This document shows, in pieces, positions 1 through 36,613 of a stretch of DNA of 36,613 nucleotides. The notes under the pieces are model-generated. The model had not been told where the DNA came from and searched no databases. It was given only the letters and a program-made list of their open reading frames with translations. The DNA comes from a virus. Location: the IMG/VR virus record IMGVR_UViG_3300020125_000104, positions 1-36,613 of that record; one strand, given 5' to 3'. Position 1 is the first letter of the stretch. Each line of letters opens with the position of its first letter. A program made the translations under genes and the position numbers.

Positions 1-305
1 GCACGCTTATCTGTGCCGAATGCTACCAAGAGCATTACAGGATAGCAGACGAAGGGCGCGCCCGGCTGCAGGCCATCGCCACCGACCTGTGGGCAGTCGA
101 TGCCATCCAATGCCTGCGCGATGCCGTGGCCGGGAAAGCGCATTGGCGCAGCGATGCCCGCGCCATCATCCGTTCCGTAGATCAGGGCATCCCGCCCGAG
201 CCGATGTCCGAGAGGAAACGCGAACGTCTGCGCGAGATCGACGCTCGCAAGCGCGCCGCGGAAATCACCGCCGACATCATGGAAGACGCTGACCATGCCG
301 CATGA
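1..305 (+). CDS. Partial small phage protein with CxxC motif (5' end outside window)
   Basis: The frame open from base 3 to the TGA at 303-305 has no start inside the window before it reads coding-like sequence, so the gene begins upstream. The visible 100 residues start with a CAEC pair followed by Tyr/His-rich sequence, which could be half of a zinc knuckle, and then an Arg/Glu/Ala-rich helical segment. No family is recognised. The ATG of the next gene lies inside its last codons (11-base overlap), as in an early phage operon. A competing reading frame from base 20 is Arg-rich and looks like a frame shadow. Function unknown; it leads into a recombination gene pair. Confidence 0.6.
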   Translation, partial: TLICAECYQEHYRIADEGRARLQAIATDLWAVDAIQCLRDAVAGKAHWRSDARAIIRSVDQGIPPEPMSERKRERLREIDARKRAAEITADIMEDADHAA

Positions 306-534
306 AGTGATCGCATCTTTGCGCGTCGTCCTGCCTGAAGGCCACTCGGAGATGGCCGGCGCGCTTGCGGATATCGCGCAGGCTTGGTCCAACTTCCTCG
401 GCGAGTTCCAGCAGTATGAGGGCTCCAGCGAGGTCACGTTCGCCGTCAACGAGACGCGCACCAAGCCCGGCCCGAAGCGCAAACCGCGCGCCACGCCATC
501 CCTCGAGGATGTGCCCGCTGCGGAGGCCGCGTGA
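295..534 (+). CDS. Hypothetical small phage protein upstream of Gp157
   Basis: A 79-residue protein, acidic and helical in the first 50 residues and Lys/Arg/Pro-rich near residues 55-68 (PGPKRKPRA), ending in Ala/Glu. The basic linker could contact nucleic acid, but that is inference. It overlaps the preceding gene by 11 bases. Its TGA (532-534) shares one base with the ATG of the Gp157-family gene, a TGATG arrangement that suggests translational coupling. No known family is recognised. Confidence 0.7.
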   Translation: MPHEVIASLRVVLPEGHSEMAGALADIAQAWSNFLGEFQQYEGSSEVTFAVNETRTKPGPKRKPRATPSLEDVPAAEAA

Positions 535-1013
535 TGCCTGACGTGACCGTATCCCCGCGTCGTATCGAGCAGGCGATGGCCGAAGCCATGAAGCTGCGCG
601 AGTTGGTCGGCGACGAAGACGCGCAGTTGCTCGCCGACACGATCGAGGGAGAGACCGATGTGTTCTCTCTGATCGACCGCCTTGCCGAACGCGCGCTGGC
701 CGACAAGCTGCTGGTGGAGCGCGGCAAGGAGCGGCTCAAACGCATCGAGGCCCGTGAGGATCGGGCGCGCGCCATCGTGCAGAAGATGATGGAGGCGCTG
801 GGTGTGGCCAAGCTGGATCGCAGCCTCGCCACGCTATCGGTCAGCGCCGGCCCGCGCTCGGTGCAGATCGTCGACCAAGCGGCCATACCGGACGGCTACT
901 GGCGGAAGTCGGTGGACAAGGTCGAGATCGCCAAGCAGCTGAAGGCCGGCAATGCCGTGGCCGGTGCAGAACTGAGCAACGGTGCGCCGGTGCTCACCCT
1001 GAGGAGCAGGTAG
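534..1013 (+). CDS. Siphovirus Gp157 family protein
   Basis: A 159-residue protein whose layout matches the Gp157 family (Pfam Sipho_Gp157): an N-terminal helical region with LRELVGDEDAQLLADTIEG, a central helix rich in Glu/Arg ending in ARAIVQKMMEALGVAKLDR, then a beta-rich C-terminal part with IPDGYWR and VDKVEIAKQLKAG before a short LTLR ending. Members are usually encoded beside single-strand annealing proteins, SSB or recombination nucleases; resistance to phage has been proposed for one member, but the biochemical role is unsettled. The ATG at 534 is preferred over GTG at 531 because it gives the TGATG overlap seen elsewhere here. The annealing-protein candidate begins at once after its TAG stop. 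Confidence 0.88.
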   Translation: MPDVTVSPRRIEQAMAEAMKLRELVGDEDAQLLADTIEGETDVFSLIDRLAERALADKLLVERGKERLKRIEAREDRARAIVQKMMEALGVAKLDRSLATLSVSAGPRSVQIVDQAAIPDGYWRKSVDKVEIAKQLKAGNAVAGAELSNGAPVLTLRSR

Positions 1014-1913
1014 ATGAACGCACTGACCACGACGGACCCAGTATCTGCCCAGGCGCTGGAGCACATTCTAGGCACCGGCGACCTGTCCAAACTCAGCACG
1101 CAACAGCGAGTGGAATACTACACCAGCACCTGTCATAGCCTCGGGCTGAACCCACTGACACGCCCCTTCCGGTTCCTGGCTCTGAACGGCCAGATTCAAC
1201 TCTACGCAACAAAAGATTGTACGGATCAACTGCGGACAGTGCGCGGCATAACCTTGCATATCATGGACAAGTCCATCGACGGTGACTTGTTCGTTGTCAC
1301 CGTGCGGGCGCGCACCAAGGATGGCCGCGAGGACGAGGATATTGGCGCTGTCACTATCGGCCAGTTGCGTGGTGAGAGCCGGGCAAACGCTCTGATGAAA
1401 GGGACGACGAAGGCCAAGCGGCGCGTCACGCTGTCAATTTGTGGACTAGGCGGCATGCCGGACGAGAGCGAACTCGATGGCATGCCTGGTGCGCGGACAT
1501 TCGACGCAGGAGAGGAGATTCCGGTCGCGCTGATCCACGACGAGAGGGAGGCGCTGAACGACACGGTGCCGCTGCCGAAGCAGGTCCCGCTGAACAAGGC
1601 AGCCGCGGCTGCCACTCCCCGCGCCCCCAGGGTTGCAGAGAAGACCGAGGCGCCCCAGCGCACCGAGGAGCAGTGGAAGGTGTGGGTCGACAAGCTGCGC
1701 CAGGCGTGCGCCGTGCTCTACTCGCGGCAAGAGGTCGTGGAGATTGGCGAGCGGGCCTCGGTGACCGATGCAATTGCCACCGGCCCCGGCTGGGTCCGCG
1801 CCGAGGTGAGCAAGATCCTGGCCGAGAACTACGCCCGCTTCCCGGACGAGCCGGAGGCCGAGGAGCCGACCGACGACCTGGTGATCCACGGCGAGGAAAA
1901 GCTCGGTGCATGA
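1014..1913 (+). CDS. Putative single-strand annealing recombinase (RecT/Bet/Erf-like)
   Basis: A 299-residue protein. Residues 24-75 (QQRVEYYTSTCHSLGLNPLT, then FRFLALNGQIQLYATKDCTD) resemble the part of Bet/RecT-type annealing proteins that reads 'Y C ... GLNP ... P ... K D'. Residues 115-145 carry ANALMKGTTKAKRRVTLSICG, like the 'KA ETKAKRRAT' helix of phage annealing proteins. The C-terminal 130 residues are low-complexity (Ala/Pro/Glu) with a last acidic stretch, as in SSB-interacting tails. Proposed role: pair single-stranded phage DNA during recombination or replication. The Gp157 gene directly upstream supports this. Family placement is by motif recall only; an uncharacterised phage family with the same fold is the alternative. 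Confidence 0.62.
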   Translation: MNALTTTDPVSAQALEHILGTGDLSKLSTQQRVEYYTSTCHSLGLNPLTRPFRFLALNGQIQLYATKDCTDQLRTVRGITLHIMDKSIDGDLFVVTVRARTKDGREDEDIGAVTIGQLRGESRANALMKGTTKAKRRVTLSICGLGGMPDESELDGMPGARTFDAGEEIPVALIHDEREALNDTVPLPKQVPLNKAAAAATPRAPRVAEKTEAPQRTEEQWKVWVDKLRQACAVLYSRQEVVEIGERASVTDAIATGPGWVRAEVSKILAENYARFPDEPEAEEPTDDLVIHGEEKLGA

Positions 1914-1929
1914 TGGGTGATTGACGCTG

Positions 1930-2244
1930 ATGCTTAGGCTGATCTTTCGCGGGTTGGGTAATCTCCCCGGATACGGACCGCACCCCGGTGTCTCGATTGC
2001 GCTCGTGCTGATCGGTGCCGGCGGGCTGGCCGGCGTGCAGCGTGGCGGGTGGTGCGGGTTCGTAGTGGGCGCAGTCACTATGGCGGTGCCAATTTTGTCC
2101 CTGCTGTTCCTGGGGGCGTATGACAGGGCGAGGGACTACGAACGGCACGCACGGGCCGGACATACGATTGACGCGGCTACGGAGCAGCGTGCCATGCGAG
2201 CGGAATGCCCCAGGATGCCTCCCCGGACACGTCCCGTTGGATGA
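1930..2244 (+). CDS. Small membrane protein with two predicted TM segments
   Basis: About 104 residues from the ATG at 1930 (a TTG at 1921 is possible). Two hydrophobic segments are visible: one around PGVSIALVLIGAGGLAGV and one around GFVVGAVTMAVPILSLLFLG, followed by a charged cytoplasmic-type tail. The short hairpin topology fits a holin-like or accessory inner-membrane protein, but no lysis gene adjoins it. The C-terminal 13 codons overlap the start of the next gene, so either the tail or the next start may be slightly different. No family recognised. Confidence 0.55.
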   Translation: MLRLIFRGLGNLPGYGPHPGVSIALVLIGAGGLAGVQRGGWCGFVVGAVTMAVPILSLLFLGAYDRARDYERHARAGHTIDAATEQRAMRAECPRMPPRTRPVG

Positions 2245-2495
2245 CCTACGACCAGCTGGGCGCCGCGCGCAGCATCTCCCGAGCGTCCGCCATCCGGCTG
2301 GTGCGCCGGCGCAAATGGCAGCGCCAGACCGACAACCAAGGACGTGTCACCGTGCTCGTCCCGGCCGAGGCGGAGGCCCCGGCAGACACGCTGGGGGACG
2401 TATCCCGGTCATTGGCCAGCATCGAGGCGCTGGTGGGAGAGAGGATGGCGGACATGTCCCGGCAGCTGGAGGAGGCCAGGGCGGAGGCGTCCTAG
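2205..2495 (+). CDS. Helix-turn-helix DNA-binding protein with C-terminal helix
   Basis: A 96-residue protein. Residues 12-50 (WMTYDQLGAARSISRASAIR, then LVRRRKWQRQ) look like the helix-turn-helix found in many alphaproteobacterial and phage/plasmid proteins that begin 'RWLTYAELA... SA..LV.R..W.RQ..N.G', followed by the short beta end GRVTVLVP. The C-terminal part is a predicted amphipathic helix or coiled coil. Likely a DNA-binding accessory or regulatory protein. The start at 2205 is chosen because the Trp before MTYD belongs to the motif. An ATG at 2241 would make an ATGA overlap with the membrane-protein stop and is a real alternative. Confidence 0.65.
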   Translation: MPQDASPDTSRWMTYDQLGAARSISRASAIRLVRRRKWQRQTDNQGRVTVLVPAEAEAPADTLGDVSRSLASIEALVGERMADMSRQLEEARAEAS

Positions 2496-2560
2496 GCTGC
2501 AGCCGTTCGCCGGGCCCGGCCGCTGTGGGCGCGGCTCCTGGACGCATGGAGAGGCAGTTG

Positions 2561-2586
2561 GGCGCGATAACAACAATTATCGCGCC
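2561..2586. repeat. Perfect 10-bp inverted repeat with 6-base loop
   Basis: GGCGCGATAA at 2561-2570 and its exact complement TTATCGCGCC at 2577-2586 flank CAACAA. It lies in the 170-base gap between the HTH gene and the ribbon-helix-helix gene, 42 bases before the -35 box of a predicted promoter. No T-run follows on either strand, so an operator or mRNA-end hairpin is more likely than a simple intrinsic terminator. The rest of 2496-2665 holds no gene I can support. Confidence 0.7.
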
Positions 2587-2628
2587 TGGTGGAATTTCCC
2601 GCTGCATAGTCAGTATGCACGGTATTCC

Positions 2629-2657
2629 CTTGCCTTAGTGGTGCGCCTGCGCTATCT
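2629..2657 (+). promoter_or_regulatory. Predicted alphaproteobacterial housekeeping promoter
   Basis: CTTGCC at 2629-2634 and CTATCT at 2652-2657 are separated by exactly 17 bases. Ten of twelve positions match the alphaproteobacterial sigma-70-type consensus CTTGAC-N17-CTATAT. A start about seven bases downstream of the -10 box (around 2664) would fall two bases before the ATG of the ribbon-helix-helix gene at 2666, giving an almost leaderless transcript. This would drive the regulator and the lipoprotein/membrane genes after it. Confidence 0.55.
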
Positions 2658-2665
2658 AGCTGCAT

Positions 2666-2794
2666 ATGCAACGCATCAGCATCTCAGTCCCCGACCAGCA
2701 GATGGAATGGCTTAGAGCCGAAGCCAGGCGCATCGGCATCACCATCGGCGAATTGCTGCGACGCATCATAGATCAGAGGCGGGAGCCTGCATGA
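2666..2794 (+). CDS. 42-residue ribbon-helix-helix (CopG/Arc-like) regulator
   Basis: The reading frame ATG 2666 to TGA 2792-2794 encodes a 42-residue protein. It starts MQRISISVP, an alternating strand typical of the ribbon, then DQQMEWLRAEARRIG as helix 1, and ITIGELLRRIIDQRRE as helix 2. This is the classical ribbon-helix-helix layout, with SVPDQQMEWL matching the 'ISVP..M...L...A' pattern of CopG-like proteins. Such proteins bind operators as dimers. The perfect inverted repeat at 2561-2586 and the promoter at 2629-2657 are natural candidate targets. No Shine-Dalgarno sequence precedes the ATG, in keeping with a leaderless start. High AT at its beginning differs from neighbouring genes. 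Confidence 0.72.
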   Translation: MQRISISVPDQQMEWLRAEARRIGITIGELLRRIIDQRREPA

Positions 2795-2807
2795 TCTGAC
2801 CCAAGGC

Positions 2808-2843
2808 GGACCCGCCGTGTGCTCGTAACACAGCGACGGGTCC
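2808..2843. repeat. Imperfect hairpin between RHH and lipoprotein genes
   Basis: GGACCCG (2808-2814) pairs with CGGGTCC (2837-2843), and inside it TGTG (2818-2821) can pair with CACA (2829-2832). There is no T-run, so it may be an RNA processing or attenuation structure rather than a full terminator. The lipoprotein ribosome binding site follows directly at 2857-2863. Confidence 0.4.
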
Positions 2844-2872
2844 TAACCACCAACCGAGAAGGACCCTCGATC

Positions 2873-3265
2873 ATGGCTACCAAGACCCTAATCGCTGCCA
2901 CCGTGGCGGCGCTATCCCTGTCAGCCTGCGCCGGTCGGGCACCCGCTCCGGTGCAGACCGTCCAACTCAAGGACCAGATGATGGACTGCACCGCGGTCCA
3001 GGCCGAGATCGCCGCCAACACGACGAAGCAGGGCGACCTGGGCGGAGAGAAGGGAGCAAAAGCCGTCCAGAACTTCGCGGCCGGTTTCCTGGGGGTGTTC
3101 TTCCTGCCGATGTTCTTCCTGGCTGACTTCCAGGACGCAGCGGGCACCGAGATCAAGGCGCTTGACTCTAGAGACCAGTATCTCTCGACCTTGGCGCTGC
3201 AGCGCTGCAAGCAGCAGCAAGCGACCGGCTGGACGGGCGAGCTACCGGTGGCGCAGGCCAAGTGA
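2873..3265 (+). CDS. Putative phage lipoprotein (signal peptide with lipobox)
   Basis: A 130-residue protein from ATG 2873, chosen because AGAAGGA lies ten bases upstream and because it places a clean signal peptide at the N-terminus: MATKTL, a hydrophobic Ala/Leu core, then lipobox LSAC with the lipidated Cys at residue 19. After a Pro/Ala linker comes a conserved-looking region with two further Cys and a second hydrophobic stretch (FAAGFLGVFFLPMFFLADF). It is predicted to be exported and anchored to a membrane. Phage lipoproteins include superinfection-exclusion proteins, Rz1-type spanins and morons; no partner is recognised, so the choice is open. The next gene overlaps its stop. Confidence 0.75.
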   Translation: MATKTLIAATVAALSLSACAGRAPAPVQTVQLKDQMMDCTAVQAEIAANTTKQGDLGGEKGAKAVQNFAAGFLGVFFLPMFFLADFQDAAGTEIKALDSRDQYLSTLALQRCKQQQATGWTGELPVAQAK

Positions 3266-3504
3266 CAGAACGGACCGGGCGGCGTTCAGCAGCGCCGCCC
3301 ACCCACCCCATGCCGGACATGGACGACGACGAGTTCCTCGAACTCAGAAAGGATCTGACGATGCTACAGATCGAGCGATTGCGGCAGGAGATACGCCTGG
3401 AGAACCGCAAGTTCCTCGTACAGTTCCTCGCGGCCATCGCCGCTTCAATGGCTGGAGGCGCCGCCATCTTCGGCCTTGTCCTGCACCTCACTGGGCGGCT
3501 GTGA
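3262..3504 (+). CDS. Small C-terminally anchored membrane protein
   Basis: Up to 80 residues from a GTG at 3262 that overlaps the lipoprotein stop (GTGA); an ATG at 3310 would give 64 residues. Residues 20-50 form a charged, Leu-heptad helix (ELRKDLTMLQIERLRQEIRL), followed by one TM segment (FLAAIAASMAGGAAIFGLVL) and a four-residue end. A coiled coil plus single helix is seen in spanin-like and holin-accessory proteins, but the topology here (charged N-terminus, tail anchor) is not diagnostic. Its position between a lipoprotein and another membrane protein suggests a three-gene envelope cassette. Confidence 0.6.
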   Translation: MTERTGRRSAAPPTHPMPDMDDDEFLELRKDLTMLQIERLRQEIRLENRKFLVQFLAAIAASMAGGAAIFGLVLHLTGRL

Positions 3505-3549
3505 TGACCGACACTGACCGTGGCGGCCGCTTCTGGATCGGAGGGTGAG

Positions 3550-3777
3550 ATGATCGGACTGCTTGTGTCGATCCTAATCATTATGGTGGTTATCGCCGCA
3601 CTGACCAACGGCACCGTTGGAGTAATCAGGTTCGTATTCGACGGCGAGCCTCCTCGCTATCAGGCCCAACCATGGGCCAAGGGGCACCCGGAAGCCGCCG
3701 ACTGGTTCACTGCGAACGGGTATAGTCCAGCGGCCCCAGCAGACCGTAGGGGATCGCCCGTCCGATATCGGGCGTAG
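3550..3777 (+). CDS. Small single-TM membrane protein at the end of the + strand arm
   Basis: A 75-residue protein. The start at ATG 3550 is chosen over an upstream GTG (3520) because GGAGGGTGAG directly precedes it. Residues 2-24 are one TM segment (IGLLVSILIIMVVIAALTNG), followed by a soluble tail with Pro/Tyr/Trp residues. No family recognised. The last 71 bases overlap the 3' end of the oppositely transcribed ejection-protein gene, an unusually long convergent overlap; the final 20 residues are low-information and may be tolerated read-through. Confidence 0.6.
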   Translation: MIGLLVSILIIMVVIAALTNGTVGVIRFVFDGEPPRYQAQPWAKGHPEAADWFTANGYSPAAPADRRGSPVRYRA

Positions 3778-5476
3778 CCCCGCCTAGGCTGGTATCGATG
3801 ATCCGGCCTGATACCGTTGGACTGTGCAGCCACGATTGCAGCGGACGGTTGCCAAGGAGCGACGGAATCGCCGCAAGTGTCGTGGCAATCGGGTGCCCCG
3901 CAAAGTCGTAAGCCTGTGTTCGTCCTGGCGTGCCGCTGTCAGGTATGTGGCCGAAGAACTGCTTGCCAATCCGCGCCAGGTCGCCCATCTCGCCGCCACC
4001 GGTGTAAGCAATGCCGGTGTTGGACGAATCATACTTGTTCGATTGGTTCACAACCTGCTGCATCAAGCCCGGCGGGGATATGTCGCCTAGGGTGGATTTA
4101 GCGACCAGCGGCTGAAAGGTCTTCATCGCTCGGTATTGCTGATCCAGCGTCTTAAGGTCATCCGCCACCCCCGGCGGTGCCGCGTCGTAGAGCCGATCCT
4201 TAATCGCATCGCGGATCTTTGCCATGTAGGGCTGCGCCGCTCCTGGTGCCGCATTCTCCAGTTTCTTCAACGCCCCGTCGCTGCCCGTAAAGGCCCTATA
4301 AGCTTGCGGTGTGATCGGGCCGCCGGCGAACAGGTCGCCAGTCTGACGGATCGCCTGCCCGACGTGCCATTGCTGGCCGGGATCAAGGAATTGCGTTGCG
4401 TCCGTTCCGATGTTGGCCAGATCATCAGCCAGTGGCTTGCCGCCTGCGATCGGAGGCACTTTTGCCAAAGCCGCCTGATATCCATCCTGGATAGGCTTAA
4501 GGACGGCTTGCATCCCAGCCGGTCCAAACGTGTCGCCAGTCCCTCCAGCTTGGCGCTGTAGTGCCGCCTGAAACTGTCGCTGGTTCCGCAACGCCATCGC
4601 GTCGGCGCCGCTGAACGGCAACGTCTCCCCGACGCCCGCGACCTGCCGCATGAACGGGTTGGTGGACATCCGCGACATAGGCACATTGATGCCCTGTTGC
4701 CGCGCCTTATCTGCCAGGGCAGCAACCTCTGGCCGTAGGCCGCCAGCATAACCGCGCAACACGTCCACGGCCTTGGTCACACCGCCCAGCACCGGCCCAA
4801 GCGCCGCTCCGGTTATCCCCCCCGTTGCTACCTGCTCGGGCAAGCTCTGATCGGAGGCGCCGGAGGTCAGCGCTGCCTGCGTCGCGCCAGTGCCAGCACC
4901 CTGCAGCGCCAACTGGGCGGCGCGGCCGCCGGTGGTCGCCGCTGGTGTTGCCGCGGTAGCGAATTGCGCCGCCTGCCCTACCGCACCGGGGATCAGCCGC
5001 GCGCCTTGTGTGGCGATGTTGCCGACACCGCCCACGATTGGAGCGGTAATCAGTGTCTGCCCGGCGACGCGACCCAGCGAGGCCTCGGTGCTGTCGCCGT
5101 AGCGCTGCTCGAATGCCTTTCGGTCAGCTTCGTTCTTTGCCTCGGTCTCGGCCCCCTGGCCGCCCACATGCGCCAGCCACGCCGCCGGCTTATCGATGAC
5201 ATCGCGCACGCCGCGAGCCGTGCCGGACAGGAATGGTGAGTCCACCGGCTCAGTGAATGCGGGCTGTCCTGCAGTCGCGAATTGGTCCCTCAGGTTGGTC
5301 CATGCCCGCGACAGGATGCCGGGTGGGGCAGGGGGCGGCGGAGGCGGCTCTGGCAACTTGTCGTCGCCAGCCTGCGCCGCATGGGTCCGCTGCTGTTCTG
5401 CCAACGATGGGCGAAACGGCACGACATCCGCCGGCCGATCGGGAAGTTGGTCGCCGGAACCATCATCTATCGCCAC
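3707..5476 (-). CDS. Putative internal virion / DNA ejection protein
   Basis: A 589-residue protein, last gene of the late operon. It has a Pro-rich N-terminus (PPPPPPAPP near residue 45), a Gly/Ala-rich middle with long hydrophobic helical segments (around TLITAPIVGGVGNIATQGAR and GGITGAALGPVLGGVTKAV), and a mostly helical C-terminal half. This composition fits ejection proteins that line or traverse the envelope during DNA entry. Its position just after the transglycosylase-bearing protein fits too. Start: GTG 5476, with GGAG eight bases before it, overlapping the upstream gene by ten bases. No precise family is recognised; a tail-associated structural protein is the alternative. Confidence 0.7.
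   Translation of the reverse strand: MAIDDGSGDQLPDRPADVVPFRPSLAEQQRTHAAQAGDDKLPEPPPPPPAPPGILSRAWTNLRDQFATAGQPAFTEPVDSPFLSGTARGVRDVIDKPAAWLAHVGGQGAETEAKNEADRKAFEQRYGDSTEASLGRVAGQTLITAPIVGGVGNIATQGARLIPGAVGQAAQFATAATPAATTGGRAAQLALQGAGTGATQAALTSGASDQSLPEQVATGGITGAALGPVLGGVTKAVDVLRGYAGGLRPEVAALADKARQQGINVPMSRMSTNPFMRQVAGVGETLPFSGADAMALRNQRQFQAALQRQAGGTGDTFGPAGMQAVLKPIQDGYQAALAKVPPIAGGKPLADDLANIGTDATQFLDPGQQWHVGQAIRQTGDLFAGGPITPQAYRAFTGSDGALKKLENAAPGAAQPYMAKIRDAIKDRLYDAAPPGVADDLKTLDQQYRAMKTFQPLVAKSTLGDISPPGLMQQVVNQSNKYDSSNTGIAYTGGGEMGDLARIGKQFFGHIPDSGTPGRTQAYDFAGHPIATTLAAIPSLLGNRPLQSWLHSPTVSGRIIDTSLGGATPDIGRAIPYGLLGPLDYTRSQ
3755..3774. terminator. Candidate hairpin at the convergent gene junction
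   Basis: CGCCCG (3755-3760) and CGGGCG (3769-3774) can form a six-base-pair stem with an eight-base loop, inside the overlap of the two convergent genes. A bidirectional transcription end would be expected here. There is no T-run, so this is a weak call. Confidence 0.3.
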
Positions 5477-7788
5477 GGCTTGAACTCCAGCGACGAGGTG
5501 CCATCCCTATAGGTCCGATAGAATGGCTTGCCAGGAGGCAAGCTCGCCTCCCACGCGGCTTGCCCGGAGGCGGACCCGGCCTGCCCTTGCGGCGGCGTAT
5601 AGCTTGGCACAAGCGGACCAAGCTCTTTGTCCATCTTCTGTTGCCACGGCACGCCCTCGTCAGTGTCGAGATTGAGCGCTCGCCGGGTTGCCCCTGGCTT
5701 CTGCGACGTTTCGTCAGGAATGCGGCGGTTGTAGTGCTGCTGGGTCCACTGCGCCTCCTGCTGAATCCGATTGTTCAGATTCATCAGATAGGCAATGGCT
5801 TTGTCCTGACCGGCCGGCGTTGAAAGCATCGTGGGAAGCTGGGCCTTGAATGCGTCGAACTCGTATTCGCGCAAGGCGCCCAAGCCTGCCGGCTTCATCT
5901 CGGTGGTTATGTTGGCGACCAATCCATTGAGCAACCTGACCGCATCGGCCTGCTTGTCGTTCACCACGCCAGCCTGATTGAGTAGCGGAAGGATGTCCTG
6001 ATGCTGCGATAGCAACGTGCCGACCAGGCCGCCGCCCCGCGGGAGGTTAGGCAGAAGAGTTTGAAGTTGCGACAGACCGAGATTGATCTGGTGCGCCTTG
6101 CCCGCCGCCGCTGCCATCGGCGCAATCGTGTTCGTGTTGGCCTGTGTAGCGGCCTCCTTCTCGATCTGCTGGTGCCACTGCATGCCCTGCTTGATCTGCT
6201 CTTGCTCGATCGCCTGGCGCCCCTCCTGCGCCTTGAGTTCTGCCGCGGCGGCCCGCTGCTTGTCGGCCTCTGTGACCGCCTGCGCGCGCTGCATCTCGGC
6301 GTCGTAAAGCTGGCGGTCGTTGTTATCGAGGTCGGCCTGGGCCTTCTGCCGCAGTTCCGCAGATGCCTTCGTCGCCGCCGCCTGTGCATCGGTGACCGCC
6401 TTGGCGGCGGTGTTGTAGTCGGACAGCGACTTGTTCACGTCACCACCGCGGCCAGCGCGGGCCAGCGACAACTGCTGCGCGGCAGTGTCCTGTGCGCTCT
6501 TTAGCGCAGCCAGATCAGGCGCCGGCACGTTGTAGAGGTCAGGATTGACGGTGCGCGGGTGCTGCGTCTGCCATTGCTCGAATGACGGCAAGCCAGGCGC
6601 GGCCGGGGCCGCTGGCGCTGCGGCTCCTGTCCCGAGGCCGCCGGCATTGGGTGTGCTTACGTTGCCGGTCACCGGGTCTTTCACCAGCCCCAGGTTGCCG
6701 ACCGGCGTGCTGGCCACAGGAGCGGGCGTGGCGTCTGTCTTGGTTCCGGTGTCAGCCGTGGCCACCTGGACGCGCCCTGGCGGTGTGGCGGTTGCTGGAG
6801 CCGCTGGCGGGGATGTTGCTGCAGCAACCTGCGTCTTGCCCCCGGCCGGCATGTAGCGGAACACGTTGGCGACGTAGTTCTTGTCCCCGCCGCCGTTGTA
6901 GGCCTGCAGCGCGGCCGCCTGCCCGGCCGGTGTCGAGAGGTCGGCATTCCCGGCGCGGGCTTTGAGATACTGCGCGCCGAACATGATGTTCGTCCGAGGA
7001 TCGCGCAGCACGGCGGGATCGGAGACGCCCTGCATGCCGAAGCCAGGTTTCCTGGCGGTGTCCGGCTTGATCTGGAACAGCCCGACCTCGCCGGCGGCAC
7101 CCTTCGCATCGGGATTGAAGCCGCTTTCCTGCGCCGCCTGCGCCTTGAGCACCTCGACCGGAATGCCGGTGGCCTTCGAGGCCTCCTGGAAATACGGCTC
7201 ATACTCGGCCGGCATCTGCGGCGCGTTCGCCGCCCCGCCATAGGCCGGCACCGCAGCCGCAGTGCTGATCGAGGTGTTGGGCTTGCCGCCGCCGCCGACC
7301 AGCGGGTTGGGGATCTGCGCGTTCTGCCCGGCGATCAGCAGTGGCAACGCCTCCTTGGCCGCGGCGATGCGGTTCTGGAACGCCTGCTGCGCCAGCTGCT
7401 GCTGTGCGCCCCGCCCAACATAGGCGCGGTTCTCGCTCTCCTGCTGCGCCTGCTGTGCGCCACCGAGGCCGGCCGCCAGCACGGTGCCGAAGTCCTTCGG
7501 CGCATAGGACTTGCCCGATGCGGCGAGCGTATCGATTCCAAAGCGCAGCAGCGCATGGCGCCCGGCGGCGGCCTGCTCATCCGGGGACAGCCCGAGCAGC
7601 CCGGTGGGGCCGCCGGATATGGCCGTGCCGACATCGCTCAGGAAGCCAGCCACGCCCTTCGTGCCGGGACCGCCCTCGGTGGGCGTAGGCGCCTGTGTCG
7701 GCGGGTTTAGCCCCAGGGCCGCCAGAGCGCGCTGTATGGCCTCGGGATCATACGGTGTTACCGGTGCCGGTGCGGTATCATCAGCCAT
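5467..7788 (-). CDS. Virion-associated lytic transglycosylase / ejection protein (SLT domain)
   Basis: A 773-residue protein. Residues about 195-312 form a soluble-lytic-transglycosylase-like domain: catalytic Glu at 221 in AAQESGFNPDAKG, then GEVGLFQIKPDTAR, NIMFGAQYLKAR and ALQAYNGG. This domain cleaves the peptidoglycan glycan strand between MurNAc and GlcNAc. The N-terminal 190 residues are Ala/Gln-rich and helical. The part after 320 is a Pro/Ala/Thr linker, followed by a long predicted coiled coil (about 430-640) rich in Ala, Gln and Lys. This layout matches podoviral internal proteins that open the cell wall locally for DNA ejection. ATG 7788 starts seven bases after the preceding stop. 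Confidence 0.87.
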   Translation of the reverse strand: MADDTAPAPVTPYDPEAIQRALAALGLNPPTQAPTPTEGGPGTKGVAGFLSDVGTAISGGPTGLLGLSPDEQAAAGRHALLRFGIDTLAASGKSYAPKDFGTVLAAGLGGAQQAQQESENRAYVGRGAQQQLAQQAFQNRIAAAKEALPLLIAGQNAQIPNPLVGGGGKPNTSISTAAAVPAYGGAANAPQMPAEYEPYFQEASKATGIPVEVLKAQAAQESGFNPDAKGAAGEVGLFQIKPDTARKPGFGMQGVSDPAVLRDPRTNIMFGAQYLKARAGNADLSTPAGQAAALQAYNGGGDKNYVANVFRYMPAGGKTQVAAATSPPAAPATATPPGRVQVATADTGTKTDATPAPVASTPVGNLGLVKDPVTGNVSTPNAGGLGTGAAAPAAPAAPGLPSFEQWQTQHPRTVNPDLYNVPAPDLAALKSAQDTAAQQLSLARAGRGGDVNKSLSDYNTAAKAVTDAQAAATKASAELRQKAQADLDNNDRQLYDAEMQRAQAVTEADKQRAAAAELKAQEGRQAIEQEQIKQGMQWHQQIEKEAATQANTNTIAPMAAAAGKAHQINLGLSQLQTLLPNLPRGGGLVGTLLSQHQDILPLLNQAGVVNDKQADAVRLLNGLVANITTEMKPAGLGALREYEFDAFKAQLPTMLSTPAGQDKAIAYLMNLNNRIQQEAQWTQQHYNRRIPDETSQKPGATRRALNLDTDEGVPWQQKMDKELGPLVPSYTPPQGQAGSASGQAAWEASLPPGKPFYRTYRDGTSSLEFKPWR

Positions 7789-7795
7789 GGGTTAC

Positions 7796-8206
7796 CTACA
7801 GACCGAGTAAACCGCCGCCAGGGCGGGTTGGCGTTGGCACCGCGCCCTGGTGGGCCGCGGCATTGAACAGGTTGGCCTTCTGCGCCAGCAGCTGCAGCAG
7901 CATGCCGAGGCCGCCCGCCTGCCCTGTGTGAGCCGCCGCCTGTGCCGCGCTCCCGGCCGTCGCTGGCCGCTGCGCTGCCGAGCCAGTCGGGCTCACTCCC
8001 GCGCCCTTCAGATCGCCGCCGATGTCCTTCAGCCCGCCAGCCCACTGGCTGCCGGTCAGCCCGAGGAAGCCGCCACTGCCCGGCGTATTCCATGTGCCGC
8101 TGTCAATAACGCCCTGCGAGGGATCGAAGCTGGCACGGTATGGGTTGTCGGTTATCCCGCCCCAACCCGGCGCATCGTTAATGTCGCCAGTATAGTAGTC
8201 AGCCAT
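7796..8206 (-). CDS. Hypothetical small virion-region protein
   Basis: A 136-residue Gly/Ala/Thr-rich protein with aromatic residues at the N-terminus (MADYYTGDINDAPGWGG) and a short Leu-rich helix near residue 100 (GLGMLLQLLAQKANLF). GGGGAG precedes the ATG. It sits between two ejection-type genes and ends with GGLLGL. No family recognised; likely a minor internal virion component by position. Confidence 0.65.
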   Translation of the reverse strand: MADYYTGDINDAPGWGGITDNPYRASFDPSQGVIDSGTWNTPGSGGFLGLTGSQWAGGLKDIGGDLKGAGVSPTGSAAQRPATAGSAAQAAAHTGQAGGLGMLLQLLAQKANLFNAAAHQGAVPTPTRPGGGLLGL

Positions 8207-8215
8207 GGGGCTCCC

Positions 8216-9133
8216 CTATATGCCAAACATCTTGAAGATGTTGGCGCCGATGCCGGCAGCGGTCCCCAGGCCGCCAAGAATTTGCCCACCGACATTGGAA
8301 GTAGGCTGCTGCTGCGGGGCGTAGCCTTGCGTGGTGGTCGGGTATGGCGTGCCGGTGAGTGTGGACAGCAGTATGTCGAGATTCTGCACTGGCCAGTTCT
8401 GCGCCTCCTGCCAGGTCCCGGCCTTGGTATCCAACTGCGATTGCCCGTATTGCTGCTGCGCCTGTCCCACGGTCTGCAGCAGCCCGGCTTCCTTCGCCGC
8501 CTCGCCGGCCTGTGCTGTCGCCAGCTGCGGCATCGCACTGAGCGCCGTCATCCCGGTGCCAAGGTTCAGCTTCGACAGGTCCATCGATTGACCCATCGCG
8601 GTGTTGTATTGGTTATTGAGCAGCTGGCTGACCAGCGCGCCTTCACTCTGCGCCTCCTGGCCTTGTGCGACACCCTCGGTGACGCCCTGCCGCGAACCGC
8701 CGTAAGCACCTACGTCCGACGCATTCTTGCCGATCTGCTGCAGGTTGGTGGCCAACCCCTGGCGCATCTGGGCCACGGCTGGATCGATGACCGCCTGCGT
8801 GTATGGGTTCATCAGCGCTTGGGTCTGGCTGTTGAGTTGCCCCGCGGTGATCGGCGCGGCCTGGCCGGCGAGATTCTGATAGCCCTGCATCGCGGTGTTG
8901 TAGGCGCCGGTCGTGCTGCCCTGCAGATCGCGGATCTGCTGATAGGCCTGCGTCTGGTCGGCGGTCTGTGGGGCTACCTGCTCGTAGGGATTGGTTTCGA
9001 CCGGGCGGTTGGCGAGCGTCGTGGCCATGCCGACGGCCTGCTGCGCCGGCGCCTGTATCCATGGCGGCAGCGAGGTCTGCGACATGCTATAGCCGGGCGC
9101 ACCACCTCCACCGCCGCCCCCGCCTTTAGACAT
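8216..9133 (-). CDS. Putative podoviral internal/DNA transfer protein
   Basis: A 305-residue protein starting with a run of eight Gly (MSKGGGGGGGGAPGYS), followed by a Gln/Ala-rich helical body. The central signature NPYTQAVIDPAVAQMRQG and the segment GAYGGSRQGVTEG occur in a family of phage structural proteins annotated as virion or DNA transfer proteins. The C-terminus has a Gly/Ala hydrophobic segment (GGLGTAAGIGANIFKMFG) that could interact with membrane. AAGGA precedes the ATG. Family name from recall of the motif only. Confidence 0.68.
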   Translation of the reverse strand: MSKGGGGGGGGAPGYSMSQTSLPPWIQAPAQQAVGMATTLANRPVETNPYEQVAPQTADQTQAYQQIRDLQGSTTGAYNTAMQGYQNLAGQAAPITAGQLNSQTQALMNPYTQAVIDPAVAQMRQGLATNLQQIGKNASDVGAYGGSRQGVTEGVAQGQEAQSEGALVSQLLNNQYNTAMGQSMDLSKLNLGTGMTALSAMPQLATAQAGEAAKEAGLLQTVGQAQQQYGQSQLDTKAGTWQEAQNWPVQNLDILLSTLTGTPYPTTTQGYAPQQQPTSNVGGQILGGLGTAAGIGANIFKMFGI

Positions 9134-9491
9134 GCTCGAGATCCTTCACAAAGCGCACGCCACCGACATGCCAGCCCGCATGCGTCAGCACCGGCTCCCA
9201 GCCATGACGGCCGACCGCGGTTGCCTGCGAGCAGCCCTTGTCGCGCGCCCAGCCTTCGATGTTCGGCTGCAGGGCAAGGCACGCCTCCAAGTTTCCCGCC
9301 ACGAGCCAGAAATGCACCGTCCTGAGGCGCGGGAACTCATACAGCTCCGTCACCACCGTTCCGTCGCCGTTGTTCCAGAACTGGGCGCGGCCAGCTTTCA
9401 CCAGATCCACGACGTCGCCCACCGTGTGCGTGGAGCCGCCGAACTCCAGCGCCCGTTCTAATCGCCGCCGCTTCTCGCTGTCGGACAGCAT
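9126..9491 (-). CDS. Conserved phage protein, possibly GNAT-like
   Basis: A 121-residue protein. A longer reading frame exists upstream, but it is an Arg-rich shadow; the ATG at 9491 shares one base with the stop of the upstream gene (TGATG). The pattern DVVDLVKAGRAQFW, VVTELYEFPRLRTVHFWLVAG, LEACL...IEGWARDKGC and VGRHGWEPVL is typical of a small phage family with an alternating beta/alpha order resembling GNAT acyltransferases. Whether it acetylates anything is unknown. It lies among virion genes, so a structural use of the fold is possible. Confidence 0.72.
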   Translation of the reverse strand: MLSDSEKRRRLERALEFGGSTHTVGDVVDLVKAGRAQFWNNGDGTVVTELYEFPRLRTVHFWLVAGNLEACLALQPNIEGWARDKGCSQATAVGRHGWEPVLTHAGWHVGGVRFVKDLEHV

Positions 9492-9661
9492 CACCAGATG
9501 CGCCCGCCGCCGAACAACAGAACCACCACCAGCACGAGGACAATGATGCCGATGACGCCGATGCCGCCGCCGCCGTAGTATCCGCCCCGGTAGCCGTAAT
9601 ATCCGCCGCCGAGGCCGCCGAACAGGATGACCACCACCAGGATTATCAGTATCAGGCTCAT
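9491..9661 (-). CDS. 56-residue membrane protein with Gly/Tyr-rich loop (DUF3309-like)
   Basis: Two very hydrophobic segments (LILIILVVVILFGG and GVIGIIVLVLVVVLLFGG) are joined by a Gly/Tyr loop (GGYYGYRGGYYGGGG), ending in RIW. Length and layout resemble the DUF3309 family of tiny bacterial membrane proteins. The start at 9661 is set by TGATG overlap with the upstream stop, and its own stop overlaps the next ATG in the same way, so it is tightly coupled. Function unknown; a virion or holin-like role cannot be told apart. Confidence 0.7.
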   Translation of the reverse strand: MSLILIILVVVILFGGLGGGYYGYRGGYYGGGGIGVIGIIVLVLVVVLLFGGGRIW

Positions 9662-10161
9662 CACCATTGCCCCGATGCATCTTGGCCCTGACCGCCAGAG
9701 CCGCCGCCACTCGTCCCACCGCCCTCGCCGCCGCCGTATCCAGCGCTCGCCCTTGCGAACTGCTTCAGCAGCTCGTCGCGCGCGTCCTGCGGGTCGACAC
9801 CGGGCGTGCTGATCGTGCCTTGCGCCAGTTGTGCGAGGTGGTCCTGGACCATTCTTGGGTCCGACCACAGCGGGAAGCCGGCGGAGCCAGCCAGGCCCTG
9901 CATCGCCGGGTCTTTGCCGTAGGCGTTCTGGTTCATCTGTGAGGCCCAGGCATCGGTCGCAGCGCGAGGTGTCTGATACGGCGGCGCCACCGGTGCCGGC
10001 CCCTGCGCGGCCTGTGCAGCCCGCTGGGCGGCAAAGGGATCGGTGGGCAGCAGTTGGGTTGCCCCACCAAGCAAGCCCTGCACAGGCGGCTGCTGGACCG
10101 CGTTGGGCTGCTGCTGCGCCTGATCGAGCAGCCCGAGCAGCCCGGAGATCGAGCCGCTCAT
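9661..10161 (-). CDS. Hypothetical Gln/Gly-rich virion-region protein
   Basis: A 166-residue protein: Leu-rich N-terminus (MSGSISGLLGLLDQAQQQ), Pro/Gln/Ala middle, a more ordered part near residues 70-135 (AWASQMNQNAYGKDP, WSDPRMVQDHLAQL, DARDELLKQFARAS), and a Gly/Ser-rich tail. The start at 10161 gives an ATGA overlap with the upstream gene; an in-frame extension to 10461 runs antisense-like through that gene and is rejected. No family recognised. Confidence 0.68.
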   Translation of the reverse strand: MSGSISGLLGLLDQAQQQPNAVQQPPVQGLLGGATQLLPTDPFAAQRAAQAAQGPAPVAPPYQTPRAATDAWASQMNQNAYGKDPAMQGLAGSAGFPLWSDPRMVQDHLAQLAQGTISTPGVDPQDARDELLKQFARASAGYGGGEGGGTSGGGSGGQGQDASGQW

Positions 10162-10370
10162 CGTGGCACCTGTGCGGTCACCAAGGCGCCGGCGTCGTTC
10201 ACCGACACATTCCAGGTGCTGCCGTCGGGCGCAATCAGCATCACGGCGCTGTATGTCGGGATCGAGGTCAAATCGGCCTTGCGCGAAATCGCATCGGCGA
10301 GCTGCCGCATCTGGTCGCGGGCATCGCCGGTAAGCTGCGGGGAGAATGGAGCCGGTGGGCGTATGGCCAT
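10158..10370 (-). CDS. Hypothetical small protein after the nozzle gene
   Basis: A 70-residue protein with a helical first half (LTGDARDQMRQLADAISRKA) and a small beta-rich second half (SAVMLIAPDGSTWNVSVNDAG). Its ATG overlaps the upstream TGA by one base and its TGA overlaps the following ATG. Conserved position suggests a small structural or chaperone part, but nothing in the sequence fixes this. Confidence 0.68.
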   Translation of the reverse strand: MAIRPPAPFSPQLTGDARDQMRQLADAISRKADLTSIPTYSAVMLIAPDGSTWNVSVNDAGALVTAQVPR

Positions 10371-11917
10371 CAGATACGACCTCCCGGACGAGCAATGAGC
10401 CTTGTGCGCCCGATCGCAAACGGGCCGTCACTGAGGCCCTCGATCCGCATCCGCAGACCACGGCAGGAGAACCCAGCCCCTATGTCCGTCCTGCCGCTGT
10501 CGTTCACCACGCGGTAGGTGCCGCTGTCGTATTCCGGCCCGTTGGGCTCCTCCCAGAAGCTGAACCGATAACCGACCCTGTCCGCCGGCCCGGTAAAGTC
10601 CTGCACGATCTGCTTGATGGTGAACCGCGTATCCTCACTCTGATCCAGCGCCACCGTGCCGGTTTCCACGTAGACGCTCCCGACCCGCGTCGTCCCGTTC
10701 GCCGTCCAGCCGAACTCGTGGATCTGCACCAGGCCATCGAGGTCGGACAGCAGCGGATGCGCCATCGACGAGCGCTTGTCGGCCGCCGTGCGATCCATCG
10801 CCCCGATGATCCACTCGCGCCCCGCCGAGGTGAAGTCCACCGCCGCATAGCGGTTGCACTCCTGCGAGCCTTCATCCGGCCAATGAAACCACACCTCGTT
10901 GAACCCCGAATTCGCATAGGCGAACACGCGCCCGACCATCGAACGGTTGATGAGGCTGAACAGCCAGTCGCCGACGTCGCAGTTGAGCGGCGACAGCGAG
11001 CCGTCATACATCCAGAAGCTCTGCGAGGTCATCCAGGTGGTGACTGCCCCGGCCTGGGTGATAGCCCGCCGCGAGAGCGGCCCGCAGTTGCTGCCGATCT
11101 TGGTGATGCCATACGCATACGGCGGCCCGACGTATTGCATCATATGCACGTCGTTGTCGGTAAAGATCAGCATCCCCGACGGGGTGCGGATGATGGCGAG
11201 CGGCCGGCCCTCGGTCTCCAGCGCCTTGCTGCCGGCGAGGTTGGTCACCAGCGGCGCCCAAACCGTGGTGTTCTCCAGGTCGCTCCAGGCGACCATGCGG
11301 CTATCCCCGCCGGAGCCGATCAGCACGATGGCGCGCTGGTCCGTCACAGCAACGGCGGCATTCGCGGTGGGCGCATTCAGCACAGCAGCCGGGGCGGTAT
11401 CCGGGTCAGTCGGCGACCAGCGGAACAGCGTGCCGCTCTGCGTCGGCAGGATGAGCAGATCCTCGCCATACAGCGCCAGCGACCACATATCGCCGAGGAT
11501 AGGCGACACGTCGACGATGCCGATGTCGGCAGACTCGCGCGCCGTGCCGTAGAGGTCCGCGCTGTAGTCGCCGAGGCCGTAGCCGAGCGCTGCCCCTGGC
11601 GGCTCCAGCGGTCCGACGCCTGCCGGGGTGATATCGCGCAGCGTCTGGGTGGCGAAGTCATACGCCCACAGCTTGGTGTCGGTGCCGATGACCAGCCATC
11701 GGCCGCCTGCATTGTCGTGCCAGGACAGCATATCGCGGCCGGGGCTATCTAGGTCGATGCCCTCGAGCGCCGCCCATCCGCCCACCGGCTGCAGCTGATC
11801 GCCGCGCCAGCGCATCAGGTTCATATCCCACCAGCGGGTCGCGGAGATATCGGCGGTCGCGCCGCGGTAGATGCCCGGCTTGGGGAACAGCGGAATGCGG
11901 GCGTCCTTTGCCATCAT
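10370..11917 (-). CDS. Putative tail nozzle / DNA stabilization protein (T7 gp12 / P22 gp10-like)
   Basis: A 515-residue protein, almost entirely beta-rich with repeated blades of the type 'W..D....W.P' and 'G..L.I....V....' (for example RWLVIGTDTKLWAYD, WSLALYGEDLLILPTQSG, RMVAWSDLENTTVWAP, EVWFHWPDEG). This is the pattern of beta-propeller nozzle proteins that close the podoviral tail tube below the adaptor. Position after the fibres and before the ejection proteins fits. The start is one of two tandem ATGs (11917 or 11914) overlapping the upstream TGA. Family assignment is inferred from fold pattern and context. Confidence 0.72.
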   Translation of the reverse strand: MMAKDARIPLFPKPGIYRGATADISATRWWDMNLMRWRGDQLQPVGGWAALEGIDLDSPGRDMLSWHDNAGGRWLVIGTDTKLWAYDFATQTLRDITPAGVGPLEPPGAALGYGLGDYSADLYGTARESADIGIVDVSPILGDMWSLALYGEDLLILPTQSGTLFRWSPTDPDTAPAAVLNAPTANAAVAVTDQRAIVLIGSGGDSRMVAWSDLENTTVWAPLVTNLAGSKALETEGRPLAIIRTPSGMLIFTDNDVHMMQYVGPPYAYGITKIGSNCGPLSRRAITQAGAVTTWMTSQSFWMYDGSLSPLNCDVGDWLFSLINRSMVGRVFAYANSGFNEVWFHWPDEGSQECNRYAAVDFTSAGREWIIGAMDRTAADKRSSMAHPLLSDLDGLVQIHEFGWTANGTTRVGSVYVETGTVALDQSEDTRFTIKQIVQDFTGPADRVGYRFSFWEEPNGPEYDSGTYRVVNDSGRTDIGAGFSCRGLRMRIEGLSDGPFAIGRTRLIARPGGRI

Positions 11918-12777
11918 CCGCCGCCGCGCATTGGCGAGGTCAGCCGTGCCGGGGCACCAGGGATCGGCGACGACAGCGTGGTGAAGCCGGGCGGGCCGGC
12001 GAAGATTATTTTGTTGAACGCGATCAATGGCTGCATGAGCGGGATCGGATAACCACCGCCGGCGATACGCCCGGTGTGGGTATGGGCACCGGAATTGTAG
12101 GTCTGGATGTTGTGCTGGTGGTTGCCGTCGGTGGTGGTGGTGATGTTGTGCGCGTGGTTGCCGGCGGTGCTCGTGGTGCCGCTGGTCGTAGGGACATTGT
12201 ATGGGCTACCCGCAGCGATGCCGCCGGTCGTGGTCAGGTTGCCATACGAATAGCTGTGCGCGTGGTTGCCCTGGGCGTCGGTGCTGCCGTTGTGGGCGTG
12301 CGGCCCCTGGAAGTCGGTGTAGCCGGTATGGGCGTGGTCGCCGCCGGCATCGATCGTCACCGCGACCGACGGCAGATATGTGGCGTTGATTGTAAACTGG
12401 TAAAATCCGTATTTCTGGCCGAGAGAGAAACCGCTGAGGTAACCTCCCAGGTCGGTTGTCGTGCCAACCCCGGCGGTTACCCTCCCGCGGCAGTCCGGCA
12501 CCGCGAAGGTGGTCGAGCCGTCGCCGCCGTAGATGCCGCCGAGCACTGCCGCCAGCTTTGGATACGTCGCTATGGGATACACGGTCCCGTCGCAGAGCAG
12601 CCAGCCGTAGGGCGCGAACGTGCTAGCGAAATCGGTCACCGCGCCGATCGGGCAGAGCGCCAGCATGATGGCGTCGATGGCCGTTAGGTTTTCGTTCCAC
12701 TTCGCCCCCCAAGTGTCGCGCGACGCGCCTACCTCGGGAAGGGTCAGGTCATAAACTGCTGTATTGCCGTCAGCCAC
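11914..12777 (-). CDS. Tail collar domain fibre protein with HxH motifs
   Basis: A 287-residue protein from GTG 12777 (GGAG lies eight bases upstream; the ORF extended beyond this is Arg/Ser noise). Residues 1-40 form a short anchor (DLTLPEVGASRDTWGAKWNE, then NLTAIDAIM) shared with two other fibres. Residues 43-110 match the phage tail collar domain: PIGAVTDFAS, APYGWLLCDGTVY, YPKLAAVLGGIYGGDGSTTF and VPDCRGRV. The distal part has six HxH motifs (four HAH, one HQH, one HTH) spaced through Gly/Asn/Thr repeats, ending in IPLMQPLIAFNKIIF. In T4 gp37 such motifs coordinate iron along the fibre tip. Likely a trimeric receptor-binding or collar fibre. Confidence 0.87.
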   Translation of the reverse strand: MADGNTAVYDLTLPEVGASRDTWGAKWNENLTAIDAIMLALCPIGAVTDFASTFAPYGWLLCDGTVYPIATYPKLAAVLGGIYGGDGSTTFAVPDCRGRVTAGVGTTTDLGGYLSGFSLGQKYGFYQFTINATYLPSVAVTIDAGGDHAHTGYTDFQGPHAHNGSTDAQGNHAHSYSYGNLTTTGGIAAGSPYNVPTTSGTTSTAGNHAHNITTTTDGNHQHNIQTYNSGAHTHTGRIAGGGYPIPLMQPLIAFNKIIFAGPPGFTTLSSPIPGAPARLTSPMRGGG

Positions 12778-13018
12778 GCGCCGTCTCCGTTGCTGCCGCA
12801 CCGCCATTGACTCGGCGCGGCATGAACTCCGCATCCGGCGCCTGCTGCTCAGCCTGAGCGACGCACTGGCGCTGGATCTCGCCAATCAGCGGCTGGACCA
12901 GCCGATACGGCCCCTCTCCCAGCAGTTGCTGCACCAGCAGCCACTGCTGCGCGGCCAGCGTCACCGCCAGCGGCATGGTGGGCGGAATCTCCGTGCGGGG
13001 AGGGTTAAGGTCGCTCAT
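12770..13018 (-). CDS. Small protein between fibre genes
   Basis: An 82-residue protein with an amphipathic helical middle (LAAQQWLLVQQLLGEGPYRLV, then EIQRQCVAQAEQQ) and Arg/Ala tail. Its ATG makes an ATGA overlap with the upstream fibre gene, and its end overlaps the collar-fibre start by eight bases. Position and size would suit a fibre chaperone or hinge, but this is inference; no family recognised. Confidence 0.66.
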   Translation of the reverse strand: MSDLNPPRTEIPPTMPLAVTLAAQQWLLVQQLLGEGPYRLVQPLIGEIQRQCVAQAEQQAPDAEFMPRRVNGGAAATETARG

Positions 13019-14193
13019 GTCGTCACCTGTTGCAACTCAGTGTTGGATAACGCGCGCGGCCAATACTGGAACCGGCGCAGATAGCCGAACACGTTTGGCG
13101 GTCCCGTCGACAGACCGAACACGGTCATAGCGATTAAGTCCACCGGGCGCGCCGCCTGCCCAGCTGTGACAGGCGTCGTGGCATCAACGCAGATACTGGC
13201 GCCGCCCACACTGACAGTATAGGCCACCTTATGAACGGCATTCAGCGCCACTGACGCCGCCGATGTAGCCGTAGACTGCACAGCGCCGCCCGAGTTGGTC
13301 GAGCCTCGCAAGGCAGCCACGGCACTGAAGTTGATCCGATCGAAGTCGCTTGCTGCCGCAGTGCCCACGAACTCCATAACCCGGCAATTGACCGAACCAG
13401 AGTTCAACGGGAGAAGCTCAAAGGCATACGCGCCTTGCGCCAGGGTGAAGCCTGCAGGAGGCCCAGCCGTGAGGATCGTCGTAGACCTGGCAACGAACGC
13501 ACCGGTCGTCCTGATAAACGACGATGGCGCATATGACTCAGCTACCGACGTGTTCTCTACCTGGATCGCATTCAGCGACCCGACGATCGTTACCGTCACC
13601 GTCCCTGCCGTGGAGATATCAAAGTTCAGCTTATTGCCCTGCGTCGCGGTGCCGAACCCGGTCCCGACTGCCGTGCCCGCCGCAATCGTCATGCTGCCTG
13701 TGCCGTTGACCCACCCCACAAACGAGCCAACCGGCAGGTTCGGTATTGTGTGACTAGCCGGGACAGCGGAATTTAGCGCGCGATTCGTCCGCGCCCCCTC
13801 CAGAAGCAACCCGTTTGTCAGGAACCTCGGCGCATTGATTGCATAGTCGGTGATGGTCTGCCCAGCCCCATCGGTCCATAGCAGATTGGTCGTTGCAGTG
13901 GAGCAGACATAGGTGAACCCCGCAGGAAGGGCCGTCATAAACGACGCGTCCTGCGTTCGCCCCGGCGGCCCGCTGCCGCCGCCGTGTGTCGCGCTGGCGC
14001 CGCCTCCGGCATTCATTGTGGCCCGCGCCTCCATCGAGAAGAACCGGCACCAGGCGCTGGGCGACACGTCCCCCATGACCCGCGCACAAAGATTGTTCTT
14101 CAGGAAGAACCGGCAGCGGCCGCAGCGTTCGACCCCGCCCATCAGCTTGTAACCAGCTGCCTGCTGCGATACGCGCGTGAAGACCTGCGCCAT
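13015..14193 (-). CDS. Fibre-like protein with N-terminal HiPIP-like four-cysteine motif
   Basis: A 392-residue protein. Residues 20-52 hold four Cys at 24, 27, 36 and 49 in ERCGRCRFFLKNNLCARVMG followed by DVSPSAWCRFF. Spacing CX2C-X8-C-X12-C and the 'C..C.FF....C..V.G..S...WC..F' pattern match the high-potential iron-sulfur protein family. The motif is joined by a Gly/His linker to a beta-rich body: a parallel-beta/jelly-roll-like stretch (around 95-220) and a LamG/concanavalin-like C-terminal domain (about 230-392; GAYAFELLPLNSGSVNCRVM, FGYLRRFQYWPRALSNTEL). The latter suggests sugar binding. Likely a tail fibre or appendage. The Fe-S assignment rests on motif spacing alone. Confidence 0.72.
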   Translation of the reverse strand: MAQVFTRVSQQAAGYKLMGGVERCGRCRFFLKNNLCARVMGDVSPSAWCRFFSMEARATMNAGGGASATHGGGSGPPGRTQDASFMTALPAGFTYVCSTATTNLLWTDGAGQTITDYAINAPRFLTNGLLLEGARTNRALNSAVPASHTIPNLPVGSFVGWVNGTGSMTIAAGTAVGTGFGTATQGNKLNFDISTAGTVTVTIVGSLNAIQVENTSVAESYAPSSFIRTTGAFVARSTTILTAGPPAGFTLAQGAYAFELLPLNSGSVNCRVMEFVGTAAASDFDRINFSAVAALRGSTNSGGAVQSTATSAASVALNAVHKVAYTVSVGGASICVDATTPVTAGQAARPVDLIAMTVFGLSTGPPNVFGYLRRFQYWPRALSNTELQQVTT

Positions 14194-16260
14194 TTAAGTT
14201 GTGGAATCCACGACGAGGCCATAACTCGCCAGAGCCGTCACAAGGGACGCAAGCGCAGCGTTTGCTCCCTTCGACCCGGTAACAGTTGGACGAGCGATTG
14301 CACTGGCACCGAGGAATCCAATCTTCTGTCCAGTATCGCCTAGGCCCAGTTCTCCTGTTGCCGCTGTAGTGATATTCAGTGTCAGCTCGCCCTTGCCAGA
14401 ACCATACTTCGTGGCAACAGGGTTGGTCATCGCAGTAGCATAGCCACTACGCAACAGCGTGACGGCCGTCACCACGCCACTGGCGACTGTCGTCACAGTC
14501 CACAAGCCACCGTATGCGTCGGCAACCACATCATTGACGCGGTAGCTTGTGCCTCCAGTAGCAACTGTTGCCGATACCGCACGCAGATTTGGAACAGCGA
14601 ACTTCACCCCAGCATTGCTGAACGTGATTGCTGCCGGGCCCAACACTGGCAACTGTCCAGCCGCATCGATCCAGAAGCCCGTGCTGCGCCAGGGGTATGT
14701 CGCGTTCAGCCCGTGCAGGTCGATGCCGTAGGTGATCGTTGGCGTCCAGGCGACCGGATGGTTACCAGAAGCGTTTGGCACTATCTGCATAAGAGCAGTG
14801 CCTGCCAGTGCAGTGTCCCACGGCAGGGTTTGACCTGACCGACCAAAGCCGATCATTGTCTTGCCGCGCCCGGTGCCTGCCGCAATCAACGGTGAGCCGG
14901 TGATGCACAGGGCTATGTCCTCGATCGTCCCGTGCGCCCCGTCGCCGGTGCCATAGTGCAGGTTCCAGTTGATCTTCGATTGCACCGTGTTGCCGGCGTA
15001 GAGCCTGATGTCGCTCTCGCAGTTGATCTGATTGAGCGCTGCAATTCCGGTGACGCCTATGGTTCCGATCCGACAGTCGAAGTTGACGTTGGTGGCGCGC
15101 CCGAGGGGTGATGCGGGATTGGTGGAATCTCCCGTGTCGTAGTGCATGAAGACGCCCATGTTGTAGGCGTCGCCGTTGCCACCGTCAGCCGAGGCGGCAT
15201 TCTTGTTGTAGGTCAGCAGAAGCTGGCCGCGAGCCGACTGCGCGCCGGTATTATAGTTCAGCGTCAGGCCAAGCTGGTAAGCGGTTGGGATTGCCTGCGA
15301 GATGGCCACCGCGTCATTCGTGGTGATGGCGTTGAAGATAGGCTGTCCGGTATCGAGGGTGCCGCTCCAGGCTATGTTCTGGTTGAAGCCCTGTGAGTTG
15401 GTTACCCCTCCGGTCATAGCTGACCCGGCCACCATCACGCGCGCGGCGGTCTGATTGAGTGCGGATTGCGCGAACACGGGACGCTGGAATGTCCAGGTCG
15501 CCGAGGCATATGCCTTGTTGGGATCGAAAGACACCACGCCGGTCAATCGGGTGATGGTCAACAGAGCGCCTAGGCTGGCGCCTGCGTTGTCAGAGGCTGT
15601 GAGTTGCAGATCATTGTTGGCGCCAAGCGCCGCCAGTTCCCACTGTCGCACACTGGCCGTGCTCCATCGGACCGGACGATTGCCGGCCGCAGGGCCGTTC
15701 AGGATAAGCTGTGTCGCTGTCGTATTCGTGCCAATCGTCGTGGCCCCTGAGACGGTGCCGCCGGTGAGCGGCAGATAGGGTGACGAGGACGCCTGGACGC
15801 GCTGCCAGATGGTGCCGCTGCTGGTGACATAATCGCCGGCGAGCCATGTCGTGAGGCCGTCTATCGCGGGTGACGTGCCGCCGACCGTGGCAAGATAGTA
15901 GCTGCCCTTCGGCGCGAGGACGCCATTCGCGAGCGCACCGCTGGCCAGCGTTGGATTGTTCGCCACTGGGTCCCAGCCGCCGAGATAGATTTGCGAGCCG
16001 GTGCCGGTATGGCTATCGAGATACTGCTTGGTGACCGCATCCAGCGGGCCGACGGGATCGCCGGACAACGCCAGCCTGCCTGAACCGGTCATTGTGCCGC
16101 CGGTGATGGGCACAAACGCCGGATTACCGCTGGGTGACAGAAAGGCGTCCAGCATGTCGGCGTTGAGATTAAGGTGCGCGCCCCACTGCTCGTCGTCCAT
16201 GTCGTAGTTGGGCTTGTAGAGCCCTAAATTGGCGGTCAGCGTATAATCGGTGCCACTCAT
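14194..16260 (-). CDS. Tail fibre protein with shared N-terminal anchor
   Basis: 688 residues from ATG 16260, which makes an ATGA overlap with the upstream fibre gene; an in-frame extension to 16668 is Arg/His noise inside that gene. Residues 1-45 (NLGLYKPNYDMDDEQWGAHL, NLNADMLDAFL) form an anchor shared with two other fibres. Next come phage-fibre repeats of the type 'PLTGGTVSG' (PITGGTMTG, YLPLTGGTVSG), a long beta-rich shaft with GNT/NPN repeats, and a C-terminal end GQKIGFLGASAIARPTVTGS, NAALASLVTALASYGLV. This ending is common to many phage fibres and presumed to fold or trimerise the tip. Likely binds a host surface glycan. Confidence 0.83.
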   Translation of the reverse strand: MSGTDYTLTANLGLYKPNYDMDDEQWGAHLNLNADMLDAFLSPSGNPAFVPITGGTMTGSGRLALSGDPVGPLDAVTKQYLDSHTGTGSQIYLGGWDPVANNPTLASGALANGVLAPKGSYYLATVGGTSPAIDGLTTWLAGDYVTSSGTIWQRVQASSSPYLPLTGGTVSGATTIGTNTTATQLILNGPAAGNRPVRWSTASVRQWELAALGANNDLQLTASDNAGASLGALLTITRLTGVVSFDPNKAYASATWTFQRPVFAQSALNQTAARVMVAGSAMTGGVTNSQGFNQNIAWSGTLDTGQPIFNAITTNDAVAISQAIPTAYQLGLTLNYNTGAQSARGQLLLTYNKNAASADGGNGDAYNMGVFMHYDTGDSTNPASPLGRATNVNFDCRIGTIGVTGIAALNQINCESDIRLYAGNTVQSKINWNLHYGTGDGAHGTIEDIALCITGSPLIAAGTGRGKTMIGFGRSGQTLPWDTALAGTALMQIVPNASGNHPVAWTPTITYGIDLHGLNATYPWRSTGFWIDAAGQLPVLGPAAITFSNAGVKFAVPNLRAVSATVATGGTSYRVNDVVADAYGGLWTVTTVASGVVTAVTLLRSGYATAMTNPVATKYGSGKGELTLNITTAATGELGLGDTGQKIGFLGASAIARPTVTGSKGANAALASLVTALASYGLVVDSTT

Positions 16261-18332
16261 GGCGTGACGCTCCCGGTGACGGTGCCGGCACATCGCATGT
16301 TGCCCGAGGCATCGACCGACCACTTGGCCACGCCGCCGACCGCATAGAACAGCTTGCTGCTCGCTGCATCGAAATACAGCGTGTGCAGGTTCTGCGTTGC
16401 CAGCGTCTTTCCACCCGAGAAGTCGATCGGCATGTTGGGCGCCAGCCGGATCGCCGCGGCGTTGGGATTGGTCGCGGTGTCCAGCGTGGCGTAGCTGAAC
16501 TCCAGGATCGCGTCGTAGTAGGTGGCTGGTGTGAAGACCGCCGCGCCGAACGATGACCCAAGCCCCGTCGTGCCGATGGAGATAGCGCGCGATATCTCCG
16601 TAGCGATCGTCGTGCCGTAAGCCCAGGTCACCCCACCGTTGACGACGCTCCCCGCCGAAGTCGGCCATGTCGGTTGCGTAGCACCTGATGTGCCGGTGTT
16701 CTGCGCAATGTAGGTAAAGCCGTTGGACGGGCTGGCGGTTATCACGTCGCCTTGGGTGTAGGCATGATTAGCAAGCCACACGGCGGGCTGGATCGCTGCA
16801 TTGACCAGCGTAAAGAACGCACGCGAGCCCACCGCAGGGTTATAGACCGAATTGCCTGACCCGGCCTCCGGCCCGTTGCCCTTGATGTCCAGCTCAAAGG
16901 CGACCTGCTGAGACGAGGATTGTGGTGCCAGCCCGGTATAGTCGTTGTGCTGGCCGTAATAGCACCACGCGGGGGTAGCCCCTGAGAACCTGTTCACCGT
17001 GCTGGCGAAGCCGAGGTGCTGGCCGCCGCTGACACCTGTGGTGCGTAGGTTCAACTGGCTGTTGTATGACCAGACGAAGTAGTTGGGTGCGCCATATACG
17101 TCGGAGGTGACATTGACCGATGACGCGACATTGCCCACGGTCCCGGCCGTCGTGTTGTAATCGTGGTTGATGAGGATGCTGGGGATAGGAACCGCGCCGT
17201 CAGTGTATTCTCCGATGAAAACCGGAGGGACGAGGCCATCCCCCGTGATGGCGATCTGGTTCGCATGGATGTTGCCGGTATCGCGGACTGACATCACCTC
17301 GCTGGTGCCAACCATGTAGCGCAGCCGTGGGGGGCCGCCTGGGGCTGTCGTGGTGTATTGCAGGTAGTTGCCGGGCGCGGAGTTCAGCGCAGGACCGCCG
17401 TTAAAGTCGATTATCTGTCCCGCACTCATCCGCACCGAAGCCACTGGGTCGGTAACGCCAGTCGGCGGGATAGCGCCGCGTGTATCAACCACCTGACGAA
17501 CGCAGCAACCGCCGCCGCTGCCAACGTCGAAGCCGATCACGCTGTCGATGTATGAGTTGGTGGTGCCGAACCACAGCCCTGTCGTCACCTCGTTCTGCGT
17601 CGCGCCGGCAAACCGTGTGACGATGTAGTGGACGAGATGCCGATTGCCGACGCCGCCCCACTTCGCCGGGTTCACCGCATCGTCAGCGAGCGACGAGGCA
17701 AAGTCGTTCTCCTGGCCTAGCGTAGCTTGCCCAACGACGCTGGACGCCAACCCGGTCTGACAGGTGACGTTAATCAGCGCACCCCAGATATGAGCGTTCG
17801 ATCCTGGAAGACGATCCGTAGCAATGAACGCACCGACTGTCTGACCGCCGGTTGTCTGGTTAGTGGACGGATGAACGACGAGGCCCCAGTTGGACGTCGC
17901 GTCATTAGCGCCAACCGTCATCGTCATGTTCATCATGCCGTTGATGTTGGCCGAGGTGCCGGTATTCACCGCGCTGCCATCGTGACGGATGAAGATATCG
18001 GCACCTTGTGTGCCAGTCGGAGCAGCTTGATTGATAATCCACTGGCCGTTGAGTTCGTAAGATGGGCGGCCACCGCGATTGGAGAAGACGGGAACCTGAC
18101 CGATAGCCATACCAAACGCCGACCCGCTCAGTGGCGCATTAAACACCGTCGGCCCGGTAACGGTGCCGCCGGCCAACGGCAGGAACGTGCCACCTGGACC
18201 GGATGACTTCAGCAGGCTATCGAGCGTATCGGCGTTGGCGTTCCAGTGCCCGCCCCAGGCGTCCACGTCGGAGTTAAACGTCGGTTTGTAGAGGCTGACG
18301 TTGGGCGTTAGAGTGAAATTACTGCCGCTCAT
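16257..18332 (-). CDS. Tail fibre protein, paralogue of the next fibre
   Basis: 691 residues from ATG 18332, three bases after the upstream stop. The first 45 residues (NVSLYKPTFNSDVDAWGGHW, NANADTLDSLL) are clearly related to those of the following fibre gene, and the PLAGGTVTGPT motif follows. The body is beta-rich and Gly/Thr/Asn-rich; near residues 560-600 is a small module with WLANHAYTQGDVITA, GFTYIAQNTG and TQPTWPT, like carbohydrate-binding type 5/12 modules. The C-terminus ends in ASSKLFYAVGGVAKWSVDASGN. Likely the second type of receptor-binding or branching fibre on the same tail attachment point. Confidence 0.82.
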   Translation of the reverse strand: MSGSNFTLTPNVSLYKPTFNSDVDAWGGHWNANADTLDSLLKSSGPGGTFLPLAGGTVTGPTVFNAPLSGSAFGMAIGQVPVFSNRGGRPSYELNGQWIINQAAPTGTQGADIFIRHDGSAVNTGTSANINGMMNMTMTVGANDATSNWGLVVHPSTNQTTGGQTVGAFIATDRLPGSNAHIWGALINVTCQTGLASSVVGQATLGQENDFASSLADDAVNPAKWGGVGNRHLVHYIVTRFAGATQNEVTTGLWFGTTNSYIDSVIGFDVGSGGGCCVRQVVDTRGAIPPTGVTDPVASVRMSAGQIIDFNGGPALNSAPGNYLQYTTTAPGGPPRLRYMVGTSEVMSVRDTGNIHANQIAITGDGLVPPVFIGEYTDGAVPIPSILINHDYNTTAGTVGNVASSVNVTSDVYGAPNYFVWSYNSQLNLRTTGVSGGQHLGFASTVNRFSGATPAWCYYGQHNDYTGLAPQSSSQQVAFELDIKGNGPEAGSGNSVYNPAVGSRAFFTLVNAAIQPAVWLANHAYTQGDVITASPSNGFTYIAQNTGTSGATQPTWPTSAGSVVNGGVTWAYGTTIATEISRAISIGTTGLGSSFGAAVFTPATYYDAILEFSYATLDTATNPNAAAIRLAPNMPIDFSGGKTLATQNLHTLYFDAASSKLFYAVGGVAKWSVDASGNMRCAGTVTGSVTP

Positions 18333-18334
18333 CG

Positions 18335-18904
18335 CTATGCCGCCCGCTGGAAAGTTATGTCTTTGACCCAAGTGCCGGGGGCGCAGACGTGCCCGCTGTC
18401 ATCGAAGGTGATCTCGACCGGGACGGTCACGCTGTAGGCTGCGGCGGCGTATGGACCCATGCCGTATGCACCGACGCCGTATGGTGTGCCGACACCGCCG
18501 CCGATGACGCGGCGGGACAGGCCAACGCCAAAGCCGGCCCTGCCAAATCCCCCGGTTCCATAACCAGCCCGCCCGGACGCGGTATTGATAACGATATCGC
18601 CGGCCTGGATACGCGGGATGTCGCCCTTGTCGACTGACACCATCGGCGCCCGTGCAGGGAGGCTGGCGAGCAGTGTCCCGCCGGTCGGGAGGTCGAACAC
18701 GAGCACCGTATTGATGACGCCCCACGGCGCGGTGGCGACGGTCCATTGGATGGTGGCGATGTTGGCGATATCCGCTCCGTCTGCCATGTAGTCGAAGGTA
18801 GCGGGCCGGCGGGTATAACCCTTTGCGACGATCTCGGCGTTGGTGGTCTGCGACTGCAGCCCGACATAGGCCAGCACGGGGACGGTGAATTGCGGTGTGG
18901 CCAT
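18335..18904 (-). CDS. Tail protein with Gly/Tyr-rich low-complexity segment
   Basis: A 189-residue protein. Residues 1-95 look like an ordered beta-rich domain (FTVPVLAYVGLQSQTTNAEI, then DIANIATIQWTVATAPWGV). Residues about 108-155 are a Gly/Tyr/Phe/Ala low-complexity run (GRAGYGTGGFGRAGFGVG and GVGAYGMGPYAAAAY), then a short beta end. It lies between the head-tail adaptor and the first fibre, so an adaptor-to-fibre connector is plausible. Its ATG shares one base with the adaptor stop. No family recognised. Confidence 0.67.
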   Translation of the reverse strand: MATPQFTVPVLAYVGLQSQTTNAEIVAKGYTRRPATFDYMADGADIANIATIQWTVATAPWGVINTVLVFDLPTGGTLLASLPARAPMVSVDKGDIPRIQAGDIVINTASGRAGYGTGGFGRAGFGVGLSRRVIGGGVGTPYGVGAYGMGPYAAAAYSVTVPVEITFDDSGHVCAPGTWVKDITFQRAA

Positions 18905-19548
18905 CAGAAGCAGACCGCCATGTTGGCGCGCAGCGGTGCCCCGGAATACTGCGCATCCTCTTTCAGCCTGTTGGCGACGGCGACGGCTTCGCTGAACCGC
19001 GTGGTCATCTGCAGTTCGCGATCGTCATCCATGCCCCACATCGCGCCGTAGCGGACGGTGCCAAAGAGGTAGATCTGATAGTGCCGCTCCAGGATGGCGT
19101 TGGTGTCCCCTGCGGCGATGAGCGGCCTCGGCTTGGCGTAGTAGGCGACATCGACGGTGGGTGGCGTCCAGCTAGGATCTGGTGGGTTGGGCAGCACCGG
19201 GTGCGGCAAGAACTCGATGCAATCGCCGACTATGCGATAGGCAGAGGTGGCGTCGCAGCCACATATGCAGCCGCCGTCGCATGGCAGCGGACCGGACCAG
19301 TAGTCGGCCAACGTCAGCAGACCACCGCAGCAGGTAAAGGCGACGGACTCGAACTTCACCCAGTCGGTCGGCAGTGCGACGAAGGCGGCATCGATGGCTT
19401 GCGTCGCGACGGTAATCATCGCCTGCGCGCGCAGCATGGAGGCGATATCGGTTTCGACGGACTGCACCCAGGACGGAATGAGCGCGGCGATGTCCTGACG
19501 CTTGAGATACGCCATCACATCGGCCTGCAGTTGCCCGTAGGACGCCAT
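18904..19548 (-). CDS. Head-tail adaptor, gp11/SU10-adaptor-like, with Cys-rich insert
   Basis: A 214-residue protein. Residues 1-45 (YGQLQADVMAYLKRQDIAAL, SWVQSVETDIASMLR) and the C-terminal helical region (ILERHYQIYLFGTVRYGAMW, then DDDRELQMTTRF) match podoviral adaptors that sit under the portal and receive the nozzle. Unusual is a Cys-rich insert: Cys at 73, 74, 90, 94, 96, 98 and 110, seven in 38 residues, which could bind a metal or form disulphides. The upstream neighbour is a zinc-ribbon peptide overlapping by one base. Confidence 0.82.
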   Translation of the reverse strand: MASYGQLQADVMAYLKRQDIAALIPSWVQSVETDIASMLRAQAMITVATQAIDAAFVALPTDWVKFESVAFTCCGGLLTLADYWSGPLPCDGGCICGCDATSAYRIVGDCIEFLPHPVLPNPPDPSWTPPTVDVAYYAKPRPLIAAGDTNAILERHYQIYLFGTVRYGAMWGMDDDRELQMTTRFSEAVAVANRLKEDAQYSGAPLRANMAVCF

Positions 19549-19715
19549 CAGGCCGGGTCCAGATCAGACAGCGCCGGCTCGGCGCGCGCTGCATCGGCCG
19601 GCTTGGCCTCGGGAGGGGGCGGCGGCCGGGTGAGCCCGCAGTTGCAGCAGAACTCGTAGTGCGTCCACGAGCGATAGCCGCATTGGCAGGCCCACAGGAG
19701 GCTGTCGATGCTCAC
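19548..19715 (-). CDS. 55-residue zinc-ribbon peptide
   Basis: GTG at 19715 overlaps the upstream TGA as GTGA, and its TGA (19550-19548) shares a base with the adaptor ATG. The product begins MSIDSLLWACQCGYRSWTHY, then EFCCNCGL: a CxC and a CCxC pair 13 residues apart, a compact zinc-ribbon knuckle. The tail is Pro/Ala-rich. This gene is short and easily missed, but both junctions and the Cys pattern support it. Its role is unknown; placed directly before a Cys-rich adaptor, a metal-delivery or assembly role could be tested. Confidence 0.7.
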   Translation of the reverse strand: MSIDSLLWACQCGYRSWTHYEFCCNCGLTRPPPPPEAKPADAARAEPALSDLDPA

Positions 19716-20170
19716 GCGATCTGCACCGGATTGGACGACGGCGCGGTGGTGGAGCCGCGGGCATTGGTGGCGGTAACGGTGCAGGTGGCCATGCCACCAA
19801 CGTCGGCTGCGGTGACGGCGTAGAGCGCGCTGTCAGTGCCGACGTTCGTCCCGTCGATCTGCCAGCGGTAGGCGTAGGAGGTCGGCTCGCCGGTCCAGTT
19901 GCCCATGGTGCATTCGAGCGTGGAGCCTGTCTGCGACACATGCGGCACGTCGACGTTGGTGGGCGGCGCGGTGGCCGGCGGCTCTGGGAGGATCTGCTCG
20001 GGCGGCGCGCCAGGGTCCTGCTGCGACGCGAGTTGGTCCTCGCCGGCGGCGGCCGTCTCCTCGCCCTGCAGCACGGCGGCGGCCTCGGCGTCGTCGAACG
20101 ATTCCGCCTCGGGATGCACGCGCATCAGCAGCACCGGGTTGGTGCCTGGCAGGACGGTGGGTTCGCTCAT
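19712..20170 (-). CDS. Ig-like domain protein, probable head decoration or accessory
   Basis: A 152-residue protein. Residues 1-65 are acidic and Ala/Glu/Gln-rich and clearly related to the product of the gene just upstream. Residues 75-150 form an Ig-like fold of the bacterial/phage type: SQTGSTLECTMGNWTG, YRWQIDGTNV, YAVTAADVGGMATCTVTATN, with a Cys pair and the central Trp. Ig-like domains on phage capsids and tails bind surface carbohydrates weakly. The start makes an ATGA overlap. Likely displayed on the virion; whether it decorates the capsid is inferred from its position after the capsid gene. Confidence 0.76.
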   Translation of the reverse strand: MSEPTVLPGTNPVLLMRVHPEAESFDDAEAAAVLQGEETAAAGEDQLASQQDPGAPPEQILPEPPATAPPTNVDVPHVSQTGSTLECTMGNWTGEPTSYAYRWQIDGTNVGTDSALYAVTAADVGGMATCTVTATNARGSTTAPSSNPVQIA

Positions 20171-20475
20171 GGCGCGGCGGGCGGCTCGCTGCCGAGCGGC
20201 GGCTCATGCTGCGAGGCCTCGAGTTCGGCGCCTGCGGCGGCGGTCGCCTGTCCCTGGGCGATGGCGGCGGCCTCCATGTCGGACAGCGACTGCACGGTCT
20301 CGCTGCCGTGGACCTTGGCGAGCAGCACGGGGTCGATGTCCGGGAACAGCACCGGCTCGACCGGGGGTTGGTCGGTGGTGCCCGGTTCGGCGCCCATGCG
20401 GCCGGCTGAGCCGCTCACTCGCACAGGCTTGTCGTGGTCGTGTCCCCGGTGGCGATCGGCGTGCTTGTCTGTCAC
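20167..20475 (-). CDS. Paralogue of the Ig-protein N-terminal region, no Ig domain
   Basis: A 102-residue protein from a GTG at 20475 (AGGAG eight bases upstream, GTGA overlap with the upstream gene). Residues 35-95 (DPVLLAKVHGSE, then MEAAAIAQGQATAAAGAELE) align with NPVLLMRVHPEA and AEAAAVLQGEETAAAGEDQL of the next gene. So this is a tandem duplicate of one module. The N-terminus is His/Lys/Arg-rich (MTDKHADRHRGHDHDK). Function unknown; head-associated by context. Confidence 0.7.
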   Translation of the reverse strand: MTDKHADRHRGHDHDKPVRVSGSAGRMGAEPGTTDQPPVEPVLFPDIDPVLLAKVHGSETVQSLSDMEAAAIAQGQATAAAGAELEASQHEPPLGSEPPAAP

Positions 20476-20795
20476 AGCGTTCTCCTGTCGTCAGTGCGGA
20501 GGTGTGCGGCTTCGGGATGGTCCAACCATGCGTTCATCGCCCGCTCATCACGGGTGATGCCGAGGGCGTTCAGCCGCTGCCACATCACCAGCGGAATACG
20601 CGCAACGTGGGTCCATTCGTCGGAGCCGGTGCGTGGCTTGATCGGGTCGAAGTTAGAGGCGAGTGCCTTGGCGCTATCAAGGATTGGACCCGTGTCCTGG
20701 CTGGACACGATGAGCGGGAGGAGCGTCTCCGCATCCACCGTGACACGGGTCCGCCGGCGCGTTGCCGGATTGGTATGGTCATAGAGCCAAGGCAT
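20472..20795 (-). CDS. Conserved hypothetical head-region protein
   Basis: A 107-residue protein directly downstream of the capsid gene. It has an N-terminal WLYDHTNPATRRRT, a central LLPLIVSSQDTGPILDSAKA and a C-terminal LGITRDERAMNAWLDHPEAA. Looks well folded and strongly coding. No family recognised; a head-completion or assembly role is suggested only by position. Confidence 0.72.
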   Translation of the reverse strand: MPWLYDHTNPATRRRTRVTVDAETLLPLIVSSQDTGPILDSAKALASNFDPIKPRTGSDEWTHVARIPLVMWQRLNALGITRDERAMNAWLDHPEAAHLRTDDRRTL

Positions 20796-20805
20796 GAATG
20801 CCGAC

Positions 20806-21786
20806 CTACTGGTTGAGGTCGGCTATGTAGGCGTTCGCCTTCGGTGCCGTGGGTCGCAACGTGCCTTCGAACACCACGCCACCCATCTGATTATCGCCAG
20901 TGCGGGCGTAGTCTTCCTGGATCATGTCCCGTCCGCTGAGCGGTGCGAGTTCGACGAACTCGGGGGTGATGAGCAGGATTTGGTGGGCGGGGCAGAAGCG
21001 ATCCGGCGCCAACTGAATGGTCCCGAAATTCGTCCGATACACGTCGACCGCGCCGACCATGGTAATCTCGCCGCGCGGGCTGCTGTTGTAGATGTTCTCG
21101 ATGGCGATCGGCGCACCGACGGCGGTGGTCAGGGTCGCGAAGTAGTCCTTGATGTTGCCCGACATGATGCCGAGCGTTGGCTTGCCGCCGGCGTTCCACG
21201 ACTGCTGCACGGCGCTGTTGACCATGGCCAGCGTCAGATCGCGGAGTGTCCCGGCGGTGCCTGCGTTGGAGCCATCGCCCACCGGCATGACGCCGGCGCC
21301 GGCGCCACGCGAGCCAAGACTGCAGTAGGTCGGCAGGCCGCTCATATGCCGCGGGTCGGTGATGGTGCGGACGAGCGGCGAGGTAATGGCGAGTTCGAGG
21401 TCCCGCTTCAGTTCCATGCCCTTGAGCACGATCTGGCGGTTGTATTCGTCCTGCCCGCCCACGAAGTCGGCTGCCCTGGTGGTGTTCGACACGCCCACCG
21501 TGCGGGTCATGATCTGGCAGATGTTGTTGAGGCGGACCGGCTTGGTGACGGCCTGTGCGGCTGCGGTGAAGCCCTCGGGAACCGCGTTGTCTTGGGCGAC
21601 GCCGAGTTCCTGCACGATCCACTCGGTTAATACTTGCTGCGCCGGCTCATTACTTATAGCCGACACTAATGGTGTTTCGTCCGGATCAATGCGATAAATA
21701 ACGTCGGCCAAATCTTCTTTAACGCCGACTGCGGTTGGTTCCATGTAGGTTGATGCGGGCGCGGCGCCCATCGGCCCAAGGGCCAT
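20806..21786 (-). CDS. Major capsid protein (SU10 family, HK97 fold)
   Basis: A 326-residue protein forming the icosahedral shell. Segments typical of the SU10 major capsid family: an N-terminal stretch with DLADVIYRIDPDETPLVSAI, then EWIVQELG, the basic region NRQIVLKGMELKRDLELAIT, a conserved SGLPTYC turn and a C-terminal TGDNQMGGVVFEGTLRPTAP. The ATG has GGAGA nine bases upstream. Codons in about residues 18-60 are unusually A/T-ending (for example GTTATTTATCGCATTGAT), unlike the rest of the gene. A predicted promoter and a 180-base leader precede it, allowing separate high expression. Confidence 0.9.
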   Translation of the reverse strand: MALGPMGAAPASTYMEPTAVGVKEDLADVIYRIDPDETPLVSAISNEPAQQVLTEWIVQELGVAQDNAVPEGFTAAAQAVTKPVRLNNICQIMTRTVGVSNTTRAADFVGGQDEYNRQIVLKGMELKRDLELAITSPLVRTITDPRHMSGLPTYCSLGSRGAGAGVMPVGDGSNAGTAGTLRDLTLAMVNSAVQQSWNAGGKPTLGIMSGNIKDYFATLTTAVGAPIAIENIYNSSPRGEITMVGAVDVYRTNFGTIQLAPDRFCPAHQILLITPEFVELAPLSGRDMIQEDYARTGDNQMGGVVFEGTLRPTAPKANAYIADLNQ

Positions 21787-21827
21787 GACGTGTCTCCATT
21801 GCTAGGCCGCGCATGCGCTGGCCTGGT

Positions 21828-21848
21828 GAAACCAAAGGGTTTGGTTTC
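21828..21848. repeat. Perfect 9-bp hairpin in the capsid gene leader
   Basis: GAAACCAAA (21828-21836) and TTTGGTTTC (21840-21848) are exact complements with a three-base loop. It lies 41 bases before the capsid ATG on the transcribed (minus) strand, leaving the ribosome binding site free. It could stabilise the 5' end or mark RNA processing. The rest of the gap 21787-22000 has further short inverted repeats (GTCCC 21922-21926 with GGGAC 21935-21939; GGGT/ACCC around 21942-21953) and no gene. Confidence 0.65.
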
Positions 21849-21975
21849 GCAACAGAGACTGTCGGCCGGGCGACATCCCGAGGGACTGTCCGGCGATCGC
21901 TAGGTCTCAAGCGAAAGGCACGTCCCGCACCGGTGGGACATGGGTCGCAACCCACTCCGCCGAGCGACGGGACGG

Positions 21976-22004
21976 ATTCTAGCCATAACGATAGCCATAA
22001 TCAA
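21976..22004 (-). promoter_or_regulatory. Predicted sigma-70-type promoter for the major capsid gene
   Basis: Read on the minus strand, TTGATT (22004-21999) and TAGAAT (21981-21976) are 17 bases apart; TAGAAT matches TATAAT in five of six places. The start would be near 21969, giving a leader of about 183 bases. The -35 box overlaps the stop of the holin-like gene. A GANTC site, the CcrM methylation target, lies over the -10 box (21975-21979), as at GcrA-regulated promoters in Caulobacter. Confidence 0.55.
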
Positions 22005-22249
22005 GCGTCTGGTGGTTTGGTGCCGTTTCCGGGGCGGGCGGCGAGCAGCAGGGCCAGGATTGCGGCGAGCACCTCGGCCCACATCTCGCGCGCCTGGCCG
22101 AGGAAGCTGGAGCAGGCGCCGGGCTCAGCGCGGCCGACGATAAACAGCCAGTAGCAGGTTGCCGCACCGCCCATGATCACCAGCAGCTGCGCCATGATGA
22201 TGGTGGCGAGGAGGATAAATGCCGCCCGCAGCATCGACCACGGGCGCAC
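22001..22249 (-). CDS. Putative holin (two-TM membrane protein)
   Basis: An 82-residue protein with two TM segments: FILLATIIMAQLLVIMGGAA plus CYWLFIVG, and VLAAILALLLAARP, separated by a short polar loop (RAEPGACSSFLGQAREMW), ending in a charged tail. Size and topology match class II-type holins. It directly follows the BPSL0067-family putative endolysin, five bases apart. Together they would form the lysis cassette, though placed within head genes. Identification is by topology and context only. Confidence 0.62.
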   Translation of the reverse strand: MRPWSMLRAAFILLATIIMAQLLVIMGGAATCYWLFIVGRAEPGACSSFLGQAREMWAEVLAAILALLLAARPGNGTKPPDA

Positions 22250-22254
22250 GGCGG

Positions 22255-22626
22255 TCAGCTGGGCGCTTCGACGACGTAGAATCTCGACCCGTCGTTCACC
22301 GCGCTCCCCTCGCCATCGCGGAACCGAATCAGCCGCTCATGCACCGGCTGGCCGACCCATTGGTCGATCACGAGCAACCCCTCTTCGGTCTCCGCCAGGA
22401 AGATGGCGACATGCGATGAACCATCTGTGGCATTGGCATAGCGGTCGTCCGCGTCGAACGTGCCGATGACGGTGCCCGGTGCGCAGTTGGAGCCACGCAC
22501 CGGGTCGCCCCGTCGCAGGGTGGAGGAATGCGGCACGCCAGCAACGACTTGGACGTGCCGCATGCAATGGCCGTTCGAAACCACTGTCCCGATGTGTTGC
22601 TTCGGATCGTCGGCGACAAACGGCAT
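22255..22626 (-). CDS. BPSL0067 family protein, candidate endolysin (CHAP/NlpC-like)
   Basis: A 123-residue protein matching the BPSL0067 family in order: GHCMRHVQVVAGVPHSSTLR, RGDPVRG, APGTVIGTFDADDRYAN, DGSSHVAIFLAETEEGLLVI, DQWVGQPV and a final RFYVVE. Cys21 and His72 are in the positions expected of a papain-like Cys/His pair, so a peptidoglycan amidase/endopeptidase activity is plausible; family members are compared with CHAP domains. It has no signal peptide, so a holin would be needed to reach the wall. Together with the next gene it probably makes the lysis unit. Confidence 0.82.
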   Translation of the reverse strand: MPFVADDPKQHIGTVVSNGHCMRHVQVVAGVPHSSTLRRGDPVRGSNCAPGTVIGTFDADDRYANATDGSSHVAIFLAETEEGLLVIDQWVGQPVHERLIRFRDGEGSAVNDGSRFYVVEAPS

Positions 22627-22631
22627 GGTGG

Positions 22632-23117
22632 TTACTTCGGCTGTGCCGTCGGTGGCAGCGGCATGCCAGCGTCAAGGCTTGGGTCTACGCACACATAGCG
22701 CCAGCCAAGTCCCGGAATGCCCGCCACCACCCAGAACGTGCCGGAAGGCGGCTTGGTGCTTGGCGGAGGCGTCGTGCCACCTGTGGGCGGAGGCGTGCCA
22801 GCGGTCGGCGGTGGGGTTGGCACTGGCTGCCCTGAGACATGCGGCGGCACTGGTCCGCCCGAGACGTGCGGCGGGCGGCCAGGCGGCGGCCAGATGGCAC
22901 CTGGCGGCACGCCGGCGATCGGGTTGGTGGGCACGATCGGGGTGCCGAACGACGGCGGCGGCCAGGTCCCCGGCGGCGGTGCTGGCAGGCTGTTGTCGGC
23001 GCCCGGCGGCAGGCCCGGCAGGCTGTTGTCGATACCCGGTCCGGCGGGCACACCGCCGCCAAAGCCTGGGTCAGTCGCTCCGCCACCGCTGACGAAGTTG
23101 ATGTATGCGAGAGGCAT
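22632..23117 (-). CDS. Pro/Gly-rich phage protein with conserved C-terminus
   Basis: A 161-residue protein. Residues 1-130 are mostly Pro/Gly/Thr repeats (PGIDNSLPGLPPGADNSLPA shows an internal GIDNSLP/GADNSLP repeat; also PPHVSGGPVPPHVSGQPVP). The last 30 residues are ordered: TFWVVAGIPGLGWRYVCVDP. That WVV...GWRYVCVDP end recurs in small phage proteins near the lysis/head genes. Likely an extended virion or capsid-associated protein; the function is unknown. Confidence 0.66.
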   Translation of the reverse strand: MPLAYINFVSGGGATDPGFGGGVPAGPGIDNSLPGLPPGADNSLPAPPPGTWPPPSFGTPIVPTNPIAGVPPGAIWPPPGRPPHVSGGPVPPHVSGQPVPTPPPTAGTPPPTGGTTPPPSTKPPSGTFWVVAGIPGLGWRYVCVDPSLDAGMPLPPTAQPK

Positions 23118-23122
23118 TGTGT

Positions 23123-23377
23123 TTACTCCTGTGAGTTGATCGGCTTGATGGGCAGCGTTGCCACCAGTTCATCGATCGTGTGCTGCGGCATCGGGTGCGC
23201 CAGTTCCCTAGGCCCTGGGTTGTAGCTCGACAGCGTCTGCCAGTAGCCGGTTTGCGAGTGGTGGATAGTTATTCGTCGGTTACAGCTGCCGAGCGCGCAG
23301 TAGGCGCCGAGACTGTCGGGGCGGAACGGGCACGACTGCAGCAGGCAACGGATGCCGAACCAGTTGGCGCGGCTCAT
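23123..23377 (-). CDS. Small Cys-containing hypothetical protein
   Basis: An 84-residue protein from ATG 23377, which shares one base with the upstream scaffold stop (TGATG); the in-frame extension to 23428 is rejected. Four Cys lie near the N-terminus (NWFGIRCLLQSCPF, then AYCALGSCNRR), possibly a zinc knuckle or disulphide pair, followed by HHSQTGYWQTLSSYNPG. The family is not recognised. Confidence 0.62.
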   Translation of the reverse strand: MSRANWFGIRCLLQSCPFRPDSLGAYCALGSCNRRITIHHSQTGYWQTLSSYNPGPRELAHPMPQHTIDELVATLPIKPINSQE

Positions 23378-24510
23378 CACCGCCCCTGCGACCGACGTGC
23401 GGACAGCAGTGCGGCTCCGGTGCGCCATGACGGCTTCTCAGCGAACCTCGTCTCCGCCACGCGGATGGCCTCGCGCGGCGGCGGTGCTGGTGCTGCACCA
23501 TTGGCGGGCGCCATCTGCACCGGTGCCCGCGTCTTGGCCCCCTCCGACAGCCGGTCATACATCGCCGCCTTCATCAGCGCCTCGATGTGGCGGGGATCGG
23601 TCACACCCTTCAGCTCGTCCCTGGTAAATCCCCCTTTGCTCTCGGCCCATTCCACGATGGTCTTCTGCAGCTCGGCGCGTTGTGCCGGATCGCGCCACAC
23701 CGGGTAGCGCTCGCTCAGATACTGGTTGCCCTTCTCGGTGGCCTCGGCCAATTGCCGGGTCTGCGCGCCGGTCTGCACCCCCATGATCTGCTGCAGGCGC
23801 TCGAGTTCCGACCGGCTGGCATCATGTGCGGCCAACTGCTTGAGATACCCATGCGGATCGGTCTCGGCCAACGCCGGGTCCGGCCGCGGCGCCATCTGGA
23901 AGCTCTGCGCCAGGCGGTTCAGTTCGGGCTGCAGCAGCGGCAGGACGGTGGCGAACGCCTGATGCTGCTCGTGGAGTTGGCGGAGCTGCGCGGCCTGGTC
24001 ATTGACCCGCTTCTGCTCGGCGGCGAGTGCCTGGGTCTTCTTGGTGTAGTCGCCGTATTCGGCGATGGCCTTGCGCAGATCGTCCGCGGCGTAGTCCCGC
24101 CCGTCGATGGTGTAGCGGTCCGGGGCGGCTGGCGTGGCATCCGGTGATGGCGCCGCACCGTCGGGGGACGGCGCTTTCAATGCCGCGGCCAGGGCGTCAG
24201 GCTTGGACTCTACTGCCGGCGCCGGCGTCCCTGCCTCTGGCGCCTCTGTGGGGCTCGCTGAGGCCACCCGCTCGTTTGGCGATGGTTTCCCCGCCGCTGG
24301 CGTGGCAGCGGTGTCAGCAGCGCCAGGATCGGCGCCGTTGGGCGGGCGGTCCCCTGCCCCCTGTCTGGCTTCATGCCGCCGCTTGCCCAGCATCCGGGCG
24401 GCATCGCGCACCGTCAGCGCACCGGGGGTGACGTTGGGTGTCGGCGCCTGCGTCAGTCCGCCCGCCGCCGGTGCAGCGGGCGCTGCCGTGCCGCCTGTGC
24501 TCTCGCTCAT
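23377..24510 (-). CDS. Putative capsid scaffolding protein
   Basis: A 377-residue protein from ATG 24510 (ATGA overlap; the extension to 24849 is Arg-rich noise). The first 130 residues are disordered Ala/Pro/Gly/Glu. Next is a short ordered strand pair (RYTIDGRDYAADDLRKAIAE), then a long predicted coiled coil (residues about 155-290: KRVNDQAAQLRQLHEQHQAF). The C-terminus (AIRVAETRFAEKPSW, plus basic AALLSARRSQGR) is a typical capsid-binding helix. Order portal, scaffold, capsid supports the call. No protease motif is visible. Confidence 0.75.
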   Translation of the reverse strand: MSESTGGTAAPAAPAAGGLTQAPTPNVTPGALTVRDAARMLGKRRHEARQGAGDRPPNGADPGAADTAATPAAGKPSPNERVASASPTEAPEAGTPAPAVESKPDALAAALKAPSPDGAAPSPDATPAAPDRYTIDGRDYAADDLRKAIAEYGDYTKKTQALAAEQKRVNDQAAQLRQLHEQHQAFATVLPLLQPELNRLAQSFQMAPRPDPALAETDPHGYLKQLAAHDASRSELERLQQIMGVQTGAQTRQLAEATEKGNQYLSERYPVWRDPAQRAELQKTIVEWAESKGGFTRDELKGVTDPRHIEALMKAAMYDRLSEGAKTRAPVQMAPANGAAPAPPPREAIRVAETRFAEKPSWRTGAALLSARRSQGR

Positions 24511-24767
24511 TCGAAGCTCCTGGCCGTGTTGGCCCTGTTGCGTGCCTCCAGCACCCACTCGATGGCGCTGCGGAGGTCGTTCCTCAGCCGCTGCACCGTC
24601 AGCACCGTCAGCCGCGCCCGTTCCCGCTCTGCCGGGTCGGCCAGCAGGATCGCCCGCTCGGTCTCGTTGCGGATGATCTCGTCCAGGGCGCCTTGCAGCA
24701 CCGGGTCCGCCAACAACCTCTCCGCCCCGTTGGCCGCCACGAGCTGCTCGGTGGTGACGTCGCTCAT
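24507..24767 (-). CDS. Hypothetical small helical protein
   Basis: An 86-residue protein, nearly all helical and highly charged (RNETERAILLADPAERERAR, VLTVQRLRNDLRSAIEW). ATGA overlaps at both ends tie it to its neighbours. Lies between portal and scaffold, so a head-assembly helper is possible. No family recognised. Confidence 0.68.
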   Translation of the reverse strand: MSDVTTEQLVAANGAERLLADPVLQGALDEIIRNETERAILLADPAERERARLTVLTVQRLRNDLRSAIEWVLEARNRANTARSFE

Positions 24768-24976
24768 CGCTTGGCACTCCGCTTCCCGCCGGGCCGCAGC
24801 GCTCCGACAGCGACAATCTCGCGCTGAACGTCCTCCGGCAGCGCCGCAAGACGGCGCAGATCCTCCTCGTCCAACTCCATGCCTTGCTGCAACTTCCCGC
24901 AGATCAACTCGGCGTCCTGCACCATGCGCACGTAGAACGCCTGTTCACGCTTGGACAGGGAAGCGGGGCGGCCCAT
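24764..24976 (-). CDS. Hypothetical small protein after the portal gene
   Basis: A 70-residue protein: basic N-terminus (GRPASLSKREQAFY), acidic helical middle (MELDEEDLRRLAALPEDVQR) and a basic tail (GGKRSAKR). It begins three bases after the portal stop and ends with an ATGA overlap. Family unknown. Confidence 0.67.
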   Translation of the reverse strand: MGRPASLSKREQAFYVRMVQDAELICGKLQQGMELDEEDLRRLAALPEDVQREIVAVGALRPGGKRSAKR

Positions 24977-24979
24977 CGG

Positions 24980-27712
24980 CTACCCCGCCAGATCCGGCGC
25001 CGGCGGCACGCCTGTGGGATTAAGCGTCGGCCGCGCCAGCAGCGGACCAACACTCCCCAGCGCGCTCCTGGTCGCCATCTGCCCGCCCGGCGTCGGCATG
25101 CCGCGGCCCATCAGCGCATTGCGTACCGCCATGGCTGTCGCCGGATCGGACGCCCCCGCCGGCGGCATCATCGGCGGCGCCATGCGTGGCGGCCCACCGG
25201 GCGGCGGCTGCGTCATCGGCGGCCGCGGCCCTTGTGGCGGCGGTTGCCCTGGAGCCTCTCCCCCTGGCACGGTGATCGGCGCGCCTTGTGGCGGCAGGTC
25301 GCCCAGCATATTCAGCGCCGGCACCTTCCGCCCCATCGCCTGCATGAACTCGTCGACGCTAGGCAACGGAACGCCATACTGCGCATGCGCCACATACGCC
25401 CGGACCCAGTTATCCAGCGCCGCCTGCGAACGCTCCCGATCGTCGTCGAGCAGCGTATTGGCTCGGTCCGTCTGTTGCTTGGCACGATCGTTCTCGACGT
25501 CGGCCGCCGTCTTCTGCTGCTGAACCTGGGCCAGCAGCATGTCGGTGTTTGGCGGTGGAGGCGGTGGAGGCGGCGGCTGCCATCCCGGCGGGAGCGATTT
25601 GAAGTAGCTGCTGCTGTCGCTGATGTTCGCCGTTTCGAGCAATCGAACCAGTGTGTTCCGGTATTCCGGTATCCCGGCCAGGGGGTTCTCCATCCCCCCG
25701 ATCTGCATAATCTGCTCTTGCTTCGTCGCTATCTGCGACAGCATCGCCATGCGCTCCATTGGCGTGCCACGACCGCCGACGTTGACCTCTACCTCCCAGT
25801 CCGTAGCCAGCGCTCGCGGATCAATCGCAATCCATTGCCCACGCAATAAGATCACGTTCGGCCGGTCCTGCTGCCGCGCCAGCATGCGCAGCAACCCCTG
25901 ATACAGCGGCGCCAGCCCGGTCTCTGCCAAAGTCCGCGCCACCATGTCGAGGCGATCCTGCGCGGCAGACGATTGCTGGGATACAGCCACGGGTGCCGTG
26001 CTCTGAAGCTCATCGATCGTCAGTCCGCTGCTCGCCTTGGTAATCCCCGTGCGGCTCTCGCGTATCGACTCCAGCACCTCCATCACCGGCAGCGCTTCCT
26101 TGCCCATGAAGGGCTTGGACAACTCCTGCACCGCGCCCTGCTGGCTCACCCGGATAATCGACCCAATCGCCGTCTGCTTCACGTCGGCCAGCGTCGCATG
26201 CCCGACCTCGACCACGGTGCGGGGGAACATGCTCTGCCCCAGGCTATCCAGCACTGCCCGCATCACCCGCGATTCGGTCTTCTGCAGGTCCATCACCATG
26301 TCCGCCTGCGAATAGCCGATCACCCGCCCCGGTTCCCGATAGGGCGTGAAGCAGCACAGCGGTATCTCGTCCGTGCGGTCCCACTGGATCAACTCCGCAG
26401 CGTCGCCCAGCATATGCACATGGATCAGTTCCGCGATGTTGTCGCCATCGGTGTCGGTCCGTATCCACCCCTCGACATAGCGGACAATCCGCTTGCTCTT
26501 GTCGTTCGGAGGAGACCCAGGGATGTTCTGACCTGATGCCGGGTCACGCGACATGGCCTCGCGTCGCCGCTGCGCCGTCATGGAGTCCGCGTGCGCCATG
26601 ATCCGGTCTTCCGGCAACCCCTGCTCGATCAACTCAGAGGCCGTCACCTCACGCACATGAAACACCCCATGCGCGTCCGGGATGGTGTTCGCATCCGACA
26701 ATATCCACACACAGTCAGCTGGCACCGCCACGACCTGCGGCCAGCCCTGCTGCGAACTCCTGGTGATCCTTGCTTCCCACAACTCCGCAGCCCCGCCCTG
26801 CTGCAGCCACATCATGCCCTCGGCCGTCTTCGCCACCGCCGCCTGCTCTGCCTTGGTCATCGGCCGCCGCACAATGCGCTGCGCCTGTATCCCCGGATCA
26901 GCCAGCAGCATCTGCAGCTGCGGCAACAGCAACCCCTCGCACACCTCGGTGCGGATCTGCTGGCGCTTGCCCCAATACCAGCGCACCCACCCAGCCTTGC
27001 GGGTTAAAGCGTCTAGCAGGGCATCGTGGAGGATCTGCCATCCCTTGTTGGCGGTGAACAACGCCCAGCGGCAATAGTCCGTCGCCTGGCGTGCCAGCGC
27101 CGTCGCCTGCGCATCCGATCCCGCCGGATTGTCGGTGCTGATCGGCGAGAAGCTCACCGGGTTATCAACGCCGGTGAACACCCTGAGCAATGACGGCAGC
27201 GTGCTGCGGATGGTGTCGCGCACCACGGTCATCACCAGTTGGCTGCGCCCCTTCTCCTCATCGCCGAACTTTTCGCCGCGATAGTAGTCGCTTGCCTCCT
27301 CACGCTGGCCGGATAGCGTCTGATTGTATTTCTGCGCCTCCCTGAAATAGTAGCGCGCCACCGCCTGGATCTCGCTGTCCTCGACCTGCAGCCGCTCGTA
27401 AATTATCTCCTGAGACCAGGGGACTTCGCTGGGCTTGATCGACGGACGAAGGCCAGCGGCGTATGGCCGGAGAGCAGAAGGCAGATGGTCGTCAGTGTCA
27501 TCTGCTGTGTCGGTATCTCTCTTTGGCAAGAGTTGCAGCATGACCTGTGAAATGTCAGGCCCAGTGCTCACAGGTCGCATCAAGCCGGGTAGCGGTGGCA
27601 TCGGTGGCGGGCCGTAGCTCTGCGCGCTCGGGTCTAGCAACCCCTGCGGCGCGCCCTGTGGCAGCAGCGCCGGCGGGCCGGTCGGCGGCATCGTGGGAAC
27701 CGTGGCGCTCAT
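24980..27712 (-). CDS. Portal protein (P22/SU10 type)
   Basis: A 910-residue protein forming the dodecameric DNA gate at one capsid vertex. After a Pro-rich start come segments typical of podoviral portals: IIYERLQVEDSEIQAVARYY, DYYRGEKFGDEEKGRSQLVM, ESRTGITKASSGL (stem/wing region), and long helices such as VQQQKTAADVENDRAKQQTD, a likely barrel. The C-terminal 150 residues are Pro/Gly/Met-rich. P22 portal is about 725 residues, so this is a long version. It makes an ATGA overlap with the upstream gene. TerL docks on it during packaging. Confidence 0.87.
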   Translation of the reverse strand: MSATVPTMPPTGPPALLPQGAPQGLLDPSAQSYGPPPMPPLPGLMRPVSTGPDISQVMLQLLPKRDTDTADDTDDHLPSALRPYAAGLRPSIKPSEVPWSQEIIYERLQVEDSEIQAVARYYFREAQKYNQTLSGQREEASDYYRGEKFGDEEKGRSQLVMTVVRDTIRSTLPSLLRVFTGVDNPVSFSPISTDNPAGSDAQATALARQATDYCRWALFTANKGWQILHDALLDALTRKAGWVRWYWGKRQQIRTEVCEGLLLPQLQMLLADPGIQAQRIVRRPMTKAEQAAVAKTAEGMMWLQQGGAAELWEARITRSSQQGWPQVVAVPADCVWILSDANTIPDAHGVFHVREVTASELIEQGLPEDRIMAHADSMTAQRRREAMSRDPASGQNIPGSPPNDKSKRIVRYVEGWIRTDTDGDNIAELIHVHMLGDAAELIQWDRTDEIPLCCFTPYREPGRVIGYSQADMVMDLQKTESRVMRAVLDSLGQSMFPRTVVEVGHATLADVKQTAIGSIIRVSQQGAVQELSKPFMGKEALPVMEVLESIRESRTGITKASSGLTIDELQSTAPVAVSQQSSAAQDRLDMVARTLAETGLAPLYQGLLRMLARQQDRPNVILLRGQWIAIDPRALATDWEVEVNVGGRGTPMERMAMLSQIATKQEQIMQIGGMENPLAGIPEYRNTLVRLLETANISDSSSYFKSLPPGWQPPPPPPPPPNTDMLLAQVQQQKTAADVENDRAKQQTDRANTLLDDDRERSQAALDNWVRAYVAHAQYGVPLPSVDEFMQAMGRKVPALNMLGDLPPQGAPITVPGGEAPGQPPPQGPRPPMTQPPPGGPPRMAPPMMPPAGASDPATAMAVRNALMGRGMPTPGGQMATRSALGSVGPLLARPTLNPTGVPPAPDLAG

Positions 27713-28038
27713 CGGCTGTGCCGCAGCGCGTTGCCGGGGAACGTCTCTGGGTCACGCTGTCGCACCGCCCGCAGCATGGCATGCACCGCCTCCACGTCCC
27801 GCCGCATCTCCAGCACCTCGCGCAGCAACTCGCCCAGCAGCGCATCCATCGAGGTGAACTGCCGCACGTTCTGCATCGGATAGGTGTTCAGCTGCTGCTG
27901 GCCGTGCTGCGCCGGCAGCGGATTGGCCTGTGCCTGCTGGTGCCCATAGTGCTGCATGGCCTGTGCCGCCTTCGCCCCAGCCTCCTGCTGGCGCCGCGCC
28001 ATCTCCGCACTGAACGGGTTCACTACGTTGGGTGTCAT
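27709..28038 (-). CDS. Hypothetical Gln-rich protein upstream of portal
   Basis: A 109-residue protein with a Gln/Ala/His-rich first half (MARRQQEAGAKAAQAMQHYG) and a C-terminal coiled coil (MDALLGELLREVLEMRRDVE). It may oligomerise. Coupled to portal by an ATGA overlap. No family recognised. Confidence 0.66.
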   Translation of the reverse strand: MTPNVVNPFSAEMARRQQEAGAKAAQAMQHYGHQQAQANPLPAQHGQQQLNTYPMQNVRQFTSMDALLGELLREVLEMRRDVEAVHAMLRAVRQRDPETFPGNALRHSR

Positions 28039-28041
28039 TGT

Positions 28042-28506
28042 CTACTCCCTCACCGGCGCTTGCACGAACTTGGCCAGCCGGAACTTCCACGCCTGCCCCT
28101 GTGTCTTTCCATGCCGCCGCATTGTGTCGATGACGCCCTTATATTTCCGCGCCGACGCAACATCTGGCCCGCACAGCAGGAAGCTCATGGCAGAACTGGA
28201 CTCGTAGTCCTCCAATCCCCTGACCTCCTCAACGAGCCCCTCAGGTTCATCGGGTGGTAACCCAACCCAGATAAAAATCTCACCACACTCCCCTAACTTC
28301 AGTAGGCGAAACGACGTGGTGCTGCGTAATTCCCCTGTCTCGCGGAGACGTATGATCCTCAGAATGGTGTCGGCCAACTCCTCCGCAGCATCGGCGCCGG
28401 CTTCCGGGAAGCTTGGAGGCCCAGGCCGATATTCGCGGATCAACTCAGCAACCGTGCGTATCATCGGGTCGTATGGGTCATCATCATTGGGTTCACCGAT
28501 GTCCAT
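28042..28506 (-). CDS. Hypothetical acidic protein downstream of HNH
   Basis: A 154-residue protein from ATG 28506, which shares a base with the HNH stop (TGATG). It is acidic at the N-terminus (DIGEPNDDDPYD), with an ordered C-terminal half (SFRLLKLGECGEIFIWVGLP, ARKYKGVIDTMRRHG). It uses more A/T-ending codons than its neighbours, so it may have arrived with the HNH gene. Function unknown. Confidence 0.66.
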   Translation of the reverse strand: MDIGEPNDDDPYDPMIRTVAELIREYRPGPPSFPEAGADAAEELADTILRIIRLRETGELRSTTSFRLLKLGECGEIFIWVGLPPDEPEGLVEEVRGLEDYESSSAMSFLLCGPDVASARKYKGVIDTMRRHGKTQGQAWKFRLAKFVQAPVRE

Positions 28507-28988
28507 CACTCCATCCTCCGCGCCCTGTAAGCGCGATTGGTGCATGCATTTGAACAGTGCTTCGCCTGTGGATGCTTAGCGGTGAACGACCGTGAGCACA
28601 CATGGCATCGGAGCGTGTGCTGCTGTCGCTTCTTCCACCCCGCCACCAGAATTGCGCTCCTATCAGGATTATCGGCCCAGCCACGCTGCGTATTCACTGC
28701 CGACGGCACCAACTCCAGATGCTCTGGATTAACGCAGCAGCGGACCCGGCATAGGTGATCGACCTGCAAGCTATCGTCGATTGTGCCGTAGTGCAGGCGA
28801 TAGGTCTCGCGGTGTCCTATGACCGTGTGGAAGCGAGGGCCACGCCTGACGCTAATCAGCGCATAGCCTTTGTGGTTCAGCGTCTTGGTCCATAGCCAGC
28901 ACCCAGAGAACGGCACGGGATGGCACCGCTCGAATATCCAATCGAGCGTTGTCGGGTTGGGATGTGGCTCGTGGTCGAGACGACGCAT
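28506..28988 (-). CDS. HNH endonuclease with C-terminal zinc finger
   Basis: A 160-residue protein. The nuclease core is GCWLWTKTLNHKGYALISV followed by HRETYRLHYG and VDHLCRVRCCVNPEHLELV: D77-H78, N87 and H90 supply the HNH/beta-beta-alpha-metal residues and the Cys pair braces the fold (HNH_3 type). A second zinc site is formed by C128, C131, C145 and C149. Such genes are often free-standing homing enzymes, but an HNH beside terminase can also be a packaging partner that stimulates end cleavage. It follows TerL by two bases, which favours the packaging role only weakly. Confidence 0.87.
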   Translation of the reverse strand: MRRLDHEPHPNPTTLDWIFERCHPVPFSGCWLWTKTLNHKGYALISVRRGPRFHTVIGHRETYRLHYGTIDDSLQVDHLCRVRCCVNPEHLELVPSAVNTQRGWADNPDRSAILVAGWKKRQQHTLRCHVCSRSFTAKHPQAKHCSNACTNRAYRARRME

Positions 28989-28990
28989 AC

Positions 28991-30466
28991 CTACTCCATG
29001 CCCCTAATCGACTCGCGCACAGGCGTTTGACTATACAGCCAGCTGTCGCTCGCCGACGACACGCCGAGGCCCCGATCACACAGGCTCAGCAGGAACGCAT
29101 CGGCCCTGTCCGGGCTATGCAGCCCGCGCGTCCGCATCTGTTGCTTCGACTCGATCTGTATCCGCCCATCGCTGGTGAACGCATACCGTGGCGCTACAAG
29201 TTCATCCCGCAGCTGCTCGTCCCGTGGCAGGCGGCAGGCGCGTGATTCCAACCACACCCGCCCGTTGCCCCAGAGTTCGTCTCTGAGCCTGACATACCGG
29301 CCCGTCGTGCTCGGCGCCTCGCCCACGTTGACGCACAACACCGGCAGACCCTGCTCCATGAGCCTGTCCGCCACCCCCGCACCAATGCCAATCGCATCGA
29401 CGCAGATCAGCATCGGCTTGCTCGCAACGCTCAACTCGTATTCGTATTTGATCGCGCCCGCGAGCTGCATGGTGTCCATCTGCTGCCACACCCGCGGCAT
29501 CTCGGTGACGACATACCCACGGCGCTTCACCAGCACCGACGCATCATCGCCAAACCTGGCGACATCCAACCCCCATATCTCCGGCTTGGTCATGTCCAGC
29601 GGCACGTCGCGCTGCATCGCCTGGTCGACGAGTTCCGCGCTGATGAACGTGTCCGAGTCCGCGTTGGGGAACTCACCCAGGCATCGGATGCGATAGGCGT
29701 TGCTGTCCGTGCCGTAGCGCTGCTCGATCTCCTCGATGAACTGCTTCGTAACCCGCGGGCTGTCGGTCGCCGCCACCCGCAGCGTGAACCACCGCCCCCG
29801 CTCGGTGTTCTGCGTCCGCCAGAAGAACCCGGACGATCGCGTCGGATTGCCGATCAGGATCGTCGTCGCACCCGCGCTGCTCATGGCGCCCTGGCCGGCC
29901 TCGAACACCGGTTCCGCAATGCCGCTCGCCTCGTCGCACACCACCAGCACATGCTCGCTGTGAATGCCCTGCATCGCCTCGGGCTGCTCCGGCCGCGCCG
30001 TCCGCGCCGTCACAAACGTCTCGATGTCGGACTTCAGCTTCATGTGGTCGCTCGTCACGTCCCACAGATTGCGCCACAAGTCCGGCAGCACCCGATGCCA
30101 CTTCAACACCTCAGGCCACAACGCATCGAACATCTGCGACGACGTCGGTGCGGTGATGACGCACTTCATCGGCGCCCGCGTGTTGGCGAACCACACGACA
30201 GCCCATGCCGCGAAGCACGTCTTGCCGACGCCGTGCGCTGAGCGGATGGAAATGCGCGTATGGCCACGCGCCAGCGCCCGCAACGCCTCGGCCTGCCATG
30301 GGTCAGGCTCGGCACCAAGCACCTCACGGACGAAGGCGATCGGCGCGCGGTGGTAGCGCGTCATGCACGGGATGAACGGGTTGTCCGCCTTGGCTATGGC
30401 CTCTGCCCAGTTGAATGTGGGCGCTTGCTCGAGGTGCGCTGGCGGATCGGGGACGAAGTTCAGCAC
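28991..30466 (-). CDS. Terminase large subunit (ATPase and nuclease)
   Basis: A 491-residue protein. ATPase domain: Walker A SAHGVGKT at 76-83, Walker B VLVVCDEA at 173-180 with D178/E179, and a coupling motif ILIGNPT near 203-209. Nuclease domain: GLDVARFGDD (D301, D308), CVDAIGIGAG, and SPDRADAF near the C-terminus, the acidic residues of an RNase H-like fold. It pumps DNA into the prohead through portal and cuts the concatemer. The start is GTG 30466, overlapping the upstream gene by seven bases. Confidence 0.93.
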   Translation of the reverse strand: MLNFVPDPPAHLEQAPTFNWAEAIAKADNPFIPCMTRYHRAPIAFVREVLGAEPDPWQAEALRALARGHTRISIRSAHGVGKTCFAAWAVVWFANTRAPMKCVITAPTSSQMFDALWPEVLKWHRVLPDLWRNLWDVTSDHMKLKSDIETFVTARTARPEQPEAMQGIHSEHVLVVCDEASGIAEPVFEAGQGAMSSAGATTILIGNPTRSSGFFWRTQNTERGRWFTLRVAATDSPRVTKQFIEEIEQRYGTDSNAYRIRCLGEFPNADSDTFISAELVDQAMQRDVPLDMTKPEIWGLDVARFGDDASVLVKRRGYVVTEMPRVWQQMDTMQLAGAIKYEYELSVASKPMLICVDAIGIGAGVADRLMEQGLPVLCVNVGEAPSTTGRYVRLRDELWGNGRVWLESRACRLPRDEQLRDELVAPRYAFTSDGRIQIESKQQMRTRGLHSPDRADAFLLSLCDRGLGVSSASDSWLYSQTPVRESIRGME

Positions 30467-30678
30467 GCCGGTATCTCGCTGACGTATTGTGCAATGGCCT
30501 CAAGCACCCCATCCAACTCGGGCTGACGTTCGATATACGGCATGCGACCAATAGCCTCGCTCAACTCGCCAACGAGCGCACATCTTATGTCCAAGTCGGT
30601 GCATCCGATGCAGGCAAAGCGAATGCGCTCGCACAGCGCATCGTAGGCGACATCCTCGATCGCTTGCCGGTCATCCAT
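30460..30678 (-). CDS. Hypothetical small protein between TerS and TerL
   Basis: A 72-residue protein from ATG 30678 (TGATG with the upstream stop; GTG 30681 is the alternative). Helical with three to four Cys (LCERIRFACIGCTDLDIRCA), acidic overall. No family recognised. Its place between the two terminase subunits suggests a packaging accessory. Confidence 0.67.
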   Translation of the reverse strand: MDDRQAIEDVAYDALCERIRFACIGCTDLDIRCALVGELSEAIGRMPYIERQPELDGVLEAIAQYVSEIPAC

Positions 30679-31121
30679 CACTCCCTGGCCGGCTCGAAGA
30701 TGTTCGGCGGCGGTGTAGATACGTTTGTATCTGGCGCTGTCGTTTCATCTGCAACCACCTTCGCCTCGAGCGTTGGCGGTGCGTTGCTTGCGTCGATGGT
30801 AGCGACCAGCCGCGCCGCGAGCAGATGCTGCAGCACGCTCGACGTTGTGCTGTCGCCGTCGACGGTGACTTGCTGCGATGGGCGGCCGAAGCCGCGATCC
30901 AGCAGCGAATTGGCGGCGGCCAAGCGAATGCGAGCGTCGGCCTCGTGTTCCATCAGATCGGCCAAGACCTCAACAGCGCGCTGGCCGTATTGGCGGCAAA
31001 GCTTGCCGACATCAGCCTCGGCTTTGGGCCTGCCATTGGGATTTCCGGACTGTCCTGGCTGCCAAAGCCAGGGGCGGTCTGTTCCGCGATTGTTAGCAGA
31101 TAGCGAGGTTTGCTCGGACAA
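30678..31121 (-). CDS. Putative terminase small subunit (DUF5681-like N-terminus)
   Basis: A 147-residue protein. The N-terminus has WQPGQSGNPNGRPK, the signature of DUF5681-type proteins that sit next to large terminases, followed by a helical region KLCRQYGQRAVEVLADLMEH and RIRLAAANSLLDRGFGRPSQ; the rest is Thr/Ala/Pro-rich. Small terminases choose the packaging site on DNA. The start is TTG at 31121 because GGAGG lies eight bases upstream and no ATG or GTG exists in frame. An 11-codon ORF (ATG 31161, TGA ending 31126) fills the gap from the upstream gene and may couple translation. Confidence 0.72.
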   Translation of the reverse strand: MSEQTSLSANNRGTDRPWLWQPGQSGNPNGRPKAEADVGKLCRQYGQRAVEVLADLMEHEADARIRLAAANSLLDRGFGRPSQQVTVDGDSTTSSVLQHLLAARLVATIDASNAPPTLEAKVVADETTAPDTNVSTPPPNIFEPARE

Positions 31122-31157
31122 CGTCTCAGCCTCCGATGCTAGCGCGCTGTTTTGGGG

Positions 31158-31544
31158 TCATGCGGCCCTCTCGCGTTCAAGGTTGAGGCGGATTCTCTTG
31201 GTGCGCTCGCTTGGCGCGACGGCTTCGCCCCATTTGGCCAGCTCTAGTTCGTCGTCGAAATCGGCGATGACGATGCCGCCCTTGCGGACGAGAAATTCCA
31301 TCATGAGGTCGGTTCTGGCCTGTTCGACGAACGGCCGGTCGTCGTTCATGACCTTGAACTGGAGGATACGGAGTTGGTTTTTGGGTCTGGCGCTGGAGAC
31401 GAGGAAATACCAGCACTTGGTGTCGTGCCCTGGGTCGATATTCCAGACGACGGGACCGAGGGCGACCTGAGGTGCCTTGCCAGCACCCGCGAGGACCTTG
31501 GTGGCGAAGAACCGGATGGCGTGGTCTCGGGTTGGCCGTTCCAT
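31158..31544 (-). CDS. First late-operon gene, hypothetical
   Basis: A 128-residue protein. Beta-rich centre (ALGPVVWNIDPGHDTKCWYF, LRILQFKV) and a basic C-terminal helix (APSERTKRIRLNLERERAA). No family recognised. Its start codon lies inside one of nine GGAACG repeats (minus strand ATGGAACGG), and AGAGGGG gives a ribosome site. It follows the regulatory gap and starts the run of late genes, so it may autoregulate; that is inference. Confidence 0.7.
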   Translation of the reverse strand: MERPTRDHAIRFFATKVLAGAGKAPQVALGPVVWNIDPGHDTKCWYFLVSSARPKNQLRILQFKVMNDDRPFVEQARTDLMMEFLVRKGGIVIADFDDELELAKWGEAVAPSERTKRIRLNLERERAA

Positions 31545-31729
31545 TTGGGGACCCCTCTAGAAAAGACTATGGAACGGTGACAGGAAGAGAAGGGGCTAGT
31601 GCCCCCCTTCCTGTCAAAACCGTTCCGCTGTTTAGTGTGCGTTTTCAGTGCCTTACCTCCTTCCGTTCCAAGCGTTCCATTCGTTACGTTCCGTAATGGA
31701 ACGGATTGTTGCTGGAACGGTCCGGAACG
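31537..31729. repeat. Cluster of nine GGAACG repeats in the early/late gene gap
   Basis: GGAACG occurs on the + strand at 31571, 31698, 31714 and 31724, and as CGTTCC at 31537, 31621, 31664, 31673 and 31687 (first bases given). Chance would give about 0.1 copy in this length. The consensus is close to TGGAACGG. Two copies form a 9-bp inverted repeat, CGTTCCATT (31673-31681) and AATGGAACG (31695-31703). A tight inner pair is CGTTCC (31687-31692) with GGAACG (31698-31703). The gap from 31545 to 31769 holds no gene. Candidates are terminase recognition sites, replication iterons, or operators for the late operon. Confidence 0.8.
31571..31626. repeat. Long hairpin just upstream of the late-operon start
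   Basis: GGAACGGTGACAGGAAG (31571-31587) pairs with CTTCCTGTCA (31607-31616) and CCGTTCC (31620-31626), 17 base pairs with a three-base bulge. Inside it GGGGC (31592-31596) pairs with GCCCC (31601-31605) around a TAGT loop. It would sit in the mRNA leader just before the ribosome site of the first late gene if transcription begins upstream. On the minus strand ATAGTCTTTTCTAG follows, only weakly T-rich, so attenuator or packaging structure are as likely as terminator. Confidence 0.7.
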
Positions 31730-31769
31730 CTGTGTTTGAACCGATTAGACTGTATCTAAATCACAACCT

Positions 31770-32900
31770 CTAGGTGAGTGGATTAAGCACGTCCTCCCCT
31801 TTTTGGGTGAGTTTCCAGGCGTCTCCTTTGCGGACCTGATGCACAAGTTTGTCGGCCACCAGCGACATCAGAGCGCGGTGGACTTTGGACTTTAGCGGTT
31901 GGCCGCCCTCATCGATCCATCCGGCATCCCGTGCGATCTGTGAGAATGGCTGCCCCGGATAATCGCGCAACGCGCGCAGGACGACGTCCTCGTTGGCCAT
32001 GGACTGCTTCGTGTGATTGGCCACCGCCTCCTCTGACATAGGCTCGGCGATGATCGTCATCACCGGCCTGTCGCGTCGATCGTTGAAGCCGGTTGGGACT
32101 GACCGCAACCGGTATCCGAAGGGCGGAAAGTCTGGCCCCCTGATCTTGCCACACCAATGCAGTTCGGCCATGTCTCCCATGGTCTCCGACCAGAGGGAGA
32201 AGTTGCCATCCAGCTCGTTCAGCATGGCCCCTCCGCCACGCGGCAGCAGGTTGCCTCGGGCGGCATTCTTGACCGGGTGTGAGAGCACAATAACGGCAGG
32301 GTTGCCGGGGCATTCGGTGAATGTTCGTAGCAGCCTGGCATAGCCACCCGCCTGGACATTGTCGTTCTCATCGTCTCCTGGGAAGAACGATGCGGCGGTA
32401 TCACCAACGATCAGCACGAACGGTATGCCAAGATCGACGATTTTGGCTTTAAGTGCCTCGGCCTCCTCGTCGTTCATCGGGAAGCTGCCCGGCAGCACGT
32501 AAGGCAGCTGGTCAGGGCGCAGCTTGTAGGCCAGGGCCATACCGAGCATGCGGGCCTTGAGGTCTTCTGGGTTTTCTCCAGCAAGGATCAGGACATTCCC
32601 CTGGCACACCTCAAGATTTCCGATCATCCTGCCGGCTTGAATCATGCATGCGTTGAACAGCCACACAGCGGTCTTGCCATGTCCTGTGAGGGAGGTGCAG
32701 GCATAGAGACGACCGCGTTGAATGATGCCATCGATCAGCCAGTCTGGGGGCACAAAGTCGGCCACGAACTCCCTACCTGAGAGGATGTTGCCGACGTGTG
32801 TTCCGGACGTAGCACTGCCCTTTCTGGCTTTCTCGCGGGCTTCCTCTAGCCTGATGATGTTTTCTTTCTCATCGTCGTAGTTTTGATCGCGGGGCATCAT
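31770..32900 (-). CDS. RepA-like AAA ATPase / replicative helicase loader
   Basis: A 376-residue protein from ATG 32900 (ATGA overlap; ATG 32897 is also possible). Residues 53-78 (DWLIDGIIQRGRLYACTS, Walker A SLTGHGKT at 70-77), then GNVLILAGENPEDLKARMLG, Walker B VLIVGDTA with D167, and sensor-type AVIVLSHPVKN follow the RepA/AAA_25 family of hexameric, RecA-like helicases. The C-terminal 80 residues look like a winged helix (ALRDYPGQPFSQIARDAGWI, VHRALMSLVADKLVHQV). It probably unwinds the phage origin. It is the last gene of the right-arm operon, next to the repeat-rich gap. Confidence 0.85.
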   Translation of the reverse strand: MMPRDQNYDDEKENIIRLEEAREKARKGSATSGTHVGNILSGREFVADFVPPDWLIDGIIQRGRLYACTSLTGHGKTAVWLFNACMIQAGRMIGNLEVCQGNVLILAGENPEDLKARMLGMALAYKLRPDQLPYVLPGSFPMNDEEAEALKAKIVDLGIPFVLIVGDTAASFFPGDDENDNVQAGGYARLLRTFTECPGNPAVIVLSHPVKNAARGNLLPRGGGAMLNELDGNFSLWSETMGDMAELHWCGKIRGPDFPPFGYRLRSVPTGFNDRRDRPVMTIIAEPMSEEAVANHTKQSMANEDVVLRALRDYPGQPFSQIARDAGWIDEGGQPLKSKVHRALMSLVADKLVHQVRKGDAWKLTQKGEDVLNPLT

Positions 32901-33316
32901 GCTGCCCGCCATGCAGCGCGTGCGATCCTGATGGCTCCACCGATAAGGTCGGCGGGCGCTCCGTTTGCCCGGCACAGATCGGTAGCGGCTGCGGTGGCGG
33001 CCCGAATATCGCGTGGATTGTTGGCGAGGGACCTGCGGACAGCGGCTATCATCAGGTTCAGGACGGCCCGGTGGCTTGCGTCGATCCTGGTGATGTTCTC
33101 CTCGAGGAGGACGGCGGCTAGAGCGCGGCAGCTAACCCCACGTATTTTCGCCTGAGTGGCAAGGTGGGCCAGGTGGGTGGCGAGTGCGGCGCGGGCGTCG
33201 TCCTCGCTGTAGCGTCCCCACACCACGGCCAGGGCCATGCGGTTGGCTTCCTCCGCGCCCCAGGCGCGCAGGGCGGCGGTGAAAGTGCGCTCGTCGGTGA
33301 ACAGGGCGACCGTCAT
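32897..33316 (-). CDS. Hypothetical Ala-rich helical protein upstream of helicase
   Basis: A 139-residue protein from ATG 33316, chosen because it forms an ATGA overlap; a TTG at 33382 would add 22 residues. It is Ala/Arg-rich and helical (FTAALRAWGAEEANRMALAV, ATDLCRANGAPADLIGGAIR). It lies in the replication operon, and no family is recognised. Confidence 0.66.
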   Translation of the reverse strand: MTVALFTDERTFTAALRAWGAEEANRMALAVVWGRYSEDDARAALATHLAHLATQAKIRGVSCRALAAVLLEENITRIDASHRAVLNLMIAAVRRSLANNPRDIRAATAAATDLCRANGAPADLIGGAIRIARAAWRAA

Positions 33317-33516
33317 GGCGGCCCTGCCAGGGGTAGCTTGCTGACCGATGAACAAGGCACAGCACTCCTTGACCTGGGCCAAGGGGTCTGCGAAATAGGG
33401 GTTACAGCACTCCTATCTCGCTGGCCTTGGCCAGTTGATACGACTTCGGTTTTCGCCTCGGTGTCCGCCGGGGCGATTTCCGTTTGTAGCGAGTGTGGAA
33501 GAGTCGTGAAAGGCAT
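33313..33516 (-). CDS. Possible small protein with internal repeat
   Basis: A 67-residue frame from ATG 33516 to TGA 33315-33313. Both ends overlap neighbours in the manner usual here (TGATG and ATGA), which is the main support. Its second half has an 11-base direct repeat (ACAGCACTCCT on the + strand at 33359 and 33404), giving RSAV twice, and its composition is weak in coding character. It could be a non-coding linker with repeats instead. Confidence 0.45.
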   Translation of the reverse strand: MPFTTLPHSLQTEIAPADTEAKTEVVSTGQGQRDRSAVTPISQTPWPRSRSAVPCSSVSKLPLAGPP

Positions 33517-33761
33517 CACTGCATCACCTGCCCCGGTATCCGGCCGGTGCGGGCGGCATCCAGCAGCCTCTCCCCGATGGTCTCCGCCACCGCCACGCGG
33601 AAGTCGGCGTCCGCCTCGGCGATCAGCACCGACGCCAGCACGAAGGCGGTCTCAGTGATCGCCTGGAGCCACGGGCAGTTGGCCGCCACCAGCACGTCGA
33701 GCACGTCATCGGGGATGTTGGAGTCGCGGACCCAGCCGTCGGGGAGGGTGACTTCGGTCAT
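33516..33761 (-). CDS. Hypothetical small protein
   Basis: An 81-residue protein from ATG 33761, ATGA overlap with the nuclease gene; a long in-frame extension to 34340 is Arg-rich shadow. Helical (VLDVLVAANCPWLQAITETA, VAVAETIGERLLDAARTGRI) with a Trp-containing start (LPDGWVRDSN). No family recognised. Confidence 0.7.
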   Translation of the reverse strand: MTEVTLPDGWVRDSNIPDDVLDVLVAANCPWLQAITETAFVLASVLIAEADADFRVAVAETIGERLLDAARTGRIPGQVMQ

Positions 33762-34162
33762 GCCGCCACACTCGCTTTCAACGGCACGCAGGCCTCGCGC
33801 AGCTGGGCCTCCACGTCCTCGACCGACCGGCACAGCATGACCACGCCGCCGGCGTAGTGCAGCCGCCGCGCCATATCCCGCTGGGCAGATGACACGGTGC
33901 CTCTGGGCGCCTTCAGCTCCACGAACAGCGCCTTGCCCTCGAAGCAGATCCCGATGTCGGGGACGCCAGCCTTGACCCCCAGGCCCTTCATGCGGGCGGC
34001 CTCGCGGGCGTGGCGTTTGCCGCCGTTGGGGATGGCGTAGGCGACGCCGCGCGCGCCCAGGGCATGGTCGAGGAACTGCATCACAGCGCGCTGCAGATCG
34101 TCCTCGACGTGCCGCCGTGGCGCCCGCTGCTTCTCCCAGAGCGTGGATGTGGCAACGCTCAT
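33758..34162 (-). CDS. VRR-NUC domain nuclease
   Basis: A 134-residue protein from ATG 34162 (ATGA overlap). The VRR-NUC pattern is clear: AIPNGGKRHAREAARMKGLG, then GVPDIGICFEGKALFVELK with metal/catalytic residues D69, E82 and K84, the PD-(D/E)XK core. Then Q94 in SSAQRDMARRL and GGVVMLCRSVEDV. The family includes structure-specific nucleases (FAN1 type) and phage stand-alone versions that cut branched DNA. A branch-resolving role in replication or packaging is likely. Confidence 0.9.
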   Translation of the reverse strand: MSVATSTLWEKQRAPRRHVEDDLQRAVMQFLDHALGARGVAYAIPNGGKRHAREAARMKGLGVKAGVPDIGICFEGKALFVELKAPRGTVSSAQRDMARRLHYAGGVVMLCRSVEDVEAQLREACVPLKASVAA

Positions 34163-34368
34163 GCGGCCATGTCCGTCCATACGCGGTCGGCGCCGTCGAG
34201 CCGCACCGTGGCGACGGTGTGGAACACCTCGCTGATGTCGGCGCGAATGGCGAACGTGTCACCGGCACTTGCCGCAACAGCACGCCGCGCATAACGCTCG
34301 GCCGCCTCGAACGTCGGGAACCAACGCGGGGCGCGATCATCCAGCCAGACGCTGAAGCGGTATTTCAT
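34159..34368 (-). CDS. Hypothetical small protein
   Basis: A 69-residue protein with beta-strand start (MKYRFSVWLDDRAPRWF), an amphipathic helix (TFEAAERYARRAVAASAG) and beta end. Overlaps both neighbours as ATGA. Layout is that of small single-fold regulator or anti-host proteins; no family recognised. Confidence 0.68.
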   Translation of the reverse strand: MKYRFSVWLDDRAPRWFPTFEAAERYARRAVAASAGDTFAIRADISEVFHTVATVRLDGADRVWTDMAA

Positions 34369-34985
34369 GCCGCCCGCTCCAGAATGGCGCTCGCGGCGAT
34401 CGACAGCAGCAGATCGCGGAACGGGATCGGCGTTGCGTTCCTGATCTCCGTCTTGCGCTTGCCGCCGGCCATCGCAACCAAACCAACGCGCCGTGCCTTC
34501 TCGTAGCCGTGGCGCTCCAGCATCACAGGGTCGAGGCGCTGCTCGCCCTCACCCCACCGCAGCGACGGCAGATCGCAGCCCACCGCATAGAGCCATGACG
34601 CCTTGCGCGCGCTGTGCCCGTAGAAGCCCTGTTCTACGCGGCAGCACCACCCGCCATGCACGTCCATCTGCCAGCCCTCAGCGGGCGGCCAGGGCAGGCT
34701 GTGGGCATCCCAGGCATGGGAATGCGCCGGATGCTCCAGCACGCCGTGCCAGCGCCGCACAGCGGCCAGGGCCGCGGCAAAACAGCCGCCATCGTCGCCC
34801 TTGGTGAACTGGTGCGGCTTGCGCGGGGAGCCATGCCAGAAGCGTCCCCAACGCTGGCAGGGAGGATGCGCCACGACGGGCCACGGGCCGACATAGGTGC
34901 GGGCATCGCGTGCCTCGCCCCACGGATCGACGCCATCGATCCCGCAGTAGGCGCCGCCCCGCTCGACGAACAACGCGGCGATCAT
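34365..34985 (-). CDS. Methyltransferase-like phage protein (PPCQ motif)
   Basis: A 206-residue protein from ATG 34985 (ATGA overlap; the in-frame extension to 35573 lies over the upstream gene and is rejected). Features: GPWPVVAHPPCQRWGRFW with PPCQ at 41-44, HGVLEHPAHSHAW at 80-92, then GWCCRVEQGFYGHSARKASW, LYAVGCDLPSL. This family recurs in phages and is often annotated as a DNA methyltransferase-like protein; PPCQ resembles motif IV of cytosine-5 enzymes, but a full SAM-binding motif is not evident. The activity is therefore unproven. It follows directly after a GcrA-like regulator. Confidence 0.7.
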   Translation of the reverse strand: MIAALFVERGGAYCGIDGVDPWGEARDARTYVGPWPVVAHPPCQRWGRFWHGSPRKPHQFTKGDDGGCFAAALAAVRRWHGVLEHPAHSHAWDAHSLPWPPAEGWQMDVHGGWCCRVEQGFYGHSARKASWLYAVGCDLPSLRWGEGEQRLDPVMLERHGYEKARRVGLVAMAGGKRKTEIRNATPIPFRDLLLSIAASAILERAA

Positions 34986-35608
34986 GCGGCCTCGCTCAGC
35001 GAGACGCGGCCGACGAACACCCGACGGCGATGCGCGGCGCACCACGAGCCGTGGTCGACGGTGGGGCAGTCGCACTTGGTCCATTCCGGGCCGAACCCCT
35101 CGATCCACTGGCAGCTCGTGACGCTGGAAAAGACCACCGGCCGCACGTGTGGATTCGGGGGCGCGGCCGGTGGCAGCTCCGGTGGCGGGGCAGCCGCCGG
35201 AGGTTGGGGATGAACGATGCGGATCTGCACCTGGGGCTTTAGCGATGGCGCGCGTGGCGTCGACGGCTTGCGTGGCTTCGACGGTCCGGTGCGGATGATC
35301 GGCGACCCGCGCGACGGCAGCCCCCAGCGGGTCCGAAAGCCGACGACGCTGTTTTTGCTGACGCCCAGCCGGAGCCCGATCTGCGCGGTGGTGATGCCGT
35401 CTGCCCATAGGCCAGTGAGGGCGGTGCGGAATTCCGGGGTGACGGCCGAAGGCCTGATCCGTGCTCCCGCGCCCTTGGGGTTGCACACAAACGCCCGCGG
35501 CGCGACTTCGCGGCAGACGTTGCTGCAGTAGCTCTTGCGGTAGCGCGACAGCTCGAGGCCGCAGCCGCCGCACATCCGTCCCGGTATCAGGCTATAGAAC
35601 CCGCTCAT
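34982..35608 (-). CDS. GcrA-like regulator with extra N-terminal zinc motif
   Basis: A 208-residue protein. N-terminal zinc motif: C13, C16, C28, C32 (MCGGCGLELSRYRKSYCSNV). Residues 56-98 (TPEFRTALTGLWADGITTAQ, IGLRLGVSKNSVVGFRTRWG) match the GcrA helix-turn-helix. A Pro/Lys/Arg linker follows, and the C-terminus SSVTSCQWIEGFGPEW, CDCPTVDHGSWCAAHRRRVF carries the GcrA-type Cys/His end (C166, C179, C181, C190, H193). Host GcrA in alphaproteobacteria activates sigma-70 promoters at CcrM-methylated GANTC sites. Phage copies may capture that circuit. The N-terminal Cys4 is not usual for GcrA. Confidence 0.78.
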   Translation of the reverse strand: MSGFYSLIPGRMCGGCGLELSRYRKSYCSNVCREVAPRAFVCNPKGAGARIRPSAVTPEFRTALTGLWADGITTAQIGLRLGVSKNSVVGFRTRWGLPSRGSPIIRTGPSKPRKPSTPRAPSLKPQVQIRIVHPQPPAAAPPPELPPAAPPNPHVRPVVFSSVTSCQWIEGFGPEWTKCDCPTVDHGSWCAAHRRRVFVGRVSLSEAA

Positions 35609-35808
35609 GCCCGTGCCTTGGCGTAGGTGAACGGCATGGGCCTCGGCACCCGGAACTGCCGCGGCGGCACACCACGAGCGCGGCGCTGTTGTGCCTCCCG
35701 CGTCTGCTTGCAGACCAGGCAGGAGCGCGTGCCGTCGTTGCGCCAGGCCCAGTTGCCATCGGCATAGAGGTGCCCTCGGTGGCAGGCCACGAAGTTGACC
35801 CGCGGCAT
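35605..35808 (-). CDS. Small zinc-binding (HNH-like) protein
   Basis: A 67-residue protein from ATG 35808 (TGATG). C9 and H13 in VACHRGHLYADGNWAW and C30, C33 in RSCLVCKQTREAQQRRAR form a Cys/His zinc site, as in small phage proteins resembling degenerate HNH motifs. A basic helix and Pro/Arg tail follow. It may bind DNA. No catalytic His is clear. Confidence 0.72.
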   Translation of the reverse strand: MPRVNFVACHRGHLYADGNWAWRNDGTRSCLVCKQTREAQQRRARGVPPRQFRVPRPMPFTYAKARA

Positions 35809-36613
35809 CACGGCTCGATCACCAGCAGCCTCGTGGTCGCGTGCATCGAGGTTAGATGCACCGTCTGCGCCGAGGTGGTCAGCACCGGCTGGTCGAAGCT
35901 GGCGTTGGGCCGGATTTCGTATTCGGTCACGCGCGCAGGCGCGGTGCCGAAGGTGACCGTCACCTCCCGCTCGTCACCCTCCGGCTCGATCTGCTCGTTG
36001 TAGACGAACAGCAGGAAATCGCCGTTGCTGCGCTGGAATAGCTGATGCTGCGTGCCGCTGTTTGGCGACGCCTCGTTGATCGGCCCATGCCCGCCCTCGA
36101 CGCGATAGTCCAGCTTGCCGGGTTGGAACGTGCGTGCGTTGGCGCCGCGATCGCCGGCCAGCGTGTGCATCGCCCGCATCGCATAGGCCGAGGGGCGGGG
36201 GTTGTTGGCATCCTTGGGGAAGAACCCGCACGGATGGTGCGTGCCATAGTCGAACAGCGGATACCACATCAGGGAATGCAACTTCAGCCGCCACGCCGAC
36301 AGCATGAACCAGGGGGTGTAGTAGCCATCCAGATGGTCGTCGGTGCCGTTGACGCCATACAAGGTGGTCTGCCACTCGGTCATGCTGATCGGCTTGTCGC
36401 TGCCGTAGGCTTTGCGCAGCCCGATCACGACATCATCGAAGCAGCCGTCGCGGTTGGCGCCCGCATCGAGGTCGCAGACGTTGGGCGGATAGAAGTGCCC
36501 GGCGATGATGTCCATGCGCTCGTTTAGGTAAGCGATGTCCTCAGCCGAGCAGTAGCCGGGCGAGATGTAACCCTCAGGCACCGGCAGGCCGTAGACGATG
36601 GACGGACCCAACA
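35808..36613 (-). CDS. Partial glycoside-hydrolase-like protein (5' end outside window)
   Basis: 267 or more residues visible, open to the right edge. A TIM-barrel-like end is seen: MDIIAGHFYPPNVCDLDAG, ISMTEWQTTLYG (Glu as likely catalytic acid/nucleophile), WRLKLHSLMWYPLFDYGT and PRPSAYAMRAMHTLAGD, then a beta-sandwich tail. This is the layout of clan-A glycosidases such as GH5 or GH39. No signal peptide can be judged. It is placed at the head of the early operon rather than with virion genes, which is unusual, so it may act on intracellular or released glycan, or have been acquired as a moron. Confidence 0.68.
   Translation of the reverse strand, partial: LGPSIVYGLPVPEGYISPGYCSAEDIAYLNERMDIIAGHFYPPNVCDLDAGANRDGCFDDVVIGLRKAYGSDKPISMTEWQTTLYGVNGTDDHLDGYYTPWFMLSAWRLKLHSLMWYPLFDYGTHHPCGFFPKDANNPRPSAYAMRAMHTLAGDRGANARTFQPGKLDYRVEGGHGPINEASPNSGTQHQLFQRSNGDFLLFVYNEQIEPEGDEREVTVTFGTAPARVTEYEIRPNASFDQPVLTTSAQTVHLTSMHATTRLLVIEP

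Follow-up and report, generated by a model that had tools for sequence, protein, structure and literature searches.

Several replication systems pair a helicase or another initiator with short origin repeats. In the SaPI and SCCmec Cch2 elements the gene of the initiator helicase is immediately followed by a short-iteron origin (PMC7581432, which cites Ubeda 2007), and PICI origins carry two iteron sets around an AT-rich region (PMC6092414). The helicase protein alpha of phage P4 binds origin repeats through a winged helix, and the iterons of RSF1010 are read by a separate protein, RepC (PMC4234260). Geminivirus Rep-iteron pairs use iterons of 5-6 nt that are conserved in position and differ between close relatives (PMC12548392). 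For PLE RepA/ori, replication modules are exchanged and iteron change provides escape from the origin-directed ICP1 nuclease Odn; among Vibrio satellites, such a nuclease directed at the origin seems to be what drives replication-module exchange (PMC8263062). The helicase considered here belongs to AAA_25, a family termed of no known function by one 2022 paper (PMC8965321).

The array beside the helicase gene

The window (the whole analysed stretch of 36,613 nucleotides, IMG/VR virus record IMGVR_UViG_3300020125_000104) holds the following features:

31770..32975, - strand: replicative helicase, AAA_25 / RSF1010-RepA-like RecA fold (start codon uncertain)
31770..32033, - strand: C-terminal winged helix-turn-helix (wHTH), aa 315-401, proposed site reader (AlphaFold)
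31854..31892, - strand: predicted recognition helix, aa 362-374 (Ser363 codon at 31887-31889)
31537..31729, no strand: putative iteron array, nine GGAACG/CGTTCC sites
31627..31663, no strand: A-rich spacer of 37 bp between two site groups, candidate unwinding element
31571..31626, - strand: hairpin (31578-31616), stem lengthened by two flanking inverted sites (MFE -39.6 kcal/mol, z -6.9)
31497..32003, no strand: approximate extent of the putative exchanged cassette, comprising the wHTH codons, the array and some 16 initial codons of the 128-aa gene (evidence: a dS step)
31158..31544, - strand: 128-aa gene without family match, its ATG touching the last iteron
30678..31121, - strand: DUF5681 protein, small-terminase (TerS) candidate by position, not the array binder
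28991..30466, - strand: terminase large subunit (TerL)

The original prediction had counted nine GGAACG hexamers, some in inverted pairs, and both statements hold: nine exact copies lie in 193 bases (~0.11 expected), on the - strand at 31537, 31621, 31664, 31673 and 31687 and on the + strand at 31571, 31698, 31714 and 31724, and the inverted pairs are real. Since the full window contains only 26 GGAACG against 21.6 expected, it is their clustering that is special. In the 350 nt 3' of the helicase no hexamer exceeded five copies in 300 dinucleotide shuffles (nine observed), and among 230-base stretches the array was the densest hexamer cluster of the window, followed by GCC-type repeats. The array had been placed in a gap between early and late genes, with one repeat containing a start codon; this gap is not a divergent early/late switch, because the helicase and the 128-aa gene are co-oriented (- strand), and of the ATG (31544-31542) of the 128-aa gene the first repeat takes in the last base only. 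A sigma-70-type promoter was looked for and not found, in agreement with the earlier reading. An Rfam search returned a sub-threshold chance match only, and a terminator scan returned stems within the array (+ strand) or within the 128-aa gene (- strand, 31429-31412). The cumulative GC skew has its minimum at 30685, near the array, which we set aside as evidence because the genes of this region all run one way.

The usual order of elements in the window and its near relatives is site group, spacer, single site, hairpin and more sites. The spacer is only mildly A+T rich in the window (51%, versus 35% overall); it measures 36-37 bp in L001, L033-L036, L048, L073 and L077, mostly at 51-72% A+T. 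A strong hairpin is present within the array in relatives too, and in L001 one stem pair is altered on both sides (TGACAGG/CCTGTCA to TGGCAGG/CCTGCCA); a terminator and a single-strand initiation site are its candidate roles.

The helicase was assigned to AAA_25 by Pfam and its fold matches RepA/DnaB/RecA, the best structural match being RSF1010 RepA (1nlf), which makes it a RepA-type RecA-fold ATPase. Its wHTH was modelled with a pLDDT of ~90 (85.8 when modelled alone) and matches solved MarR/DtxR-type DNA-binding domains (Z up to 9.8); S363 opens its predicted recognition helix. The fold matches listed do not include the P4 alpha winged helix, an absence that has no bearing in either direction. 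While no primase domain was detected in the window helicase, relatives carry the same helicase-wHTH fused to Prim-Pol and PriCT_2 (L064, L069), to a DnaB N-terminal domain (L039) or to Toprim (weak matches, L040 and L045); the fused partners are replication proteins. Phage and plasmid collections returned distant helicases only (27-30% and ~26% identity, respectively), and no near DNA match to the window was found among phages.

We reason that the array is very probably the replication origin of this phage, its nine hexamers serving as iterons to which the adjacent helicase binds by its C-terminal winged helix, since the pairing of a replicative helicase that carries its own reader domain with iterons next to it reproduces the SaPI Rep-ori/PICI layout. 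The replication iterons that the original prediction had listed among three known parallels are thus strongly supported and can be narrowed to a likely binder, this winged helix. The wHTH would dock helicase subunits onto both site groups, the spacer would then melt and one helicase hexamer would be loaded per strand, while the hairpin may act in priming or in transcription termination.

Arrays beside related helicases

An array with a variable hexamer follows closely after the stop codon of more than 50 related helicase genes (54 arrays in all; median distance from stop to first site 17 nt). For 31 of the 33 loci tested, no more than 3 of 300 shuffles reached the hexamer count; in L072 and L079 the cluster is not within the first 350 nt past the helicase stop, and the array hexamer of L038 is without a GT core. 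A first scan of genome contigs with A2 found nothing, and a second, for L073-type helicases, yielded one new locus only. Wider TerL relatives (L015, L016, L019, L029) likewise encode AAA_25 helicases followed by arrays. Short-repeat arrays also occur in the 3' part of genes (L013 at ~4528, DUF1376; L024 at ~1014, HTH_36; L027 at ~3363), where they lie within coding sequence, beside other gene types.

Because the array precedes the 128-aa gene and the packaging genes, and one of its sites touches a start codon, a different explanation suggests itself, namely that it is an operator through which the helicase wHTH or another phage regulator controls late transcription rather than the start of replication; activation is conceivable given that no sigma-70-type promoter was found. 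The array, however, keeps with the helicase where downstream genes differ (L034, L035, L036; L012-L022), the reader domain is fused to the helicase (and in relatives to primase domains) and the two site groups flank an A-rich spacer. We hence consider an operator unlikely, and found no positive support for the late-gene activator sites proposed originally, while dual use as operator and origin is possible.

In support of the origin reading, the closest relatives kept the array and replaced its sequence. The window aligns at ~92% with contigs L001 and L002 over 30676-33359, and nearly all of their sites occupy the window's positions but read GTTACG/CGTAAC (eight exact copies in L001), which is replacement in place rather than loss. 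Absence of the array from close relatives with the same gene order, the finding that was to count against its significance, therefore holds for GGAACG but not for the array, whose position is kept. The proteins around it are nearly identical (window versus L001: 6 of 491 residues differ in TerL and 1 of 147 in the DUF5681 protein; ATPase domain identity with the closest relatives 99.6%), and the helicase itself has one change in aa 23-325 (ATPase) against 23 in aa 326-401. Between the window and L001, dS amounts to 0.20 for the ATPase part, 0.98 for the wHTH and 0.08 for the 128-aa gene past codon 16, and similar steps separate L033 from L048 (0.21 to 0.87) and L034 from L035 (0.52 to 1.19). 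So steep a step is consistent with exchange of a single block of C-terminal codons plus array, and we infer that both were exchanged as one cassette by recombination; faster local divergence is another possibility. The adjacency of reader and sites would render origin specificity swappable in a single recombination event.

Elsewhere in the window, an HNH endonuclease gene (28506-28988, - strand) between the terminase and portal genes forms a stretch without match in L001, and 33360-33757 has no nucleotide match in L001/L002 although its flanks match (a small accessory gene was exchanged). The protein encoded at 34982-35608 (- strand) has a GcrA-like domain, which suggests an alphaproteobacterial host; the genome relatives of the helicase are mostly from Bradyrhizobium and Mesorhizobium.

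Residue 363 and the hexamer

For every variable helicase column we compared residue sharing with motif sharing and took ATPase identity into account as a control. In 21 viral helicases the top rank among the 269 variable columns went to residue 363 (r 0.495, next 0.27), an r reached in any column by 3 of 5000 label permutations; script-called motifs left it in first place (57 of 2000 permutations gave an equally high value), and over all 42 sequences it was again first (1 of 500), followed by 366. A graded motif-similarity score ranked the neighbouring residue 362 first, and the genome-only scan was not significant, with residue 363 eighth.

Trp or Tyr at 363 accompanies CGTAGC (L034, L033, L042, L036), Ala mostly CGTATC (L035, L048, L043, L044; L045 has Ala but another motif), Ser [CT]GTT in the viral relatives, Gln CGTAAC in L001 (L069 has Gln but not CGTAAC) and Met [CT]GTAAC (L067, L088). 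Close pairs switch residue and site jointly (Ser/Gln in window/L001; Trp/Ala in L033/L048 and L034/L035). A separate set, made up of genome loci from rhizobia and other bacteria, was identified once the rule had been noticed; in it GTT sites accompanied Ser in 8 of 9 cases and other residues in 1 of 12 (p=0.0004; p=0.004 once four near-duplicates were merged). L105, L106 and L114 have KSK and exactly CGTTCC in common at a core identity of 38-46%, and exceptions to the Ser/GTT rule number 4 of 42 tips (L109, L092, L045, L062). A simple protein-DNA recognition code can thus, it appears, be read from sequence alone. The co-variation suggests that the wHTH reads the sites; by itself it does not make them an origin rather than, say, an operator.

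Two further observations concern site specificity. The 350 nt past the helicase end (6098) of L034 hold a mixed array of eight CGTAGC and four CGTATC, possibly caught between two specificities or reflecting relaxed reading. In a second helicase clade (L072-L079) SRYR occurs with TGTCTG (L073, L077) and SRWR with TGTCCG (L075, L078), apparently a parallel code with too few sequences for testing.

Should a separate initiator or repressor encoded elsewhere own the sites, these would co-vary with the helicase tail through linkage; cassette exchange does link wHTH and array, and L001/L002 are short contigs, so that other proteins could differ there. Yet the exchanged cassette contains no other complete coding sequence, and the tie to one recognition-helix residue recurs in distant lineages, which leaves such a protein very improbable. 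That the hexamers are small-terminase (pac/cos) recognition sites, as the TerS-like and TerL genes just downstream had suggested, is contradicted by the near-identity of the DUF5681 protein in L001 despite changed sites and by the 94%-identical TerS of L013 and L016, which adjoin different arrays: site sequence goes with the helicase, not with TerS, and this explanation can be dismissed almost entirely.

The window and known replication systems

An origin read by the helicase's own winged helix would allow the origins of many rhizobial and environmental phages to be predicted from sequence, by giving a function to the arrays beside AAA_25 helicases. It would also supply paired readers and sites as a natural data set for learning and testing a winged-helix recognition code, and a case of origin specificity turning over between nearly identical phages. 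As a broader and only tentative proposal, a RecA-fold (SF4-type) helicase may act as its own sequence-specific initiator with a residue-to-base code, its wHTH-plus-origin cassette being swapped repeatedly under pressure from origin-targeting or origin-sharing rivals (incompatibility, satellites, origin-directed nucleases). Incompatibility between co-infecting phages is a possible driver of site turnover; we know of no PLE/Odn-like antagonist for the phage of the window.

Among the described systems, PLE differs by its RepA_N initiator and ~30-bp iterons, and the geminiviruses are plant ssDNA viruses with a rolling-circle Rep and iterons upstream of its gene. RSF1010 resembles the window in that RepA is the helicase's top fold match and its oriV is an iteron origin with stem-loops, but there RepC reads the iterons, whereas the window helicase appears to read its own. 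P4 alpha likewise combines helicase, winged helix and origin repeats (predicted from sequence in the window), but carries a Toprim primase in the same chain; some relatives of the window helicase do have a Prim-Pol or a weak Toprim match. SaPI/PICI Rep-ori and SCCmec Cch2 have an initiator helicase with a C-terminal dsDNA-binding domain, to which the predicted wHTH of the window would correspond, and like them the window presents sites directly downstream of the helicase gene, in two sets around the spacer. Their helicases, however, are of the DUF927 or D5/Primase_Cterm type and reside in satellites and cassettes, whereas the AAA_25/RepA-like helicase belongs to a phage that has its own TerL, SU10-type portal and capsid instead of using a helper's structural genes. 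On our best reading, by analogy, the system of the window would work in the manner of SaPI/PICI Rep-ori, with a RecA-fold helicase as its basis.
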